Origin: a virus
IMG/VR virus record: IMGVR_UViG_3300046804_004538
Span: 1 to 64,000 of that record
Reading direction: 5' to 3' (one strand)
Length of the DNA: 64,000 nt
Shown here: positions 1 to 64,000 of the stretch, piece by piece
How the letters are laid out: each line of letters begins with the position of its first letter
Numbering within the stretch: position 1 is the stretch's first letter
Program-made: the position numbers and the translations under genes
The notes under the pieces: model-generated
The model's database searches: none
The model's input: only the letters and a program-made list of their open reading frames with translations
Told to the model about the DNA's origin: nothing

Positions 1-245
1 GCGACTATGTTGTTACCTGATACAGCACCATTAGCAATCAAATTGCCAGTGATTGTGCCTGCGACAATATTGTTACCAGCAATAGCACTGTCAGCAATTA
101 AGTTACCAGTAATTGTGCCAGCAACAATGTTATTACCACGAATAAAATTAGTAGTAATGTTATTACCTGATACTGCATTACTGGCAATCAAATTGCCAGT
201 AATGCTTGTTGTCCCAATTAAAGGTGAACGAACTCTTTGAATCAT
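1..245 (-). CDS. Repeat-containing tail fibre protein (N-terminal part; runs off the left edge)
   Basis: The frame is open from an ATG at 245 to the window edge, so only about 81 N-terminal residues are visible. After a short leader (MIQRVRSPLIGTTSITG) the protein consists of ten-residue units such as VAGTITGNLI and ADSAIAGNNI. The same units occur in the genes at 12937-13539, 19046-19714 and 59019-59651. Regular hydrophobic positions every ten residues suggest a beta-solenoid-like shaft (inference). It starts 11 bases after the stop of the gene at 257-3352 and has no clear Shine-Dalgarno, so it is probably expressed from the same transcript. A role in a tail fibre or virion decoration is inferred from its neighbours. 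Confidence 0.7.
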   Translation of the reverse strand, partial: MIQRVRSPLIGTTSITGNLIASNAVSGNNITTNFIRGNNIVAGTITGNLIADSAIAGNNIVAGTITGNLIANGAVSGNNIV

Positions 246-256
246 TTATGTGTTAG

Positions 257-3200
257 TTATGCTTGTGCTTCTGTCCATGATAAGCGACTAAAAATTGGTG
301 CGAAAGGTGTACCAATATTACGAGCAACAATTGTTACAACATCCGGGCCATCTGGATAAGGACTTGTGGTTGGATTAGAAGTGCCGCCACCTAAAATGCT
401 ATTACCTAAATCACGAACCAAAGGTAAATCAAGAGATGTTGTAGTAAATGTTGAAGCACCACCAGAAGCATTTGTAAATGCAGCAAAAATAACTTCACCA
501 CCAGTTACAGCAGTATTTGCGGTGTGATTAATATATTGTACAAGACTTGAACCACCAACACTTGTCCATGTTGGAGTTGCATTAGCAATTTGTCCGTTTA
601 GAACAACTTGAATCAAGAATGCACCGCCAGATAACAAATCCAACTGTCGTAAGACCATTTGCATACGATTGATAATTTCACGGGTGCCTAAAGTCGCACC
701 AGAAACACCAGCACTTACTGAAGGTGCAATACGGAAACTTTGTAGTGCTGATGGGAAAGATGACGAAACGTTTGTAGATGTAGTCATACCTTGTGTAAAC
801 ACAAACGATTTATCGTCATCGTAACGACCATCCATCATAACCGAAGTGCCCCAATGTGAAATACGTGGTGCATAACCTGGTGCGTGTAGTTCAATGTTTG
901 TTGGTGTTGTTGTAGAGAATGTAAATGTTTGTGCGGCATTTGCCATTGGAGCAAATGTAACAAAACCGGTTCCACCAATTTGCGGTGCCATGCTCAATTG
1001 AATTGATACATTAGGTACAATTGACTGAACGACTGCCACTTGAGGAATATTTGCACTGACTACATACATGCCTTCTTGAATACCTACTGTGGTTGAACCA
1101 GGAGCAAGATTCAGTGTAGCGTTTGCTGTGGTCATAATACAGTTAATTGTATTACCTTGTTGACCACGAAGCAGGTTGTTAAATGTCCAACCAGTAGGTG
1201 AATTGTTTGTAATACCGTTATACGAAACATATTCTCTTTGACTATTACCAGCGTTCCATCCTTCAATCAGTAAAACACCTGCTGTTGGGAATCCAGAAGC
1301 ATTTGCTACGTTTAATGAAGTGTCTGCTGCTTGTAACGTAGAATTGAGCCTTGTTCTTGGTGCAAAGGTGTTTGTTTCATATCTTGCTGGTAAGTTACCA
1401 GAACGCATGTATGCTTCATAGTTGACATTATTGTTGACCAACTTATGACAATAATATACATTACCGTCAGTTGTTCTGAAACCCCAACGAATAAATCCGG
1501 CACCATACCATGAATAATCAAGGTACAACATTTGCATTTTAGTCAGATCAAGAATATAACCTGAAGGTCCTGTACCATCACAACGATCAATGTTCCATTG
1601 TGATTGTGGAATTCTAAAATCAATAGTTTTTGTTGCTACTGCTTGTACGGCTGGAACTTCACCACGATATGCCGGTGAAATTGAAAGTTGTTGATCAGAT
1701 AAAATCTCAGTTACACGATATGACATACCTTTAATAACAACATAATCACCAACTGCAAGTTCAGTAGAGAACTTGGTTGTAACCCCGTTGTATGTAATAC
1801 CATTTACAATCGTGTTTGCAACGTTTGCTGAAACAAAACCAGACAATTGATATGTTGATGAACGACGAACTGCATACAATTGTTGTCCGTCATATTCAAA
1901 GAAGATACCATTTTGATCATCAAACATACCTACACGATTTGAAGCACCAAACCAGTTATTGATTGAGCAACGATATAAACCTGTTGCTGTAGCAGCAGAA
2001 GGTGTGCTGTTTGCAACATAGGTGAATGTATAAGGATCAATTACGTCACGAATGTTAAATGTTCCATTATATGCTGATTGATCGGCATTCGCAATTTGAA
2101 TGTTTACATTAGGACGAATTTGGTGTGAATACTTTGTACGTACAGTTACTAAAGTGCCAGAACTTGTAATTGAATCAACTGACAATTGAGGCTTCAACAT
2201 TGTGCCCGTTGACATTTGAATGCCTTTACCAGACTGATAACGGAAATAACGGCGTGTCTGGCGAATCAATTGATTGTTATGTCCTTCTGCTGATGTGGAG
2301 AATTCAACACCACCATCAAACGAACGATGAACAACTGTACCACGTGCAGAAGAGAATAGGTTTGCTTGACCACCAGAGTTAATACCTGTTGTACTTACTG
2401 GAGCAACGTTTGCATCAATACGGAATACAGTATTTGAATAAACACCAGTAACAGTGAATGTGCCGTTAGGTGCACCAGATGTTGCTGCTACTGTACCTTG
2501 AAGAACGATTTGATTGCCAAGTGAAAGACCATGAGCAGTTGTTGTTGTCACCGTTCCATTTGAGAACGTGCTAATAAAGTTAATGTTCGACAATGGAATA
2601 TTAGCACGTGTAAAAATCGAACCGTTTGCAATAAATGTAGTATTTGGTATATTAATGTTTAAGTTTGCTGAACCAATCGCAGTGTTTACGTAACGTTGTT
2701 TTGCCGCATATCTAAACCATTGTCCAGCCTGTGCTGCATCAACCATGAATGTGCCTTCTGCTGGTGCCCATGTGGTATCAGAAACAAAAATAGGAGTATT
2801 GACAGCAGGTGTGTTTGCTGCATAAACAGTTATAATATTTGAGTTTGAGTTTACAACCACTGCCGTAGGAACAATTGGCCCACCAACCGAAATTTGAAGA
2901 TTCGCACTTGTGTTTTGATAAGCATATGCACGATTGTTTACCAAACCAACACTTTCCCATTTAGTTGCTTGTTGACCATATTCAAAATCGGTATCAATTA
3001 ACGATTGAGGCTGAGATACACGAAACTTATTTACTGGATCAGTATACAATTCTGATGGTTTAAAAGTTTCTTCAAAGTCATCCACAATAACTTGAAGTCT
3101 ATCTGTAGAGGACATTGCTGTTGTATTGTATTGCAAAACAAGCGTAGTCGTTGCAGCACCACTGATAGTATTCTGTGCAATTGCGTGAGAAGTCAGCTTC

Positions 3201-3352
3201 AGATTTGGATCTGAAAAGTTGAAAATTACTTGGTTGGTATTGGCATTTGTAATCAACACAAGTCGTTCACGTGGAACTATTTGATTCAACACAATCGTTC
3301 TTGTAGAAGGTGTGAACGAATAGTATGTGTCTATAATATCTTTTCTAGCCAT
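257..3352 (-). CDS. Large virion structural protein / tail fibre-associated adhesin (1031 aa)
   Basis: A 1031-residue protein starting MARKDIIDTYYSFTPS. The N-terminal region (about residues 1-130), with YTDPVNKFRVSQPQSLIDTDFEYG, matches my memory of a structural protein family in T4-like cyanophages and pelagiphages. The rest is rich in Thr, Asn, Ser and Gly with alternating hydrophobics, as in beta-structured adhesins. No enzyme motif is visible. An SD-like GGAG precedes the ATG. It lies between repeat fibre genes in the minus-strand fibre island, and a CTAAATAGT motif upstream (3401-3407) could be a late promoter. A virion tail location is likely; the precise role is unknown. Confidence 0.75.
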   Translation of the reverse strand: MARKDIIDTYYSFTPSTRTIVLNQIVPRERLVLITNANTNQVIFNFSDPNLKLTSHAIAQNTISGAATTTLVLQYNTTAMSSTDRLQVIVDDFEETFKPSELYTDPVNKFRVSQPQSLIDTDFEYGQQATKWESVGLVNNRAYAYQNTSANLQISVGGPIVPTAVVVNSNSNIITVYAANTPAVNTPIFVSDTTWAPAEGTFMVDAAQAGQWFRYAAKQRYVNTAIGSANLNINIPNTTFIANGSIFTRANIPLSNINFISTFSNGTVTTTTAHGLSLGNQIVLQGTVAATSGAPNGTFTVTGVYSNTVFRIDANVAPVSTTGINSGGQANLFSSARGTVVHRSFDGGVEFSTSAEGHNNQLIRQTRRYFRYQSGKGIQMSTGTMLKPQLSVDSITSSGTLVTVRTKYSHQIRPNVNIQIANADQSAYNGTFNIRDVIDPYTFTYVANSTPSAATATGLYRCSINNWFGASNRVGMFDDQNGIFFEYDGQQLYAVRRSSTYQLSGFVSANVANTIVNGITYNGVTTKFSTELAVGDYVVIKGMSYRVTEILSDQQLSISPAYRGEVPAVQAVATKTIDFRIPQSQWNIDRCDGTGPSGYILDLTKMQMLYLDYSWYGAGFIRWGFRTTDGNVYYCHKLVNNNVNYEAYMRSGNLPARYETNTFAPRTRLNSTLQAADTSLNVANASGFPTAGVLLIEGWNAGNSQREYVSYNGITNNSPTGWTFNNLLRGQQGNTINCIMTTANATLNLAPGSTTVGIQEGMYVVSANIPQVAVVQSIVPNVSIQLSMAPQIGGTGFVTFAPMANAAQTFTFSTTTPTNIELHAPGYAPRISHWGTSVMMDGRYDDDKSFVFTQGMTTSTNVSSSFPSALQSFRIAPSVSAGVSGATLGTREIINRMQMVLRQLDLLSGGAFLIQVVLNGQIANATPTWTSVGGSSLVQYINHTANTAVTGGEVIFAAFTNASGGASTFTTTSLDLPLVRDLGNSILGGGTSNPTTSPYPDGPDVVTIVARNIGTPFAPIFSRLSWTEAQA

Positions 3353-3400
3353 TTTGACTCCAAAACATTGGGAAAGTGTTTGTTTTTTTAAATTCTTTAC

Positions 3401-3407
3401 TATTTAG
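3401..3407 (-). promoter_or_regulatory. Candidate late-promoter-like CTAAATA motif
   Basis: On the minus strand the intergenic gap reads GCTAAATAGTAAAG about 45 bases before the ATG at 3352. This resembles the T4 late promoter core TATAAATA. The same CTAAATA core is found in the gaps near 9831-9837 and 49077-49083. The assignment rests on motif similarity alone. Confidence 0.3.
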
Positions 3408-3410
3408 CAT

Positions 3411-3893
3411 TCAGTATCCCATGAATATATCCGTGGGTCTGAATGGGTAAATCTTTGTATTTTGTGCTGGCGCACCTGAAACCACACGAATCATCACATC
3501 GGCACCTGCCGGCACTGGGTCGGCAAATAATATTTGCCCACTGCTATCTAAAGTATACCCTTTTGGTGCAGATGTAACATGACTCATCCAAAAAGTTTCA
3601 ATGTTGTTCGCATATGCTGCCTGCATAAGTCCGGAAACTGATACCATAAGATTCCATGGACTTGCAACCGATACATTTGCTGTATTGTAAGTTAATGGAA
3701 ATATGTTTGTAACACCATCAGTCAAATATGAGATGTCATCAAGGTCATAAACACTAAAAATTGTATTAGCTAATTTGCCTGATGTAACACTATAATCAGC
3801 AAGTTTGTCTGTTGTTACTGAATTATTTGCCAGTTTATCTGTAGTGATTGCATTATTTGCTATTCTGGCAGAACCTACTGTTTGTAAGGGCAT
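3411..3893 (-). CDS. Small tail fibre-like protein with TDKLA repeats (160 aa)
   Basis: 160 residues. The N-terminal ~45 residues contain repeated units (ITTDKLANNS, VTTDKLADYS, VTSGKLAN) of the kind seen in marine phage fibre shafts. The C-terminal ~110 residues form one beta module with the pattern DGVTNIFPLTY ... MVSVSGLMQ ... ILFADPVPAGADVMIRVVSG. This module resembles the three tandem C-terminal modules of the next gene upstream (3897-9209) and the N-termini of the proteins at 12937-13539 and 19046-19714. The gene sits three bases after the giant fibre gene and is likely co-translated. It is probably a fibre tip or connector; the exact role is unknown. Confidence 0.7.
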   Translation of the reverse strand: MPLQTVGSARIANNAITTDKLANNSVTTDKLADYSVTSGKLANTIFSVYDLDDISYLTDGVTNIFPLTYNTANVSVASPWNLMVSVSGLMQAAYANNIETFWMSHVTSAPKGYTLDSSGQILFADPVPAGADVMIRVVSGAPAQNTKIYPFRPTDIFMGY

Positions 3894-3896
3894 TTA

Positions 3897-6800
3897 TTAT
3901 CCTCCAAATACAAGAGCCATAGCAATTGCCTTTCCTGTAGACGCAGCAGTATTTGCCTGAATAAATGCAGCGTTTGCGGTATTAAATGCCGCATTAATTG
4001 AATTCAAAACCGCCACATTAACTGTATTTGAAACAGTGTTTAATGTATTGTTGGCGCTATTTTGAACCGTTATTATTGAAGCATTTGCAGCAGATTGAAC
4101 ACTCGCAATTGCAACATTTGCTGTATTAGAAATGTTGTTTGATACATTGCTTGAGTTATAAATTAGATTTACAACATCTGTACTTAATTTTGCTAATGTA
4201 ATTGAACCATCTGGTGTAATGAAGGCATTTGCTGTCGTGTACATTGTAATGACACGAACTAACTCACCGTTTGCAGGTGCGCCATCAAAAGTAATTGTCT
4301 GTTGAATATTATTTACAGTATACGATGTAATTGGTTGTATAACACCATCAACTGAAACAATTAATACTTCACGGGCTTGTGGTAAGAAGCCAAGATTAAA
4401 TGTTGAGAAATTACCGTTTGCAACAGTTTCAAATGTAGAAACCGAAACGTTTGAACTCACATATTGAATAAAATATGGATTAACTTTTTCATATCCAACA
4501 ACACGAATATTTTCACCAACACCAGGAGCAGTTGTAAATGTAACTGTGTTTGTTGATGGATTTACTGTAAATGCATTTTCAGGTTGTAAAATACCACCAA
4601 TTGAAACAAAGATTGTATTACCAGATTCAGGTCTAAATCCAATATTGAATCCCTGTGTTACACCATCACCAATACCGTTATAAGAAACAACAACAGCACC
4701 AGCGGAGTTCGCAACATCAAGTGTATAAAGATTTACATTATTGAATGCTGCTACACGTACAGTTTCACCAGCGGGTGGTGGCTCATTGAATGAAATAGAA
4801 TTATTTGAAGGATTTACTTCATAGTCTGCATATTCAACTTGAACAACACCACCAATAGAAACAATTACGGCGGTATTAGATGGCGGTGAAAATCCTAAAG
4901 CGTAAGTAGAAACTGCACCGTTTGATGTTGTGGTAAATGTTCGTACTTCAGCATTTGCACCCGTATTTGCTTTTGCAAATGCGGCATTAGCCTGAATAAA
5001 TGCCGCATTTGCTTGATTACGAACCCAAGGATCAGATGCATTATTTGCTGCATTGAAAGCAGCATTTGCCTGAATAAACGATGCATTTGCCGTATTAAAT
5101 GCAGCATTCGTTTGAATGAACGAAGAATTTGCAACAATAAATGCTGAGTTTGCATACTGACTGCCTGAGTTAGCGGTTGCAAAAGCACCGTTAGCATAAA
5201 TGCCGCCAGAGTTTGCTGCAATAAATGCACCGTTAGCATGATTAAATGCGGAGTTACCATGAAAGAATGCGGAGTTTGCTTGTATAAAACCAGAGTTAGC
5301 AATAATGAATGCTGCATTGGCATAATTACTGGCAGCATTTGCATTTGTGTTTGCTACATTTGCTTGAATAAATGCACCGTTAGCATAAATTGCAGCGGAG
5401 TTGGCTACATGTGACGGTGTGTTAGCAGCAATTGCTGTTCCATTTGCACTTATGAAAGCGGAGTTTGCTTGAACAAATGCTGAGTTTGCATAACTACCAG
5501 TTGTGTTTTGTGCATTGAATGCTGATTGTGCATGAACTATGGCAGCATTGGCTTGTATAAACGCCGCATTGGCGGTGTGAAATGCAGGCTGTACTTGTGG
5601 TGCTACATTATTTGCTGCCGCAAAGGCTGCATTAGCATAAGCACCAGCAGACAGTGCATTAGCATCTGCGTTGTTTGCTTTATCAAATGCTGCATTGGCT
5701 TGTATAAAGGCCGCATTAGCCGTATTAAATGAAGGTTGAACTTGTGGTGCTACGTTATTAGCAGCAATAAATGCCGCATTTGCATATGCACCTGCCGACA
5801 GCGCATTGGCATCGGCATTATTAGCCTTATCAAATGCTGCATTGGCATGAATAAATGCAGAATTGGCTTGTATAAATGCCGCATTAGCAATTGTGCCAGT
5901 TACAAGATTATTCGCATAATTAAATGCCGCATTCGCATGAATAAATGCAGAGTTGGCTTGTATGAACGAAGAGTTTGCTACATTGCCAGTGGCATTTTGT
6001 GATTGATATGCCGAATTGGCTTGAATAAATGCTGCATTAGCAGTGTTAAACGCAGGTTGAACCTGTGGTGTTACATTGTTGGCGGCAGCAAAAGCTGCAT
6101 TAGCATGATCAAATGATGCGTTTGCCTGTATGAATCCAGAATTGGCGACAACAAATGATGCATTGGCGTACTGGCCAGTTGCATTCTGAGACTGATATGC
6201 TGAGTTGGCGTGTACAAACGCAGCATTCGCATATTGCCCCGTAGCATTCTGTGACTGATAAGCAGCATTCGCATGTACAAATGCCGAGTTTGCATACTGA
6301 CCAGTTGCATTCTGTGATAAGTACGATGCGTTAGCGTGTACAAATGCCGAATTAGTTGTATTGTATAGTACCTTGATTACATTTGCAGAAGTCAGATTTG
6401 CGAATGTCAGATTACCAGCACCATCAGTTCTGATATAATCGTCGTTAGACCCACCAGTAATATGAACATTAGCGATTGATCCTAGAAGAACACTCTTTGA
6501 AAGACTTGCATCTACATTGGCACGAATATTGATTGTGTTACTTGAACCGATGATACGCATCTGTTCATTTTCTTGATTCATACCACCAGCAGCAAATACT
6601 ACATCATTTTGTGGTAAGAATGTACCAACTACAAGATCACCACCACCAGTTGATGTGTTGCCATGTACATACAAATAACCATCATTTGGTCCGATTAGTG
6701 TGAATTCAGGATCAGCATGTTGACTACCGCCAATACCAACATCAATGTAAGTGTCATCTTCAGTACCATTGTCAGCAGTTGCGACATAATCACCTGACGC

Positions 6801-9209
6801 ATTCGGACCATTACTAATATTTTGAATGTTTATCTGCGAATAACCATCATAGTTTGCAGAGGCTTGGAATACTGTGAATGGTTGATAGTCATAGCCAGTT
6901 GGAATACCAGCGTACAATGCGTTATGGCCATTTGATGCATAACCAAAAAATTGACCGCTATTACCAGTGACAGTTATAGAAGTAACATTGCCCACAAAAT
7001 TAACGTTACCTAAAACACTCAGGTCATTTTGAATTGTTACATTACCTGAAATCGTGCCACCAGCCGAACTAAACTTAGTATTTGAATTATCAAATGCTGC
7101 TTGTGCTAATGTTGTTCCAGTATTGGCTTGATTGTAACCAGCATTAGCATGAGCAAAAGCAGCATTTGCTTCAATGAAACCACTATTGGCATGAATGAAT
7201 GAACTGTTCGCATGTACAAACGCCGCATTGGCGTATTGGCCTGTAGCATTCTGCGACTGATATGCTGAGTTAGCATGTATAAATGCCGAATTTGCTTGAG
7301 TGTACGCAGCATTGGCTGAAGCAAAAGCACCATTGGCGTTTGCGAAAGCAGCATTGGCTGAAGCAAAAGCACCGTTAGCATTAGCAAATGATGCATTGGC
7401 GTGATTAAATGATGCATTAGCATGAATAAATGCTGAGTTTGCATATTGGCCAGTTGCATTTTGACTTACATATGCTGCATTGGCAAGATCAAATGCTGCA
7501 TTGGTTTGTATAAATGCCGAATTTGCTTGAATATAAGAAGCATTAGCAGCAGCAAATGCACCATTAGCATTTGCAAAGGCAGCATTGGCATGATTGAATC
7601 CTGAGTTAGCATGAATCAGTGCTGAGTTAGCATGATTATATGCTGCATTTGATTTAGCAAAAGCACCGTTAGCATTTGCGAAAGCAGCATTCGCCATCGC
7701 AAGACCAGCATTGGCATTGGCATATGCGTTAGAAGAATAAATGTATAAGTCTACATTGCTATTCGCAGCAAAAACATAGTTCGCAAAAATGGCATTGGCA
7801 CCAGTAATGCTGCCATTTGAACCTGTTGTTGTCAGTGTGTTGGATGTAAGATTACCAACAATTGTAACTGTGCCTGTTACAGTACCACCATTATTTGCAT
7901 CTAATGAGTTGTTTGCACGGATGAATGCGGCATTAGCGGTATTGAATGCCGCATTAGCCGAAGCAAAGGCACCATTGGCGTTAGCAAAGGCAGCATTGGC
8001 TCTTGCAAAAGCACCGTTAGCATTGGCAAAAGCAGCATTTGCATGATGAAAACTTGAGTTTACATGTATGAATGCAGCATTGGCCTGCAAGAATGCCGCA
8101 TTAGCAGTGTTGAATGCAGGCTGTACTTGTGGGAATACATTGTTGGCGGCAGCAAATGCCGCATTGGCATGATTGAATGAAGCATTTGCTTGAATGAATC
8201 CCGAATTTGCAACAATAAATGATGCATTCGCAGAAGCAAAGGCACCATTGGCATTTGCAAAAGCGGCGTTAGCGGCAGCAAATGCACCATTGGCATTTGC
8301 GAAAGCAGCATTGGCTACATTACCAGTTGCATTCTGTGATTGATATGCCGCATTGGCTTGTATGAAACCTGAGTTTGCATGAATAAATGCACCGTTCGCC
8401 AAAGTGAATGCAGCATTTGCGTATTCACCTGTAGAATTCTGACTGATAAACGAAGCATTGGCTTTGAAGAATGCAGCATTAGCATGGTCAAATCCAGAAT
8501 TGGCATGATAAAAAGTTGAGTTACCAAAAATAAATGCTGAGTTAGCATGATTATATGCTGCATTGGCTTGTATAAATGCCGAATTAGCGTATTGACCTGT
8601 GGCATTCTGACTTTGATATGCAGCATTTGCTTGTATGAAGCCTGAATTGGCATGGTCAAATGAAGCATTTGCTTTTATAAATGCAGAGTTGGCGTATGAT
8701 GCTGTCGCTGAACCACCTAAGTCATCATAGTTTGTGCCATCATTTGTGAACTGCCATTTATCAGCAGTTTCATTCCACAACAAATAAACATTCGGTAATA
8801 CACCACGATCAATTTCAATACCAGCATTCATTGTCGGCGTACCCGACTGACTGATTGCTGCATTCAATGTGATGATATTATCACCAATCAATACAATAGG
8901 TACGTTGGCTCCAATCTGACCACCAACAATACTCAAATTACCCTGAATGGTAACGTCACCAGTAATTGTACCACCGACATTTGCACTTAGAGAATTATTT
9001 GCACGAAGATATGCAGCATTGGCAAAATGATACGCTGATATGCCACGAACATAAGAATCATGTCCACCAATTGCTAATGCGCCTGTCTCATTAGGTGTGC
9101 CAATGAATAATGTGTTACTACTGTATGAATATGCTGGTTCACCAATGTTCAACGCCGGCGGCGTGTTTGTAGTCAGTGAACGTTTTATTTGAATTGATGT
9201 ATTTGACAT
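3897..9209 (-). CDS. Giant heptad-repeat tail fibre protein (1770 aa)
   Basis: Residues 1-165 form an N-terminal domain starting SNTSIQIKRSLTTNTP, reminiscent of Mtd-like fibre N-termini (IQ-KR ... GEPAYS ... LFIG). About residues 170-705 and 950-1425 are dominated by a seven-residue repeat, A-N-A-A-F-I-Q and variants (ANSAF.., ANGAF.., ANASF.., QNATG..). A globular beta region (about 706-950) interrupts them. Residues 1425-1660 hold three tandem beta modules (F-LGF-P ... V-VSIGGVVQ ... ISFNEPPPAGETVRV). A final Ala/Asn/Val-rich segment ends ALVFGG. The repeats suggest a long alpha-helical, probably trimeric, fibre shaft (inference). It is the largest fibre of the island and a candidate long tail fibre. 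Confidence 0.85.
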   Translation of the reverse strand: MSNTSIQIKRSLTTNTPPALNIGEPAYSYSSNTLFIGTPNETGALAIGGHDSYVRGISAYHFANAAYLRANNSLSANVGGTITGDVTIQGNLSIVGGQIGANVPIVLIGDNIITLNAAISQSGTPTMNAGIEIDRGVLPNVYLLWNETADKWQFTNDGTNYDDLGGSATASYANSAFIKANASFDHANSGFIQANAAYQSQNATGQYANSAFIQANAAYNHANSAFIFGNSTFYHANSGFDHANAAFFKANASFISQNSTGEYANAAFTLANGAFIHANSGFIQANAAYQSQNATGNVANAAFANANGAFAAANAAFANANGAFASANASFIVANSGFIQANASFNHANAAFAAANNVFPQVQPAFNTANAAFLQANAAFIHVNSSFHHANAAFANANGAFARANAAFANANGAFASANAAFNTANAAFIRANNSLDANNGGTVTGTVTIVGNLTSNTLTTTGSNGSITGANAIFANYVFAANSNVDLYIYSSNAYANANAGLAMANAAFANANGAFAKSNAAYNHANSALIHANSGFNHANAAFANANGAFAAANASYIQANSAFIQTNAAFDLANAAYVSQNATGQYANSAFIHANASFNHANASFANANGAFASANAAFANANGAFASANAAYTQANSAFIHANSAYQSQNATGQYANAAFVHANSSFIHANSGFIEANAAFAHANAGYNQANTGTTLAQAAFDNSNTKFSSAGGTISGNVTIQNDLSVLGNVNFVGNVTSITVTGNSGQFFGYASNGHNALYAGIPTGYDYQPFTVFQASANYDGYSQINIQNISNGPNASGDYVATADNGTEDDTYIDVGIGGSQHADPEFTLIGPNDGYLYVHGNTSTGGGDLVVGTFLPQNDVVFAAGGMNQENEQMRIIGSSNTINIRANVDASLSKSVLLGSIANVHITGGSNDDYIRTDGAGNLTFANLTSANVIKVLYNTTNSAFVHANASYLSQNATGQYANSAFVHANAAYQSQNATGQYANAAFVHANSAYQSQNATGQYANASFVVANSGFIQANASFDHANAAFAAANNVTPQVQPAFNTANAAFIQANSAYQSQNATGNVANSSFIQANSAFIHANAAFNYANNLVTGTIANAAFIQANSAFIHANAAFDKANNADANALSAGAYANAAFIAANNVAPQVQPSFNTANAAFIQANAAFDKANNADANALSAGAYANAAFAAANNVAPQVQPAFHTANAAFIQANAAIVHAQSAFNAQNTTGSYANSAFVQANSAFISANGTAIAANTPSHVANSAAIYANGAFIQANVANTNANAASNYANAAFIIANSGFIQANSAFFHGNSAFNHANGAFIAANSGGIYANGAFATANSGSQYANSAFIVANSSFIQTNAAFNTANASFIQANAAFNAANNASDPWVRNQANAAFIQANAAFAKANTGANAEVRTFTTTSNGAVSTYALGFSPPSNTAVIVSIGGVVQVEYADYEVNPSNNSISFNEPPPAGETVRVAAFNNVNLYTLDVANSAGAVVVSYNGIGDGVTQGFNIGFRPESGNTIFVSIGGILQPENAFTVNPSTNTVTFTTAPGVGENIRVVGYEKVNPYFIQYVSSNVSVSTFETVANGNFSTFNLGFLPQAREVLIVSVDGVIQPITSYTVNNIQQTITFDGAPANGELVRVITMYTTANAFITPDGSITLAKLSTDVVNLIYNSSNVSNNISNTANVAIASVQSAANASIITVQNSANNTLNTVSNTVNVAVLNSINAAFNTANAAFIQANTAASTGKAIAMALVFGG
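4940..8690 (-). repeat. Degenerate 21-bp tandem repeats encoding NAAFxxA heptads
   Basis: Most of this span of the giant fibre gene consists of diverged 21-base units (on the plus strand, forms like GCATTAGCNNNAATAAATGC) that encode seven-residue units A-N-A-A-F-x-x. A non-repetitive stretch at about 6360-7090 separates two repeat blocks. Codons differ between units, so protein periodicity is kept better than DNA identity. Such arrays can change length by recombination. Confidence 0.85.
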
Positions 9210-9218
9210 TTGTAATTC

Positions 9219-9470
9219 TTAAAATATTCCGCCGTCAAGAGTTCCTAAAACGGTAGTAGCAACTTTCATTTCAAAACGATTGTTTGCTGAGTCAAACACT
9301 AAAGAGTATCCATCTTGAACACCTTCTGTGGATACATCATTAATTTCCGCCAATGATACATTTGGCTTAGGACTATATTTTGGTGATACAACAGTTGTTT
9401 GATTTGGCTGAAATACGGTGACTCTACCAACATCTGCTTGATTGATGCTGACTTTTCCTAGGTTAGCCAT
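9219..9470 (-). CDS. Small conserved structural-region protein (83 aa)
   Basis: 83 residues starting MANLGKVSINQADVGRVTVF and ending LGTLDGGIF. It has a Pro/Ser-rich middle (VVSPKYSPKPN) followed by a short module (GVQDGYSLVFDSANNRFEMK) that resembles the 'view of data' segments of phage fibre attachment proteins. It is packed 10 bases before the giant fibre gene and 3 bases after the gene at 9474-9809, so it belongs to one transcription unit with them. It may be a small fibre-attachment or baseplate decoration protein. No family is assigned. Confidence 0.6.
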   Translation of the reverse strand: MANLGKVSINQADVGRVTVFQPNQTTVVSPKYSPKPNVSLAEINDVSTEGVQDGYSLVFDSANNRFEMKVATTVLGTLDGGIF

Positions 9471-9473
9471 TTG

Positions 9474-9809
9474 TTACCTCGTAACACCAGGAAGAACTAT
9501 GGCCGTACCTTCAACTACACGTGTCACAGAATTATCAGTTGAGTTTGTAATTTTTACATCATAAACATAACGACCGGGTGTAAGGTTTGACGTATTTGCA
9601 GCGGTCATTGAAAGAGTAATTTGACCGTTGGCATTTCCTGTAATAGTTGATGTAAGTGTGTTTGCTGATGAAGAGTAGTAAGACTTACGTAATTGTGCAG
9701 AGGCGGAGTATGTTGTAAGATTAATTGCATCACCTTGTGTGTCACTCACAGTCACAATTGATGATAAATTAGCACCCTGTTCGATTGTTATTTCTACATA
9801 AGCAGCCAA
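9474..9809 (-). CDS. Small beta-sandwich structural protein, TTG start (111 aa)
   Basis: 111 residues. The initiation codon is TTG (reads TTGGCTGCTTATGTA), with a good SD, AAGGAG, six bases upstream. The sequence is all-beta in character (VEITIEQGANLSSIVTVSDTQGD ... PGRYVYDVKITNSTDNSVTRVVEGTAIVLPGV). It resembles the Ig-like N-terminal domains of phage baseplate/fibre proteins that bind the tail (for example BppU-like families); this is a similarity of pattern only. It is the first gene after the terminator at 9854-9882 and probably starts a unit with the giant fibre. Confidence 0.65.
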   Translation of the reverse strand: MAAYVEITIEQGANLSSIVTVSDTQGDAINLTTYSASAQLRKSYYSSSANTLTSTITGNANGQITLSMTAANTSNLTPGRYVYDVKITNSTDNSVTRVVEGTAIVLPGVTR

Positions 9810-9830
9810 GATTGTCTCCTTCTAATCGTC

Positions 9831-9837
9831 TATTTAG
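9831..9837 (-). promoter_or_regulatory. Candidate late-promoter-like CTAAATA motif
   Basis: The minus strand reads GACTAAATAGACG about 22-28 bases before the TTG start at 9809 and just downstream of a terminator hairpin. It is a plausible late promoter for the giant-fibre unit, judged only by resemblance to TATAAATA. Confidence 0.3.
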
Positions 9838-9853
9838 TCAATCTCAGAAGCGT

Positions 9854-9882
9854 AAAAAAACCCTCACAAGTGTGAGGGTTTT
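9854..9882 (-). terminator. Rho-independent terminator (minus strand)
   Basis: A perfect stem AAAACCCTCACA / TGTGAGGGTTTT encloses a two-base centre. On the minus strand it is followed by a run of seven T. It lies directly after the stop of the gene at 9900-10268, so it ends transcripts coming from the right. The gene at 9474 then needs its own promoter or read-through. Confidence 0.85.
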
Positions 9883-9899
9883 GACAAAGAAATTATAAT

Positions 9900-10268
9900 T
9901 TATTCTTGCGTTGGTGGTGAAACAGGATCCCAAGCACCAGTTGTTTCATTCCATTCATAATCACCTTCGGGTTTAGGCACAGGCGCTACCCAATTTGCTG
10001 TTTCTAAATCAAGTGTCCAAGATGGGAATGGTGAAGGGTTGATAAATGCATCAGTGCCTTCATGATAAATCATTCCTGGTCCCGCATATCTTTTGCGAAA
10101 ATTACCATTGTAACTTGTTTGTACCCAACGACCACCAAATATTTTTTCACAATGTGCGGCACCAATAGATTCTTTTTCAGTACCATTAGGTGTAGATGTA
10201 TCTCTGTTGTCAACAACGATAACACGAAGAACTACATTGTTATGATCCAGTTCGGCAAAATGCGCCAT
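9900..10268 (-). CDS. Conserved marine-phage protein of fibre loci (122 aa)
   Basis: 122 residues starting MAHFAELDHNNVVLRVIVVD. The features NGTEKESIGAAHCEKIFGG, WVQTSYNGNFRKRYAGPGM and a Pro/Trp-rich C-terminus (PYPSW-like FPSWTLD, WVAPVPKP) match a family I recognise as very common near tail fibre genes of marine T4-like phages. Its function is not established; fibre-assembly or virion-associated roles are plausible from location. It is the last gene before the terminator at 9854-9882. A normal SD (AAGGAG) precedes the ATG. Confidence 0.7.
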   Translation of the reverse strand: MAHFAELDHNNVVLRVIVVDNRDTSTPNGTEKESIGAAHCEKIFGGRWVQTSYNGNFRKRYAGPGMIYHEGTDAFINPSPFPSWTLDLETANWVAPVPKPEGDYEWNETTGAWDPVSPPTQE

Positions 10269-10286
10269 TTTATCTCCTTGTAATTT

Positions 10287-10544
10287 TCATTTTAATTGTT
10301 CAGATAATACTTTTTCTTGTATACCAAATTCTTTGAGTTGATCATCACGCCACTGTGTATCTATGGAGTCTTCTAACTGCTTTAGTTTTTCCATACACTC
10401 TTTTACTTCTTCCATAGTTGGGCATGGTCTAGGATCATCCCATTTGCTAAATCCCATATTGCTAATTTCCCAAGTTGCTCCTGGTCGCAATAAATGCATT
10501 GCTGTATCTATTCCATATAATTGATATATTTTTTTCATAATCAC
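10287..10544 (-). CDS. Conserved small protein of fibre loci (about 83-85 aa)
   Basis: The longest frame starts MIMKKIYQLYG; the second Met (MKKIYQLYGIDTAMHLLRPG) is also possible. The sequence then reads ATWEISNMGFSKWDDPRPCPTMEEVKECMEKLKQLED, a pattern I recall from small proteins next to tail fibres in marine myoviruses. The C-terminal half is charged and probably helical. It sits between the glycine-rich tip protein and the gene at 9900, which suggests a tail-fibre assembly or chaperone role (inference). Confidence 0.65.
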   Translation of the reverse strand: MIMKKIYQLYGIDTAMHLLRPGATWEISNMGFSKWDDPRPCPTMEEVKECMEKLKQLEDSIDTQWRDDQLKEFGIQEKVLSEQLK

Positions 10545-10557
10545 TCCAAATAACTAA

Positions 10558-12522
10558 TTATCCAACAACTTTAATAATAACGATTCCTGAGCCACCATTG
10601 CCGCCTGAATACTGGCGGCAGGCTTGCGGTGCACCGTTTCTTGATGCACCGCCACCTCCACCACCTGTTGCTAATGTGGCATTATTTCCGTTGGCTCCTA
10701 ATCCTGGAGTTCCGGGACCCGATATTGCACCAGCTCCACCCCCACCACCTGTACCACCTGTTCCCCAACTTTGAACTGGCGCTGCACCCCCACCACCGCC
10801 ACCGCCGCCATAAGTGACTGATGCTCCACTTATAGTAGAAGCAATACCATTACCTCCACTACCAGAAGTGGCCACAGGACCACCACCACCAGTTCCATTT
10901 GCAGAGGCTCCACCACCACCAGAAGCATTAGTTAATGGAGAAATTGTAGTTCCTCCACCGAATCCCTGAGCAGGAGTTACATTAGGTATGTTACCTTGGC
11001 CACCATTAACTCCTACACCACAGTTAGAGCCTATACCTCCACCACCAGATCCACCATTTTCACCATTATAAAAAGTCACTCCTGAAGGAAATGAAGACGA
11101 AGTAAATCCACCTCCTCTGCCACCACCGGTTGAAGAAATTTGATTTGGTGCAGTTCCAAAAGAACTATTTCCACCATTAGCACCTGCGTCTATGAAAGAG
11201 GTATTTGCTGCAAAGCCTCTTGTGCCGCCAGCTCCAACTTGTATGGCGTAAGTTGCACCTGGAGTAATTGGATAATTTGTTCCGGATCTAACTCCGCCGG
11301 CGCCTCCACCACCACCAGCATAGTTTCTTGAACACGCAAAAGAAGCTGCACCACCACCACCGCCGCCACCGACGATGAGATAGTCAATCAATGTAGCACC
11401 AGGCGGTGCGACCCAATTAGTTGATGCTTTGAAGGTGTAAGTATTTGTATTTGTTGATTGCAGATAACGAATAATGACGACACCGGAACCACCTGAGCCA
11501 CCTGGAAGAAATACAAAAGGTGTAGTAGGCACTGCGGGTGCTGAACAAGCACTTCCACCACCCCCACCACCGGTGAATGCTGTTCCGTTTGCTCCATTGC
11601 CCCGTATTGTTGAACAAAAATTACCTAAAGGTGCGGTTCTTCCACCACCACCTCTACCGCCACCACCGCAACCACCGGCGCCAGCATAAGAACAAAGAGA
11701 TCCTTGTGCGGGGTATGTGGGTGTTGGGTATGCTCCACCTCCCCCACCACTAGCATAATACGTTGAAATTCCTGTTATAGCGGAAACACCACCAATTCCA
11801 CCGCCACCAGCTGAAGTCGTGTTAGCAGTTCCTCCGACCGCACCTGCTCCACCTCCTCCACCTCCCATGGCTCGCATAACACCAGCGGAAGGTCCAGTGG
11901 CGCCACTACTAGTACCACCATTATTCCCCTGAGAGGGTGAGGTGACTGGAATATTTCCAGAACCCGCAAGCCAATTAGGCGCTCCACCCACTAATGCGCC
12001 AGAACCGCCCCCAGAGCCACCGGTTCCAGAGAAAGTTGAGAGTTGACAACCACCACCATGACCACCACCCCTTGAGATAACATCATTAGGAGAATTGCCG
12101 AAAGAACTGTTACTACCATTTCCACTTGCTTGTCCAGGTGCCACCGTTGATGTTCCACCAGCACCTATTGTTATAGTGTAATCAGTGCCAGGAGTTACAC
12201 TCATGTTTGTGCCTATACGAAAACCACCAGCACCGCCGCCACCGCCTATGAAAACGCAAGAATGTGTTATTCCTGTTCGCACAGCTCCTCCACCCGCACC
12301 GCCACCGCCAACAACAAGATAATCAACAGAAGTAACGCCAGGCGGTGCTGTCCAAGTGCCAGAACCCGTAAATGTCAAAACAGTGGTGAGAAAGTTTTGT
12401 GGCCATTTACCTGCTGCGATGTAGTTCATGGCTTCAGATACAGTAAAGACGCCGCTTGTACCAGAAGTAGCGACTGAAACTGGTAGGGCTCTTACCAAAC
12501 CACCTGAATAACGTCTAGTCAT
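10558..12522 (-). CDS. Glycine-rich tail fibre tip / receptor-binding protein (654 aa)
   Basis: 654 residues with an N-terminal leader (about 1-45) and two homologous halves. Each half opens with a W-APPG-T-(V/I)DYL(V/I)VGGGG segment (about residues 56 and 370) and ends with SG-VIIRYL / SGIVIIKVVG. In between lie dense GGGG runs. This is the marine-phage glycine-rich fibre family. Poly-glycine loops in T-even gp38-type adhesins bind receptors and vary rapidly, so a receptor-binding tip role is likely (inference). Paralogues lie at 56378-58135 and 58161-59012. Confidence 0.8.
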   Translation of the reverse strand: MTRRYSGGLVRALPVSVATSGTSGVFTVSEAMNYIAAGKWPQNFLTTVLTFTGSGTWTAPPGVTSVDYLVVGGGGAGGGAVRTGITHSCVFIGGGGGAGGFRIGTNMSVTPGTDYTITIGAGGTSTVAPGQASGNGSNSSFGNSPNDVISRGGGHGGGCQLSTFSGTGGSGGGSGALVGGAPNWLAGSGNIPVTSPSQGNNGGTSSGATGPSAGVMRAMGGGGGGAGAVGGTANTTSAGGGGIGGVSAITGISTYYASGGGGGAYPTPTYPAQGSLCSYAGAGGCGGGGRGGGGRTAPLGNFCSTIRGNGANGTAFTGGGGGGSACSAPAVPTTPFVFLPGGSGGSGVVIIRYLQSTNTNTYTFKASTNWVAPPGATLIDYLIVGGGGGGGAASFACSRNYAGGGGGAGGVRSGTNYPITPGATYAIQVGAGGTRGFAANTSFIDAGANGGNSSFGTAPNQISSTGGGRGGGFTSSSFPSGVTFYNGENGGSGGGGIGSNCGVGVNGGQGNIPNVTPAQGFGGGTTISPLTNASGGGGASANGTGGGGPVATSGSGGNGIASTISGASVTYGGGGGGGGAAPVQSWGTGGTGGGGGAGAISGPGTPGLGANGNNATLATGGGGGGASRNGAPQACRQYSGGNGGSGIVIIKVVG

Positions 12523-12549
12523 TAAAAATTCCTCTCTTGATGCACAGAA

Positions 12550-12933
12550 TTAACTAATTGTTTCGTATGAGCAAGTGAATGTCAAATTACTTGCTGAGTT
12601 ACTCTGAACCCACAGTGTGCTTGTTTCACCAGTGACAGTGGTATCCAACAAATAAAACGATGTTGATTTATCTGTTAGAACTAAAGTTGAGTTAGGTGGC
12701 ACAGAAACAGTGTTTCCAATTGAACGAAATGTAGTTCCATCAGCAAGACAAAGAGATATGGTAGCAGCATATGAATTGGACGGATCCAAGTTTGCTATCA
12801 TGACCGTGTTTATTTTATGAGTCGCACCTGTTGCGGGTGCTGCAACCAATCCCTGACGGGCTGTATTTGCTGGTGTAAGCGTCACTGTATGTGGTACAAT
12901 AGTGGTTACGTTTACGATATTAGGTGCGGCCAT
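12550..12933 (-). CDS. Small beta-sandwich virion protein (127 aa)
   Basis: 127 residues with the pattern INTVMIANLDPSNSYAATISLCL ... VSVPPNSTLVLTDK ... LWVQSNSASNLTFTCSYE. The genes at 18693-19031 and 19714-20046 share this layout (IxSITVANLDE, VIGMTIANIT, a PGxxLV strand and a terminal LxVxVLE-like strand), so the three appear paralogous. Like 19714-20046 it sits directly beside a '(M)xYIGN' repeat fibre gene. It is probably a small fibre or baseplate decoration subunit. Confidence 0.7.
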   Translation of the reverse strand: MAAPNIVNVTTIVPHTVTLTPANTARQGLVAAPATGATHKINTVMIANLDPSNSYAATISLCLADGTTFRSIGNTVSVPPNSTLVLTDKSTSFYLLDTTVTGETSTLWVQSNSASNLTFTCSYETIS

Positions 12934-12936
12934 TTA

Positions 12937-13539
12937 TTATGCTCCAAAAATAAGTGATCCTATGATTCCTGAACTCAGGATTTTTGTGTTTGCTAAAGTA
13001 GAAAATTGATTCGGTGAAATTGATGTTCCAGCAATCAGGTCACCTGTAATCGTTTGAGATGCTATAAGATTACCTGTAATAGTACCAGCAACAATGTTAT
13101 TGCCACGAATCGCATTTGCAACAATGTTATTGCCTGACACAGCATTGTCTGCAATCAAATTACCAGTAATGGTACCAGCAACAATGTTATTGCCACGAAT
13201 CGCATTGACTGTGATATTATTACCAGAAACTGCACCACTTGCAAGTTTTACACCCGTAACAGAGCCATCTGACGGCACTTGTGTTGTTGTACCGTTACCA
13301 AGATGATGAATAATAACATTGTTTGTACCTACACCAGGTGCAGTTGTAAATGTAATGACAGCACCATTCAATGTATAGTCAAAGCCAGGTCTTTGATATA
13401 CACCGTTGACATAAACAGCAATTGATGCTGTGCCTGCTGGAGCCCTTGCTAATGTGCCAAAAGCAACAGTGCTACCGTCACCGCTGTAAACGTCAACGAT
13501 ATAAGGTACTGAAGTGACTTGATTGCCAATATAAGACAT
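12937..13539 (-). CDS. YIGN-type short repeat fibre protein (200 aa)
   Basis: The N-terminus MSYIGNQVTSVPYIVDVYSG leads into one beta module (DGSTVAFGTLARAP ... VYVNGVYQRPGFDYTL ... ITFTTAPGVGTNNVIIHH, about residues 18-85). Ten-residue solenoid-like units follow (VSGNNI, IRGNNI, VAGTITGNLIADNA), and the C-terminus is IIGSLIFGA. It is a clear paralogue of the protein at 19046-19714, and its repeats also match 1-245 and 59019-59651. The architecture suggests a small fibre: attachment or beta domain, then shaft. Confidence 0.75.
   Translation of the reverse strand: MSYIGNQVTSVPYIVDVYSGDGSTVAFGTLARAPAGTASIAVYVNGVYQRPGFDYTLNGAVITFTTAPGVGTNNVIIHHLGNGTTTQVPSDGSVTGVKLASGAVSGNNITVNAIRGNNIVAGTITGNLIADNAVSGNNIVANAIRGNNIVAGTITGNLIASQTITGDLIAGTSISPNQFSTLANTKILSSGIIGSLIFGA
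13052..13222 (-). repeat. 30-bp periodic direct repeats encoding GNNI/GNLI decapeptides
   Basis: Within the gene at 12937-13539, near-identical segments (plus strand GTACCAGCAACAATGTTATT followed by GCCACGAATCGCA) occur at about 13081-13113 and 13171-13203. They encode alternating ten-residue units. Closely related DNA occurs at 1-200, 19100-19290 and 59450-59510. Confidence 0.8.
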
Positions 13540-13558
13540 TTATATTCCTGTTTTTACT

Positions 13559-13978
13559 TTATTTATTTGACCTTGATGGCGGTTCACCATCAGGCGCAGG
13601 ATATTGTTCGTTCACCAATTTGATTGTGCGATAAAAGTCTGATTCTTTTCCTGGAATCTGTTCTTTGTCAATTGCATTCCACAACATATTGAATAATACT
13701 GTGATGTCGGGATATGCTTGATAACGGTCATAAAAGTGTTGCCAGTAATCGCAAAATCTTTGCTGAAACTCTAATTCTTCTTCTATTTCTTCTTGTGTTG
13801 GTGGTGGCAATCCTTCTTCATCTTGCCACTCACCAAAAATATACTTACCATCTTGTTGTGTTAGACCATACTTTGCAGTCGGTCTAAGCGCACGAATTGC
13901 TGATTGAGGAGTACATGAAAACTTTTTATTTCCATGGTCAATCAAAAATTGCGAATAAAATATTTCTTCGTTATTCAT
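13559..13978 (-). CDS. Putative tail-fibre assembly/chaperone-like protein (139 aa)
   Basis: 139 residues, acidic and soluble. The N-terminal segment (SAIRALRPTAKYGLTQQDGK, then YIFGEWQDEEGLPPPTQEEI) followed by a helical, Glu-rich and aromatic region (FCDYWQHFYDRYQAYP) looks like a small assembly factor rather than a virion fibre. It lies directly after the recognised assembly-chaperone-like gene at 14007-14486 and before short fibre genes. No family is assigned with confidence; a chaperone role is inferred from location. Confidence 0.6.
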   Translation of the reverse strand: MNNEEIFYSQFLIDHGNKKFSCTPQSAIRALRPTAKYGLTQQDGKYIFGEWQDEEGLPPPTQEEIEEELEFQQRFCDYWQHFYDRYQAYPDITVLFNMLWNAIDKEQIPGKESDFYRTIKLVNEQYPAPDGEPPSRSNK

Positions 13979-14006
13979 TCAATCACCTTTCATTTTATGT
14001 ATTTAC

Positions 14007-14486
14007 TTATGGCTTCTCTGGCCACTGAATAGTCCAAGGAAATCCTTCTTGCTCAGAAATGTCACGCAGTGCTTGACGATATGTAGCCCACGCCGCTTTA
14101 TCAGCAGTTGAATCTTCTAATTGTGTCCAATCCGATGCAGTCAGTCTTTGATTGCGTGTCTGACGAACAGCACTTGCTTGCTCGGCATCTTTTCTTGCAT
14201 GATACTCTGCTTCTTGTTCAGCAGCAGTTTTACCTTCAACATCAGTAAAAACTGGTCCTAGTACATACTTAGTGTACCATTTTCCATCTTGTGCTTGTTC
14301 AATACCAGCAAATTGACTGTATTGATAAACTGTACCACCAGATGCTTGTGGTCCTTCAAATACAGAATCGATGCCATTCGCTTCCATCCATTCAAGAGTA
14401 ATTGGAAAAGGAGCGTGTGGTATAGTCCCACGCAGAGCTTGGTCTGTTGGAAAATATTCGCCTGTTGATTGTAATCTATATCCCAT
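14007..14486 (-). CDS. Phage tail assembly chaperone (Phage_tail_APC-like, 159 aa)
   Basis: 159 residues. The C-terminal ~60 residues (RNQRLTASDWTQLEDSTAD followed by KAAWATYRQALRDISEQEGF, then PWTIQWPEKP) fit the Phage_tail_APC family pattern (R..LL..SDWTQL.D....K..WA.YRQ.LRDI...PFP). These proteins are encoded next to tail fibres and help them fold or assemble. Here the gene lies directly downstream of the 1392-residue adhesin gene, its likely client (inference). The N-terminal ~95 residues contain a KWYTKYVLGPVFTD segment also common in such proteins. Confidence 0.8.
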   Translation of the reverse strand: MGYRLQSTGEYFPTDQALRGTIPHAPFPITLEWMEANGIDSVFEGPQASGGTVYQYSQFAGIEQAQDGKWYTKYVLGPVFTDVEGKTAAEQEAEYHARKDAEQASAVRQTRNQRLTASDWTQLEDSTADKAAWATYRQALRDISEQEGFPWTIQWPEKP

Positions 14487-14511
14487 GATTGTTTCCTATT
14501 GAAAAATTGTT

Positions 14512-17500
14512 TTATGCGATTGCTATGAAAATAAATTTTGGATTTGATGCATAAACGGTACCATCACTATTTCCTGCTATAATCATATCATTTCCATATG
14601 CAACACATGGTATATTAGCTGAGCCGGCGGCTGCACCGTTAGGCCAAGTAATTCCATCAGCAGAGTAGCCAGTCTCACCAAGCGTAGCAACTGCAACAAA
14701 TCTACTACCCGTCCACACAACGCCATTTATATCATTACCTGCCAAGTTTCCAGGATTGCGGCTTGTCCAAGTCACCAAAGTAGGAGAAGTGTGAATTGTG
14801 CCATTGTTTGTAACTATTACATAAAGACCATTACCATATGTCACATCATTGATTGCGTTAACTGTGCCCGATGTTTGCACAGTAAATGTCGTGCCGTCTG
14901 CTGTTGTGACTATGGTTCCTGAATTTCCAACAAAAATCAAATTACCATTCAAAAATCTAACACGATTTAGAGTATTAGCAGTGCCAATTGATACTGTTGA
15001 CCAAGTAACACCATCGGTCGAAGAAACTACTGTTCCACTGGCGCCACATGCCCAATACTTTCCAAAAGCATACGCTGCACCATTTAGAGCCGAAGTCGTG
15101 CCGCTCGTTCGAGCAGTCCAAGAAGTAAGATTGCTAGACGTTGAAATTCGTCCACTTCCTCCAACGGCGACATATAATCCATTGCCGAATGCAAGACCGT
15201 AAACTGCTCCAGCGGAAATAGAAGATACAAGAGTCCAACCATAACCAGACACTGAGTAGTAAATATTGGTAGTTACTGCTGCAACCCAATAGCCATTCTC
15301 ATACATTACATCTAGAAAATTACTAGTGCCTGCAATAGTTTGACCATCCCAATTGTCAGCGTAAGAACCATTAAGTTGTTCAGGAGCAGTTGTGCTTAGT
15401 TCAAAACCTGCTGCATAAGAATCTACATAATCTTGATTCGTTGTTTCTGCATTGGTTAGATCGGCAAGTATGTATGGATCGTTACCTGCTACTATACCAC
15501 GTGCTGTGTCCCAAACATACCACGAAGCGACTCCTAGCAAAGATTTTACCAACAAAAATCTTGCTCCAGTTGTAAATCCGCAATCTATCTGATTGACTGT
15601 TCCAGCACCTTTACCAAGATAATAAGAAACTTTAGATATTCCAGGAATTTCACCAAATAGATAAGCTACAAAACTATCACCATTACCATTTGTTTCACCA
15701 TTGGAGCCCACAGAAAAAACTGATGCTGTAGGTGCAGTAGAATTGAGTGCCGTGGTAGATGTTGTGGGTTCGACACTGCTTTGCAATCCCACATATACAT
15801 CAGAACCTAAAGCAGACGAATAAACAATCCAAGAATCAGCCGCCGCATTTAAGCCTTTTATCCACATCATTTTAGGAACTGCGCCAAGATTATGATTGAC
15901 TGTTCTTGCAACACCTGTTCCTGTGTATGTAACTATATCAAAGAATCCTGGCGCACGTGCAAATGCTTCCACTACTTGATTACTTGCTACTGTGCTTATG
16001 TTCAACTGTGACGTTGCATCATTTCCAACACCAAAACCATTCATTGCAGAGAAAGAATTGCCATATCCTACTGTTGGTGTCATCAAAGAGTCTGCGTCAG
16101 TCACACCCGCCGAGTCATTATCTGTACGAAGATATTCATTACTACGTAGTCTATCACCCACAACAAAACCAATTGATGTAGAGTTTCTTTGACGAGCCAT
16201 AATCATGTCTGTCAAAATGCCAGTAGGAACTAATCTATTATCTACGTTTGTTCCCGTGTAAACAACAGGCTGAAACACTTTACTAGCATCCGTTGGCGTT
16301 CTCATTGGACCACGACGAATTGCGATGTAGATAAACGATGTATTGGTTCCAAAAGCATTTGTCGTAAAACCAGTAGAAGTAATGCCTATCCTGTTTAGTT
16401 GTGTTTCTGTATTAGTGTTGTTTGGCTGTAAAGCTGAATCATCGGTTGCATTGACAGTTAATCCTCGTACTGAGTCGAAAATCTGCCAAGACTGAGAAGC
16501 GGCAGTAGCACCATCGAATGCTTTGAGCAATAACCATTGTGGCTCATAACCAAGCACAGTGGTACTGTTTTCACTACCATCAGTCGTAAATGATCCACAA
16601 CTAATTATATTGTCTGTACCCAAATTGCCAAAGCCTCCTGCATCGTGGGCGAATAGATATGCGACATAAGTACCACCCGAACTGTTAACAAGAGGTCCAC
16701 TACTTACTGTGAACGCTGTGCTGGTAGGATCTGTGTCATTGAAATAACTACCTGGCGCTGAAGCCCCAGTGCTACTAAGAGTTAGGTAGTTTGAACTGCC
16801 TATTGAACGATGATAAACAGTCCAACTGCCTGCGGTGTCTGTCCGCTTAATCATAAAGCAGCCCGGTGTCGCTCCTAAATTGTGTGGAATTTGCCTATTG
16901 TCTAAACCATTCCCTGTATACGTCACGACATCAAAGAACTTTGCTTGCTTGCGGAATGTCCATGATGCGTATAATGCCGAACCACCATTCAACTTTGAAA
17001 GCGATCCGATAGTGAAACCGTTAAAATTAAAAGATGTTAGTCCTGTTGTTTGTGTTGTTTGTCCATCAGTTAAATTTGACGCAAGGTCCAATGTTGCACC
17101 ACGTGCTGTGTCATAAATAGCGTGATTAGTTACACCGGAACGAGCTTTTATCCACACCATTCCACCGGATCCTGTGCCAGTAGATACAGTAGCCAAACTA
17201 GATGTTAGGTTACTAGTTGAAGTTGTGAATGTATTTGATGTATTAGATAAACTTGCAGCGGTGTTATTTAAAACACCCGCCGTATTTGAAAAAGTGGACG
17301 CAGAGTTTGTTAGTGTGCTTTCTTCATATCTATAAGTATAGCCTCCAACTTCATAACCACCAATGCCGGTTCCATCTGCTGGTAATTTAGCAATGAGCAT
17401 TCGTTGTTTGCCATTAGGATCTTGTATGTAACCACAAATATACATACTACTTCTATTATCAACTTTTATTGAGTATCCGTAAGCAGCACCTATTCCTGAA

Positions 17501-18690
17501 ATAGACTCATTTCTACCTAAAATTCTTTGCCACTGAAGAACACCAGACGAATTATACTTTGCAATAAGAAATTTATCTGTATCAAAACCATTTGTTGAAC
17601 CACTAATAAATACATCATCATTACTATCAACCGTTACTGAATATCCATAATCCTGAGTTGGATAACCTAAACCAAGACTTCTTTGCCATTGAAGAACACC
17701 AGATGAGTTATATTTTGCAAGTATGGAATTAAAACTGCCGGGTGAACCACCAGAGTTTGAAAAACCACACATATACACATTGCCAGCACTATCAACTGCT
17801 ACACCTTGACCACGATCATCGGTGTCCGACCCCGTGAGCCTTCTTTGCCATTGAAAAACACCTGATGTGTCATACTTGGCAACAAACATTCTATAACGAG
17901 TGCTAACAGTTTCAATTCCACAAATGTGCGGATTGCCGCTACTGTCTAAAGCTAAATCGTATCCAAAGTTAAAAGATGTACCAAATAATCCAAGAAGTCT
18001 TTGCCACTGAAGAGTGCCAGATGCGTCATACTTAGCGATAAACAAATCATAACCACTCGATGCGTTCTGCGCAGTTCCACCAATATAAACGTTTCCACTA
18101 CTATCAACTTTTACTGATTGTGCTTGTTGACTATTAGCACCACCAAGAGTTCTTTGCCACTGAATATTGCCAGAAGAATCAAGTTTTATAATATATGCTT
18201 CATCAGTGCCAATTATTACAGTGCCGGCCACATATACGTTGTCGTTACTGTCCACTGTTATTGAGGAAGCATAATAAACAGTGGACATAGTTTTTTGCCA
18301 CAAAAGGGTGCCAGTTGAATTATATTTTGCAATTTGAAAATTGTAACCAGTTCCGTATTGTGTGCCACAAACATATACGTTACCACTACTATCAATTGCA
18401 ACATCTTCACCATAAACACTGAATTCTAAGTTTGAGGAACTTAGGGTTGCTATCCAACCTGCCGATGTTGCTCCATCACCTAAACGAATGTTGTTAGGAA
18501 TACTTTGCGTCGATCCAGAATTCCCAGTATAAAGAAAAGTTGAAAACACATCTTCAACATAAACTGCTGTGGGTGTGACGGGTGCTGATGGAAAAGGAAA
18601 ACGTCTAAGGCTCAGTCGATTTGAACTGAACTTATATGTCGATACTTTTTTACTCTGAAGAGTACCTACACTGAACTTTTTTAAACTCAT
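14512..18690 (-). CDS. Double beta-propeller adhesin / tail fibre (1392 aa)
   Basis: A 1392-residue protein. After a basic leader (1-35), residues about 75-435 contain seven or so SBBP-type propeller repeats (VDSSGNVYVCGT ... IAKYNSTGTLLWQ). A short Ser/Thr/Asn segment (about 455-505) resembles a linker. Residues about 505-1110 contain several repeats of a lectin-like module common in marine phages (VTYTGxGxxxxxxHNLGAxPxxMxIK ... W-VY ... FVAYLF). Residues about 1125-1385 form a second propeller of BNR/YCF48-like repeats (YGNGLYVxVxxxGTIxTSxxxxxWT). It is probably a receptor-binding adhesin with glycan-binding potential; no catalytic residues are claimed. Confidence 0.8.
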   Translation of the reverse strand: MSLKKFSVGTLQSKKVSTYKFSSNRLSLRRFPFPSAPVTPTAVYVEDVFSTFLYTGNSGSTQSIPNNIRLGDGATSAGWIATLSSSNLEFSVYGEDVAIDSSGNVYVCGTQYGTGYNFQIAKYNSTGTLLWQKTMSTVYYASSITVDSNDNVYVAGTVIIGTDEAYIIKLDSSGNIQWQRTLGGANSQQAQSVKVDSSGNVYIGGTAQNASSGYDLFIAKYDASGTLQWQRLLGLFGTSFNFGYDLALDSSGNPHICGIETVSTRYRMFVAKYDTSGVFQWQRRLTGSDTDDRGQGVAVDSAGNVYMCGFSNSGGSPGSFNSILAKYNSSGVLQWQRSLGLGYPTQDYGYSVTVDSNDDVFISGSTNGFDTDKFLIAKYNSSGVLQWQRILGRNESISGIGAAYGYSIKVDNRSSMYICGYIQDPNGKQRMLIAKLPADGTGIGGYEVGGYTYRYEESTLTNSASTFSNTAGVLNNTAASLSNTSNTFTTSTSNLTSSLATVSTGTGSGGMVWIKARSGVTNHAIYDTARGATLDLASNLTDGQTTQTTGLTSFNFNGFTIGSLSKLNGGSALYASWTFRKQAKFFDVVTYTGNGLDNRQIPHNLGATPGCFMIKRTDTAGSWTVYHRSIGSSNYLTLSSTGASAPGSYFNDTDPTSTAFTVSSGPLVNSSGGTYVAYLFAHDAGGFGNLGTDNIISCGSFTTDGSENSTTVLGYEPQWLLLKAFDGATAASQSWQIFDSVRGLTVNATDDSALQPNNTNTETQLNRIGITSTGFTTNAFGTNTSFIYIAIRRGPMRTPTDASKVFQPVVYTGTNVDNRLVPTGILTDMIMARQRNSTSIGFVVGDRLRSNEYLRTDNDSAGVTDADSLMTPTVGYGNSFSAMNGFGVGNDATSQLNISTVASNQVVEAFARAPGFFDIVTYTGTGVARTVNHNLGAVPKMMWIKGLNAAADSWIVYSSALGSDVYVGLQSSVEPTTSTTALNSTAPTASVFSVGSNGETNGNGDSFVAYLFGEIPGISKVSYYLGKGAGTVNQIDCGFTTGARFLLVKSLLGVASWYVWDTARGIVAGNDPYILADLTNAETTNQDYVDSYAAGFELSTTAPEQLNGSYADNWDGQTIAGTSNFLDVMYENGYWVAAVTTNIYYSVSGYGWTLVSSISAGAVYGLAFGNGLYVAVGGSGRISTSSNLTSWTARTSGTTSALNGAAYAFGKYWACGASGTVVSSTDGVTWSTVSIGTANTLNRVRFLNGNLIFVGNSGTIVTTADGTTFTVQTSGTVNAINDVTYGNGLYVIVTNNGTIHTSPTLVTWTSRNPGNLAGNDINGVVWTGSRFVAVATLGETGYSADGITWPNGAAAGSANIPCVAYGNDMIIAGNSDGTVYASNPKFIFIAIA

Positions 18691-18692
18691 TC

Positions 18693-19031
18693 TTAGTAGA
18701 CTTCAGTGCCAAATGCAGAGAACGATAGAAGCGAACTGTTTGCATTGACAGAAACAATAGAGCCTGCGTTAAGAGTAACACCTAAAGTCAACGTAACTGT
18801 ATCTCTTCCTGGTACATTGACACTGTATGCAAGATAGTTTGCATTTGCAACAGCAACGCCTGAAGCATTTGCTGAAATTCTAAATGCACCTCCATTTGCA
18901 GCACCCTCATCCAGGTTCGCCACAGTAATCGATGAAATGATAGCAGAATTACCAGCTGGCACTGTATAAAGAGTGCTGAGTACATTTGCTGTGGGATTTC
19001 TTTGTCCTAAAATTTTATATGCTCTTGCCAT
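18693..19031 (-). CDS. Small beta-sandwich virion protein (112 aa)
   Basis: 112 residues starting MARAYKILGQRNPTANVLSTLYTVPAG. The core SAIISSITVANLDEGAANGG ... VTLTLGVTLNAGSIVSVNAN resembles the proteins at 12550-12933 and 19714-20046, so it is probably a third member of a small paralogous beta-sandwich family. It ends 3 bases before the adhesin gene at 14512-18690 and lies 14 bases from the YIGN fibre gene. A virion decoration or adaptor role is inferred. Confidence 0.7.
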   Translation of the reverse strand: MARAYKILGQRNPTANVLSTLYTVPAGNSAIISSITVANLDEGAANGGAFRISANASGVAVANANYLAYSVNVPGRDTVTLTLGVTLNAGSIVSVNANSSLLSFSAFGTEVY

Positions 19032-19045
19032 TTATTTTTCCTTTT

Positions 19046-19714
19046 TTACATTCCACCGAATAAAAATGCATCGTCAAATATGTCTGGAGGTGATACAATA
19101 TTGTTTCCAGAAATTGCATTATCTGCGATTAGATTACCTGTGATTGTTCCTGCAACAATGTTATTAGCACGAATAACATTATTAGCCAAATCATTACCAG
19201 TGATTGCACCATCTGCGATTAGATTACCAGTAATAGTGCCTGCAACGATGTTGTTACCACGAATTGAATTTTCTGTGATGTTATTGCCACTCACAGAACC
19301 TACGGCTAATTTTGTAGCCGTCACACTACCGTCTGCAATATCTGATGCAATGACTGTCCCTGGTGCAATCTTACTGCTCGTCACAGAATTGTCTGCAATT
19401 GCCCTTGAAGTAACTGAATTTGCTTGAAGTTGACTTGCAGAAACTTGATTGAACGTCAGTGTAATTGGTGATGTATAGTTCACCAAAATGTTTTCTGTTC
19501 CTAAAGACGGCGCTTCAGTAAATGTAACAATACCTGAAGAAACATTATACGATGCTATTGGTGTTTGTAATACACTGTTGACAACAACTAAAATCGCATT
19601 GGCATCATCAATAGTTCTTGACAAAGTGAACTGAGTGCAAGCACCTGTACCGCTAAACTTATCTACTTTAGCAGTAAAAACGTTGACTTCAGGACTGTTG
19701 CCAATATATGCCAT
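19046..19714 (-). CDS. YIGN-type short repeat fibre protein (222 aa)
   Basis: Starts MAYIGNSPEVNVFTAKVDKFSG. One beta module follows (TGACTQFTLSRTIDDANAIL ... VVNSVLQTPIASYNV ... IVTFTEAPSLGTENILVNY). After it come ten-residue solenoid units (VTSSKIAPGT, GNNITENSIRGNNIVAG, TITGNLIADGAITGNDLA). The C-terminus DIFDDAFLFGGM resembles the FGG/FGA ends of other fibres here. It is paralogous to 12937-13539. Its ATG overlaps the stop of 19714-20046, so the two are translationally coupled. Confidence 0.75.
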   Translation of the reverse strand: MAYIGNSPEVNVFTAKVDKFSGTGACTQFTLSRTIDDANAILVVVNSVLQTPIASYNVSSGIVTFTEAPSLGTENILVNYTSPITLTFNQVSASQLQANSVTSRAIADNSVTSSKIAPGTVIASDIADGSVTATKLAVGSVSGNNITENSIRGNNIVAGTITGNLIADGAITGNDLANNVIRANNIVAGTITGNLIADNAISGNNIVSPPDIFDDAFLFGGM

Positions 19715-20046
19715 TAGGTAACCTCCAGAACTGAAACAATAACGTCTGCTGATGACGCAACTGAAGTGTTGACTTGCAGATAATCGCCCGCTTCAAGCAC
19801 AAGTTTTTGGTCTCCACCGACTGGCACTAAAGCACCACCCGGAGCAATTGTCGCATCTTTAACAAGGTAAACATTATTAGTAATGGTGCCACCATTAAGA
19901 ATAACATTCGCCGAAATTGGAGAAGCAGTAATATTGGCAATTGTCATGCCGATTACCGTTGCTTGTACACCAGCACCAGCAGCGTAGGCATTCTGTGCTG
20001 TCGTTCCAGCAGCCTTGAGTGTTTGATTTTTGAAAGTATTAGCCAT
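19714..20046 (-). CDS. Small beta-sandwich virion protein (110 aa)
   Basis: 110 residues starting MANTFKNQTLKAAGTTAQNA. The pattern VQATVIGMTIANITASPISA ... NVYLVKDATIAPGGALVPVG ... LEAGDYLQVNTSV ... VIVSVLEVT is all-beta and related to 12550-12933 and 18693-19031. A late-promoter-like AATAAATACT lies 21 bases upstream (20067-20076). It overlaps by one base the fibre gene at 19046-19714, suggesting the two products work together. Confidence 0.7.
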   Translation of the reverse strand: MANTFKNQTLKAAGTTAQNAYAAGAGVQATVIGMTIANITASPISANVILNGGTITNNVYLVKDATIAPGGALVPVGGDQKLVLEAGDYLQVNTSVASSADVIVSVLEVT

Positions 20047-20066
20047 TAAATCCTCTGTTTTTCTTC

Positions 20067-20076
20067 AGTATTTATT
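20067..20076 (-). promoter_or_regulatory. Candidate T4-type late promoter (AATAAATACT)
   Basis: The minus strand reads GAATAAATACTGA, differing from the T4 late promoter TATAAATACT by one base. It is placed 21 bases before the ATG at 20046, which would give a transcription start about 12-15 bases upstream of the start codon. Confidence 0.5.
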
Positions 20077-20291
20077 CAACCCAAAGCAATAGCAAAAGCA
20101 AGGGCGGTATCAACCGTAGAGTTGTTTCCTGTTACAACCAAATCTCCACCAACAACTAAGTTCGTGTTAGCATAAAATGTGCCACCGACACCGTTTGTCA
20201 GATTGTTTGCAACCGAAATCAAATCTTGTGTTGCAACAAGCCATTGCTGAAAAGTATTTGCGGTAGTTACTTGTTTAATATTCGCTGGCAT
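20076..20291 (-). CDS. Small fibre-attachment-like structural protein (71 aa)
   Basis: 71 residues starting MPANIKQVTTANTFQQWLVATQ. The segment DLISVANNLTNGVGGTFYANTNLVVGG resembles N-terminal modules that I recall as the attachment end of longer fibres in marine T4-like phages; here the module stands alone. The short C-terminus ends TALAFAIALG. It sits between the coiled-coil gene at 20294 and the small beta-sandwich gene. It is probably a virion protein linking fibres to the baseplate (inference). Confidence 0.65.
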   Translation of the reverse strand: MPANIKQVTTANTFQQWLVATQDLISVANNLTNGVGGTFYANTNLVVGGDLVVTGNNSTVDTALAFAIALG

Positions 20292-20293
20292 TT

Positions 20294-20503
20294 TTATCCT
20301 TTATTTGCAATCTGTTGCAACAAAAACTTAATTTCTTGAAAGTCATTTTTCAAAGACGATATCTCTTCGTTGAGGTGTTGAATTTCATCTTTCACTTTAT
20401 TTTTATTCCTGTGTTCAATTAGATTTTCCCTGTCAACACTAATTATTGCATTGTTGAAAGGGTCCCTCAAAAGATTTTTATGGTCTTTTACTTTATGCAT
20501 CAT
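20294..20503 (-). CDS. Small coiled-coil protein (69 aa)
   Basis: 69 residues. The N-terminus (HKVKDHKNLLRDPFNNAIIS) is followed by a heptad-like C-terminal half (VKDEIQHLNEEISSLKNDFQ, then EIKFLLQQIANKG) predicted by eye as a coiled coil. The start overlaps the stop of the DUF4815 gene by four bases. Similar small coiled-coil ORFs are common beside baseplate genes in marine myoviruses. Its function is unknown. Confidence 0.65.
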   Translation of the reverse strand: MMHKVKDHKNLLRDPFNNAIISVDRENLIEHRNKNKVKDEIQHLNEEISSLKNDFQEIKFLLQQIANKG

Positions 20504-23500
20504 GATAGTGCAATCGCTCTCAGGTTCTTGACTGTCGGTGCAGCCGCCGGGTTTGTAGAGAAGAACACAATCTTGATTGCAAATGTTCTGAAGTTTGTAT
20601 ATGTAACTCCACTTGAGGTGTAAGCAACATTATTTACCTTATATTCATAATCATAGTATTCAGAAGCATTTTGATTTACCGAAGATACTCCACTCTGCGT
20701 CATCAATACCCAAGATTTGTTCTCAATCTTATCCGAATCGGTTGCCGATAGAACACGATAATACACTTGAATTGAAGAACCTTGTGGTAAGTTTTGTTGC
20801 AGATAAACTCTGAGAGCAGTTGCATCAAATCCATCATTTAGAGTAACTTTTCTCATAAGGTATTTTGACGCTGCACCACCACCCGATGGCAGTGTTTCAG
20901 GATACGATGTGACATTTGCTGATGATGAACTTTCTAACAGATTTTTGATTACAACATATGTAGAAGTTGAAACATCAACAAACGGTGAAACATCTGGATT
21001 TGTTGTCAACATTGAGATTCTTACGTTTGCATCTGCTGCTGTATTAGCAACTTTTCTTTGATCCAAGATAATATTAGAATTAGGAATAATTCCAACGTAA
21101 TCACTTAGAACTGCTGCTCCATTGTTTTTAGTTGCCAATTCAAAAGAAATATTTGCAGATTTGGCCACAGAATCATAAGGAATAGTGAGTCTTGCTGCAT
21201 CATATTGCTGCTCGTAACCAAATCGTTCAGTGTTCAAAACAGCGACTTGTGTTGTATTTGCATTAAATTCACACTTTTTCAGAATAAAACAAATATCACT
21301 GTTTTGGTCTGGCGTCCAAGTTGAGCCATTCTGAGACTTGAAGAATGAGCCAATGTAAGGTTGAGAAACAATTGGTCCAGTTCCATCAATTCTTTGTTTC
21401 AGAATTGTGCCAATGTAAACATTATATTTGTCTGAGTTTGCCGCAACAACAAATGAATACTCACCTGGCTCCAAGAAAATTGGAGAACTGAATGTGAATG
21501 TTGTGGCTACTGGCACATTTGCTGTTACGGGTAAGTTTACATTAGTTGGATTTAGTGTTACAGTCGAACCGGGTATTACATAATTTGAATCTGGGAATCC
21601 ATTCACTGTTGGTCTGAGTTCAACAGTAACAGGAATTCCAGATGTGTCTTTTGTAGCAAAAAAGAGGTCGATGCTTGAAACGTAGATACCTTCTGGATTT
21701 GTAAATGGATTTACAAAGAATGTTTGTGCAAGTGGGTCACCGACTGTACACTTTTCTTTTGCAGCTTCATTCTTGAATGCTTCTGTAATTTTTTCTTGTG
21801 AGGCACCTCCAGCTGCAACAGATACCCAATAATTGAATCCATCTTGGTCCGGTTGTCTTCCTAGCTCACTCTTATAAAGAGCGGCAACATATGTGGCAGC
21901 GTCATTGGCTTTAGTCACTACATCACCATAAGAAGGTGGTGTGTATGTTGAAGTTCCCGTCAAGTCTTTAACTGCTTTTTGATAGTCTGTGCTTCCACCA
22001 TATCTTCCACCACCACTTGAGGCAGCAGAAATTGCAACAGCAACACCTGTTGTGTACGTTGGAGCCACAGAATCAATATAAACTCCTGTATCACGTGACA
22101 GACCGTTATCGATAACAACCAAACCTGGATTCGTTGTCACTGGCTGCTTTTTTTTCTTCTTCTTTTTCTTTTTGCCAGAATAGAAATAAGTTTCCGCAAT
22201 AGTGCTTGCTAGTTGCATTCCTAAACGATTATCACAGAAATATAAATGATTTTCACCAAAAGTAAACTTGAAGTTATCATCATTAGGAATTTTTAATTGA
22301 CCTTTAACATAACCATTATTGTTTGTTACGAGTGCTTCGGTTGTGTAAGTATTTGAAACGGTGTTATATGTGTTCAAATAACTACCAAGATGTACGGAAT
22401 CTAGGTAAACTGTCAACTCTGTATTAGGTCGCATTCCAAAAAGTTCAAAGTTGATAGTAGTGTTAGCGACATATAAAAGAACTCTATTATCGTTCAGTCT
22501 ACTATCATTTTCTCTTACTAAACCACTGGATGTTGTTTGAATTTGTTGTCCAGAAGTTGAATAATATGTATATACTATATTATTCTCTTCTGAGAAACCT
22601 AGTAAAGCCCAATCGTTCCATTTTGTTCCTTCAAAGTTATTTGAATAAGCATAATTATCCAAATCTTTGTCTTTATTCAAAACAACTTTAGCTTTTTTGA
22701 AATCTATCCATTTTGGAGATTCTTTATCCAGTTTTACATATCCGATAAATCCAACCACATTGAATGGATTTACATTGATTATTCCCGATGCTACATTTTG
22801 AGTAATATAAGGAACAGAAGTGTAGGACAAAGTGAGTAAATTGCCCGTTACCGCCAGTGTGTTACTTGAAACTGATAAGAAAGTACCATTACTTTCAAAT
22901 TTTGGTCTTAAAACTTCATTGTCATAATCAATTGAGCATTTATAGTCTGAACTAAAAACATCACCAACGCCATGACCTTTGAATGAATCTACAATAAATC
23001 CATTGTTAAATAATCTATTATCTTGGTCATCATAATAAGTGGTTGATGCAACATCTTTTTCTAAAAGATTAAGTGCTGTATAATACTCAACTCTTGTTAA
23101 ACGATTATCAAGAGCACCAATGTCTCTCATTGTATAACGTCTGTTGTTTTGAATAGTTATATCAACATTACTTGAACTGTATGTGTAAGGGTCAACTTTC
23201 AAAGTATAAAGAGTCATTGCATCCAATTCATCATTTGGAGTTGGTGGGTTATTCAACGCACTTACACCCGAAATAACTTTGAATGTACCATTCTTACGTA
23301 AAACAATTTTGTCCGTTCTTCCAAGATAATATTCAACGTCAGTGTCAACTGAGCCAATTAGCGAATCAACAATCTGTTGAGAGCTAAAAGACATCGATAG
23401 ATTCGAATAAACATTCGATGAAGTATCTGCAACTCTAATTGGTCTGAAGTCAATTGAATCTCTTAAATCAATCACTGTTCCATCCGACTCTGTATAAGTT

Positions 23501-25848
23501 GGAATAGTATTATAGGTCGGATATGATAATGTATCGAAGAAACCTGTGCCGGAATGACTGTAACGGTCAAATATAATCAAAACATTACCACTATTTACAG
23601 TAGCATCATTTTTAACTTTAATTGTGGCGTGGTCATAAAAGCTATCTCTTTGACCATAATCAATCGTAAAACTACTAACTACATTTACGTTCGCATTGGC
23701 ATTCGCAGAATTTGTTGTGCTATTAGAAATATAAATTGCCGAAACATTGACAACATCAGCAAAACCTAAAGACAATGTGTTTGCGGTGTATTGATTGATA
23801 AACTTTCTTACGCCAGTTACTAAAGTTTTCGTTCTTCTTGCTGCTGCTGTAATATCAAGCGTTGTAAGGATGTCTGCTGTGCCATTGAATGTCGCATCAC
23901 CAAGATTGATGTTTAGAGTTGCGGGCGAACCAACTGACGGAGAAGGCACACTAATATATGAACCAGCACTTAGATTTACCCAAGTAAAATTAGGAAAAGA
24001 ACCTGTGCCACCAGTGCGAATACAAATAGCATAATGCTTTTGAAGATTTGTACCACTTACATCTTTGAATCTTTCTGTTCCGTCATTTGTTTGAACTGAT
24101 GCTACACCAGCCGTAAATGAAACAGATTTGAACACTCGTTTTGCATTATAATTGACTTGTGAAAACTGTTTTATTACATCATAAGATGCTTCAAATACTG
24201 AAGATTCGTAGTTTGTATCAGTCAAAAATGCCGATCTGAACGTCAATGATTGTAATGTATTATTACCAGCAGGAGTAGCACTAACGGTAATATCATTTCC
24301 ATTGATTGCAGTAACGTAAGTTGGAAACGAAATATTTGTACCAGAGACACCCATACCAACAGTAACGCCAGTCGAGCTTGCAAGATTGATTACATTTGAA
24401 TATGAATAATTTGTTCCTGCAATAGTTCTAGTAAGTATAGAACTAGAATGAATGTTGCAAGTTGCATTTACGGAAGTTGAGTTTCCTGCAATAATACAGT
24501 TCGCTAAATCAATTGGTGTATTACTTGTTTTTACAATATTGAATAACTGAAGTTTATAAACTGATGTTGATCCATTACCGCTTACATACTCAAGATTTTT
24601 TGGATATGCTTCTGCTATTTTTGTTGAGGCACTGAAAGCACCGTTATTTCTATGTAATTCAAGTTTTTCGGCAGTTGAGAAATTGATAACCGCTCCGTTG
24701 GCGGTAGTAACATAAAAATAATTGCCGTAATATGCAGGCACATCGTAGCCTGAAACTGTTTCTGTATCTCTTGACTTTGACAATAGAAGCTCAGTTACTC
24801 CAACAGTTTCTATTTCATAGCCTCTGACGTATGCTTTTCCAGGACTTATATCTAAAACAAAAACTGTATTTCCTGAATCTGTAAATTTTTCATCTGAAAT
24901 TTTTGGGTCTAATCCTTCAACCTTATAATCTCCAGATTCATCATAAGTTCTTCTAGCAAGAGTATCAGCTAAAACAGAATACTGTGAGTTTTGAACATTC
25001 TTGACTAATTGACCTCTTCTATAACGTGCAACTTCAATATATTTTGAACTAGTCAGATTTGGAATAGATTCATTGGCACTAATTTCTTTTGTAGTTAGTG
25101 TAAGTGTAATTTTATATCTGTCTGCGCCTGGTGCGATATAATTTGAAGCCCCAACGGCAGGATCAAGTAACGAAGTATCTGAAGAAGATGTTACAATAGA
25201 TTCTTCAACATCAAAACCAACAGTAACATTTGCATCATTAGAATATTTTGAAACTATTACAGTTTGGGGGTCATTTCGTACAAAATTTCCATTGATGAAA
25301 AAAACACCTTCTGTTACAGAAAAAACTCTTGCTATGGTAGATGACTCGGTTGCTGATACATTCGCTCTTGCAACAAGATTAGCGGTTGCAAGGTCATCGG
25401 TAGAATAAATTCTTAGAGTTTCAGAATTGGCGATTGAACCATTTGAATTAAGTGTAGATACACTTGATGTTTTTATAAAAGTTAGCAATAATGTATTTGG
25501 GTCAGTGTCATCGGCAACTACTGCTTTTTTAATTTTGTAAACGGCATTACTGCTATTTGCCACTGCAAAATAATTATCATATCCTGAAATGCTAATTGCA
25601 GTTCCAGAATAAGTTGATTGTAGCTTAACCGAATAAACTTGTTCGTCAAATGTCTCGGCACCAGTAACTTTTGAACCTTCTTGAAAAACATGCTTACCAA
25701 AACGGTCAATTTGATTTTGTAGAATAGTTTGGGATTGTGTCAATTCACGTGCTTGAACGGCACGGCCAGGTCTAAACAGAATTCTGTGAAAATTTTTATC
25801 TTCATCAAAATCATCATAATATGGATTCGTATTGAAATTTAATGCCAT
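20500..25848 (-). CDS. Large baseplate/virion protein with DUF4815 and DUF4214-like insert (1782 aa)
   Basis: The N-terminus (NPYYDDFDEDKNFHRILF, then RPGRAVQARELTQSQTILQN) is the hallmark of the DUF4815 family of T4-like marine phages. Around residue 1230 a run of nine lysines (SGKKKKKKKKK) occurs. At about residues 1290-1345 there is a DUF4214-like module (AALYKSELGRQPDQDGFNYW). The C-terminal ~430 residues are beta-rich (AQTFFVNPFTNPEGIYVSSI ... GEYSFVVAANSDKYNVYIG). The position directly after gp8 is that of gp9/gp10 in T4, so it probably forms a peripheral baseplate part that carries the fibres (inference). Confidence 0.8.
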   Translation of the reverse strand: MALNFNTNPYYDDFDEDKNFHRILFRPGRAVQARELTQSQTILQNQIDRFGKHVFQEGSKVTGAETFDEQVYSVKLQSTYSGTAISISGYDNYFAVANSSNAVYKIKKAVVADDTDPNTLLLTFIKTSSVSTLNSNGSIANSETLRIYSTDDLATANLVARANVSATESSTIARVFSVTEGVFFINGNFVRNDPQTVIVSKYSNDANVTVGFDVEESIVTSSSDTSLLDPAVGASNYIAPGADRYKITLTLTTKEISANESIPNLTSSKYIEVARYRRGQLVKNVQNSQYSVLADTLARRTYDESGDYKVEGLDPKISDEKFTDSGNTVFVLDISPGKAYVRGYEIETVGVTELLLSKSRDTETVSGYDVPAYYGNYFYVTTANGAVINFSTAEKLELHRNNGAFSASTKIAEAYPKNLEYVSGNGSTSVYKLQLFNIVKTSNTPIDLANCIIAGNSTSVNATCNIHSSSILTRTIAGTNYSYSNVINLASSTGVTVGMGVSGTNISFPTYVTAINGNDITVSATPAGNNTLQSLTFRSAFLTDTNYESSVFEASYDVIKQFSQVNYNAKRVFKSVSFTAGVASVQTNDGTERFKDVSGTNLQKHYAICIRTGGTGSFPNFTWVNLSAGSYISVPSPSVGSPATLNINLGDATFNGTADILTTLDITAAARRTKTLVTGVRKFINQYTANTLSLGFADVVNVSAIYISNSTTNSANANANVNVVSSFTIDYGQRDSFYDHATIKVKNDATVNSGNVLIIFDRYSHSGTGFFDTLSYPTYNTIPTYTESDGTVIDLRDSIDFRPIRVADTSSNVYSNLSMSFSSQQIVDSLIGSVDTDVEYYLGRTDKIVLRKNGTFKVISGVSALNNPPTPNDELDAMTLYTLKVDPYTYSSSNVDITIQNNRRYTMRDIGALDNRLTRVEYYTALNLLEKDVASTTYYDDQDNRLFNNGFIVDSFKGHGVGDVFSSDYKCSIDYDNEVLRPKFESNGTFLSVSSNTLAVTGNLLTLSYTSVPYITQNVASGIINVNPFNVVGFIGYVKLDKESPKWIDFKKAKVVLNKDKDLDNYAYSNNFEGTKWNDWALLGFSEENNIVYTYYSTSGQQIQTTSSGLVRENDSRLNDNRVLLYVANTTINFELFGMRPNTELTVYLDSVHLGSYLNTYNTVSNTYTTEALVTNNNGYVKGQLKIPNDDNFKFTFGENHLYFCDNRLGMQLASTIAETYFYSGKKKKKKKKKQPVTTNPGLVVIDNGLSRDTGVYIDSVAPTYTTGVAVAISAASSGGGRYGGSTDYQKAVKDLTGTSTYTPPSYGDVVTKANDAATYVAALYKSELGRQPDQDGFNYWVSVAAGGASQEKITEAFKNEAAKEKCTVGDPLAQTFFVNPFTNPEGIYVSSIDLFFATKDTSGIPVTVELRPTVNGFPDSNYVIPGSTVTLNPTNVNLPVTANVPVATTFTFSSPIFLEPGEYSFVVAANSDKYNVYIGTILKQRIDGTGPIVSQPYIGSFFKSQNGSTWTPDQNSDICFILKKCEFNANTTQVAVLNTERFGYEQQYDAARLTIPYDSVAKSANISFELATKNNGAAVLSDYVGIIPNSNIILDQRKVANTAADANVRISMLTTNPDVSPFVDVSTSTYVVIKNLLESSSSANVTSYPETLPSGGGAASKYLMRKVTLNDGFDATALRVYLQQNLPQGSSIQVYYRVLSATDSDKIENKSWVLMTQSGVSSVNQNASEYYDYEYKVNNVAYTSSGVTYTNFRTFAIKIVFFSTNPAAAPTVKNLRAIALS

Positions 25849-25857
25849 GTTTAACCT

Positions 25858-27414
25858 TTAAAATTGTATAATAAATCTAACATTCTCAGCTTGACCATCT
25901 TCTCTTTCTATTTTTTCGATGTTTTCGACGTACAGTACATCACCAGAATATGGTTCAAATTCGGGATTAGTTGACGCTACAACCGTTCTTGATGCGCCTG
26001 AAGTTGCTCCAATTAGTGATAGACCTACAACAAAAGTTCCTTGAACTTGAGTAATTTTTACAGCACTTGCGGTTTGTGAATAAACAAAACCATAAGCTAC
26101 AGTGTTATTAGCAGTTACTTGAGACACATACTCATTCAGTGTATAAGACGGACCTGGTGTCAAGGTCAATGTTCTTGCTTGAGAAACGACTGAATTTGCT
26201 GTTGAGTTGTTTGCTTTTGCTGCTTGACCATATTTATGCGGGTTTCTAAGCAATCCAAATTGTCTAAAAGAGGTATCTACAGAAATCAAACCGTTTTCTG
26301 TTGAGTCCACTTCTCCGATTCGAGCTGTAACTTCAACGTTTTTTGCTAACAAATCTTTTGCTGGATTTTTGGCATGGCCGTACTTGGGTGCAATAATTGC
26401 TCTTGCATTTGCACCCGTACCCGAACCAAATATCAAAACATTTGCTCTTGAATAACCAGTTCCAATTGTTGTCAACGTAATTTTGGTTATTGCTCCATTG
26501 GCCAAAGTTGCTGATGCTGCGGCACTTGTTCCATCTCCGTCAAAGTAAATTCGGGTTGCAAAAGACAAATTATTACCAGTTCCACCACCGTTTGCTGTTG
26601 TAGGTGAAGATAAGGTTATTTTATTGTTAGGTGTATCGAGAACAGAAATAACAGTACCAGTTGGAATACCTGTTCCAGAGACAGTCATATTTGCAGCAAC
26701 ATTCGTTGTATTAGCAACCGTCAAAATTGAGCAACCAGTGATAAACGAAGTGACATTGACGCTTGTATCATAATAACCAGAACCACCACTTGAAATTACT
26801 ACCGTAGTCAATTCACCTTCTACAACACCGCTGTTATCTAAGTTAAAATCTGATAACGTGCTTGCTTGTGTATTTCGTGTTGGTGTTGGTATCCAATCTG
26901 TACTCAAGAATTTGTTCGATGATTTCACATTGAACATATACTTCCAAATGTAACCATCAGCCGTTGAGATAGCACCATTTGATGTTGAATAATCACCTGT
27001 TGGTTCTACCGTAGAGTTTGAAGAATAGTTATTTGACAGACACTTGTAAACATTTTTAGCCGATGTAATAATATAGAATGGCTTTAGATTCTGAGATGTG
27101 TTGCCAGTAACCAAATCTGACAAAGCAATCGTATCATCATATTGACGATACTTTGTATTTGCTGTCCAGTTGACTCTTGGTATTACAAGTTCAACATCGT
27201 TTGCCGTAACTCTCTTTGCCGCAAACATATTGTCCCAAACTAACTTTTCACTTGAGATTGTTTCTACAATGCTTGGTGGCGAAGATTCGTTAGCGTATGG
27301 AGTGTGATTTCCAATGAAAACATACTGAATAGATGGATCCGAGTCACTAAAAGAGTTTTTGAATCTCTCAGCATTTTCTAATGCAAGTTTTTCGGATGTG
27401 TAATTTAGAGCCAT
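25858..27414 (-). CDS. gp8: Baseplate wedge protein gp8
   Basis: 518 residues, longer than T4 gp8 (334). Hallmarks of gp8 are visible: VELVIPRVNW (T4: DAVIPRRDW), NVYKCLSNN, STADGYIWKYMFNV (T4: GDGYVWEYLFEI), a QFGLLRNPHKYG segment and the C-terminal SGDVLYVENIEKIERE ... NVRFIIQF (T4: SGEMIYMENRPPI ... INILFTF). The extra length is largely a Gly/Tyr repeat region (about residues 200-320) with SGGSGYYDTSVNV and IGTGYSRANVLIFG units, which are also found in gp6 and the gp7-like protein. gp8 is part of the T4 baseplate wedge, and gene order supports the call. Confidence 0.85.
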   Translation of the reverse strand: MALNYTSEKLALENAERFKNSFSDSDPSIQYVFIGNHTPYANESSPPSIVETISSEKLVWDNMFAAKRVTANDVELVIPRVNWTANTKYRQYDDTIALSDLVTGNTSQNLKPFYIITSAKNVYKCLSNNYSSNSTVEPTGDYSTSNGAISTADGYIWKYMFNVKSSNKFLSTDWIPTPTRNTQASTLSDFNLDNSGVVEGELTTVVISSGGSGYYDTSVNVTSFITGCSILTVANTTNVAANMTVSGTGIPTGTVISVLDTPNNKITLSSPTTANGGGTGNNLSFATRIYFDGDGTSAAASATLANGAITKITLTTIGTGYSRANVLIFGSGTGANARAIIAPKYGHAKNPAKDLLAKNVEVTARIGEVDSTENGLISVDTSFRQFGLLRNPHKYGQAAKANNSTANSVVSQARTLTLTPGPSYTLNEYVSQVTANNTVAYGFVYSQTASAVKITQVQGTFVVGLSLIGATSGASRTVVASTNPEFEPYSGDVLYVENIEKIEREDGQAENVRFIIQF

Positions 27415-27423
27415 AAGTTTTGT

Positions 27424-29919
27424 TTAAGTAATAATTATCAATGTCTGTGCGGAAGCATTGCTTGTAAATGCACTTGAAACCGTCAACGATGTGTTACTGA
27501 CAATTGCATTGATTGTTCGAATCTGATTATTTATAGCGATTTGTGTGCCAATTGAAATGATACCTAGAATATTTGCTATATTGAATTTGGTACCAGTGCC
27601 AGTCACAGTAATAGAACCGTTTGTCGTAGATACTAAACCAGAAATCGTCTGTGCGACTGATGAATCAACTGTGGCTTCTGAGTCTAAAGAACGGGAGATT
27701 GGATACTCAGCAAAGTTTCTGAAGCCAGCAGGATGAAGCAGATTCTTTAAAATGTTTGCATACTTCGAAAATTCTGTAGCAACTGAAGTTACATAGGTAA
27801 AATCAATATAGTAATCAAGACCCTCAATCTTCCTATCTAATGAAGAAAGCAGACCATCTGAACCTACCCATTTTCCTGGGAAAGAGATATACGACCTCTC
27901 AATCTGTGCATTGGCTGTTGCAGTTCCATCACCAAAGTTTCCTAAATCAATCGTTGGAATGAACTGATAGCCTGCACCAGGATTTGTTATTTTGATTCGT
28001 GTAATTTGCCCCGAAACTCCAGAACCAGTAATTCCAAGTCTGTCACCATCACCCATCAAAGATGTTATTTGTAAGTTTGCTGCTGAACCTGTAGCAGAAG
28101 AAACTGAAACTGTTGGAAAATTATTTTGTTCGTAACCTTGGCCGCCAATCAAATAACGGTCATAAACACCCACTCTTCTTTGAGTAGTTGTTCTTGTAAA
28201 AGCAACATTCACGTTAAGTGATGTTGATGAGAGAATCGAATTGACATATCTGGCTTCGGAGTTAATCATGATTTGGTCACCAACTGCCAGTTCATTCAAA
28301 AAATCTGTTCCTGTTCCAACAACAACCACATTACCTGCTGTAGTGTTAGCATTACCACTAATTCTTGTTGGTTGAATTTCGATTCTAGTAATTGCACCAG
28401 AAGCGTTTGTATTTGTAACTGCTGCTGCAAATCCTCTTCCATAAGTTCCGCCAGGATTTGCACCTATCACAATCTCATCACCTATTCTATAACCAGTGCC
28501 GCCAGACACAATATCAATTCTACCAATAGAGCCAAAAGAACCTATATCAAAAGTATTTGCATACTTAGCGCCATCAGCAATAATTGACAAATTTGATGCA
28601 TTTGTTCCAGAGTAAATGATAGCAACGTTGGTCATTGGACCAATGTCAGTAATCGTTGCTTTTGAAAAAGCATCGACAAGACGAGTTGCTATATTCTCAC
28701 CTGACGGAATTACAGTTGATGGAAATCCATAGTTTGAATTTGAAAGAACTATATTTGCATATGTGTTGATGGTATCAGTAAAAAGTGTGTATGAATTGGC
28801 AGAAAGCACTCCTGATGTATCAATCGCTTGAGATGCTAATGTAATCGTACCATCATCATTGAATGCTGTTATAATGCCACCAAGTGCAAAGCCTGCGCCA
28901 CCATATCCAACAGTTGCAGCATCGGCAAAACCAACCGATACTGCATCAACAATCGCTTCAGCAGGAGTTTGTGGAGCACCACCAATAATCGTTACTGGGT
29001 CGCCAACGTTATAACTAGTGCCGCCATTTATTATCGTAATCGAACTCAGTGTTGCAACGGTATCTGACCGTATTGTAATAAGAGTTACACCATCATCGGC
29101 AAAAACATCAGATGTGATTGTTTCAGCGTTGAGAAATGAACCAGATAAAGTGGCTTCATCAACATATAATTCAATTGAAGTTTGTTGAGTAATTAATCTT
29201 GGTGCTGCACGTTCAACGATTGCAGTGGCACCAGAAGTCAGACCTGTAATTTTTCTGTTTGTAAATAATGTTTCATCAAAATCATTATATACAACTTTTA
29301 TTTTAGCATTACTGGTTGGTGCAGAATTAAATATTATTTTCTTAGCTTCTTTGAGAATATAAAAACCACTTGTAGTCACAACATTGTTTACATAAACTGT
29401 AACATCTGATTCAGAAACTTCTTGTGGAAGAATAAAAGTTTTTGTTGTGCCATCACCCACATAATAAGAATAAACATCGTTGTCAATTCGAACAACATTT
29501 TCTACTGTCCACTTGCCGTCTGACGCACGAAGAATATTATCTTTAGGATATGTAATTGTAACTTCTTCACCATAAAGAAGTCTGAACAATAATTCAAATG
29601 ACTTTACACTACCTTTTGTTAAATATAAAGGTAATGCTTTTTTGATGAGAAGTGCTTTATCGGCAACAGTATCTAATGGAAATAACGGTGCATAATTATT
29701 AATAAAGTTTTTCTCAAATTGTTCTATCGAATCATCAACATCGGAGACATGGCGCAAATTTTTAGCTTGCGTAATTAAATCGTTGTTTTTTGTTCCTTGT
29801 TTTTGTTCAAGAAACTCATAGTATGCCTCAAGAAAAGCAATAAAATTGGGATACTCATCCCGAATAAATTCAGGAAGTTGACGTTTGACAAGTATCGATG
29901 TTACTAAATCTGTAGTCAT
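27424..29919 (-). CDS. Baseplate wedge protein, gp7-like by position (831 aa)
   Basis: 831 residues starting MTTDLVTSILVKRQLPEFIR. Residues 1-150 are helical and conserved in marine myoviruses (DEYPNFIAFLEAYYEFLEQK, ALPLYLTKGSVKSFELLFRL, EVTITYPKDNILRASDGKW). Three Gly/Tyr units follow: INGGTSYNVGDPVTIIGG (~290), VSGGTGYRIGDEIVIG (~470) and NPGAGYQFIPTIDLG (~645). A C-terminal domain repeats a VTGTGTKFN pattern. It lies exactly between gp6 and gp8, the place of gp7 in T4, with its start overlapping the gp6 stop. Sequence similarity to T4 gp7 is not obvious to me, so the name rests on synteny. Confidence 0.7.
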   Translation of the reverse strand: MTTDLVTSILVKRQLPEFIRDEYPNFIAFLEAYYEFLEQKQGTKNNDLITQAKNLRHVSDVDDSIEQFEKNFINNYAPLFPLDTVADKALLIKKALPLYLTKGSVKSFELLFRLLYGEEVTITYPKDNILRASDGKWTVENVVRIDNDVYSYYVGDGTTKTFILPQEVSESDVTVYVNNVVTTSGFYILKEAKKIIFNSAPTSNAKIKVVYNDFDETLFTNRKITGLTSGATAIVERAAPRLITQQTSIELYVDEATLSGSFLNAETITSDVFADDGVTLITIRSDTVATLSSITIINGGTSYNVGDPVTIIGGAPQTPAEAIVDAVSVGFADAATVGYGGAGFALGGIITAFNDDGTITLASQAIDTSGVLSANSYTLFTDTINTYANIVLSNSNYGFPSTVIPSGENIATRLVDAFSKATITDIGPMTNVAIIYSGTNASNLSIIADGAKYANTFDIGSFGSIGRIDIVSGGTGYRIGDEIVIGANPGGTYGRGFAAAVTNTNASGAITRIEIQPTRISGNANTTAGNVVVVGTGTDFLNELAVGDQIMINSEARYVNSILSSTSLNVNVAFTRTTTQRRVGVYDRYLIGGQGYEQNNFPTVSVSSATGSAANLQITSLMGDGDRLGITGSGVSGQITRIKITNPGAGYQFIPTIDLGNFGDGTATANAQIERSYISFPGKWVGSDGLLSSLDRKIEGLDYYIDFTYVTSVATEFSKYANILKNLLHPAGFRNFAEYPISRSLDSEATVDSSVAQTISGLVSTTNGSITVTGTGTKFNIANILGIISIGTQIAINNQIRTINAIVSNTSLTVSSAFTSNASAQTLIIIT

Positions 29920-31982
29920 TATGTTGACATTCTTTCGAGCGTTGTTACAATAGAAGTTATGTCGGTGTCATCAATAGTAATAATTGCATTTCTTGTAGAT
30001 TCAATGACACCTTCTTCCGAAACAGCAGTGAAACGAAGTAGACCATCTGTTGAAGAAACAGATAGTATTCTTAAATCATTAAGCGTAATAATACCTGTAT
30101 CATAGTTAATCTCACCCACATTTTCATCAATAATTTGTCTGTTTGCACTTGCATCATAATAAATTACTCTGAGTGTGCCTACTTTAGAATCGATTACCGC
30201 TGTTGCAGCACCACTGTAACCACCTCCACCTGTGATACTTACGGTTGCACGTGTATAATCTGTGCCACGATTTACCATACGAATTTCAGTGATTGTACCA
30301 CCTTCGACAATTGCTTCGGCAGTAGCACCAGTTCCATCACCAGAAATTGTTACAGTGGGTGTTGAAGTATATCCATAGCCAGCATTAATGATTTCAATAG
30401 AAGAAACACCAGTAAATGATTGTGGTATTTCTTCAATGATTGCAGTTCTTTCCACGCCCGTGGGATCAAAAACAGAAAATTCTGTTGTTGTCAATCTATC
30501 TGTCAATGTTCCTCTTTTGATTGGAACACCAAATGTTATAGTATAATTAGAACTTTGATTCAGTTCTGGCGTAATTCTTTTTTGTAATTTGACAGTTGTT
30601 TCTGAACCAATAATGGCATTTGTTTCTACAGCATCAATCTGTTCTTGTACTTTTGAAAGAGCAAAAATAGCATTGAATTTGTTCAAATAAGTTTGTTTGT
30701 AGCTAACAATGGCATTTCTAATTTGTGTAGAAAGCTGTGTTTCTGTAAGTGTAGTTTTTTTCGAATCATATTTAACTTGGTTATTAAGTATGACATACAG
30801 AAACTCGGGGTCTCTAATCTCAGCACTTACAGAAATAACTGATTTTGGTCCAATAATTTCGCTTATAATTCTTTGTTTCTCAGCCTCACTTATATAATAA
30901 TTATCTCTAGGCTTGAGAGAAATAAAAACTTTACCATATACTCTTGGAATTTCATCTTCACCACCCCAAACAGACAATGAATCGATTGATGGATAATTTT
31001 TCTTAATATACGACTCGTAATCTTTTACGGTAACAAGACGATTCTGTGTTGTATATTGAAGAGGTGCTGAAAACTTTACCTCATCTACACTCTCTCGTTC
31101 TGCGCCACCTGAGGCTGCACTTATAGGAGTAATTGTAAAGTTTGTTTGATTTTGGTTTTCGGAATCAAACAAAGTATCCGTTGCAATAAAGTTATTGGCT
31201 TTGTTTGCTAAAGTTCCATTGGTTGTCAAATAAGTTATACCAATAACAGAACCATTTGTTAATGATTTACCAATGATATTGTCACCAAAGTAAATGGCAT
31301 ACTTTTGGCCACGATTTTCTTGTAAGTAAAAAACTGAAGAGTTTGCCGTCGTTTCGGATGCATCAGACGCTATTGTATATGTTTCAAAATCTGTATTTGA
31401 AATAGATTGACGAACAGTTACAGATAACGTAGAGGTATCAACATTTGTATCAGGTAAAATGAAAACCTGTTTTGGATTAGTAGATTGGTCATACGTATAA
31501 GAATAAGTTACTAGCTGACCCTCATATATTGGTAAATTTAAAAAACTAAAATCTGTATTAGATTTTGTTACTGTTGTCTCAGACAAAGTTACAAAGTTAT
31601 AACTGACGCCATCGATTTCATTTGAAAGAAAAGCAAAACCTTTAGGTATTGTCAAAGTTGTTTTATCATCTACATTTGTATTAACTGTAAAGTTAATTAA
31701 AGCCCTTGGTGCCTTTCTTGAGTATGGAATATAGCCTAAAGTTTTTGCATGAGAAATAACAGAGTCACGCAAAAGAGCTGTATCCATGAACGCTTCGTTT
31801 GCCACCATATTCAAATAGTATGCTTGATAATGCGTATTATACGCTAAAATATCCAACAAAACAGATAAGCCAGAACCATCAAAATCATAATCTGTAAACT
31901 CAGATTGTGACTTTAGAAATGTTTTTAAGTTTTGCTTGATTTGGTCAAAATCAAGTTCAGTAACTCTTAGGGAATCAGTCAT
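29919..31982 (-). CDS. gp6: Baseplate wedge protein gp6
   Basis: 687 residues, close to T4 gp6 (660). The N-terminus is typical: VTELDFDQIKQNLKTFLKSQ, FTDYDFDGSGLSVLLDILAY, NTHYQAYYLNMVANEAFMDT, ALLRDSVISHAKTLGYIP. gp6 forms the ring that joins the T4 baseplate wedges. A Gly/Tyr repeat insert lies at about residues 530-605 (IINAGYGYTSTPTVTISGDG ... MVNRGTDYTRATVSITGGGG) and resembles inserts in gp8 and the gp7-like protein. gp25 lies immediately upstream, one base away, as in a coupled operon. Confidence 0.9.
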   Translation of the reverse strand: MTDSLRVTELDFDQIKQNLKTFLKSQSEFTDYDFDGSGLSVLLDILAYNTHYQAYYLNMVANEAFMDTALLRDSVISHAKTLGYIPYSRKAPRALINFTVNTNVDDKTTLTIPKGFAFLSNEIDGVSYNFVTLSETTVTKSNTDFSFLNLPIYEGQLVTYSYTYDQSTNPKQVFILPDTNVDTSTLSVTVRQSISNTDFETYTIASDASETTANSSVFYLQENRGQKYAIYFGDNIIGKSLTNGSVIGITYLTTNGTLANKANNFIATDTLFDSENQNQTNFTITPISAASGGAERESVDEVKFSAPLQYTTQNRLVTVKDYESYIKKNYPSIDSLSVWGGEDEIPRVYGKVFISLKPRDNYYISEAEKQRIISEIIGPKSVISVSAEIRDPEFLYVILNNQVKYDSKKTTLTETQLSTQIRNAIVSYKQTYLNKFNAIFALSKVQEQIDAVETNAIIGSETTVKLQKRITPELNQSSNYTITFGVPIKRGTLTDRLTTTEFSVFDPTGVERTAIIEEIPQSFTGVSSIEIINAGYGYTSTPTVTISGDGTGATAEAIVEGGTITEIRMVNRGTDYTRATVSITGGGGYSGAATAVIDSKVGTLRVIYYDASANRQIIDENVGEINYDTGIITLNDLRILSVSSTDGLLRFTAVSEEGVIESTRNAIITIDDTDITSIVTTLERMST

Positions 31983-31983
31983 T

Positions 31984-32406
31984 TTATCTTATGCGTTCTA
32001 AGAAAAAGTTAATTGTGATTGGATTTGGTAAATTAACAATAAAGAAAGTTAATGTTACTCTGTATCCATTTTCATCGGGAGCAGGTATTGCTACAATAGA
32101 TTCTATACCAACTCTTGGTTCATAATTGTTAATTACATCAGCCAAACGTCTTTCTATTGCAGCACCAAAAACAGAGTCTACAGGTTCAAACAATAATCTG
32201 CGAATATCGGAACCCAAGTCAGGTTGAAATGGTCTTTCATAAAAATTAGTTGAAACCAGATTTTTTAATGAGTTTGTGATTGCTTTTTCATTAAAATGTT
32301 TAGCAATATCTTTCTTCACTGGATGAATAGTGAAGTTTAAATCCAAATCTCTATACGTTCTTTCTGTTTGGATTGTTGGTATATTTGATGTTATTGTAGT
32401 TGCCAT
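31984..32406 (-). CDS. gp25: Baseplate wedge protein gp25
   Basis: 140 residues, the usual length. Features of the gp25-like family: YRDLDLNFTIHPVKKDI, the RPFQPDLGSDIRRLLFEP core, a helical segment RRLADVINNYEPRVGIESI with the conserved EPR motif, and a final beta part (RVTLTFFIVNLPNPITINFF). gp25 is the wedge/sheath-initiating component conserved in contractile tails. The start codon is preceded only by AATAAATAAAAG, a weak RBS, so coupling with gp5 upstream (11-base gap) is likely. Confidence 0.9.
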   Translation of the reverse strand: MATTITSNIPTIQTERTYRDLDLNFTIHPVKKDIAKHFNEKAITNSLKNLVSTNFYERPFQPDLGSDIRRLLFEPVDSVFGAAIERRLADVINNYEPRVGIESIVAIPAPDENGYRVTLTFFIVNLPNPITINFFLERIR

Positions 32407-32417
32407 CTTTTATTTAT

Positions 32418-33350
32418 TCAGTCTCCAATGAATACCGTACCCGAACCAGTCTGAATTGTTCCAGTGTCGGGTCCATTTGTTTCAGTGTCATTATCTCTTG
32501 TGGTATCACCGATTCTGGCGGCTCCATTGTTGCCATCATTGAGATTGATTGTTTTACCATTTATTCTTATATCACCAGTAACGTTTAAATCGTAGTCTCC
32601 ATCAACATATATTTTTACATCACCTTTGATGTAAACTTCTTCATCTCCAACTACAACAGTGTACTTGTTTCTTTGTATTCTCTCTGCTCTGTCACCTTCT
32701 GGACCCCATTCAATATAAGAACCTGAACGGTGATATACATGCACTCGTTCCGAACCTTTCGTGTCATCAAACTCTAGTGCATGACCTGATTCTGATTCAT
32801 ACACATTATTATATGGATACTTTGCGTTATAATATGAATTAGGTTCAACCTTACTTGCCTTCTTTGACTTCTTTGCTGCTACAATTTCTGATGGATAGTC
32901 AGAATCATTTCGTGCAAGTCTTGATGTTGTCGGTTCATCTAACTTACGTGGATAATTTGTTGCAGATTCATAAGGCTTCACTGGCGCAGCAGAAAGTTGC
33001 TCTGGGGTTCGGGCATCATTGAAGCCTTGTTGATTGTTTCCTTGATTTAATGGTATACCAGGAAGAACACCTAATATCACAGGTTCTTGTGCATTTTCAC
33101 CATCAACGAAGAAACCAAATACCATATTACCTTCACGTGGTGGATATGGGTTATTATTGTTTGTTGGTAATGCTGATTGAGCCCAAGGCAATAAATCTGT
33201 AGGTAACAATTGCTTATTATCTGTATGCCAACCAACACAACGAACTTTGCAACGACCTAGTTTCAAAGGGTCGTTAATCATCTCAACAACACCCACCCAC
33301 CAGATGAAGCCGTTTCGACCAGCAAAATCTTTATAGTCAGTAGCTTCCAT
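32418..33350 (-). CDS. gp5: Baseplate hub/central spike gp5-like protein lacking a lysozyme domain (310 aa)
   Basis: 310 residues against 575 in T4 gp5. Residues about 10-105 are the OB-fold region (WWVGVVEMINDPLKLGRCKV, RCVGWHT, LLPWAQSALP, REGNMVFGFFVDGENAQEP, VILGVLPG). A Pro/Lys linker follows (about 115-180). The C-terminal part is a VgrG/gp5-type beta-helix (GHALEFDDTKGSERVHVYHR, SGSYIEWGPEGDRAERI, then KYTVVVGDEEVYIKGDVKIY with NVTGDIRING). The lysozyme domain found in T4 gp5 is absent. Its start overlaps the gp27-like gene by 14 bases. Confidence 0.85.
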   Translation of the reverse strand: MEATDYKDFAGRNGFIWWVGVVEMINDPLKLGRCKVRCVGWHTDNKQLLPTDLLPWAQSALPTNNNNPYPPREGNMVFGFFVDGENAQEPVILGVLPGIPLNQGNNQQGFNDARTPEQLSAAPVKPYESATNYPRKLDEPTTSRLARNDSDYPSEIVAAKKSKKASKVEPNSYYNAKYPYNNVYESESGHALEFDDTKGSERVHVYHRSGSYIEWGPEGDRAERIQRNKYTVVVGDEEVYIKGDVKIYVDGDYDLNVTGDIRINGKTINLNDGNNGAARIGDTTRDNDTETNGPDTGTIQTGSGTVFIGD

Positions 33351-34683
33351 AATTTTCTAAAGCCTTGTTTTGTTCTGGAGCACTTTGCGGTATGAAATCA
33401 ATTTCATTTGAAGTTGTAGCAAGTTCTAGAACAGTCTCATGAATGTCAAACTTGATTATATGTCTTGTTGCAATAATTAAATACTTACCACTCAATGAAC
33501 GATCCTCATTTTCTGAAGCAGTTTCTTTTTTAGAAAAATCGGGTACACGAACATTCAAATTAAAACCAGAGGTCAATTGAAAATTGCCAGGCATTATCAA
33601 CTTAATTTTTTTATTCATCAAGTTTGAAAATATTGCTTTTCGTGTAAAAACAAAATCTTCCGTAGCTTCGATTTTTGATATTGATGTTGGGTCGTATTTT
33701 TTAATGTAATTACTATTCTTTTTATTTGCACCAAAAATGCTCAAAGATTTTCTCGAATCAAACGCTTCTGTTGATTGCATACCACCTCGGTTTTTCATCT
33801 CTGAAAAGTTGGCAGTATCATTACCATGAGTCATGGCTTTATAGTGGTCATCAAAGCCGATTCTTTTATTTTGTATTGTTCTGGTGATAGGGTCAAAACC
33901 AATAAACGTTCCTGCTGCAACACCATCTTTTGTTGTTTTAAGTTTATCAGACTGATTTACAACTTCAAAATGTTTTGGACTCAGAAGCTCTTGCGCTACA
34001 TTTGTTTCTTCAATATTTTTGACTGGAAACTTTATTTTAAAAAGGTAATCAGCAGATAACAAAGAAGAAAGAGAAACAAAGTTATAACCTAAATTGTTTT
34101 CAAAGAAAACATAGTTGGGCGACCTTTTCTGGTCAATAGAACGTTTAGCACACCATTCAATTGCATCCAAAGGTTTTAGATTCGGTATTACAATATCACG
34201 AACACCTGTTGTTGGTTCAAATATACCTTTAAGTTTTTGTTCAGGTACTTTAAGATAATTTGTCAGAATTTTCTTAACAGTTTCACCATAAGTATTTTGA
34301 TATGACTGATTTATTCTTAACTGTTCTGAAAGCATAAACTCATCAGAAACAAATTCTAGGGTATAAATTTCGGAGTTTTGTTGGAGTGTGGCACGATTTG
34401 ATTGGCGGTAAATTCTAAACGCTTTTTTTAATCGAAAAGAATCTGAGTCAGTATCTTTGCCTATGTTTACCAACAGAACTTCTGAACCATCAAACAATAG
34501 TTTAGCTGAAAGACCAATTGAATCTACAATGACAACTGCACCAGAAATAACAGGCGATAACAAAGAATCAAATATGTTGATTTCTTGAAAAAGTTTAGTT
34601 ATATCAAGTTTACCGTTTTTTGTAACAATCGCAAGCTCATTAATACTAAACTTCGATGGTGTTTCAGGGAGACTAACACTCAT
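33337..34683 (-). CDS. Baseplate hub protein, gp27-like (448 aa)
   Basis: 448 residues starting MSVSLPETPSKFSINELAIV. The beta-rich N-terminal half (LFQEINIFDSLLSPVISGAV, IVDSIGLSAKLLFDGSEVLL) and the middle segment (VPEQKLKGIFEPTTGV, IPNLKPLDAIEWCAKRSID, YVFFENNLGYNFVSLSSLL) have the character of the gp27/gpD hub family, in which a trimeric ring holds the gp5 spike. It overlaps gp5, the partner of gp27 in T4. The C-terminal domain ends FDIHETVLELATTSNEIDF. Assignment is by fold-type pattern and synteny. Confidence 0.75.
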   Translation of the reverse strand: MSVSLPETPSKFSINELAIVTKNGKLDITKLFQEINIFDSLLSPVISGAVVIVDSIGLSAKLLFDGSEVLLVNIGKDTDSDSFRLKKAFRIYRQSNRATLQQNSEIYTLEFVSDEFMLSEQLRINQSYQNTYGETVKKILTNYLKVPEQKLKGIFEPTTGVRDIVIPNLKPLDAIEWCAKRSIDQKRSPNYVFFENNLGYNFVSLSSLLSADYLFKIKFPVKNIEETNVAQELLSPKHFEVVNQSDKLKTTKDGVAAGTFIGFDPITRTIQNKRIGFDDHYKAMTHGNDTANFSEMKNRGGMQSTEAFDSRKSLSIFGANKKNSNYIKKYDPTSISKIEATEDFVFTRKAIFSNLMNKKIKLIMPGNFQLTSGFNLNVRVPDFSKKETASENEDRSLSGKYLIIATRHIIKFDIHETVLELATTSNEIDFIPQSAPEQNKALENYGSY

Positions 34684-34685
34684 TA

Positions 34686-35348
34686 TTATTCTCTAGAATT
34701 TATAACACGTTTAAATTCATCCATCAATCCAGCTTGTGTGGCAAATTCAGAACGTAATATTTTTATTGTACGCTTAGATTCATTGACAGCAATTTCATAA
34801 TCATAATAAGTTTCAGTTTCTTTTGAAATTGTTTGAGTTATCTGAGTGCCGCTATTCAAGGTGTAAGTGGTAGAAGTTTGAATTACATTTGCATAAGCAG
34901 AAGAATCAATTTCAATCTTTTCTTTTATGGTGTCTCTATTAGGATTATTAGTAACACGTGTAACTGTTTTATAGTATGATTTTATATTTGCTTGTGACCA
35001 AACAATCCCCGTTTGTGGAGTTGTATTTGCTGCTCCATTTGCAGAATACTTATTGTTTATATAAGTTATTACGGTTCTTTGGTCAAGCGGCCAGTCGTAT
35101 TGTGTATCAATAATATCATTAAACAATAAAACTATCCAATGCTTCTCAGGTGAGCCATAATATTTGTTTGCAATCATTTCCGGTGTATCACCATCTTGTA
35201 TATCATATGGATAATAAATGTTTGTATTATCTTTTAATTCTTTTTCAAAACCAAAACGTGCAATAATATTACTGACTATATCAGCAGCATTTCTTTCGTC
35301 GGAAAGGCTGTATAGTGTTTTAGGAAAATAGTTAAAATACTTTGACAT
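34686..35348 (-). CDS. gp53: Baseplate wedge protein gp53
   Basis: 220 residues (T4 gp53 is 196). The N-terminal region is typical: YFNYFPKTLYSLSDER, ADIVSNIIARFGFEKEL, then a LysM-like segment YPYDIQDGDTPEMIANKYYG and SPEKHWIVLLFNDIIDTQYD. This matches the gp53 family, which clamps adjacent wedges. The C-terminal half (about 120-220) is more variable and rich in Thr/Ser. It lies between gp48 (3-base gap) and the gp27-like gene (2-base gap). Confidence 0.9.
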   Translation of the reverse strand: MSKYFNYFPKTLYSLSDERNAADIVSNIIARFGFEKELKDNTNIYYPYDIQDGDTPEMIANKYYGSPEKHWIVLLFNDIIDTQYDWPLDQRTVITYINNKYSANGAANTTPQTGIVWSQANIKSYYKTVTRVTNNPNRDTIKEKIEIDSSAYANVIQTSTTYTLNSGTQITQTISKETETYYDYEIAVNESKRTIKILRSEFATQAGLMDEFKRVINSRE

Positions 35349-35351
35349 TTT

Positions 35352-36581
35352 TTATTTTTTGAATGCTTGATAGACATCAATCGCTTTATTGCCAATCGAT
35401 TCTGTACCTTTATAACCACCTTGACCACGTACCATACTTTTCTTCGTAAGAATAACAGTTTCTTTGAACTCCAGTGTCAATTGAATAGCGGTTGGCATAC
35501 CAGTTCTACCCAAACGTGGGTCATTTTCACCAAACATCTCATAGGCAGACCAGCCGTTTGGTGCATAGTTCACAGAAATATTTTGTAGTACGCAACGACC
35601 AATAGCAGGCAAGTTAGGATTAGGACGACCGCCATAATAAAAACTTAATTCAAATTCTGAAGGAGGTATCAAAAGAAGTCCAGCAGAACCACCATCTAGT
35701 TCCGGTGCTTGATGAAATCTCAATCTTTCTAAAATGTTCTGAACTTCTAAAGCCTCTTTTTCGTCACGTGGATAAAACATAAACTCAAATGTAAACTGTC
35801 TAAACGCAGGTGAAGAATAGAGCAGCTCAAGCATAGGGTTATTGACACCACCTAATGTTAAGAAAGCAGCCGCTTTTGCTGAACTTTGGCCTACGACATT
35901 ACCTAACTTTTCAAATCCTTTTTGTATTGCTGCTGTTGCCACTGGACCTTTTAGACCTTCAATACCAGCAGACTTTGCATCAGCACCACTCTCAAGTGCT
36001 TGTAAAATGGATTGACCAGCTTTGGCAACTTTACCACCCAATTCATTACCAAGTGCAGCATCTTCATATGATTGTTGAAAAGTATATTGAAGCGTGTCGG
36101 GCATGTAAAGCACAACTGTATCATTTGTGAGTTCAGTAGTTCTAATTAAAGATTCATTTTCAATGCTCTGAACACTGTTAATGTAAGTATCTTGGTCAAC
36201 ATAAACTTGTGCTTGTTGCTTTTGTGGACCACCAAAATTAGTTGCTATGCTTTTACCAAACAAGGTTTTACCGCTTGTAAAATTGTTTACAGCATTGTCT
36301 ATCGCACTGTTAATTTTTTGAGAGAATGACGGGCTTCTACTAATCTGTTCTTCTGGTTGAAATCTTGCAATTTGGTTTAAACTATTTTGCTGAACTCCGG
36401 TGTACTGTGAGTTTTTTTGCTTGAAGATATTGATGACCATGTAATGCGCTTTGTCATAGTTTCCAATATCTAACGGATATCTAAATGTGTTAGTCCTATT
36501 TCCCTCAAACAAAGGAGCCAATGGTCCTCTTCTTTGATCCTCTTGTGAAATGGTGATGTCTGAGAGTCCGAAAAATGCCAT
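35352..36581 (-). CDS. gp48: Baseplate tail-tube cap gp48
   Basis: 409 residues (T4 gp48 is 364). The C-terminal tube-like domain is clear: FRQFTFEFMFYPRDEKEALE, VQNILERLRFHQAPELDGGS, LLIPPSEFELSFYYGG, NPNLPAIGRCVLQNISVNYA, PNGWSAYEMF and GMPTAIQLTLEFKETVILTK. gp48 sits on the baseplate hub and starts tail-tube polymerisation together with gp54, which is found on the other strand at 37644. An SD AGGA lies 8 bases before the ATG. A CATAAATACT late-promoter-like motif (36609-36618) precedes this first gene of the baseplate operon. Confidence 0.9.
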   Translation of the reverse strand: MAFFGLSDITISQEDQRRGPLAPLFEGNRTNTFRYPLDIGNYDKAHYMVINIFKQKNSQYTGVQQNSLNQIARFQPEEQISRSPSFSQKINSAIDNAVNNFTSGKTLFGKSIATNFGGPQKQQAQVYVDQDTYINSVQSIENESLIRTTELTNDTVVLYMPDTLQYTFQQSYEDAALGNELGGKVAKAGQSILQALESGADAKSAGIEGLKGPVATAAIQKGFEKLGNVVGQSSAKAAAFLTLGGVNNPMLELLYSSPAFRQFTFEFMFYPRDEKEALEVQNILERLRFHQAPELDGGSAGLLLIPPSEFELSFYYGGRPNPNLPAIGRCVLQNISVNYAPNGWSAYEMFGENDPRLGRTGMPTAIQLTLEFKETVILTKKSMVRGQGGYKGTESIGNKAIDVYQAFKK

Positions 36582-36608
36582 AAGATGATTCCTGTTAGTT
36601 GACTAGAT

Positions 36609-36618
36609 AGTATTTATG
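36609..36618 (-). promoter_or_regulatory. Candidate T4-type late promoter (CATAAATACT) for the baseplate operon
   Basis: The minus strand reads CATAAATACTATC, one mismatch to TATAAATACT, 28 bases before the gp48 ATG. The first three bases of the motif are the complement of the gp4 ATG (36616-36618), so the minus-strand promoter overlaps the plus-strand start codon at the divergence point. Confidence 0.55.
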
Positions 36619-37047
36619 CCAAACAAAGGAAGATTTAGACCGAAAAACCCGCAGAAATACAAAGGTGATGCTACCAATATCATCTACAGGTCTACGTGGG
36701 AAATAAAGGTAATGAGATATTTAGATGAGAATCCGAACATCATTTGGTGGGGTTCGGAAGAGTTACCTATACCTTATTACAGTCCAATTGACAAAAGAAA
36801 GCATCGTTACTTTCCAGACTTCATTGCCAAAATTCGTAAAAATGATGGTAAAGTGATGACTTATATTATTGAAGTCAAACCAGAAAAGCAGACAAAGCCT
36901 CCCACACAGAAACGCAAAACAAAGACTTTTATTCAAGAAGCCATGACATATGAAGTCAACAAAGCCAAGTGGCACGCTGCCGAAGAGTTCTGCAAAGACC
37001 ACGGCTGGCAGTTTCTTGTTCTGACAGAGAAACATCTAGGCATCTAA
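36616..37047 (+). CDS. gp4: Head completion protein gp4
   Basis: 143 residues, close to T4 gp4 (150). Typical features: the N-terminal KGRFRPKNPQKYKGDATNII, then YRSTWEIKVMRYLDENPNII WWGSEELPIPYYSP split across one conserved block, followed by HRYFPDFI, YIIEVKPEKQTKPP and a C-terminal KWHAAEEFCKDHGWQFLVLT. The pattern E...D-PNI-WWGSEE ... YFPDF ... EVKP resembles a TnsA-like nuclease core, in which Asp and the E-V-K motif are catalytic in relatives. In T4, gp4 completes filled heads before tail joining. It is the first plus-strand gene after the divergence. Confidence 0.85.
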   Translation: MPNKGRFRPKNPQKYKGDATNIIYRSTWEIKVMRYLDENPNIIWWGSEELPIPYYSPIDKRKHRYFPDFIAKIRKNDGKVMTYIIEVKPEKQTKPPTQKRKTKTFIQEAMTYEVNKAKWHAAEEFCKDHGWQFLVLTEKHLGI

Positions 37048-37057
37048 GATAAATACT
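37048..37057 (+). promoter_or_regulatory. Late-promoter-like GATAAATACT motif
   Basis: The plus strand reads AAGATAAATACTCG between the gp4 stop and the ATG at 37060, one base off TATAAATACT. It is so close to the start codon that transcription from it would begin at about the ATG, so it may be fortuitous or may give a leaderless or downstream transcript. Confidence 0.3.
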
Positions 37058-37059
37058 CG

Positions 37060-37644
37060 ATGGCTAAGAAATTAATAGACAGAGTTAAAGAGTCGCTGGC
37101 AAAGTCTGGTTATGAACCACGCACACGTGAAGCTCGTAAATGGCTAAGAACAAAGATACCAAGTCTTAGACCAACAAAGGGTGAACTGATGCGTGACCGC
37201 ATGAGACTCCGAGACAAGTCTTTTATTGGCCGTATGTATTTTTATTATTATGATCCTAAGACAAAGGACACGCTGCCATATTACGACAAGTTCCCATTGG
37301 TCATACCAATAGAACGATACTCAGACGGTTTTCTAGGGTTAAATTTACATTACATACACCCAAAGCAGCGTATAGTCCTATTAGATAAACTTAGTGTCAT
37401 ATTAAACAATCATGATTATGATGAGACAACAAGGCTAAGAATCAGTTATGATTTTCTTGCAAGAGCAACGAAAGTTTTCTTTCAAGCAAAGCCTTGCATA
37501 AAACGATATTTGTTTAGCCACATACAATCTCGTTTTTTGGAAATTACAGCAGATGAGTGGGATATCGCCGTCATGTTACCAGTAGAGTCATTTGCTAAAG
37601 CAAGCGCAAGTAAAGTCTGGTCAGAATCAGAGGATAAATTTTAA
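37060..37644 (+). CDS. Conserved T4-like virion/packaging protein, possibly DNA end protector gp2 (194 aa)
   Basis: 194 residues. A basic N-terminus (LIDRVKESLAKSGYEPRTRE) precedes a strongly conserved-looking core: GRMYFYYYDPKTKDTLPYYD, KFPLVIPIERYSDGFLGLNL, HYIHPKQRIVLLDKLSVILN. I associate this core with proteins annotated as gp2 (DNA end protector) in marine T4-like phages, and the place beside gp4 fits the T4 order 2-4. I cannot align it with T4 gp2 from memory, so the name is tentative. It overlaps gp54 by one base (TAATG). Confidence 0.6.
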   Translation: MAKKLIDRVKESLAKSGYEPRTREARKWLRTKIPSLRPTKGELMRDRMRLRDKSFIGRMYFYYYDPKTKDTLPYYDKFPLVIPIERYSDGFLGLNLHYIHPKQRIVLLDKLSVILNNHDYDETTRLRISYDFLARATKVFFQAKPCIKRYLFSHIQSRFLEITADEWDIAVMLPVESFAKASASKVWSESEDKF

Positions 37645-38372
37645 TGTCGTTTTCACCTAATCTATTTTTATCACACATCAGAAGCAAAGATGGCTTGGCT
37701 CGTCCTTGCCGCTTTGAAGTTATCTTACCTATTCCTGCATACATTGGACAAGCAATAGGTAATTCATTTCTAGAAAAAGTTTTGAATTTTCCAAACTCTA
37801 TTTTTTCGGATGTGTCTGATGCTATCAATTCTTCATTAGGATTTCAAAACGAAGGTACAAGAAGTTCAAACCCAACCATTTCAAGATATCTTGCGCTTCA
37901 ATGTGAAACTGCTGAATTACCAGGTAGAACATTAGAAACAGCAGATGCTAGAATTTATGGTCCTTCTTTTAAAGTACCATATCGTATGCAGTACACAGAT
38001 ACAAATTTAACTTTTCTGTGTACAAATGATTTCTATGAGCGTAAATTGTTTGAACGTTGGATGGATGCCATCATTCCACCAGACACAAACAATGTAAGAT
38101 ATCCAAAAAGTAATGCAACACGTTATCTAACAAATATTCGCATTGTACAATATGATGATGTTGTTCGCCAAATTTATGCAGTCGAATTGATTGATGCTTT
38201 TCCCGTTGGCATAGCACCTCAACCACTTACTTGGTCTGATGAAGGCTTTCATCGATTATCTGTTTCATTTGCATATCAACGTTACCGTACTATCTTTGAA
38301 GGTCAATATGATATTGGACAAACATTGACTTCACTTGGAGGCGCAGCAGCCGCAAGAATATTTTCATTTTAA
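37644..38372 (+). CDS. gp54: Baseplate tail-tube initiator gp54
   Basis: 242 residues. It belongs to the tail-tube-like family: N-terminal LARPCRFEVILPIPAYIG, then LALQCETAELPGRTLETADA RIYGPSFKVPYRMQYTDTN in one block, FLCTNDFYERKLFERWMDAI, NNVRYPKSNATRYLTNIRIV and YAVELIDAFPVGIAPQPLTW. gp54 caps gp48 and nucleates gp19 tube assembly. Another tube paralogue (gp19 itself) would look similar, but length, the terminal extension and position beside gp26 and gp48 favour gp54. Confidence 0.8.
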   Translation: MSFSPNLFLSHIRSKDGLARPCRFEVILPIPAYIGQAIGNSFLEKVLNFPNSIFSDVSDAINSSLGFQNEGTRSSNPTISRYLALQCETAELPGRTLETADARIYGPSFKVPYRMQYTDTNLTFLCTNDFYERKLFERWMDAIIPPDTNNVRYPKSNATRYLTNIRIVQYDDVVRQIYAVELIDAFPVGIAPQPLTWSDEGFHRLSVSFAYQRYRTIFEGQYDIGQTLTSLGGAAAARIFSF

Positions 38373-38385
38373 TTGAGAGGAAATT

Positions 38386-39117
38386 ATGTTACCAAAACTT
38401 GACGTACCAATTTATAATATTAAATTGATTTCGACAGGACAAGAAATTCGCATTCGACCATTTCTTGTAAAAGAACAAAAGCTGTTTCTAATGGCAGCAG
38501 AATCGGAAGATGCCAAAGAAACAATCGGCACAATTCGTAGAGTGTTAAAAAACTGTGTGTTGGATGATATCGATATTGATTCTTTGCCCACATTTGACCT
38601 TGAATACCTGTTTATGAATCTTCGTGCAAGGTCGGTAGAAGAAGTTGTTGATTTAAAATACAAGTGCAACAACGTAATAAAAAACGACAAAGGTGAAGAT
38701 ACAACTTGCAATGGTTCGGTTGATTTCAAACTTAACTTGCTTGAGATTGAACCAACACTTCATCCAGAACACACAAACAAATTCATGTTGAATGATAAAA
38801 TTGGTATCTGTTTAAAGTATCCAACTTTTGAAATGATTCAAAAATATGAGGACATGAATGAAAACGAAATTCTAGTAAATGTTCTGATTGACTGTATTGA
38901 CTATCTGTATGATGATGAACAAGTATACCATGCCAAAGATTCAACGCACGAAGAAATGGTTGAGTTTGTGGATTCAATGTCACAGAAAGATTTGGAAAAG
39001 ATTAAGTTATTCTTCGACACAATGCCTGAATTGAAAAAAGACGTACACTTTAAATGCGGTAAATGTAGTTATGAGGAAGATATTGAGATTAGGGGACTAC
39101 AAAATTTTTTCGCCTAA
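38386..39117 (+). CDS. gp26: Baseplate hub assembly protein gp26 (T4_baseplate family)
   Basis: 243 residues (T4 gp26 is 208). Pattern of the T4_baseplate (gp26/gp51) family: LPKLDVPIYNIKLISTGQEI, RIRPFLVKEQKLFLMAAES, FDLEYLFMNLRARSVEEVVD, LKYKCNN ... CNGSVDFKLNL, and a zinc-ribbon-like end FKCGKCSYEEDIEIRGLQNF with a CxxC pair plus the earlier C-x-C region. In T4 these proteins help build the hub. A good SD (GAGAGGAA) precedes the ATG. The last codons contain an A_AAT_TTT slippery site, and a second frame continues (see 39102-39302). Confidence 0.85.
   Translation: MLPKLDVPIYNIKLISTGQEIRIRPFLVKEQKLFLMAAESEDAKETIGTIRRVLKNCVLDDIDIDSLPTFDLEYLFMNLRARSVEEVVDLKYKCNNVIKNDKGEDTTCNGSVDFKLNLLEIEPTLHPEHTNKFMLNDKIGICLKYPTFEMIQKYEDMNENEILVNVLIDCIDYLYDDEQVYHAKDSTHEEMVEFVDSMSQKDLEKIKLFFDTMPELKKDVHFKCGKCSYEEDIEIRGLQNFFA
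39102..39108 (+). promoter_or_regulatory. Predicted -1 ribosomal frameshift site (A_AAT_TTT)
   Basis: In the gp26 frame the codons CAA AAT TTT TTC GCC TAA contain A_AAT_TTT, an exact X_XXY_YYZ heptamer nine bases before the stop. The -1 frame stays open for 64 further codons and encodes a conserved-looking protein. No strong downstream stem or pseudoknot is visible by eye. Confidence 0.6.
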
Positions 39118-39302
39118 TTTTTCGTTATGATACACTGAGTAATTATTATCAGACAAACTTTGCTTTGATGCAGCACCACAAGTATAGTTTGACCGAACTT
39201 GAAGAAATGCTACCTTGGGAAAGAAACATTTATTTGGGTCTTTTGATTCAGTATTTGGAAGAAGAAAAAGAACGTATTAACGCACAAAAACAAAAACGAT
39301 AA
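39108..39302 (+). CDS. -1 frame extension of gp26 (or separate 44-aa ORF from ATG 39168)
   Basis: The frame runs from the slippery site to TAA at 39300-39302, immediately before the next ATG. It encodes FRLIFRYDTLSNYYQTNFAL followed by MQHHKYSLTELEEMLPWERN and a charged helical tail. Coding character (aromatic and polar pattern, NYYQTNFALMQHHKYSLTE) begins well before the only ATG (39168), and that ATG has no SD. Expression by -1 frameshifting would give a product of about 305 residues. The arrangement, directly upstream of a tape-measure-like gene, mirrors the G/G-T tail-assembly chaperone pair of lambda-like phages. The alternative is independent initiation giving 44 residues. Confidence 0.65.
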   Translation, partial: FRLIFRYDTLSNYYQTNFALMQHHKYSLTELEEMLPWERNIYLGLLIQYLEEEKERINAQKQKR

Positions 39303-41024
39303 ATGGCAAAGAAAAGTTTGGAAAATTTAGCCAAAGAACTTGGCTACAAAGACTTCAATTCAATGAAAGAATCCGTTGGTGGCTCATACACCGGTGGATT
39401 TCTCTCTTCTTTGTTTAAGAAGAAAAAAGCAAAACCAACAGCACCAACAAAAGATGTTCCCACATCAGAAGAGCCAACAGAAGCTAGAGAAACTAGTGTC
39501 TTTGAAAAGGCTCTTCCTTTTCTTGACATCATAGCAAAAAATTCAATTTCTCTTCCCGGCATGGCACGTGATGTAAATGTGCTTCGTCAAAACATTGCCA
39601 AACTTGTTAAGATTAAGGGTGAATCGGCAGCAACAAAAGCAGACAAGTTCTTCAAAACAGAAGAACAACGTGAAGCTGAAATGGAATCGGCAAGAGCAAA
39701 AAGCAAAATACCAACAGTAGAAACTAAAGGTGGTAAAGAGCCTGCACCAAAAGAAAGTGGTGGAATGTTTGGTGGTTTACTTGATATGCTCAACCCTGTA
39801 AAACTAATTGGTGGTTTAATTACAGGAATTGTTGGCGCATTCGGTGCATTCTTTAGTGGTGGTTCAATACTTGCCTTGTTAGCCAAATTGTTTGTGCCAG
39901 CAATGATTATTGGTGGGCTTATCAATGGCATTCTTGACGGCATAAAAATATGGAAAGAAGGCGGTAGCATTGTTGATACACTTGTTTCAGCACTCGGTGG
40001 TTTTCTCAAGTTCATCACATTTGGTTTGTTTGGTGAAAAAGAACTTCGTGAAGGAATGGATTCTGCAATCAAATTCATTCTACCATTCATCATCGATATG
40101 ACAGAAGTGTTTGATAAATTTGTTACATGGATTAAAAACAATGTAGGTTTTCCTGGTTATACAATACCTCTTTCAAAAGCAAATGATTTAATTCCAGAAT
40201 TTTTACAAAAAAAAGGAGTTAAATTAGAAGATTTTAAGATACCTGCATATTATCCGTTCAAAAAAGATACTGGCAGTACAAAAGCAGAATCATACACATC
40301 TTCAGCGACAACATCTCTAAAACAAACTCAAGCCAAACTTGATTCTGGTGAAGGTGTATTCTATGATGGAGATGCAAGAAAAAGATTAGAAGAAAAACCA
40401 AAAGAAGAAAAACAAAAAGCATCACAAGACAAATTAGGTGAAGCAGTAAAAAGCACATCACCAACTCCTGATCCATATAGTCCTGTAAACGCTGAGAAGA
40501 GTCGAGATGCTGCTAAAGGATTTCTAAGCACTAAAGCAGGTGTGACAGTTGACCCATCTTCATCAACTGGCTATACAGACCAAGCATCAGGTAAACCAAT
40601 AACAGAAGAAGAAGTTCGTCGTAAAATTATTGCTGTTGGTGGTGAGCCTACAAAAATTTTACAAATAGCAAAAGGTGAAAAAGGAGCAACAGCGGTAGCA
40701 GGTAGTGGCTACACAAGCGGTGGTGTTTCGGCAGCTCCCGCCGCTGGTGGTGAAATCACCGCATCACCATCCACTCCTGCTGTTGGTGGTGCAGCACCAT
40801 CTTCTCCTATGCCAACTCCAGCAATGACTGCACCATCCGGTTCTAGTTTATCTTCAGCATCATCAGAAGTCGCCGAAGGTCAACGAATGGATGCGGCAGC
40901 GGATGCCGGCACAACATTTAATGCACCAATAGTTAATAATACAACTGGACAAAAAGCACCATCAACACAAGGTGTTGCAGATGTTTACAACACAAGTTTT
41001 ATTCGAAACTATTTGACAGCATAA
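39303..41024 (+). CDS. Hub/tape-measure-like protein 1 without enzyme domain (573 aa)
   Basis: 573 residues. Order: basic N-terminus with KKKKAKPT; a conserved segment at about 75-120 (LPGMARDVNVLRQNIAKLVK); a Gly/hydrophobic stretch at about 150-230 (VKLIGGLITGIVGAFGAFFS, LLAKLFVPAMIIGGLINGIL) like the membrane-active segments of tape-measure proteins; GFLKFITFGLFGEKEL; then a Pro/Ser/Ala-rich low-complexity tail ending with a conserved short module (SEVAEGQRMDAAADAG ... APIVNNTTGQK). Position next to gp26/gp54 and size (T4 gp29 is 590) suggest a gp29-type tape measure/hub (inference). It is paralogous to the next two genes. Confidence 0.65.
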   Translation: MAKKSLENLAKELGYKDFNSMKESVGGSYTGGFLSSLFKKKKAKPTAPTKDVPTSEEPTEARETSVFEKALPFLDIIAKNSISLPGMARDVNVLRQNIAKLVKIKGESAATKADKFFKTEEQREAEMESARAKSKIPTVETKGGKEPAPKESGGMFGGLLDMLNPVKLIGGLITGIVGAFGAFFSGGSILALLAKLFVPAMIIGGLINGILDGIKIWKEGGSIVDTLVSALGGFLKFITFGLFGEKELREGMDSAIKFILPFIIDMTEVFDKFVTWIKNNVGFPGYTIPLSKANDLIPEFLQKKGVKLEDFKIPAYYPFKKDTGSTKAESYTSSATTSLKQTQAKLDSGEGVFYDGDARKRLEEKPKEEKQKASQDKLGEAVKSTSPTPDPYSPVNAEKSRDAAKGFLSTKAGVTVDPSSSTGYTDQASGKPITEEEVRRKIIAVGGEPTKILQIAKGEKGATAVAGSGYTSGGVSAAPAAGGEITASPSTPAVGGAAPSSPMPTPAMTAPSGSSLSSASSEVAEGQRMDAAADAGTTFNAPIVNNTTGQKAPSTQGVADVYNTSFIRNYLTA

Positions 41025-41025
41025 A

Positions 41026-43086
41026 ATGTTATCAGAAATTCTAGGTCTGTCGGTAAAGAAAAAGGTTCTAAACAAAGTCTCTACCGAAAGAACATCTCCC
41101 ACGGTAAAAAAGTTATCTAAAACGGCCTTAAACTTTATGGCTGTCACACGTGCGGCTAAAGACCTAAACATCATCCGTCAAAACATAATCAAGCTCGTTG
41201 AAATTTACGGTGGCAAAGCCTCTGAAAAAGAGGACATGCATTTTCTAAAAGATGATGAACGAACAAGAAAATTCAAAGTTCTTCAAGATGAATTTATAAA
41301 ATCTGAAACAGAAGATGCTGACGAATCTAAAAATAGTAAATTCAAGAAACTCAAAAAGATTGCCAAAGACTATGCAAAGCAGGCAAAGAAAAAACTGTTG
41401 GAATTGTCTGAGAAATTTAAAAAATTTGGTAAACAACTTTTAGGTAAACTAAAAGATTTTGCTAAGAAAGCATTCAAATATTTTGAAGAGGCTTTTGAGA
41501 AGTATTTGCGTCCTACAATGGACAAATTGAAAGCCAAAGTTGAAAAAAAGATGAAAAAAGCGGCAGGAAAATCTGCCATTAAAATTGCAGCAAGAGGTCT
41601 TGCAGTTGCAACGGGACCTGTTGGTTGGATTGCTCTTATCATTTTGACTTTATGGGATGGTATTACAGATGCATGGGAAACATGGCAATCTACAGGTAGT
41701 GTTTACGAAACAATCAAAGCAGGCATAGCAGGCTTAGTTGACTCTCTGACTTTTGGTTTATTTGATAAAGACACTGCTAAAAAAGTAATTGATGGTACCG
41801 TAGATTTCATAAAAAACATTCCTGAAAAAATATCAAACTTCATTAATGATTCTTCAGATTCAATTTTTACTTTTGTAAATGAGAAGATAGACAAGTTACT
41901 GGAGTTGAACCCACTTAAAGAAAAACCTTTAAGTGAAAAAGAACTTGCGGCTATCATTGAACAACAAAAAGCAGCACAAGCGGCTGCTGAAGCAGAAGCA
42001 AAAAGGCAACAACAAGTTGCCGAAAATTTGGCTAAAGCACAAGAACTCATAAGACAAAAAACAATAGAACGTGACAATCTGATAGAAGAAATTGCTATTC
42101 TTGAAGAAGAAGCGACAGGTCAACCATCAGACCAAACTAAACGTTTACAAGAAAAGAAAAAGGAATTAAAAACATCTGAACAAGCGTTATCAGATGCACT
42201 GAAACGTGAACAGCAAGCAAAGAAAGAAGCATACGCACCAAAACCAGTAACACCAGGTGGTGTACCACCAGCTGCACCAACAAAAGTATCTGGTCGTGAT
42301 GCACTTGTAAAAGTTATAGTTACAGAATTAGACGCTGCTGGTATTACGAACAAATTTGCAAAGATTGCCATTCTTGCTAACATTCAAAAAGAAACTGGAT
42401 TCAAAAATTTTGAAGAAAATATTCTTGCATACAAAAACACAGCGAACGATAGAATTCGCCAAATCTTTACAACTAGAGTTAAGAACTACTCTGATGCCCA
42501 GCTACATGAAATAAAAAAAGACCCATATAAGTTTGCTGAAGTCATTTATGGTAAAGATACAGCAATTGGTAAAGGCATGGGTAACACCGAAGAGGGTGAT
42601 GGTTTCAAATACATCGGACGTGGTTTTATACAATTAACTGGTAAAAATAATTATAAGATGTATGGCAAACTTGCTGGTGTTGATTTGCTCAGTAATCCAA
42701 CACAATTGCTTGACCCGTCAGTTGCTTCTAAAGTTACAGCACAATTCATGCTGAAGTCTTTGGGTGGAAAACTAAATTCATTTACTTCACAGTCTGAAGC
42801 TAATCGTGCAGTAACACAAGCTATTGGTGGTAAATCTCTAGACTTAAACAAAGGTATCGGTGCCGAAATATTGGCCAAAGTCAATAAGTATTCAGAAGAT
42901 TTTAGTGGTGTTGATATTGCATCAACAAGCAAAGAAGTATCACAAGGTCAAAGAGAACAATTAAAGCCAACTGGTGCTGATGTTATCAATGTATCTCAAA
43001 CAAACAATACAAAAATGACCGACACCAAAACAGCATACAATCAAAAAAACAATTCTAATGACCAATTAGTAGCAAGAGCCACGTAA
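41026..43086 (+). CDS. Hub/tape-measure-like protein 2 with GH19-type peptidoglycan hydrolase domain (686 aa)
   Basis: 686 residues. The N-terminal part is paralogous to the previous protein (AAKDLNIIRQNIIKLVEIYG; GLVDSLTFGLFDKDTAKK). A Lys-rich helical region (about 95-180), a hydrophobic stretch (about 185-215) and an Ala/Gln/Glu coiled coil (about 300-395) follow. Residues about 420-640 form a GH19 chitinase/lysozyme-like domain: FAKIAILANIQKETGFKNFE with candidate catalytic Glu456 and Glu464, GDGFKYIGRGFIQLTGKNNY and LLDPSVASKVTAQFMLKS. The C-terminal tail (SKEVSQGQREQL ... NVSQTNNTK) matches the other paralogues. It likely cleaves glycan strands during DNA injection. Confidence 0.75.
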   Translation: MLSEILGLSVKKKVLNKVSTERTSPTVKKLSKTALNFMAVTRAAKDLNIIRQNIIKLVEIYGGKASEKEDMHFLKDDERTRKFKVLQDEFIKSETEDADESKNSKFKKLKKIAKDYAKQAKKKLLELSEKFKKFGKQLLGKLKDFAKKAFKYFEEAFEKYLRPTMDKLKAKVEKKMKKAAGKSAIKIAARGLAVATGPVGWIALIILTLWDGITDAWETWQSTGSVYETIKAGIAGLVDSLTFGLFDKDTAKKVIDGTVDFIKNIPEKISNFINDSSDSIFTFVNEKIDKLLELNPLKEKPLSEKELAAIIEQQKAAQAAAEAEAKRQQQVAENLAKAQELIRQKTIERDNLIEEIAILEEEATGQPSDQTKRLQEKKKELKTSEQALSDALKREQQAKKEAYAPKPVTPGGVPPAAPTKVSGRDALVKVIVTELDAAGITNKFAKIAILANIQKETGFKNFEENILAYKNTANDRIRQIFTTRVKNYSDAQLHEIKKDPYKFAEVIYGKDTAIGKGMGNTEEGDGFKYIGRGFIQLTGKNNYKMYGKLAGVDLLSNPTQLLDPSVASKVTAQFMLKSLGGKLNSFTSQSEANRAVTQAIGGKSLDLNKGIGAEILAKVNKYSEDFSGVDIASTSKEVSQGQREQLKPTGADVINVSQTNNTKMTDTKTAYNQKNNSNDQLVARAT

Positions 43087-45197
43087 TGTCATCACGTACA
43101 ACAAGACTTAAAAAAGCAAAAATATTAAAACAACAAAGTTTATCTGGAGGTAAAAATTTATCTGACAAAGAAAAACAGATATTAAAAGAAGTTGGTTCTC
43201 GTATGTCGAAACATAAACTGGAACAAATGTATCAAGAAATTAGCAAAACTCCAGGTTATGACACTTACAAAAAAATTGAGTTATACAATGAAGCTATAAA
43301 AAATGCTTCCGAAAAACAATCTGATGCCATAACAAAAGCTGCAAAAAAAAGAAGTGATGCTATTGATAATCTAATCAAAAATCATCCTGATGAAGTTGAA
43401 AAAATTATTAATAAAGCGGAAGATAAAAAAACAACTTCACAAGAAACGCCAAAAACTGAAACACCTTTAATAGAAACAAAAACAGAAAAGAAAGAAGAAG
43501 AAAAAAATAAAAAAGAAGAAGATAAATCGCCGACAAAAGTTGTAGACAAGGATGCTGATTTTAAAACTGATCCTATTGCATCCTTAAAAATAATTGCCAA
43601 AAATTTATTACTAATCCCAAGAATAGGAAAAGAGTTCAAACTTATTTCTGGAGGCTTTGGTAAATTTTTACAAAATGAAACTGGTGAGAAACCGGCAAAA
43701 GAAAGTCTGATAAGCAAACTATCTCCATTTGTAGACAAATATAAAGTAAAAAAAGTAGATATATCAGAAGATTCAAAAAAGAAAATTAAAAAACAAGAAA
43801 AGAAAAAGAAAAGAACAATCTTCGATTCAATTATAGAAGGCCTTCAAACCGCAGCAGCCCTTCTGCTCATCTCTGGAATATTCAACAAAGATTTATTAGT
43901 TAAAGTAATAGAACAACGTGGTGGTGTTGAAGGCATCATAGGTGCGGGCCTAACTGCATTCTCAAATACAATAACAGATTTTTTTGCCTCTTATAATTTT
44001 GCAGAGGTCATTGTTGACCAGATGTCGTCGTTTTTACAATTCATTTCATTTGGTCTAATAACAAAAGATGATGCCACAAAAGTTTTAGAATCAATCGGCA
44101 GTTTAATCAAACCTCTGACAGATAGAATAGGTTACTTTCTTGCTGGTGTTGGTGCCTTCATCGGTGATAAACTCCGTAGTTTTGGTAGAGACATCGACAA
44201 AGCAGGTGGAATTGAAACGAAAGGTGTAAGAGAAGAAAGAAAAAAACAACTTGAATCTGACCCATATGCTAATGCAGTTGAAACATTAAAAGTTCTTGAT
44301 GAGGATATCAATCTACTCAAAGAACGTAAATTTTCTCTTCAAAAATTTCTTGAGAATAGAAAAGCATATGAGCAAAGAAAAGCCGAAGGTAAAACCGAAA
44401 AACTTACACCACCTGCACCGCCACCACCAGCATCTCCAAGATATCGTTCTGATAAATCTGTATTTGCAAAAGAGCCGCCCGCACCTTCTGGTACTTTAGC
44501 AACACCTATTAATGGAACACCAAGTGATGTAGCATCAGGCCAACCTGTAACTAAAGCAGCAGGAAGTTTAGATAATCTTACAAAGAAGGCTGACCCAAAT
44601 GTAGACACATCAAGATTTAACGATGAGTTTCAGCGCCGTCTTGAATTGATGGCAACAGCATTTAAGCAAGAAACTGGCAAGATGTTGCTTGTCACTTCTG
44701 GTTATCGTAGTAATGAAAAACAAAAAGAATTATATGATGCAGACTTAAAAAATAATAATGGTAGACCAAGTGGTAAAGTAGCACAACCAATGGCACCTCT
44801 AGGACAAGGTGCAGGTAGTGTTCATATGAAAGGCCTTGGCATTGACCTTAACAGCAAAGGACCCGATGGTCTAAATGTTCTTGCTGGTAGCAGAGACAAA
44901 CCAACTGGCTGGTTAGAAAAATTTGGATTGATTCGTAATGTCAAAGGTGAAGATTGGCACGTTACTATAGCTGGTGCTCCATCAACACCTGATGATGCTG
45001 AAGTGCCGGACAAAAAAGGAAATGCAGTTGATGTTGCGACAGGTAAAGTTGTGCAAGGTGCTGACGTAGGCAAATCATCAAATGAAATTGCTATGGAACA
45101 ACGTCAACAATCAAAGCCGAAAAATCCTACTGTTGTCAACACTGCTGTTGTGAATAATACTACAGTGGTACAAGACCGTAAAGTTGTTGCAGCATAA
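43086..45197 (+). CDS. Hub/tape-measure-like protein 3 with M15-type peptidase domain (703 aa)
   Basis: 703 residues, start overlapping the previous stop (TAATG). Order: a very Lys/Glu-rich N-terminal third; the paralogous core (ASLKIIAKNLLLIPRIGKEF; SSFLQFISFGLITKDDATKV); a helical and Pro-rich linker; then at about 510-645 a VanY/M15-like D-Ala-D-Ala or L-Ala-D-Glu peptidase domain with LLVTSGYRSNEKQKELY, SVHMKGLGIDLNSKG (His580, Asp587) and GEDWHVTIAG (His625), the expected zinc ligands. The C-terminal tail (SNEIAMEQRQQSKP ... VVNNTTVVQ) matches the other two proteins. It likely cuts peptide cross-links at infection. Confidence 0.75.
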   Translation: MSSRTTRLKKAKILKQQSLSGGKNLSDKEKQILKEVGSRMSKHKLEQMYQEISKTPGYDTYKKIELYNEAIKNASEKQSDAITKAAKKRSDAIDNLIKNHPDEVEKIINKAEDKKTTSQETPKTETPLIETKTEKKEEEKNKKEEDKSPTKVVDKDADFKTDPIASLKIIAKNLLLIPRIGKEFKLISGGFGKFLQNETGEKPAKESLISKLSPFVDKYKVKKVDISEDSKKKIKKQEKKKKRTIFDSIIEGLQTAAALLLISGIFNKDLLVKVIEQRGGVEGIIGAGLTAFSNTITDFFASYNFAEVIVDQMSSFLQFISFGLITKDDATKVLESIGSLIKPLTDRIGYFLAGVGAFIGDKLRSFGRDIDKAGGIETKGVREERKKQLESDPYANAVETLKVLDEDINLLKERKFSLQKFLENRKAYEQRKAEGKTEKLTPPAPPPPASPRYRSDKSVFAKEPPAPSGTLATPINGTPSDVASGQPVTKAAGSLDNLTKKADPNVDTSRFNDEFQRRLELMATAFKQETGKMLLVTSGYRSNEKQKELYDADLKNNNGRPSGKVAQPMAPLGQGAGSVHMKGLGIDLNSKGPDGLNVLAGSRDKPTGWLEKFGLIRNVKGEDWHVTIAGAPSTPDDAEVPDKKGNAVDVATGKVVQGADVGKSSNEIAMEQRQQSKPKNPTVVNTAVVNNTTVVQDRKVVAA

Positions 45198-45224
45198 AAA
45201 AAACGCCACCCGAAGGTGGCGTTA
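45197..45224 (-). terminator. Terminator of the gp32 transcript with C(UUCG)G loop
   Basis: The stem AACGCCACC / GGTGGCGTT closes a four-base loop. On the minus strand the loop is TTCG, closed by C-G, and the hairpin is followed by eight T. It lies between the convergent ends of the plus-strand hub genes and gp32. On the plus strand only a weak T stretch follows, so it serves mainly the minus strand. Confidence 0.85.
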
Positions 45225-45230
45225 TAATCA

Positions 45231-46097
45231 TCAATCTTCTGCTAGAGACTTGAAGTAATCAAGTTCTTCGTCATCAATATCTGCTGATGGTTTAGGAACA
45301 AAGTTCTCATCAATAGCCTTAGTCTTTGATACTGGTGCAGCACCATCAAGACCCAAGACTTTATCAAGTTTTGCTTTTAGCACATCATAAGATTTGAAGT
45401 TCTTTGGATCAAGAAACTCTTTGAGTGAGTGTTGCTTTTTCCAGAGTGCTTCAAGTTTTGCATCATCACCATCAAGCAATGCTGAAGGAGAATCAAACTC
45501 AGACTTGTCATAGTTGCGATAACCTTCAACTTGACGAATCTTGATTTTGAAGTTAGCACCTTCCCAGAAATCAAAAGGATTGATTGCCTTTTCATCTTCA
45601 AACTCTGGATTCATTGCTTCTGTAATCTTATCAAAGATTTTCTTACCAAACTTGTACAGACGAATCTGTCCTTCGTTTTCTGGGTTCTTTGGGTCAGAAA
45701 CAATGTAAACATTAGTGATATAATGTAAACGGCGTTTTTGTTTACGTGCAATCTCTTTGTTTGCTTCAATACCTGAGTTCCACAAAACAGAGTTATGCTC
45801 CGAAACAGGGTCTTTTTGATTGAGTGTTGTCAAAGAGTTTTCAATGTACCAGCCACCAGGACCCTGAAAGCCATGGTCAAAGATACGTACCCAAGGAAGT
45901 CCTTCATCACCATCTACTGCTGGAGCAGGAAGAAAACGAACAACAGCCATGCCGTTACCTGCTTTGTCTACTTCTGGTGTCCAGAAGCGGTCATCACCTT
46001 TTGAACCAGATTCAGTGTTTGTATTGATTGATTCAACCGCTTTGGTGAGTTTCTCGAATGAGTTGCGGTTATTGCGGAGTTTAGAAAAATCAGACAT
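45231..46097 (-). CDS. gp32: Single-stranded DNA-binding protein gp32, zinc ligands lost
   Basis: 288 residues from the ATG at 46097 (SD GAGGT 7 bases upstream; a longer frame from 46151 has no RBS). The gp32 core is clear: AGNGMAVVRFLPAP, PWVRIFDHGFQGPGGWYIEN, KNPENEGQIRLYKFGKKIFD, NPFDFWEGANFKIKIRQVEG, YRNYDKSEFDS, and an acidic C-terminus (DIDDEELDYFKSLAED) that in T4 contacts replication partners. T4 binds zinc by His64, Cys77, Cys87 and Cys90. Here the corresponding region (SLTTLNQKDPVSEHN) has no cysteine. It coats ssDNA in replication and recombination. A sigma-70-like promoter lies at 46157-46185. Confidence 0.9.
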   Translation of the reverse strand: MSDFSKLRNNRNSFEKLTKAVESINTNTESGSKGDDRFWTPEVDKAGNGMAVVRFLPAPAVDGDEGLPWVRIFDHGFQGPGGWYIENSLTTLNQKDPVSEHNSVLWNSGIEANKEIARKQKRRLHYITNVYIVSDPKNPENEGQIRLYKFGKKIFDKITEAMNPEFEDEKAINPFDFWEGANFKIKIRQVEGYRNYDKSEFDSPSALLDGDDAKLEALWKKQHSLKEFLDPKNFKSYDVLKAKLDKVLGLDGAAPVSKTKAIDENFVPKPSADIDDEELDYFKSLAED

Positions 46098-46123
46098 GTA
46101 ATTACCTCGTATAAAAAGTTGTA

Positions 46124-46669
46124 TTAAATTGTATGTGCATCTTGTCCACATGATTCATTATATACTTTTATATATGTGTCGTCAAGAACAGACTGCACAG
46201 TTTTTATCGTTTTAGCCGTTTCTTTGTGAAGAATGCCTATGCCGCCTGCCATATTAAAATCATCAATAACATCTTGGGTATCATCAATGAGAATAATATC
46301 TGATTTGGCATAAGTTGCTTTCAAATGACGACCAGGTACGATATTGGCTGTAAAGTCAATGTGATGTCTTTTCAACCAAACCTTTTTCTGTCGCTTTACC
46401 TCTTCATGATGCATACGGCCACCAGAAGAAGAAAGTATCTCTACAGGTATATCAAGAGAGATGATGTATTTCAATAGTTCTTTACCACCAGGATACCAAT
46501 CAAGTGTTTCAAAGTTTTTACCTTCTACGAACTGATTCCATTTATCATCATGCTTTTCACCACGTTCACGTGTGCTTAATGCTTTTTGTTTGAAGATTTC
46601 TTTGTATCTTTGATTGAAATCAGACAGTACACCGTCCATGTCCAGATAAATTTTCTGTATTCGCATCAT
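46124..46669 (-). CDS. HAD-superfamily phosphatase, 5'(3')-deoxyribonucleotidase-like (181 aa)
   Basis: 181 residues. Motif I DMDGVLSDF (nucleophile Asp about residue 10 and second Asp two later), motif II around VEILSSSGG, a basic KRQKKVWLKRH segment and motif IV ILIDDTQDVIDDF. The pattern is that of small HAD hydrolases such as 5'(3')-deoxyribonucleotidases, so a nucleotide-salvage or phosphatase role is likely. It sits between gp59 and gp32, an insertion relative to T4. Its start overlaps the gp59 end by about 50 bases, and the gp32 promoter lies inside its 3' end. Confidence 0.75.
   Translation of the reverse strand: MMRIQKIYLDMDGVLSDFNQRYKEIFKQKALSTRERGEKHDDKWNQFVEGKNFETLDWYPGGKELLKYIISLDIPVEILSSSGGRMHHEEVKRQKKVWLKRHHIDFTANIVPGRHLKATYAKSDIILIDDTQDVIDDFNMAGGIGILHKETAKTIKTVQSVLDDTYIKVYNESCGQDAHTI
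46157..46185 (-). promoter_or_regulatory. Sigma-70-type promoter for gp32
   Basis: On the minus strand TTGACG, 17 bases, TATAAT. The -10 box is perfect and the -35 has one mismatch. It lies about 60 bases before the gp32 ATG, inside the end of the phosphatase gene, so gp32 can be transcribed by unmodified host polymerase and apart from gp33/gp59. Confidence 0.75.
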
Positions 46670-47252
46670 ATTCTTTCTTTAGTATGAGTTTATATTTCGT
46701 TGGCTCAAATGGTATGAACGGTGTATATTTCTTTATTCTTTTACTGATGTTGGGGTAATGAATGGTATCACCAATCTTACGATCCCATGATGGTAAAAAA
46801 CCTAGAACTTGATTGAGTATACAAATAGTTTCAAGTGAGACTTCTTCATGCAACAATTTGATGAGCAAGTCTGGATACTCACCTTCATGCGACATAAACA
46901 AATCATTTGGATTACTATGATTCATTAATGATTCAATTTCATTTGTGAAAGTGTAGGTCAATGATTGAATCACTTTCTGGCGTTTACGATACTCAGCATC
47001 AGCCTCATTAGTGAGTAAATGACCTACCCAAACATTCTGGTCACTAACCAAATTAGCAACAACAAAATCACGGCATATGTCAACATTTGTGAATCTCCGG
47101 CTGAGTTTGTAAAAGTGCCATTTGTCTTTACGATTCTCAAACGCACCAATACTTGTGCTTACTTTACCATTGTACTTAAAGTAATCGTAAGAATCTGAAT
47201 TGAAGTGTAGTTTGAGAGAAGAGTATAAACAAAATGTTTCATAGCCCGTCAT
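46620..47252 (-). CDS. gp59: Helicase loader gp59
   Basis: 210 residues, the same size as T4 gp59 (217). Matching pattern: YSSLKLHFNSDSYDYFKYNG, ENRKDKWHFYKLSRRF (T4 QKRRDKYFFQKLSEKY), CRDFVVANLVSDQNVWVGHL (T4 ALIFISNLVANQDAWIGDI), and a C-terminal half with LLHEEVSLETICILNQVLGF (T4 LLQSNIISFETFILLDSFL). gp59 binds forks and gp32-coated DNA and loads the gp41 helicase. It lies between gp33 and gp32 as in T4 and overlaps gp33 by four bases. Confidence 0.85.
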   Translation of the reverse strand: MTGYETFCLYSSLKLHFNSDSYDYFKYNGKVSTSIGAFENRKDKWHFYKLSRRFTNVDICRDFVVANLVSDQNVWVGHLLTNEADAEYRKRQKVIQSLTYTFTNEIESLMNHSNPNDLFMSHEGEYPDLLIKLLHEEVSLETICILNQVLGFLPSWDRKIGDTIHYPNISKRIKKYTPFIPFEPTKYKLILKKEYDANTENLSGHGRCTV

Positions 47253-47473
47253 ATCGGTAAACGATTGCCTTTCACTTTTAACATATTCAAACGCTCTGCT
47301 TGTTCGTGTATTTTTGCTTTGAGATTTGGAGTTATGAGTGAAGCAGCAACCTCTAACTCCAAACCTGTCTCTTTGCAGTGTTCGGTAATGGCCTCAAGAT
47401 ATGTGTAATCTGTATTGGCCACCAAACCCTCTATCTGCATAGAGAACTTCAACATCTCATCTTTTGTCGGCAT
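47249..47473 (-). CDS. gp33: Late transcription coactivator gp33
   Basis: 74 residues, shorter than T4 gp33 (112). The sequence LVANTDYTYLEAITEHCKET, GLELEVAASLITPNLKAKIH, EQAERLNMLKVKGNRLPI follows the pattern of the short gp33 proteins of marine T4-like phages, and the order 33-59-32 is exactly that of T4. gp33 bridges RNA polymerase to the sliding clamp for late transcription together with gp55. Its presence supports the T4-type late promoter motifs reported here. It overlaps the next gene upstream by 17 bases. Confidence 0.75.
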   Translation of the reverse strand: MPTKDEMLKFSMQIEGLVANTDYTYLEAITEHCKETGLELEVAASLITPNLKAKIHEQAERLNMLKVKGNRLPI

Positions 47474-47888
47474 TAAAATGAACCCTCACGTTTTCACCGG
47501 TGTTGCTTGGTAGATCAGCCGACCATGATGATGCCATACCTGCCGGTGATGCTGACAAAGGTTGTTCTTTAACCAGAGAATGAAGTTGCTGTGTAGTCAG
47601 TGGCGGTATTGTATCGTTCATTGTCGCACTAAATGGCCAGTTATTTTGTGGTATGTTGCTGAAATCATATTCTGGTTGATCATCAAGAGTAACAGAACTC
47701 TCTTCTTTTTCAAATGGTATAACATCAATCTGACCATCAATCTGATAACCACATCCTTGCAAGAAATCACGGAATCTATCAAAGATGTCACCAAGATATA
47801 AAGCATTGCAATTCATTTCTAAGTCTCTTTCACCTTCAGCGGAATGAAAGCGAAACATGAATGAATGTTCGTCACTATTGAAACTCAT
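47457..47888 (-). CDS. Uncharacterised protein (143 aa)
   Basis: 143 residues. The N-terminal half looks globular (MFRFHSAEGERDLEMNCNAL, YLGDIFDRFRDFLQGCGYQI, DGQIDVIPF) and the C-terminal half is Ser/Pro/Asn-rich and probably disordered (LSASPAGMASSWSADLPSNT). I do not recognise the family, though the N-terminal pattern is of a type seen beside gp33 in marine phages. A good SD (GGGAG) precedes the ATG. It is the first gene of the gp33-gp59 unit. Confidence 0.65.
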   Translation of the reverse strand: MSFNSDEHSFMFRFHSAEGERDLEMNCNALYLGDIFDRFRDFLQGCGYQIDGQIDVIPFEKEESSVTLDDQPEYDFSNIPQNNWPFSATMNDTIPPLTTQQLHSLVKEQPLSASPAGMASSWSADLPSNTGENVRVHFNADKR

Positions 47889-47902
47889 AATATAATCTCC
47901 CT

Positions 47903-48121
47903 TTATTTACGATTAGCAGCGTGTGCAATACAAACAATATCATCACTCTTGGCATATGAACACCGTACAGCCAATGGGTCAATGCCTTTTGCAATAGCGT
48001 TTTCAATATTTGCTGCCATCAGTTTACGGTCATTCAAACCATAAAGACATGTTGCAGCAACGATTGAAAGTAAAACCAAAGTAAATGATACTGTGGTTAT
48101 ACTACTCAATCCTTTTTCCAT
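47903..48121 (-). CDS. Small inner-membrane protein (about 72 aa)
   Basis: One N-terminal transmembrane helix (ITTVSFTLVLLSIVAATCLY) is followed by a short soluble part with two cysteines (LAVRCSYAKSDDIVCIAHAA) that could form a disulphide in the periplasm. The start at 48121 has a strong SD (AAGGAG six bases upstream); a longer frame from 48154 overlaps the previous gene as ATGA and is also possible. It directly follows the exported wall hydrolase gene and may belong to a lysis set, but its function is unknown. Confidence 0.6.
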   Translation of the reverse strand: MEKGLSSITTVSFTLVLLSIVAATCLYGLNDRKLMAANIENAIAKGIDPLAVRCSYAKSDDIVCIAHAANRK

Positions 48122-48150
48122 CATCTTCTCCTTTTTACTTGATAAAATAC

Positions 48151-48702
48151 TCATGAACTCTTCTTTGCTTTATTGTAGAATAAATGTCTGCCTATTTGTG
48201 CAGTGTACTTCATATTATTCCAACCAGGTTTTACATAGTCTGCATGAAAGAACAAAGCACCTCTTGTTGGATCTTTAAACTTCTCAGTATAAAGATAAAA
48301 CGCCAATGCTAACTCAGTAACACTATTGTACAACGAATTACTCTCTAGTGTCAAGAGGCCTTTTCGCATCATATCCTTAGGACGATTTTCACATACCCAT
48401 GAAAACTGGCAAACAGTGCCGACTTTTTGTTTGACTACACCACAATACGTGTCAGGAAATGTTCCAGAGTTTACACGATTGTATGTAACGAATGCTACAG
48501 CAAGTTGACCTAATCGTGGTTCTAAACCTGCTTCAAAATACATGTTCTGTGCAAGACATTCTACTTCTGATCTTGCTTGTGGTGATAAATCTTCTAGTTG
48601 TACTTTGGGTTGAACTGGCACATTTATTTGTGCGGCGGCATGACCAATGTATACAACGAATGCTGCAAAGATACTACAAATTAATAGTGTGATGTAACGC
48701 AT
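48151..48702 (-). CDS. Exported SleB/Hydrolase_2-type cell-wall hydrolase (183 aa)
   Basis: 183 residues. N-terminal signal peptide (MRYITLLICSIFAAFVVYIG, AHAAA-Q cleavage near 24-25; plus-charged start, hydrophobic core). The catalytic-type core is that of the SleB/CwlJ Hydrolase_2 family: RSEVECLAQNMYFEAGLEPR with the conserved Glu in YFEA, GQLAVAFVTYNRVNSGTFPD, VCQFSWVC and ALFFHADYVKPGW. Such enzymes are lytic transglycosylase or amidase-like and act in the periplasm. A Sec-exported lysin could serve as the endolysin for lysis from within. SD AAGGAG precedes the ATG. Confidence 0.8.
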   Translation of the reverse strand: MRYITLLICSIFAAFVVYIGHAAAQINVPVQPKVQLEDLSPQARSEVECLAQNMYFEAGLEPRLGQLAVAFVTYNRVNSGTFPDTYCGVVKQKVGTVCQFSWVCENRPKDMMRKGLLTLESNSLYNSVTELALAFYLYTEKFKDPTRGALFFHADYVKPGWNNMKYTAQIGRHLFYNKAKKSS

Positions 48703-48721
48703 ATTTCTCCTTGTTAGTTAG

Positions 48722-48741
48722 AGAGATGCCGAAGCATCTCT
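48722..48741 (-). terminator. Intercistronic C(UUCG)G hairpin
   Basis: AGAGATGC / GCATCTCT with loop TTCG (minus strand), closed by C-G, between the genes at 48749 and 48702. No T-run follows, so it may be a weak terminator, an RNA-stability element or a processing site, as for the UUCG hairpins known in T4 transcripts. Confidence 0.55.
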
Positions 48742-48748
48742 GTTCCCA

Positions 48749-49021
48749 TCAGGCAGCTTTTTTGCTTTGTGTTTTTTCTGCTGTAATGTTAGATACGAAT
48801 CCATTCAAGGCTTGTGCCTTAGTAATGATTTCGTTTTCTGTGGGATAAGTTGGAAAGGCTGGGTGTTCAGGTATTGCTTGTCCATTTAGTTTAGCGGACT
48901 CTACCTTTACATGCCATTCATTGGTTAGGCGATCTTTGCTAGAATGATACTCTTCTAACAAAAGTTCTTTCGCCATTTTTAGAAGTTCAAGACGAATCTC
49001 AAACGGTGTAAGATTACTCAT
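48749..49021 (-). CDS. Conserved T4-like phage protein (90 aa)
   Basis: 90 residues, with SD AGGAG before the ATG. The N-terminal helix LTPFEIRLELLKMAKELLLE is a pattern I recall from a small conserved protein of marine T4-like phages. The middle (YHSSKDRLTNEWHVKVES) and C-terminus (NGFVSNITAEKTQSKKAA) are charged. Its function is unknown. An inverted repeat ACTGGC/GCCAGT (about 49045-49072) lies in its 5' gap, together with a CTAAATA motif. Confidence 0.65.
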   Translation of the reverse strand: MSNLTPFEIRLELLKMAKELLLEEYHSSKDRLTNEWHVKVESAKLNGQAIPEHPAFPTYPTENEIITKAQALNGFVSNITAEKTQSKKAA

Positions 49022-49079
49022 GTGTTTACTCCTGTGTGTGTTATACTGGCGAATTGTGTGTGTGATGCCAGTCTTTTAT

Positions 49080-49274
49080 TTAGTCATTTTTTTCTTCAAC
49101 TAATTTTTGTCTGCGATGATATTCTTTTACGATAAATTTATGCACACCTTTTTTCATATTATTAAAAAGAAATGCTTGTTCTTGTTTTGATAAATTTGAA
49201 AAATTAGGCTCTATAATATTCAACACAGCTAAAGCGATTTCTTTTTGTATTTTTCTATCAATCTTCATCATCAA
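49080..49274 (-). CDS. Small hypothetical protein (64 aa)
   Basis: 64 residues, basic and helical (IQKEIALAVLNIIEPNFSNL, KQEQAFLFNNMKKGVHKFIV, KEYHRRQKLVEEKND). No recognised motif. Its start overlaps the end of the 49271-49981 gene by four bases, so the two are coupled. Coding is supported by the tight packing and amino-acid composition. Confidence 0.55.
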   Translation of the reverse strand: MMMKIDRKIQKEIALAVLNIIEPNFSNLSKQEQAFLFNNMKKGVHKFIVKEYHRRQKLVEEKND

Positions 49275-49981
49275 TCCCAGAGTCCACGATAGTATTTACC
49301 AAATAGACGAAAACCATTATCCATTCGGTCATAAATTTTTTGCATACCATCATAATCACATTGGTATGTGTGATTAGGACCATCTACCATAGTTGATAAA
49401 TTAGGATTGTCTTCACAAGGAACAAACTTCATATCAATCACACCTGAACGATATGCTTCTTCCCATGAATCGTCAAGCAGATGTTCAAAGGCAAAAATCA
49501 TTTCATTCAACACCCATTCCCAACGGCGATGTGTAATATCCCACGATTCTTTTTGGAATTGCTCATCATCTTCAAACTTCAATCTGAATTGTGATGAGCC
49601 ATCATCATAGCCAGTTATACGAAGTTCTTCTGGCACATCTTCAATGTCAACCATAGGTGAACCATGTTTTGTTGCTTGAAGTTGTTTGAGCATTGGCAAA
49701 ATAATATTTGCCAGTGTGTGATCCATTGACCATATATCATACTTGTCAATGCGTACTTTGATTTTGCGTTTCTTGTGACTGTCAATCCAATTAAAGAAAT
49801 CATTCAACCAAGATGATTTGCCGTTTTTATCTTCAGCCAGCCAAGTGCCGAAATCATGAACCCATTCTGGATGCCGTTTGAATCCGTACTCATCAGGTAC
49901 TTTTTTTACCCAAAAGCAAAGTAGTTCTGCTAATTGGTAAGGACCAAACCAATTTGTATAAGGACCAATATAAACACGCAT
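49271..49981 (-). CDS. Conserved marine-phage protein (236 aa)
   Basis: From the ATG at 49981 the protein starts MRVYIGPYTNWFGPYQLAEL and continues LCFWVKKVPDEYGFKRHPEW, VHDFGTWLAE, LPMLKQLQATKHGSP and DITHRRWEWVLNEMIFAFEH LLDDSWEE in one block. I recognise this as a protein repeatedly found in marine T4-like phages, without assigned function. A frame from 50047 would add 22 residues (MLGFKWAV..), but those bases belong to the 3' part of the tmRNA coding piece, so the shorter start is preferred. Confidence 0.75.
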   Translation of the reverse strand: MRVYIGPYTNWFGPYQLAELLCFWVKKVPDEYGFKRHPEWVHDFGTWLAEDKNGKSSWLNDFFNWIDSHKKRKIKVRIDKYDIWSMDHTLANIILPMLKQLQATKHGSPMVDIEDVPEELRITGYDDGSSQFRLKFEDDEQFQKESWDITHRRWEWVLNEMIFAFEHLLDDSWEEAYRSGVIDMKFVPCEDNPNLSTMVDGPNHTYQCDYDGMQKIYDRMDNGFRLFGKYYRGLWD

Positions 49982-50014
49982 GATGTATCTCTGAATATGA
50001 TGTGGACTGTTTTG

Positions 50015-50310
50015 GTAATAAGGTACAGCCCACTTAAACCCCAGCAAGGCTATTTAAGCAGCCATTGCGTAGTAATTATCGTTTGCAGATAATTTATTTG
50101 CTTGATTTACAGTCATCGCCTACTGTGTTGCCTTCTCCACTATCTCACCCTGTCGAAACCAGGTCACCCCCATCAAAAGCACACAATCCCCACTAGAGCC
50201 CTCAGAGGTTTCTTTCATCTAGGACAACTATGTGCTTTTGGTGGAGGTGGGCGGAATTGAACCGCCGTCCAGAATGCCTTCACTTCGAAGGAGTTACAAC
50301 AATTCTTTCT
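50015..50310 (-). ncRNA. ssrA: Circularly permuted (two-piece) tmRNA
   Basis: Read on the minus strand, the gene first gives the acceptor piece: GGAC, T arm GGCGG-TTCAATT-CCGCC (50266-50250), acceptor strand CACCTCC, then ACCA encoded (50242-50239). An intervening segment follows (50238-50172). Then the coding piece starts GGGGGTGACCTGGTTTCGAC (50171-50152), the conserved tmRNA 5' end. GGGGGUG pairs with CACCUCC over seven pairs including G3-U70, the alanine identity element. The tag frame GCA AAC GAT AAT TAC TAC GCA ATG GCT GCT TAA (50086-50054) encodes ANDNYYAMAA; an in-frame GCA at 50101 would give ANKLS plus this. The outer ends (about 50310 and 50015) are estimates. Confidence 0.92.
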
Positions 50311-50459
50311 TGTAGCACACAACGTGCCACGATGTAATCTCTATAACGCACGATTGTTGATGCCACTTCATGGCATTCCTCATATGTATCAAAAGTTTTC
50401 CATTGTGATTCTGTAACTGAACCTGAAATGATAACCGTTACAATGAGTGCGTATAGCAT
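50280..50459 (-). CDS. Small protein with N-terminal hydrophobic segment (59 aa)
   Basis: 59 residues: MLYALIVTVIISGSVTESQW, KTFDTYEECHEVASTIVRYR, DYIVARCVLQERIVVTPSK. A likely signal or membrane segment is followed by a small domain with two cysteines (EECHEV and VARCVL), the layout of small exported phage proteins. The ATG overlaps the stop of 50459-50770 as TAATG, showing coupling. Its 3' end overlaps the estimated 5' end of the tmRNA acceptor piece by about 30 bases. Confidence 0.6.
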   Translation of the reverse strand: MLYALIVTVIISGSVTESQWKTFDTYEECHEVASTIVRYRDYIVARCVLQERIVVTPSK

Positions 50460-50770
50460 TATGCCCTTTTTATTTTTCTCTCCAATTCATGTAATCTGTT
50501 CATACCAGTTTCTTGCAAATCATAATCATGAAGAGGTTCAACTGGATCATCAATAACTTTATATTTTAGTTTATCAAATTCTTTATGAAACTCGTTGCGT
50601 CTTTCGGCATCCCAACTCATACAATGAAAAAATCCACTCTTTGGATGAGCAGAAACATTTTTATCATAATAGTCCATGTATCTTGCACGATACTTAGACA
50701 ATTCCGAAAATAATAAAGAATCTTTGTGACTCTTCTTTATCTCATCAATTAATTCTTTCAAGTAACTCAT
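50459..50770 (-). CDS. Hypothetical protein (103 aa)
   Basis: 103 residues, charged and probably helical (LKELIDEIKKSHKDSLLFSE, LSKYRARYMDYYDKN, then HCMSWDAERRNEFHKEFDKL). No recognised family. It ends in the TAATG overlap with the 59-residue gene and is preceded at a short distance by 50785-51330. The function is unknown. Confidence 0.6.
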   Translation of the reverse strand: MSYLKELIDEIKKSHKDSLLFSELSKYRARYMDYYDKNVSAHPKSGFFHCMSWDAERRNEFHKEFDKLKYKVIDDPVEPLHDYDLQETGMNRLHELERKIKRA

Positions 50771-50784
50771 TATAAAATATCTCT

Positions 50785-51330
50785 TTACTTATATGCTGTA
50801 AAAGTTTGATTTGGACCAAGCCTTGTTCTACCTTTACCTCTTTCTTCACCAGGCTTCACTTTAACATTGTAATGCACTTTACCTTGGTTTTCAACTTTAC
50901 CTGATTTAGCAGAAGCATCAAGATGGTGCCAACTACCTTCATGTGAGGTGTGATGAACAGCCAGAATAGATTCTTGTTTATGCTTGTTGCCAACATTTTT
51001 TAAAGCATGAACCATTTTATTATGACCTTCTTTACCTTTTTCAGCGGCATGAACTACATATGAGCCTTCATGACTCACTTCATGTTCACCACCGTATTGA
51101 TATTCACCTTTATGTGGTCCAGACCAACCACCTATATGTCCAGATTTACGGGCATGTTCTAGGTCTTTCTGCATCTCAGTGTGGGCTGCTTTTTTCTTCT
51201 CCGGAGTATTCGTGTGAGGACCTTCGGGAGACAATGCTCCAATACTATGCCCGGAGGCCAAATGTTTATTTACTTTTTGTTGAAGTGGATTACCTTCATC
51301 TAGTTGTACGTGTTGTTTGAATGATAGCAT
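50785..51330 (-). CDS. His/Gly/Lys-rich hypothetical protein (181 aa)
   Basis: 181 residues with unusually many His, Gly and Lys residues (VNKHLASGHSIGALSPEGPH; GGEHEVSHEGSYVVHAAEKG; SILAVHHTSHEGSWHHLD). The start MLSFKQHVQLDEGNPLQQ resembles the 'L-FKQ-L-E' N-termini of several T4-like phage proteins. SD GGAGG lies four bases before the ATG. No catalytic motif is recognised; His-rich repeats may bind metal or fold a small enzyme domain (speculation). Confidence 0.6.
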   Translation of the reverse strand: MLSFKQHVQLDEGNPLQQKVNKHLASGHSIGALSPEGPHTNTPEKKKAAHTEMQKDLEHARKSGHIGGWSGPHKGEYQYGGEHEVSHEGSYVVHAAEKGKEGHNKMVHALKNVGNKHKQESILAVHHTSHEGSWHHLDASAKSGKVENQGKVHYNVKVKPGEERGKGRTRLGPNQTFTAYK

Positions 51331-51345
51331 AGTGCCTCCGACTTG

Positions 51346-52011
51346 TCAAGCATATTTATCAATATACTCAATCAATGGTTGCCGATAATCATGTATCTGT
51401 CGCTCAAACACCTGTGCAGGTCCTTCTTCGGTAGCAATCAATACCACAATGTCATCAATCCAAATACCAGTTCTTTCGGCAAACATCAGCGCATATGCTG
51501 TACACTGCATAAAGTAGTTTTGAATGTAGTCTTCATCTTTTTGTTTCGTGGAAGTCTTATAGTCAATGACTGACAATTTGCCATTCCATTCAGCAATTAA
51601 GTCTACACGGCCAGCAATACGATATTTGTCGGAATAAAGTGCTTGTTCTTGTGCATAAACTTGACCAACATTTTCATCAATTTTAGGTTTGATTTTGAAG
51701 AATAATTCTTTCAAGTCAGGCATCAATAACTGCATCTTGAATTCGTTTATTTCATTCTTCAGGTAGTCTTCACATATCTTGTGTACCTTTGTACCACGAT
51801 TTGATGCCTTGCGTGACACTTCATTTGCTCGTTCCTCACCAACTGCTTTACGCCATTCATATATGCCTTGCTTATTGTAATGAGAAAGCACCGTAGTGAT
51901 AGACTTATACTTGTTGCCTTCTGGCGTAGTATACAGTCTACCACTATCGGTGGTTTCCGCTGTTAAGTCAAATTGTAACTGTGGTAAACTTACATGTTCA
52001 AATATTCGCAT
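51346..52011 (-). CDS. PD-(D/E)XK superfamily exonuclease (RecB/Cas4-like nuclease, 221 aa)
   Basis: 221 residues with the order of a RecB-type nuclease: SITTVLSHYNKQGIYEWRKA, RGTKVHKICEDYLKNEI (GTxVH motif), QALYSDKYRIAGRVDLIAEW with the active-site Asp of GRVDLI, KLSVIDYKTSTKQKDEDYI (D-Y-K) and QCTAYALMFAERTGI (QxxxY). This is the PDDEXK_1/Cas4-exonuclease pattern seen in many T4-like marine phages, likely for DNA processing or host DNA degradation. The start overlaps the stop of 52011-52190 as TAATG. Confidence 0.85.
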   Translation of the reverse strand: MRIFEHVSLPQLQFDLTAETTDSGRLYTTPEGNKYKSITTVLSHYNKQGIYEWRKAVGEERANEVSRKASNRGTKVHKICEDYLKNEINEFKMQLLMPDLKELFFKIKPKIDENVGQVYAQEQALYSDKYRIAGRVDLIAEWNGKLSVIDYKTSTKQKDEDYIQNYFMQCTAYALMFAERTGIWIDDIVVLIATEEGPAQVFERQIHDYRQPLIEYIDKYA

Positions 52012-52190
52012 TATGTAAAGTAGTGATTTCGGCTGTGGTGTGGATAACTTTGTCTTGGATACTTCTTTTCTATCTTTGCAGGATCTTCTTTTTCTATTTG
52101 TGTTATTTCTGTGGTCATTTCTCTTTCAATCTCTTTTGTGATGTAGTCATTCAGTAGTGCTACTTTTTTCTGCAAAGATTTTTTAGCCAT
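52011..52190 (-). CDS. Small charged protein (59 aa)
   Basis: 59 residues: MAKKSLQKKVALLNDYITKE, IEREMTTEITQIEKEDPAKI, EKKYPRQSYPHHSRNHYFT. A strong SD (AAGGAG five bases upstream) and the TAATG overlap with the nuclease gene support translation. Mostly helical and highly charged; no known family. It may be a partner of the nuclease because of coupling (inference). Confidence 0.6.
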   Translation of the reverse strand: MAKKSLQKKVALLNDYITKEIEREMTTEITQIEKEDPAKIEKKYPRQSYPHHSRNHYFT

Positions 52191-52224
52191 ATATGCTCCT
52201 TGTGCTAAGGTTCACATAATGTAA

Positions 52225-52530
52225 TTACTGCCCAAACTTTCCTAAATGTTTATCTACAATTCTTTGTGTTTGTGATTCTTTGACACCTTTTTTACCGTGT
52301 TTATTGGCAACTGAAGATTGTTTGTGACTTTCTGATACTTTAGACAGAACTTCTTTGAAACCGTCTGGTACTTTACCAGTGATTGATACGCCACTGACAA
52401 TTGACATGGCGCCAAGATGAACTTGTTGAATGTGTGGATTTTCTTTGAGAAAATCTTCTTTAGCAGAGATGCTCAGAAGTTTCTCAAATGTATCACCTGT
52501 TTCTGTATTATAAAAATCGTATGTTGGCAT
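52225..52530 (-). CDS. FmdB-like small phage protein (101 aa)
   Basis: From the ATG at 52530: MPTYDFYNTETGDTFEKLLS, then SAKEDFLKENPHIQQVHLGA and MSIVSGVSITGKVPDGFKEV. The opening MPTYxFxNxxTxExF... and FLKxNPxI are characteristic of a small FmdB-like family common in T4-like marine phages, but the usual CxxC pairs are absent. A longer frame (to 52578) lies inside the neighbouring gene and is unlikely. The C-terminus is Lys/Gln-rich. The function is unknown. Confidence 0.65.
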   Translation of the reverse strand: MPTYDFYNTETGDTFEKLLSISAKEDFLKENPHIQQVHLGAMSIVSGVSITGKVPDGFKEVLSKVSESHKQSSVANKHGKKGVKESQTQRIVDKHLGKFGQ

Positions 52531-52535
52531 TAATC

Positions 52536-53078
52536 TTATATAGTCAAATACCATTCTGGCGCCGGTCGTTTTGTCCACCGTGCAAAATGGGTTTTTTTCT
52601 CATTGTAATATTTATGATATGATGCTAACGAATCATTCACTATCTTACAGTCATCAGGCATAGCTGGTGTTGGTTCAGTAAACACACCTTCACTTATGTT
52701 GTTCGGTAGTGCAATTATTGTACTCACTAGTCGTGTTTCAACCGAATGTGTTTTACCATAGCGATGAGTGTATTCTTTACACAGTGCATACCACATTTGA
52801 TACAACCATGTGTAGTTGCTGTCATTCTGTCGTGCCCAAATATTTGATGGATGACTAATGTGTGATGCTTTCATCAAAACATCTTCACGTTTATCGGGCA
52901 AAAGCCAACGTTTGATTTTGCGATTGTTCGCAGTCAAATCGTAATACTCTTTACCATCAAGAATACGATGCGCCGTTGACATGAGTTGTGCATACTCAAT
53001 AATCATTTTCACCACGTGTTTATCACAGTGGTATTCGGCGCATTTCCGTGGATCAGGATGAAGATAAAAGATATTCAT
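52536..53078 (-). CDS. Conserved phage protein with HCDKH motif (180 aa)
   Basis: 180 residues starting MNIFYLHPDPRKCAEYHCDK, then HVVKMIIEYAQLMSTAHRIL, HISHPSNIWARQNDSNYTWL, LPNNISEGVFTEPTPAMPDD and YYNEKKTHFARWTKRPAPEW. I recognise the family as widespread in phages of marine bacteria. The conserved His/Cys/Asp/Lys cluster near the N-terminus could be an active site, but no function is assigned. It overlaps the lipoprotein gene by one base. Confidence 0.75.
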   Translation of the reverse strand: MNIFYLHPDPRKCAEYHCDKHVVKMIIEYAQLMSTAHRILDGKEYYDLTANNRKIKRWLLPDKREDVLMKASHISHPSNIWARQNDSNYTWLYQMWYALCKEYTHRYGKTHSVETRLVSTIIALPNNISEGVFTEPTPAMPDDCKIVNDSLASYHKYYNEKKTHFARWTKRPAPEWYLTI

Positions 53079-53353
53079 CAGAAGCAGAGAAAGCGGCAGT
53101 TTGTATTCACAGTTTGTGGTGAAGATTTACTTTGTATCTGAACTTGATGCAACTCTTTGAGATGTTGCATTTTGAGTTCTTGCTCACGACGATCATTTTC
53201 ACGCTGTATTGCTTCGATTTTTGCAATCTGCGTTTTGATTAAATCTTCATTATTTAATCCCTGTGGATTGTGTACAGGATCTTTAGTAATTGTGTTACAC
53301 GCCGTTAATAGCAACAGCGGCACAAGAAAAATCAACTTACTTTTCGTTTTCAT
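53078..53353 (-). CDS. Lipoprotein with coiled coil, spanin candidate (91 aa)
   Basis: 91 residues. The signal peptide MKTKSKLIFLVPLLLLTAC has a clear lipobox (LLTAC, Cys19). After it comes a Glu/Gln-rich helix (LIKTQIAKIEAIQRENDRRE, QELKMQHLKELHQVQIQ) likely to form a coiled coil. Small lipoproteins next to a membrane protein gene can be outer-membrane spanin subunits; the overlap with 53337-53579 is consistent with this, but the partner's topology is not the classical one. The call is structural, the role speculative. Confidence 0.6.
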   Translation of the reverse strand: MKTKSKLIFLVPLLLLTACNTITKDPVHNPQGLNNEDLIKTQIAKIEAIQRENDRREQELKMQHLKELHQVQIQSKSSPQTVNTNCRFLCF

Positions 53354-53579
53354 CTTTGTCCTCCGGTGTCATTTTACCCATAATATAAACCAAACCAATA
53401 AACTGAACAGCGCCAGATGCACCAGCCATAGCCAAAAGAGCCATGAACACGGCAATTATGTAATACTTTTGGCGTTCAGTGAACAGATTGCCATAAAAAT
53501 TTGCTGTAGTAATTGCTTGAATGGCTTGATTTTCAAGTTGTAAATACTTGTCAACAAGCCATGCTTTGAACTTTGACAT
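53337..53579 (-). CDS. Small membrane protein (80 aa)
   Basis: From the ATG at 53579 (SD GAGG five bases upstream) it reads MSKFKAWLVDKYLQLENQAI, then a segment FYGNLFTERQKYYIIAVFMA LLAMAGASGAVQFIGLVYI in one block with one long or two short transmembrane helices, and a charged tail KMTPEDKDENEK. Small size and membrane segments resemble a holin or an inner-membrane lysis partner, but similar proteins occur in marine phages without assigned role. A longer frame to 53669 has no RBS. Confidence 0.6.
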   Translation of the reverse strand: MSKFKAWLVDKYLQLENQAIQAITTANFYGNLFTERQKYYIIAVFMALLAMAGASGAVQFIGLVYIMGKMTPEDKDENEK

Positions 53580-53680
53580 TTTCACCTCATAAAAGAAGGG
53601 GCACGTGGATGTCTCCCGACATTCATTGTTGTTTAATGACAAGCCTATTGCACCGCTGACGGCTGCCACCCCGAAACTGA

Positions 53681-54115
53681 TTATTCGGTGATTTCGGTTA
53701 CTTCATCCTCAATCACAGGTGCAACGACCTTTGCAGGTTTTGTTGCTTTAGCCTTAGCAGGTTTTGCATTCAAAGATGCCAGTGTTTTCACAGGCTTATT
53801 TGCAAATTTGCTGACGGAAGGCTTTAGTGTATTTTGACCAGGTACAAACGACTCGGCGCCAACAGACTTTAGATAGTCTTTGATAACTTGAGGATTTGTA
53901 ATCTGATAGCCTGTTACATTACGACCATCTTTGATGACTTTTACGACACCATTGGTATTGGTCTTGATATGCCAAATGTATGTTGACAAGCGGTAAGTAT
54001 AGATATCATTACCAAGTTTAGATTCAATCTCATCTTTGGTAACAACATCACCTTCTTGCAACAATGTCAACAGTTTGACAAAAGGTGGCAAAGCGCCAGA
54101 TTTGGTACGAGCCAT
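53681..54115 (-). CDS. Putative winged-helix DNA-binding protein with Lys/Ala/Pro-rich tail (144 aa)
   Basis: 144 residues. About residues 10-75 have a winged-helix-like layout: FVKLLTLLQEGDVVTKDEIE, SKLGNDIYTYRLSTYIWHIK, VVKVIKDGRNVTGYQITNP (helices followed by a wing hairpin). The C-terminal part (KPVKTLASLNAKPAKAKATK, PAKVVAPVIEDEVTEITE) is histone-tail-like. A DNA-binding or transcription role is inferred from the pattern only. SD AGGAG precedes the ATG. Confidence 0.6.
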   Translation of the reverse strand: MARTKSGALPPFVKLLTLLQEGDVVTKDEIESKLGNDIYTYRLSTYIWHIKTNTNGVVKVIKDGRNVTGYQITNPQVIKDYLKSVGAESFVPGQNTLKPSVSKFANKPVKTLASLNAKPAKAKATKPAKVVAPVIEDEVTEITE

Positions 54116-54179
54116 AATAAAAACTCCTATTCAACGAATGAAACTATATGATAACATGATACTGTAACTTTGGCGACCA

Positions 54180-54572
54180 TTACAGCACCTCATTTTTCCG
54201 ACCAAGTCCTGCCGGATTGATACCAGGAGTAACATAAACATAATTACCCTTGTGCATCGGAGCCGTACAGGATGCAACATCAGCCACAATCTCACGGTCG
54301 GAAGCAGTGAGTTTGTGAAAATCTTTCATAATACCAGTCTTCGTTAAAGCACCAAGGTGAGTGTCTGGAAGACTCGGAGCATGTGATACCTCACGCTTTA
54401 CACGATATGGCATCAGTGGCTTGTCTTTTACTTTCTTCGGTGCAGCAGCAGGAAACCGACCACCAGACGGCAGCGGAATCTTGTTGATTGACGAAATGAA
54501 GTCTTGCTGTTCTTGCAATTGCTTCTTCGTCAACTTCTTTTTCTTGGAACTGGAATATATACGAATCATCAT
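54180..54572 (-). CDS. Hypothetical protein, possibly leaderless (130 aa)
   Basis: 130 residues starting MMIRIYSSSKKKKLTKKQLQ. The N-terminal third is very basic, then a Pro-rich segment (KIPLPSGGRFPAAAPKKVKD) and a C-terminal part with SDREIVADVASCTAPMHKGN, YVYVTPGINPAGLGRKNEVL. No family is recognised. A perfect sigma-70 promoter (54582-54610) ends nine bases before the ATG and there is no SD, so the mRNA would begin about three bases upstream of the start. Confidence 0.6.
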   Translation of the reverse strand: MMIRIYSSSKKKKLTKKQLQEQQDFISSINKIPLPSGGRFPAAAPKKVKDKPLMPYRVKREVSHAPSLPDTHLGALTKTGIMKDFHKLTASDREIVADVASCTAPMHKGNYVYVTPGINPAGLGRKNEVL

Positions 54573-54581
54573 AACAATACC

Positions 54582-54610
54582 ATTATATCAAGGGTTGAGC
54601 CACTTGTCAA
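54582..54610 (-). promoter_or_regulatory. Consensus sigma-70 promoter, start codon 9 bases after the -10
   Basis: TTGACA, 17 bases, TATAAT on the minus strand, an exact match at both boxes. The sequence after the -10 is GGTATTGTT then ATG. The -35 overlaps the stop codon region of the SWIM gene. Confidence 0.85.
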
Positions 54611-54963
54611 GAGGTAATCTTTTCTTTTACCTTAGTGATATGCTTACATTTGTTGTGATATTTGAAACCAATACAAGAGCAAGAAAAATGCTCATTTGAT
54701 AATGTTACCAAATACTCACCTTTTGAGCCGGCAACTTTGAACTTACGAATATTTGTTGTTGAACCTTTAAGTATTTTCAGATTAACAACATTTGCTAGAT
54801 TGATAACAGATATTGGAAATTCTTTGTTACCAGTTTGCAAACAGAATTCGTTAGCATTTAGAAAACGATAGGGCTTGATAACGACACCAGTAAATGTTGT
54901 CGTTTTAGTAATATAGCGACAGTCTACGGTGACCGTAGAACCAACAGAAGGCAGATTTTTCAT
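54607..54963 (-). CDS. SWIM zinc-finger protein (118 aa)
   Basis: 118 residues. The N-terminal ~60 residues look like a small beta domain (GSTVTVDCRYITKTTTFTGV, VVIKPYRFLNANEFCL). The C-terminal part carries a SWIM motif CxC-x8-CxH (HFSCSCIGFKYHNKCKHI), a zinc finger that binds DNA or protein. It is preceded by a consensus promoter (54973-55001) nine bases from the ATG, without SD. Probably an early or middle regulatory protein (inference). Confidence 0.7.
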   Translation of the reverse strand: MKNLPSVGSTVTVDCRYITKTTTFTGVVIKPYRFLNANEFCLQTGNKEFPISVINLANVVNLKILKGSTTNIRKFKVAGSKGEYLVTLSNEHFSCSCIGFKYHNKCKHITKVKEKITS

Positions 54964-54972
54964 AGTATATAC

Positions 54973-55001
54973 ATTATACTATGAGCGGCTATCTTTGTCA
55001 A
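54973..55001 (-). promoter_or_regulatory. Consensus sigma-70 promoter, start codon 9 bases after the -10
   Basis: TTGACA, 17 bases, TATAAT on the minus strand, exact at both boxes, then GTATATACT and ATG. The spacing to the start codon is the same as for the promoter at 54582-54610, and there is no room for an SD. Confidence 0.85.
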
Positions 55002-55022
55002 GCGTGTTGTATTTTTACAACA

Positions 55023-55265
55023 CTAATTTGTTGCTTTTTCTGTAATAATGGCAATTGAGTTTTGACGATCAATTGAAAGATAACCGTTACAGACAATATT
55101 CCAATCTTCTGACTGTTCTTCTTTTTCACTTTGAACTGGAACGGTTATGTTCAGATGTTTGAACAAGTATTCTTTGTCACCCTCAAATACACGCCATACA
55201 TGATCTGCGGTGCCACGACCTGGCTGACCTCTGCTTTTATTGAAACGAATTCGGTATTTGTTCAT
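55023..55265 (-). CDS. Conserved small protein (80 aa)
   Basis: 80 residues: MNKYRIRFNKSRGQPGRGTA, DHVWRVFEGDKEYLFKHLNI, VPVQSEKEEQSEDWNIVCNG, YLSIDRQNSIAIITEKATN. The beginning resembles a small conserved protein of T4-like cyanophages. It is a compact alpha/beta sequence without catalytic motif. Its start overlaps the stop of the oxygenase-like gene by four bases, so the two are co-expressed. Confidence 0.65.
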   Translation of the reverse strand: MNKYRIRFNKSRGQPGRGTADHVWRVFEGDKEYLFKHLNITVPVQSEKEEQSEDWNIVCNGYLSIDRQNSIAIITEKATN

Positions 55266-55897
55266 ATGATGTCATCTGCCGGTTTCATTGCAAAGTTTGT
55301 CTGTGCTTGTACTACGGTCAAATTAAAGTGAACAAACTTTATTGGTTGATTTGATGCGTGTCGGGTAAATGAGTGAGCCAACCAAGAATTTGTAAGAATC
55401 AAAAGACCAGGCTTGGGTTCAAAGTTAATCATCTGACTAGCAATCGTAGCGATAGATGAATCTTTTTCGTAAAGGTCAAGTTGAACTTTACCGGGTCGTG
55501 GGTCGTGAAATACAACTCTTGAAGATTTGTCTGGAACTTTGAGAAAATAAAAACCAACAATTTGGGAACCATATCCATGTACATGTTGTTCCATCAATGA
55601 ATGCTTATAGTGTTCTTGTGTCCACATTTCATTAAACATCACATCAAGGTTTTGCATATTGTAACCTTGGCTGTCTAATATATTCCAAGATGTTTGACCG
55701 ACAAACTGTACGAAGTCCTGAATCCTTGGGTCTTCGTAATAATTACCTGTCATCATCACAGGGTAAATGTCATCAACTTTTTTTTCTTTGTGTACTTTTG
55801 ACAGTTCTTCTTCAGAAACTTGTATCACCGATTTCAGAAACTCTGGATGTTCGGCATAATAAATTGGACAAGCAAAATGATAAGCAGTGTTAAGCAT
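55262..55897 (-). CDS. 2OG-Fe(II) oxygenase-like protein (211 aa)
   Basis: 211 residues. The C-terminal half follows the pattern of the 2OG-FeII_Oxy_5 family of marine phages: EQHVHGYGSQIVGFYFLKVP, SSRVVFHDPRPGKVQL, NFEPKPGLLILTNSWLAHSF, TRHASNQPIKFVHFNLTV. Candidate iron ligands are the His of HVHGYG and the His of WLAHSF; the arginine in TRH or a nearby residue could hold 2-oxoglutarate. The substrate is unknown. The promoter at 55903-55931 places transcription start at or next to the ATG, and no SD is visible. Confidence 0.7.
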   Translation of the reverse strand: MLNTAYHFACPIYYAEHPEFLKSVIQVSEEELSKVHKEKKVDDIYPVMMTGNYYEDPRIQDFVQFVGQTSWNILDSQGYNMQNLDVMFNEMWTQEHYKHSLMEQHVHGYGSQIVGFYFLKVPDKSSRVVFHDPRPGKVQLDLYEKDSSIATIASQMINFEPKPGLLILTNSWLAHSFTRHASNQPIKFVHFNLTVVQAQTNFAMKPADDII

Positions 55898-55902
55898 AAT
55901 GT

Positions 55903-55931
55903 ATTGTATCTCTCTTTGATTGAAAAGTCAA
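55903..55931 (-). promoter_or_regulatory. Sigma-70-type promoter, start codon 5 bases after the -10
   Basis: TTGACT, 17 bases, TACAAT on the minus strand (one mismatch in each box), then ACATT and ATG. Usual start-site spacing would put the first transcribed base at the A of the ATG. Confidence 0.65.
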
Positions 55932-55940
55932 CTAACTATT

Positions 55941-56357
55941 TTATGGCAAAGGTATTTCTTTCCAAGAATTCGTTGGACCATCCCAATAATATTCTTTACC
56001 ACTAACAGGTTTAGGTATTGGTGGTACAAATTGGCATGTTTCTTCGTCAAAAGTCCATGCTGAAAAATTTTCTCTGTTTGGTTTGGCGTACCAATCTTCT
56101 TTTGCTGTATTTTGTCTTTCCAATTTTTCTTCTGGAGTCATTTCTCTTATTTGCCAAACATCAGTCCAAACACCATCAACGAACTCATATGTAGGTTCAT
56201 CGCTTTCCAAGACTTCATAAAGTTTCAAAGATGGTGAACTCACCCGAACAAAGGGGTGCCAATTTTCTGGAATTCTACCAAAAGCCTGAAGCAGATTATC
56301 TTCTAAAGCTGGATGATTTACAGTATTTCCATTTTCAACTTGAATATAAAGTTTCAT
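55941..56357 (-). CDS. Conserved fibre-locus protein, tail-fibre-assembly-like (138 aa)
   Basis: 138 residues starting MKLYIQVENGNTVNHPALED, NLLQAFGRIPENWHPFVRVS, then LYEVLESDEPTYEFVDGVWT, DVWQIREMTPEEKLERQNTA. I recall this family beside tail fibre genes in marine myoviruses. The DVW-IREMT-EEK segment is the same kind of helix found in tail fibre assembly chaperones. The C-terminus is Pro/Trp-rich. It follows the glycine-rich fibre genes, which are likely clients (inference). Confidence 0.7.
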   Translation of the reverse strand: MKLYIQVENGNTVNHPALEDNLLQAFGRIPENWHPFVRVSSPSLKLYEVLESDEPTYEFVDGVWTDVWQIREMTPEEKLERQNTAKEDWYAKPNRENFSAWTFDEETCQFVPPIPKPVSGKEYYWDGPTNSWKEIPLP

Positions 56358-56377
56358 TTTTTACCCGTTTTAAAAAA

Positions 56378-58135
56378 TTAAGACATTCCTACATTTGTAT
56401 TTGGAAACAATCTAGCACATCCTGGCCAAATAATTCTGACTACACCAGATCCTCCACTTGATTGGCGTCTGTTTGAGCCACTGCCAAATTGTGCAGTTGT
56501 GCCTCTACAATATATACCTTGACTGGTGCCACCACCGGAACCACCTTGACCGGCTGCACCATTAGTACCCCCTGCACCACTGGTTCCTTGTCCAAAAATG
56601 CCAACACCACCGCCAGTTCCAGCATAAGCAGTAGGACCAGGAGTTTGGCGACTACCACTACCTCCTCCTCCACCACCACCAGAACCGTTAGCGCCGGCTG
56701 GTATACATCCAGGACTTGTAGTATTACAACCACCATTTCCACCATTTCCAGAATATCCACCAGCGCCACCACCAGAACCAGCGAAACATGTACCTGTACC
56801 TACACCAGAACCAGTTGTGCCATTACCTCCATTACCACCGCCATCTCCAGTGTATGTGCCGCCAGAAGCAGAGCAACTGATAGATGGAACATATGTATTT
56901 CCTCCGCCACCTTTTACAAAAGTTGGTGAAGAAAAATAAGAATCTTTTCCTAGTATAACTGGTCCTCCAGTCGGACTACAACAAGCACGCCCACCAGCGC
57001 CAACAACAACTGTTATGGAATTTCCTGGTGTAACAGCAACATTGTTTTTATAGCCTAGTCCTCCACCACCTCCACCAGACTTCTGATATCCTCCACCAGA
57101 GGGTCCAGTAAACCCTGCACCTCCTCCACCAATAGCAAGAATAGAAACGCTTGTTACATTTGCAGGAACAACCCAAGTATAAGTTCCCGCATTTAGATAT
57201 TGCTGTTCACCAAAAGTAGCAAAAGAAAATCCAACATTACTATTTGGAAAAGTTCTAGTATCTCCTGGCCAAACGAGTCTTATTGCGCCATTAGCTCCAG
57301 GATATCCAGGAACACCGTAACCTCCTCCACCAACACCACCTCCATATAATCCTGCTGCTTTACCTCTACCACTGCAAACTGTGAATACTCCATTTGCTCC
57401 ACTTGAGCCGCCAGCACCAGGTTGTCCGTCATTTCCAGAAGTTGCTCCTAACGCACCACCGGCGCCACTAGTTCCTTGACCAAAAAGATTCACACCACCG
57501 CCGGATCCGCCGTGTGCATTGTATGCTTGAGTTCCACCACCGCCGCCCGCACCACCACCGGCACCAGCAGAACCAGCAGTACATCCTCCTGCTCCATTTC
57601 CTCCATTACCGGCATAACCACCAGCACCACCGCCACCGCCTGCCCGCATGGAGAAAATAGATGGACCAACAGTTCCATTAACTCCATTTCCTCCATTACC
57701 ACCACCATCGCCGGTGTATGTGCCTCCAGCACCACCAAGAGGTGTGTTTCCGGAAACCCCTCCCCCACCTCTCACTACAGTAGGAGCACAAAAATATGTG
57801 TTACCCCCGGTTCCAGTATTTGCAGCGCCGCCAGCACCGACAACTATCGTGTATGACACTCCAGTTGTGACAGGAATATTGTTCTTATATCCTAGTCCTC
57901 CTCCACCTCCGCTGCCGCCATAGCGGGATGGAAAACATGGTGTCAGACTATCACCACCACCTCCTCCACCACCTACTGCTACGACAGAAATACTTGATAC
58001 TCCAGGTGGCGCCACCCAACTGTATGTTCCAGGTACAGTGTATCCAGCACCACCAATGGCTGTAAGTACAGGTACGCCCCTGAAGAGTCTGTATGATAAA
58101 ATTGATGCGGAACCCAATGACGCTAATATTGGCAT
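56378..58135 (-). CDS. Glycine-rich tail fibre tip / receptor-binding protein (585 aa)
   Basis: 585 residues with two homologous halves. Each opens with a W-(A/V)P-(G/N)V(S/T)S(I/V)S(V/I)-A(V/I)GGGG segment (about residues 39 and 320) and ends IRLVWPGDTRTFPNSNVGFS / VRIIWPGCARLFPNTNVGMS. Gly-rich loops carry many short aromatic or charged insertions. It is paralogous to 10558-12522 but has its own end motif (FPN-NVG), suggesting an independent lineage. A receptor-binding role is inferred from family and location. Confidence 0.8.
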   Translation of the reverse strand: MPILASLGSASILSYRLFRGVPVLTAIGGAGYTVPGTYSWVAPPGVSSISVVAVGGGGGGGDSLTPCFPSRYGGSGGGGGLGYKNNIPVTTGVSYTIVVGAGGAANTGTGGNTYFCAPTVVRGGGGVSGNTPLGGAGGTYTGDGGGNGGNGVNGTVGPSIFSMRAGGGGGAGGYAGNGGNGAGGCTAGSAGAGGGAGGGGGTQAYNAHGGSGGGVNLFGQGTSGAGGALGATSGNDGQPGAGGSSGANGVFTVCSGRGKAAGLYGGGVGGGGYGVPGYPGANGAIRLVWPGDTRTFPNSNVGFSFATFGEQQYLNAGTYTWVVPANVTSVSILAIGGGGAGFTGPSGGGYQKSGGGGGGLGYKNNVAVTPGNSITVVVGAGGRACCSPTGGPVILGKDSYFSSPTFVKGGGGNTYVPSISCSASGGTYTGDGGGNGGNGTTGSGVGTGTCFAGSGGGAGGYSGNGGNGGCNTTSPGCIPAGANGSGGGGGGGSGSRQTPGPTAYAGTGGGVGIFGQGTSGAGGTNGAAGQGGSGGGTSQGIYCRGTTAQFGSGSNRRQSSGGSGVVRIIWPGCARLFPNTNVGMS

Positions 58136-58160
58136 TTTTTTCTTCCTAATCTTATATTAT

Positions 58161-59012
58161 TTAAGTCCAAGCATAATATGCAATTGCTCCAGAAGCTCCA
58201 GCTCCACCCGATGTGCTATCACTGCTGGTTGATCCAGCACCACCTCCGCCAGCACCTATTAGCCATGCTTTTATAAAATTTGTTTGTGCCGGAATCGCAT
58301 AAGAAGTTCCGGTGGTTACAATCACATTTGTAGTATTGTTAAATTGCAATATGAGCGCACCGTCACCTCCATTGCCACCTGTCATGTTTACTGCGGTATA
58401 ACCTGAAGCACCTCCACCGCCACCACCTAAATTTCCATTTCCACCGTTACCGCCAAAATATCCAGCGCCGCCGCCACCGGAACCAACTCCCGTGCCAGGC
58501 AATCCATTTTTAGCATTTGATGGTACACTACTATTATCGGCTCCAGCGCCTCCAGTTCCTAACACGAATCCGGTGCCGGATAATGCAGCAGACAATCCTT
58601 GAAAATCAATTGCATTTGCGCCATTACTACCAAAAGATGCTCCACTAGGATTTACCACAGAGTTACTACCATTTATACCACCACCCCCACCACCGCCGGC
58701 ATCACCCGATCTTCCAAGTCCTGCACCACCTGTAGCGTTTGCCATACCTCCAGTGGCGGTTCCACCGGTGGAAGCTACTCCGGTATTGTAAAAACCTCCA
58801 CCGCCTCCACCGGCAGTAAGGCTTACTCCAGAATAAGAAAGTGTGCTATTGCCACCGTTAGAACCATTATTTGTGTTGACACCTCCACCACCACCCGTTC
58901 CCAAAGAATATGTGATTGATCCAGTATATTTTCCTGTTGGACCACCGCTCACTGCAATAAATTGTCCAAATCCTCTTGCTGAACCAGAAGCAAATGATGA
59001 AATCAGAGGCAC
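58161..59012 (-). CDS. Glycine-rich fibre protein with reversed module order (283 aa)
   Basis: 283 residues starting MPLISSFASGSARGFGQFIA. The Gly-rich region comes first (GGGGGVNTNNGSNGGNSTLS, AGGGGGGFYNTG, GGGGGGINGSN). The hydrophobic IPAQTNFIKAWLIGAGGGGA segment, which opens the halves of the other glycine-rich proteins, is near the C-terminus (about residue 245). It ends GASGAIAYYAWT. It is probably another fibre tip subunit. It is packed 7 bases before the next fibre gene. Confidence 0.7.
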   Translation of the reverse strand: MPLISSFASGSARGFGQFIAVSGGPTGKYTGSITYSLGTGGGGGVNTNNGSNGGNSTLSYSGVSLTAGGGGGGFYNTGVASTGGTATGGMANATGGAGLGRSGDAGGGGGGGINGSNSVVNPSGASFGSNGANAIDFQGLSAALSGTGFVLGTGGAGADNSSVPSNAKNGLPGTGVGSGGGGAGYFGGNGGNGNLGGGGGGASGYTAVNMTGGNGGDGALILQFNNTTNVIVTTGTSYAIPAQTNFIKAWLIGAGGGGAGSTSSDSTSGGAGASGAIAYYAWT

Positions 59013-59018
59013 AAGATT

Positions 59019-59651
59019 TTATCCTAAACCAAAGAGTGTATTCGCAGAAATGACGGTGTAAGTATTTGCTGCGGTCTTGAATATGGAATAACTGAATAGA
59101 TTGATTTCCGCACTTGAAATTGACACGTTTGCTGGTCGTGTGTTTCCAGCATAGTATAATGTTTGTGTTACACCGTCAATTGCAAGGTTTGCTTGATGTC
59201 GCACAGTCCCATGCTTGACCGCAATGGCCAATGAAGTTGTCTCACCAATTGTTGTTACTGAATCAAATGTGTTCTGTGTATTTGCACGAATGTTGAATGT
59301 TACATTTGCGGTTGTGTTGGCATTGAAGAAAAACACGGTGCTATTCGCAACATCAATATTGACATTACCACCAATAGCAATAGAATTAATGTTTGCTTCT
59401 TCTAGAACTCTTGTGAGAGAGATACTCAGATTGCTGGCCAAAACGTTGCTGGTAATTTGACCAGCAACAATGTTGTTGCCACGAATAGAGTTGGTTGATA
59501 TGTTATTACCAGATACGGCACCAGAACCTATTTTGGAACCGGTGACGGCTTGATCGGCCAAGTCAACACTGACGATAGTGCCGTTGGCAATTCCGACGTT
59601 GGTGACAGCATTCGCAGAGATGCTGTCAACAGTAATTTTGTCTAAAGGCAT
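59019..59651 (-). CDS. Short repeat fibre protein (210 aa)
   Basis: 210 residues. The N-terminal ~75 residues are decapeptide units (VSVDLADQAV, TGSKIGSGAV, SGNNISTNSI, RGNNIVAGQI) shared with fibres at 1-245, 12937 and 19046. The C-terminal ~130 residues form a beta domain (IGGNVNIDVANSTVFFFNAN, TTANVTFNIRANTQNTFDS, TTSLAIAVKHGTVRHQANLA, IDGVTQTLYYAGN) like fibre domains of many marine phages. A TATAAATA late promoter stands 17-26 bases upstream, so it heads the second fibre block. Confidence 0.75.
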   Translation of the reverse strand: MPLDKITVDSISANAVTNVGIANGTIVSVDLADQAVTGSKIGSGAVSGNNISTNSIRGNNIVAGQITSNVLASNLSISLTRVLEEANINSIAIGGNVNIDVANSTVFFFNANTTANVTFNIRANTQNTFDSVTTIGETTSLAIAVKHGTVRHQANLAIDGVTQTLYYAGNTRPANVSISSAEINLFSYSIFKTAANTYTVISANTLFGLG

Positions 59652-59667
59652 AGTAGTCTCCTATTCG

Positions 59668-59677
59668 CTTATTTATA
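59668..59677 (-). promoter_or_regulatory. T4-type late promoter (TATAAATA exact)
   Basis: On the minus strand GTATAAATAAGCG, an exact TATAAATA, 17 bases before the ATG at 59651, followed by an SD (AGGAG). It is the best late promoter match in the window and would drive the second fibre block. Confidence 0.65.
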
Positions 59678-59694
59678 CGAACAGAAGACTTGAC

Positions 59695-59868
59695 TTATCC
59701 TTTGAGTAGTTGCTGTCCTTCAGTACGCAGGTCTTCTTCAAATTCCTGCATATTTAATCTGGCCAATTCTGAACGCAGACTTTCCAGTTGAACTCTATCC
59801 ACATTGGTTTCAGCAATCTTGTCTTCAAGTTCACGTATGCGTTTTCTGATTTGTTCTTTATAAGACAT
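59695..59868 (-). CDS. Small coiled-coil protein (57 aa)
   Basis: 57 residues from the ATG at 59868: MSYKEQIRKRIRELEDKIAE, TNVDRVQLESLRSELARLNM, QEFEEDLRTEGQQLLKG. It is almost entirely a heptad coiled coil. The SD CAGGA lies eight bases upstream. A longer frame (to 59910) overlaps the preceding gene and lacks an RBS. The function is unknown; small coiled-coil proteins often serve as assembly factors. Confidence 0.65.
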   Translation of the reverse strand: MSYKEQIRKRIRELEDKIAETNVDRVQLESLRSELARLNMQEFEEDLRTEGQQLLKG

Positions 59869-60010
59869 AATCTTTTTCCTGCTTGAGTAAGCGGTACAGA
59901 GACTTGTCATGATGCTTTTGATTCTTCAATTGTTGACTCTCATACTGCTCACGGTTTTTATGAAATTTAGTTTTCTTCGGTTTTTGAAATTTCTTACCGC
60001 CAGACAACAT
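59858..60010 (-). CDS. Small basic protein (50 aa)
   Basis: 50 residues: MLSGGKKFQKPKKTKFHKNR, EQYESQQLKNQKHHDKSLYR, LLKQEKDYVL. It is very basic, with a strong SD (AGGAG eight bases upstream). It overlaps the coiled-coil gene by 11 bases. Composition suggests nucleic-acid binding or a phage regulatory peptide, but no motif supports this. Confidence 0.55.
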   Translation of the reverse strand: MLSGGKKFQKPKKTKFHKNREQYESQQLKNQKHHDKSLYRLLKQEKDYVL

Positions 60011-60021
60011 ATTTATTGCTC

Positions 60022-60564
60022 CTAAAAGATAATATCTGCAATTTCATATTCTACCAACTCTTCTGCCGTCAACCAAACATCGGTTGGCCGCAGAAACTTG
60101 GATTTCACATCTTTAACCGACAGTTTTGAACAGTCGGAAAGAATCTTTGCCATCTTGTGATGGTACCTGTCACACTCTTTAGCATATGCCCGCATGTCAT
60201 GATACTTACCACCCATTTCATCATTGAACTGGTGAATCATCACGGTCGTGTTCTTACCAATCGCACGATAGCCTTTTTCACCAGCAGCAAACACCACAAA
60301 TGCCGCACTCATGAGATTACCATATGCAAGTGTACGAACGGGCAAGCCTAGGCCTAACATCAAGTCGGCCAATCCAATCGCATCACCTAGATTACCACCT
60401 TCTGAGTTAATGTGTAGCGTCAGTGGCTTTTCAATCTTGTTGAACTTTGCATAAAGCAGCCAGCGTGATGCAGCCTCAATATTTGTAGGTTCAATGCTAC
60501 CAGACAAAAAGTGTGCATAGTGTTCAAACTGTACTTCTTGTACTTCGTTCTCTTTGTCGCTCAT
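60022..60564 (-). CDS. clpP: ClpP-like serine protease (180 aa)
   Basis: 180 residues (bacterial ClpP about 195). Fold and active site match: PLTLHINSEGGNLGDAIGLA (oxyanion region), AYGNLMSAAFVVFAAGEKGY with the nucleophile Ser of MSAA, TTVMIHQFNDEMGGKYHDMR with the catalytic His of MIHQ, and LRPTDVWLTAEELVEYEIAD with the Asp. A complete Ser-His-Asp triad suggests an active protease. The phage could use it for protein turnover or capsid maturation, or to redirect host Clp (inference). It overlaps galE by 41 bases. Confidence 0.8.
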   Translation of the reverse strand: MSDKENEVQEVQFEHYAHFLSGSIEPTNIEAASRWLLYAKFNKIEKPLTLHINSEGGNLGDAIGLADLMLGLGLPVRTLAYGNLMSAAFVVFAAGEKGYRAIGKNTTVMIHQFNDEMGGKYHDMRAYAKECDRYHHKMAKILSDCSKLSVKDVKSKFLRPTDVWLTAEELVEYEIADIIF

Positions 60565-61516
60565 ACCAATTATATGCCGTTCTCAAAATAGATTTTAAAT
60601 CGTGCTTGGGTTTGAAATTTAGATGTTCTTTGGCGGCATCGGAGTTGGCGACTAGCCTTCGTGGGTCACCTTCTCTTCGTTTACCGATTGTGTATTGAAT
60701 TGGAACTTCTAGTTCCTGTTTAGCAGCATCAATCACTTGTAGTACAGTATAACCTTTACCAGTGCCTAGATTGAATAAACTAGGCTGATTTTTTCCTTTT
60801 TTCTGTAAATATTCGTCAGCCAGAAGATGTGCTTCTGCAACATCAGACACATGAACATAATCACGAATGCAAGTGCCATCTACCGTTTGATAGTCGTTTC
60901 CATATACGATGAACTCTTCGTTATTTAGACTTTTGAACATTAGTGGAATCAAATGCGTTTCTGGTTCATGGTCTTCACCCATCTCACCATCAGGATCAGC
61001 ACCCGACAAATTAAAGAAACGAAAAATAATTGAATTCACTTTCGCATCACGAATCGCACACTCAGCCGCATACTTGCTATTGGCATACGGATTGTTGTTA
61101 TCTATTTCTGCTTTCTCAGAGAGGCTGGTAAACTGAGAACGATAAACGCCGGCAGTAGAAGAATAAACAATATTCTTAACATCAAATTCTCTCATTATTT
61201 GTAACAGATTAGTAGTGCCACCAACATTTACTTGCCAATACTTTTCTGGCTTGTGAACAGATTCACCAACTTCAATCAAACCAGCAAGGTGAAACACTAC
61301 ATCAAATTGTTTTTCATGGACTCTTTGAAAATATTCAAATGTTTCATACAGGTCGTTCAAATTTCTGACATCACCGATTGTGTGATTGTCCCAATACTTT
61401 TTATTTTCTGGAAGCATCAAATCAAAACAGAAAGTATAATACCCTGCTTTTTTGAGTGCTTTCGCTAAATGTGAACCAAGATAACCTGCGCCACCAGTTA
61501 CTAGTGCTGTTCTCAT
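60524..61516 (-). CDS. galE: UDP-glucose 4-epimerase-like SDR (GalE, 330 aa)
   Basis: 330 residues, the normal GalE length. The N-terminal NAD-binding motif VTGGAGYLGSHLAKALKKAG (GxxGxxG), FHLAGLIEVGESVHKPEKYW, the SSTAGVY Ser and the catalytic YxxxK in NPYANSKYAAE, then FRFFNLSGADPDGEMGEDHE and DYVHVSDVAEAHLLA are all present. It interconverts UDP-glucose and UDP-galactose, feeding glycan or LPS synthesis. It starts at the end of the RmlC-like gene (4-base overlap) in a sugar-modification cassette. Confidence 0.9.
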   Translation of the reverse strand: MRTALVTGGAGYLGSHLAKALKKAGYYTFCFDLMLPENKKYWDNHTIGDVRNLNDLYETFEYFQRVHEKQFDVVFHLAGLIEVGESVHKPEKYWQVNVGGTTNLLQIMREFDVKNIVYSSTAGVYRSQFTSLSEKAEIDNNNPYANSKYAAECAIRDAKVNSIIFRFFNLSGADPDGEMGEDHEPETHLIPLMFKSLNNEEFIVYGNDYQTVDGTCIRDYVHVSDVAEAHLLADEYLQKKGKNQPSLFNLGTGKGYTVLQVIDAAKQELEVPIQYTIGKRREGDPRRLVANSDAAKEHLNFKPKHDLKSILRTAYNWYERQRERSTRSTV

Positions 61517-62004
61517 CTATCTCTTTCTGAAAGAATAGGGTTTTTAATTGGCCAGAAGATATTGAAACGCTCGTCGTTCCACTTCACAGTGTATTGTGAA
61601 GCACGGTCATAGTATTGGTCTAGTTTATAACTGAATACACATTTCTCAGACATCACCAAATGTGCATTGCCATGTTTTGGCGGCAGCAGCACTTGATATC
61701 CATTACGGTCAGATAGTGTAAATTCTTGCCATTGTCCGTATTGGTCAGAATCTTCATCAAGATTAATTACAATTTGATAGATTGTGCCATGTAAACAAGA
61801 AACAAGTTTTGTAGTTCTATCATCACCATGAATACCACGTAAGGTATGACGGCGTGATGTAGATACACTATCAAGAATAAAGTTTACACCTAACTGTGCG
61901 TAATTATCTTTGTGCCATGTTTCAATGTTCGTACCACGATAATCTTCATGCACAGTTGGTTTGATGAGTTTTACACCTTTGAGATTTGTATCTTCAATTA
62001 TCAT
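61513..62004 (-). CDS. RmlC-like dTDP-4-dehydrorhamnose 3,5-epimerase family protein (163 aa)
   Basis: 163 residues from the ATG at 62004. Cupin-type epimerase pattern: DTNLKGVKLIKPTVHEDYRG (E-DxRG), FILDSVSTSRRHTLRGIHGD (SxSxxxxLRGxH with the catalytic His), TTKLVSCLHGTIYQIVINLD, LLPPKHGNAHLVMSEKCVFS and YSYKxxxYYD-like FSYKLDQYYD. Family members act on dTDP-4-keto sugars in surface polysaccharide synthesis. With no other rml genes here, its substrate may come from the host. Confidence 0.8.
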   Translation of the reverse strand: MIIEDTNLKGVKLIKPTVHEDYRGTNIETWHKDNYAQLGVNFILDSVSTSRRHTLRGIHGDDRTTKLVSCLHGTIYQIVINLDEDSDQYGQWQEFTLSDRNGYQVLLPPKHGNAHLVMSEKCVFSYKLDQYYDRASQYTVKWNDERFNIFWPIKNPILSERDR

Positions 62005-62179
62005 TAGTTCTACCCCAATCAATCTTTAACCAGACACGTTCATGAATATAATGTAAAATTGTCAAAACAATATTAATTATAATTGCAGCATTGAGTCCTG
62101 ACCATATTGCTGTAACTAATGTGGCGATAACTCTCCATACAACTGCTCGTACTATCGTTCTTTTATGTGTCTCTGACAT
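61994..62179 (-). CDS. DUF2061 membrane protein (61 aa)
   Basis: 61 residues from the ATG at 62179: MSETHKRTIVRAVVWRVIAT, LVTAIWSGLNAAIIINIVLT, ILHYIHERVWLKIDWGR. The KR..VRAVVWRVIAT start, a hydrophobic middle and the YIHERVW end are the DUF2061 pattern. It is a small inner-membrane protein with two helices, found beside glycan genes in several phages and bacteria. The ATG overlaps the glycosyltransferase stop as TAATG. Confidence 0.75.
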   Translation of the reverse strand: MSETHKRTIVRAVVWRVIATLVTAIWSGLNAAIIINIVLTILHYIHERVWLKIDWGRTNDN

Positions 62180-62931
62180 TATCCACTCACAATTGTTATA
62201 CCAGGTCCAACAATATACTCTTCTTTGAATTGCTGCTTCCAAGGAAAGCCATTCGGGTAATTCTTTTCGTTTTCTGCATTGCCTTTTTCAAAGAACTCAG
62301 CATTCACAGAATTTGGATTACCGTCTAAGCGATAGCACAATGAATACTCTCTTGAGCATGAATAGTTTGGAAAGTATTGTTTTAGCGCATTAAAGAACTG
62401 TCTATCAGCACCCCATTGACCATACCATGCTGCACCAAGTTTACGTGCAATGTCTGCTTTGATCATGAATGATGATGTGTCAATGTGAAACGCATCTTTA
62501 TTGAAATAGATTGGCCATTGACCTAGCGACTCACAATTATCTTCTGCAACAAAGTTACCTTCTTTGTCAAAAACTTTTCTTAGTGAGTATGCCCAATCAA
62601 CACCTTTTTTGATTCTCTCCACAAGTTTCTCAACGTGATTAGGCTCAAGCCAATTGTCTTCGTCAAGATAACAGATAACATCAGCATTGACAAGAAAACC
62701 ACATGCAGCATATACACGATGGCCATACCAGCCTTTGCCGACATTTTCTTCCAAACGGACTGTTTTGATTCTGGTTGCATCTTCAAGTTGGTGCCATATT
62801 TTACTCTCATGTTCTTTACCATCAAGAAAAAGATAATGCGTCAGATTGTCATATGTTTGCTCTTCTACAGATTGAACACAATCACTGAGTGTTGTTGCTC
62901 CAATTGTCGGTGTCACTACTGCTACTTTCAT
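62179..62931 (-). CDS. Family 2 glycosyltransferase (250 aa)
   Basis: 250 residues. GT-A fold motifs: MKVAVVTPTIGATTLSDCVQ, SVEEQTYDNLTHYLFLDGKE, VGKGWYGHRVYAACGFLVNA and DVICYLDEDNWLEPNHVEKL with the DED triad for metal/nucleotide-sugar binding, followed by the acceptor half (SFMIKADIARKLGAAWYGQW). GT2 enzymes transfer sugars to surface glycans or proteins. Position in the cassette suggests modification of a host surface glycan or of phage structures. Its start overlaps the upstream gene by 50 bases. Confidence 0.8.
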   Translation of the reverse strand: MKVAVVTPTIGATTLSDCVQSVEEQTYDNLTHYLFLDGKEHESKIWHQLEDATRIKTVRLEENVGKGWYGHRVYAACGFLVNADVICYLDEDNWLEPNHVEKLVERIKKGVDWAYSLRKVFDKEGNFVAEDNCESLGQWPIYFNKDAFHIDTSSFMIKADIARKLGAAWYGQWGADRQFFNALKQYFPNYSCSREYSLCYRLDGNPNSVNAEFFEKGNAENEKNYPNGFPWKQQFKEEYIVGPGITIVSG

Positions 62932-63364
62932 GCCAACTCCTTAATAACCAAGATGAAGAATTCTTTTTGTTGCTACCACCCACACCATATACAAAGTTGA
63001 TACCGGGCACATTTGCTTCTGCGTTGTTTGTTTCATTGCGGTCGCCACCATTCGCAAACCATATTTGATAATTTGAAAGTACGGGCAACACTTGACGGTA
63101 ATGATCCCTTACACGTTCAAGTAAGTCACATGCGGTGCCATCCGAATCATCAAACTCCCACACTTCATCAACCCAACGAATTGATTCTAACACGGCACGG
63201 CGTTCACGTATGTCCATGAACGGTTTGCCCTTCTTGCGTGTGAGCCATTCATCAGAGTTTAGACCAACGATAAGTTTGTCACCAATACCTGATGCTTCAC
63301 GCAACAAGGCTAGATGACCCGAATGAATAGGATCAAATCCACCAGAGACAACAACAATTTTCAT
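62882..63364 (-). CDS. Nucleotidyltransferase, RfaE-C/TagD-like (160 aa)
   Basis: 160 residues. The HIGH-type signature GGFDPIHSGHLALLREASGI and the LIVGLNSDEWLTRKKGKPFM loop (N-S-D), then RERRAVLESIRWVDEVWEFD and FANGGDRNETNNAEANVPGI, match cytidylyl/adenylyltransferases such as glycerol-3-phosphate cytidylyltransferase or the heptose adenylyltransferase domain. It likely activates a sugar or polyol phosphate for the cassette. The C-terminal tail (WHESSSSDTDNWSNNTQ) lies in the overlap with the next gene and looks less conserved. Confidence 0.8.
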   Translation of the reverse strand: MKIVVVSGGFDPIHSGHLALLREASGIGDKLIVGLNSDEWLTRKKGKPFMDIRERRAVLESIRWVDEVWEFDDSDGTACDLLERVRDHYRQVLPVLSNYQIWFANGGDRNETNNAEANVPGINFVYGVGGSNKKNSSSWLLRSWHESSSSDTDNWSNNTQ

Positions 63365-63795
63365 ATAACTAAATCAGGAAATGCTTCTTTTACTAGATTA
63401 GCAGTGAGATGTTTTACCTTGAATTTTTTTTGTAGAACATCAAGTATAATCGCAGCCTCATCTTTGTGTAATGATTCTACCATAACTAAAATTTGTTGCG
63501 TAGTCTTTTCTGCGGTAAAACCTTCAGGACGCATAGGATGATTCTTGATAAACCGATACATCTTCGGCATCTGTGTATCAAGATAAGCATAATTCAAACC
63601 AGCAGGTTCTTTTGCTGGTCGATACCTATCAGGTAGCACAATATCAAATTCTATGGCGGGATTGAATACTAATTGAAGAAAGAAACGAAAACGTTCATCA
63701 CCCTCACGGCGTAGAATGTTTATTCGGTCTTGTTTAGTTGTGGCATTTTCAAACTCCTCAAATATTTCGGAGTATAGTTTTTCAGAACTCATCAA
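63361..63795 (-). CDS. DUF6433 family protein (144 aa)
   Basis: 144 residues starting MMSSEKLYSEIFEEFENATT, then KQDRINILRREGDERFRFFL, QLVFNPAIEFDIVLPDRYRP, KEPAGLNYAYLDTQMPKMYR, FIKNHPMRPEGFTAEKTTQQ. I recognise this as the DUF6433 family of T4-like cyanophages and pelagiphages. It may bind nucleic acid or assist replication, but its function is not established. It overlaps the nucleotidyltransferase start by four bases and the upstream partial gene by 14 bases. Confidence 0.8.
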   Translation of the reverse strand: MMSSEKLYSEIFEEFENATTKQDRINILRREGDERFRFFLQLVFNPAIEFDIVLPDRYRPAKEPAGLNYAYLDTQMPKMYRFIKNHPMRPEGFTAEKTTQQILVMVESLHKDEAAIILDVLQKKFKVKHLTANLVKEAFPDLVI

Positions 63796-64000
63796 TTACC
63801 TCAATTAGATTTTTTAGTTTGTTTGCAATCATGTAATTCATAAAGTGTTGCTTAGTGTGACCAGCAGCACTTTCATATGTATCTATAATACTTTTCTGAA
63901 GTGTTTCTGGCACTTTGGTTAAATCAATCATCATTTCGTTGCGTTTGTAATTACGCAACATTTCACCTTCGCAGAAATCCTCTGGTGCTTGATTCAGCCA
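63782..64000 (-). CDS. C-terminal part of an unidentified protein (runs off the right edge)
   Basis: The frame is open from the window edge to TGA at 63784-63782 and gives 72 residues: WLNQAPEDFCEGEMLRNYKR, NEMMIDLTKVPETLQKSIID, TYESAAGHTKQHFMNYMIAN, KLKNLIEVIDEF. Coding is supported by composition and overlap with DUF6433. No family can be assigned from this fragment. Confidence 0.55.
   Translation of the reverse strand, partial: WLNQAPEDFCEGEMLRNYKRNEMMIDLTKVPETLQKSIIDTYESAAGHTKQHFMNYMIANKLKNLIEVIDEF

Follow-up and report, generated by a model that had tools for sequence, protein, structure and literature searches.

An old question about two-piece tmRNAs is why a split gene should be retained together with a spacer that is discarded. 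The locus described here raises this question anew, as the spacer it carries belongs to a set that is conserved, exchanged, sometimes coding, and possibly cargo. The window that we analysed spans 64,000 nucleotides of a virus genome (IMG/VR record IMGVR_UViG_3300046804_004538, positions 1 to 64,000). Our preferred reading, to which we assign a probability of roughly 0.8, is that it holds a T4-like phage's working two-piece tmRNA, of beta type, whose gene doubles as a carrier of exchangeable cargo.

The initial annotation had proposed a phage-encoded, circularly permuted tmRNA from the sequence alone, and this identification is confirmed. ARAGORN calls a tmRNA* at 49963-50331 on the minus strand with the tag ANDNYYAMAA, and the Rfam model tmRNA_permuted (RF04321) matches with 152.1 bits (E 3.2e-30, gathering score 47), alongside 158.2 bits for beta_tmRNA (RF01850, E 7.7e-49). 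The complete permuted gene occupies 49990-50305 on the minus strand and is the single tmRNA match in the whole 71,211-base virus record that holds the window. The gene order proposed at the time, with the acceptor piece 5′ of the TLD strand and tag frame on the minus strand, was correct, its coordinates being right within about 25 bases, and all seven acceptor pairs form as described, including G3-U70. The gene further has A73, an encoded CCA, and a GCA resume codon followed by ANDNYYAMAA and a stop, so that the tag ends in a hydrophobic-AA degron. The 5′ TLD strand reads GGGGGUGACCUGGUUUCGAC, with G1 at 50171 on the minus strand. A chance match is excluded by the E-values together with covariation over 33 relatives, and the tmRNA gene at this locus is genuine and complete. 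Its parts are as follows:

50239-50301, minus strand: 3′ (amino-acid acceptor) piece, with the connector-helix 5′ strand, T arm, CACCUCC and ACCA (RF04321/RF01850 alignments, ARAGORN)
50172-50238, minus strand: intervening segment of 67 nt (cassette c67), a hairpin that extends the acceptor stem (fold z, 25-sequence alignment, covarying closing stem, viral contig scans)
49990-50171, 3′ end approximate, minus strand: 5′ (coding) piece, with GGGGGUG, D-loop analogue, connector helix, tag frame and 3′ hairpin (ARAGORN, Rfam)
50165-50171, minus strand: acceptor stem 5′ strand, G1-G7, pairing with 50243-50249 and including G3-U70 (pairing, covariation)
50243-50249, minus strand: acceptor stem 3′ strand, CACCUCC (pairing, covariation)
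50250-50266, minus strand: T arm, stem GGCGG/CCGCC, loop UUCAAUU (Rfam, covariation)
50054-50086, minus strand: tag reading frame, ANDNYYAMAA-stop (ARAGORN)
50004-50031, minus strand: hairpin 3′ of the tag, covarying in relatives (Rfam, covariation helix 7)

The genes around the tmRNA place it in a recognizable phage locus:

51346-52011, minus strand: PD-(D/E)XK exonuclease, phrog_298, neighbour of the tmRNA by synteny in every close relative as well as in phages Melnitz and Mosig
50785-51330, minus strand: S-adenosylmethionine lyase family protein, PF23780, upstream in the tmRNA operon and likely counter-defence (counter-restriction/BREX)
49271-49981, minus strand: phrog_11543 protein, likely starting at ATG 49981 directly after the tmRNA
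46620-47252, minus strand: T4 gp59-like DNA helicase loader, downstream, at the same locus in Melnitz and also downstream in Mosig

The tmRNA lies between the exonuclease and the gp59-like loader, as it does in Methylophilales phage Melnitz, which infects OM43, and Pelagibacter phage Mosig, which infects SAR11. A gp6-like wedge, a tail tube and the gp59 loader identify the phage as T4-like, and among the matches listed the gp6 baseplate protein has its closest relatives, about 40% identical, in Melnitz, Mosig and cyanophages. All 47 of the 47 IMG/VR contigs that have a closely related exonuclease and enough downstream sequence carry the tmRNA (L010 by Rfam), and it is absent from four contigs whose exonuclease is 44-47% identical. 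Phage tmRNAs had been described as uncommon; this is accurate for GenBank phages, 2.3% of which carry one (PMC9004378), and does not apply to this lineage. The T4 late-promoter motif TATAAATA is absent near the tmRNA, and a promoter and terminator scan stayed at chance level. Several further features were noted in and around this region. The SAM-lyase family gene is the third gene upstream of the tmRNA, a 59-codon ORF at 50280-50459 (minus strand) overlaps the 5′ part of the acceptor piece with its end and the upstream gene with its start, and genes for a nucleotide-sugar epimerase and a dTDP-4-dehydrorhamnose 3,5-epimerase lie at 60524-62022 (minus strand). Distant phages with a phrog_11543 relative (L109, L111, L105, L106) have alpha-scoring permuted tmRNAs nearby (63-71 bits), and related phages (L003, L118, L131-L133) carry tRNAs with the anticodon CUA (ARAGORN: Pyl), which are possible amber suppressors.

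The intervening cassette was absent from the initial annotation. Its 67 nt fold back and extend the acceptor stem (z -4.65 with the stem, -3.26 alone), and the window's close relatives have unrelated segments of 25, 28, 30, 56, 59, 67, 71, 82, 84, 87, 88, 90 and 159 nt. Across 174 unique phage tmRNAs, the segments fall into 90 unrelated clusters of 4-248 nt, 27 of which have at least two members. When 2.9 million viral contigs were scanned for exact copies of three cassette cores, 31, 10 and 20 matches came up; all of those examined were in permuted tmRNAs with differing bodies, placed between CCA and G1. Scanning by the tmRNA 5′ end and not by cassette, with a pattern that required the ending U-G-A-U, gave further types among the matches listed. 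A 33-nt bacterial match to one cassette (G348) lies outside any tmRNA and looks like chance.

The same cassette is shared by tmRNAs that are otherwise well diverged. Median identity is 0.977 (97.7%) for the cassette versus 0.770 (77.0%) for the tmRNA bodies in the 21 members of c87, and 0.910 (91.0%) versus 0.691 (69.1%) in the 17 members of c67; scanning by the c87, c59 or c67 core favours shared cassettes, and an unselected sample gives the same effect with fewer pairs. Phage tmRNAs not chosen by cassette include 22 pairs with bodies less than 80% and cassettes at least 85% identical. In a control of 80 bacterial tmRNAs (median spacer 32 nt), spacer identity is at most 0.73 when the bodies are less than 0.80 alike. 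On the body tree, 14 changes are needed for the 21 c87 carriers and 13 for the 17 c67 carriers, counts that recombination within tmRNA bodies could inflate. The window and contig L021 have coding pieces that are identical between acceptor stem and tag, and their stems and cassettes differ, as expected if a single short stretch with the cassette and the two strands of the acceptor stem had been exchanged. Because the acceptor strands flank the slot in the permuted order, a single short exchange would swap stem and cargo together with pairing kept. We consider it probable that the permuted tmRNA serves as a vehicle in a large uncultivated T4-like phage group, with a hypervariable slot for structured RNAs or for membrane and other microproteins that are exchanged and perhaps act in counter-defence or host takeover.

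The window's own cassette points to the first kind of cargo. The c67 core (GUUGUCCUAGAUGAAAGAAACCUCUKAGGGCUCUAG) is almost invariant over more than 30 nt in 25 distinct copies, and the closing stem changes by compensation; the inner stems never vary, so that covariation support is limited to the closing stem. On inspection, c67 was rejected as a coding sequence, as it has no Shine-Dalgarno sequence and its reading frame is lost in variants that are 5 nt longer. It reaches the gathering score of no Rfam family, the matches being at chance level. A related short form is found in the spacer of Mosig, which shares the motif GUCCUAGAUGAARGAAA, and in several other phage tmRNAs. Outside tmRNA, one c67 copy directly follows the CCA of a tRNA-Thr (contig L459:983-1049), and the short form occurs as a free-standing hairpin between phage genes in L458 and L467.

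Other segments appear to encode small proteins. An ORF with a Shine-Dalgarno sequence and start that covers at least 70% of the spacer is present in 20 of the 50 types of at least 75 nt, versus 0.92 expected in shuffles. Many spacer ORFs share a stop position one base before G1 of the tmRNA 5′ piece, and the predicted products are often single-span membrane peptides. These include a six-member family of membrane peptides that are 23-24 aa long and acidic at the N-terminus (MNDNLNSLAIGVVIVLIVFALVLL and relatives), a Cys-rich peptide that five phages conserve (the sequence of one of them was read off its spacer by eye), and a 73-aa ORF that matches Pfam PGDYG just above the cut-off. In the Melnitz spacer (L237:7985-8437) there is likewise a 54-codon ORF with a Shine-Dalgarno sequence; this ORF is unannotated and runs into the coding piece. 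The coding signal suggests that such micro-ORFs are translated.

A simpler account would treat the segment as a processing spacer only, for which any hairpin that prolongs the acceptor stem suffices; shared cassettes would then stem from frequent homologous recombination between co-circulating phages via the conserved tmRNA ends, and the ORFs would be functionless gene scraps. All segment types have the closing hairpin in common, in nearly all of them UGAU directly precedes G1 (an ending that was part of the pattern in one scan), close relatives have short hairpins of 25-30 nt as segments, and the difference between the window and L021 is what one short exchange tract would give. However, a spacer of this kind would not readily account for cassettes that are far better conserved than the surrounding tmRNA, which bacterial spacers are not, or for a c67 core that stays invariant over more than 30 nt across 25 sequences. 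It is also at odds with a 20-fold enrichment of micro-ORFs whose protein sequence, start context and stop position are kept, and with c67-like elements that occur after tRNA-Thr and outside tmRNA. We find this account doubtful, though it deserves some weight.

Selfish mobility offers another explanation for the exchange of cassettes, which would be RNA or DNA elements that target the CCA end of tmRNA and tRNA genes. The presence of one cassette in very different tmRNA bodies, and of c67 exactly after the CCA of tRNA-Thr in L459, would suit such an element, but a mobility protein is absent and the cassettes are almost never found outside tmRNA. Searches of other genomes also argue against it: no c87, c59 or c67 element was found in 399 Burkholderiales genomes, a model search found no c67 in 359 Pseudomonadota genomes (a set without a positive control), and GenBank phages contain no copy of c67 (by blastn) or c87. 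We therefore regard selfish elements as unlikely and return to the reading in which the cassettes are cargo of a working tmRNA.

That the carrier itself works is indicated by covariation over the 33 relatives. Standard pairs fill 94.5% of paired cells versus 84.0 +/- 0.6 in shuffles, and 131 cells are compensatory versus 44 in shuffles. Acceptor pairs 4-6 vary on both sides with pairing kept in every sequence, and position 3-70 is G-U in 33/33. Among the 174 unique phage tmRNAs, which were extracted with G3 and seven pairs required and with U70 and A73 free, U70 is present in 173 and A73 in all 174. The tags are diverse across phage copies, and almost all end in AA. Given the acceptor-stem covariation with all pairs kept and the invariant G3-U70, we conclude that the phage tmRNA is under selection as a functional RNA that is predicted to be chargeable with alanine. 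As a separate observation, the combination of T-loop position 55 with D-loop position 18 reads U/G in 160, G/A in 16 and G/G in 7 of 183 phage tmRNAs, A18 never occurring with U55. The joint change from U/G to G/A in 16 phage tmRNAs suggests that the two pieces covary through a tertiary contact at the elbow, and alpha-host-like GGCGGTA loops keep G18.

The most likely route from transcript to function is as follows. In the folded operon transcript, the acceptor stem would be lengthened by the intervening hairpin, and host RNase P cleavage at G1, together with 3′ processing to the encoded CCA, would excise the 67-nt segment. The acceptor and coding pieces would stay joined by the acceptor stem and connector helix, and host AlaRS would charge the tmRNA via G3-U70. 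Neither the 71-kb record nor six related contigs contain an SmpB gene, so SmpB must be supplied by the host, which with EF-Tu would deliver the tmRNA to stalled ribosomes. The stalled product would receive the ANDNYYAMAA tag for proteolysis, and ribosomes would be recycled while mRNA is degraded during infection. Rescue of ribosomes on cleaved mRNA is the best functional reading that the sequence suggests. The excised segment or the uncut precursor may in turn deliver the cargo, either a structured small RNA (c67 in the window) or a translated micro-ORF. A role in inhibiting the host tmRNA, or as a decoy for it, would also fit the lack of an encoded SmpB and has a reported precedent in the tag-less form of phage DS6A (cited in PMC11915505). 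Such a role is very improbable here, however, as almost every copy has an intact tag frame ending in AA and covariation extends over the whole structure.

As to where this tmRNA comes from, our results correct the origin first proposed for it from alpha to beta type. The covariance-model and ARAGORN checks suggested with the initial annotation both return a match, that of the alpha model (RF01849) reaching just 53.0 bits over a cut-off of 50, which is 105 bits under the beta model; the cyano model gives 45.9 bits. Assignment to the beta type (RF01850) rests on the best score and on grouping with beta hosts, which has moderate support, and the phage is accordingly predicted to infect a beta host. 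In a tree of 126 tmRNAs, the 37 phage copies form one clade (SH-aLRT 97), which is nested together with beta-host tmRNAs in a wider group (SH-aLRT 86 and 93, moderate), and alpha hosts are all elsewhere, together with Melnitz. Capture from alphaproteobacteria is scarcely credible: although the alpha model gives the best score for the syntenic tmRNAs of Melnitz and Mosig, the window's tmRNA is not of alpha type, it has a 10-aa tag of beta character, and model scores (beta 158 versus alpha 53 and cyano 46 bits) and tree contradict this origin. None of about 85,000 species genomes scanned holds an exact copy of the phage's D-region signature, so that no direct donor emerged, and the best beta-host match has 78% identity over 130 nt. 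On these two grounds, the phage lineage has long been separate. Either an ancestral phage tmRNA was replaced by host-suited types, or one old phage gene diverged.

The phage tmRNA shares its piece order, TLD, connector helix and short tag ending in AA with the two-piece tmRNA of Betaproteobacteria. It differs in score, as nine beta genomes chosen by tmRNA pattern give 235-294 bits under RF01850 versus 158 for the phage, and in its intervening segments, which are larger and exchangeable in phages whereas the host spacer has a median of 32 nt. Among bacteria, Cupriavidus plasmids (L137, L161) bear additional genes for permuted tmRNAs, and the stem GGGCCTG with the tag ANDEKFALAA is present in L137 and in the strain behind L144 (G005, with two strong tmRNAs).

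Phage-encoded permuted tmRNAs have already been published, those of Melnitz and Mosig among them, and the count of two-piece structures in phages stood at 53 by 2021 (PMC9004378). Melnitz and Mosig resemble the window in being T4-like, in having a permuted tmRNA and in the exonuclease/tmRNA/helicase loader locus, but their tmRNAs score as alpha type (107 and 68 bits, respectively), and Melnitz differs further in the glutamine riboswitch downstream of its tmRNA and in its 54-codon spacer ORF. A 2025 tmRNA database lists one intervening sequence with a tRNA-Ala gene (archaeal-binned) and one with a repetitive element (PMC11915505). Those are single cases, whereas the phage set comprises many families, coding and non-coding, that are exchanged. 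The open-access literature searched, outside which several key older papers lie, makes no mention of micro-ORFs, or of RNA cassettes open to exchange, in the spacers of phage tmRNAs. What appears new at this locus is the intervening segment and not the phage permuted tmRNA itself.

If this reading is true, one transcript would yield both a ribosome-rescue RNA and a small RNA or microprotein, and the spacer of a two-piece tmRNA would in these phages be more than a discarded part. The cargo would then consist of small effectors, whose rapid exchange looks like conflict with hosts or rival phages. The cassettes c67, c87, c59 and others, together with the spacer peptides, form a defined set to test in phage-host conflict.
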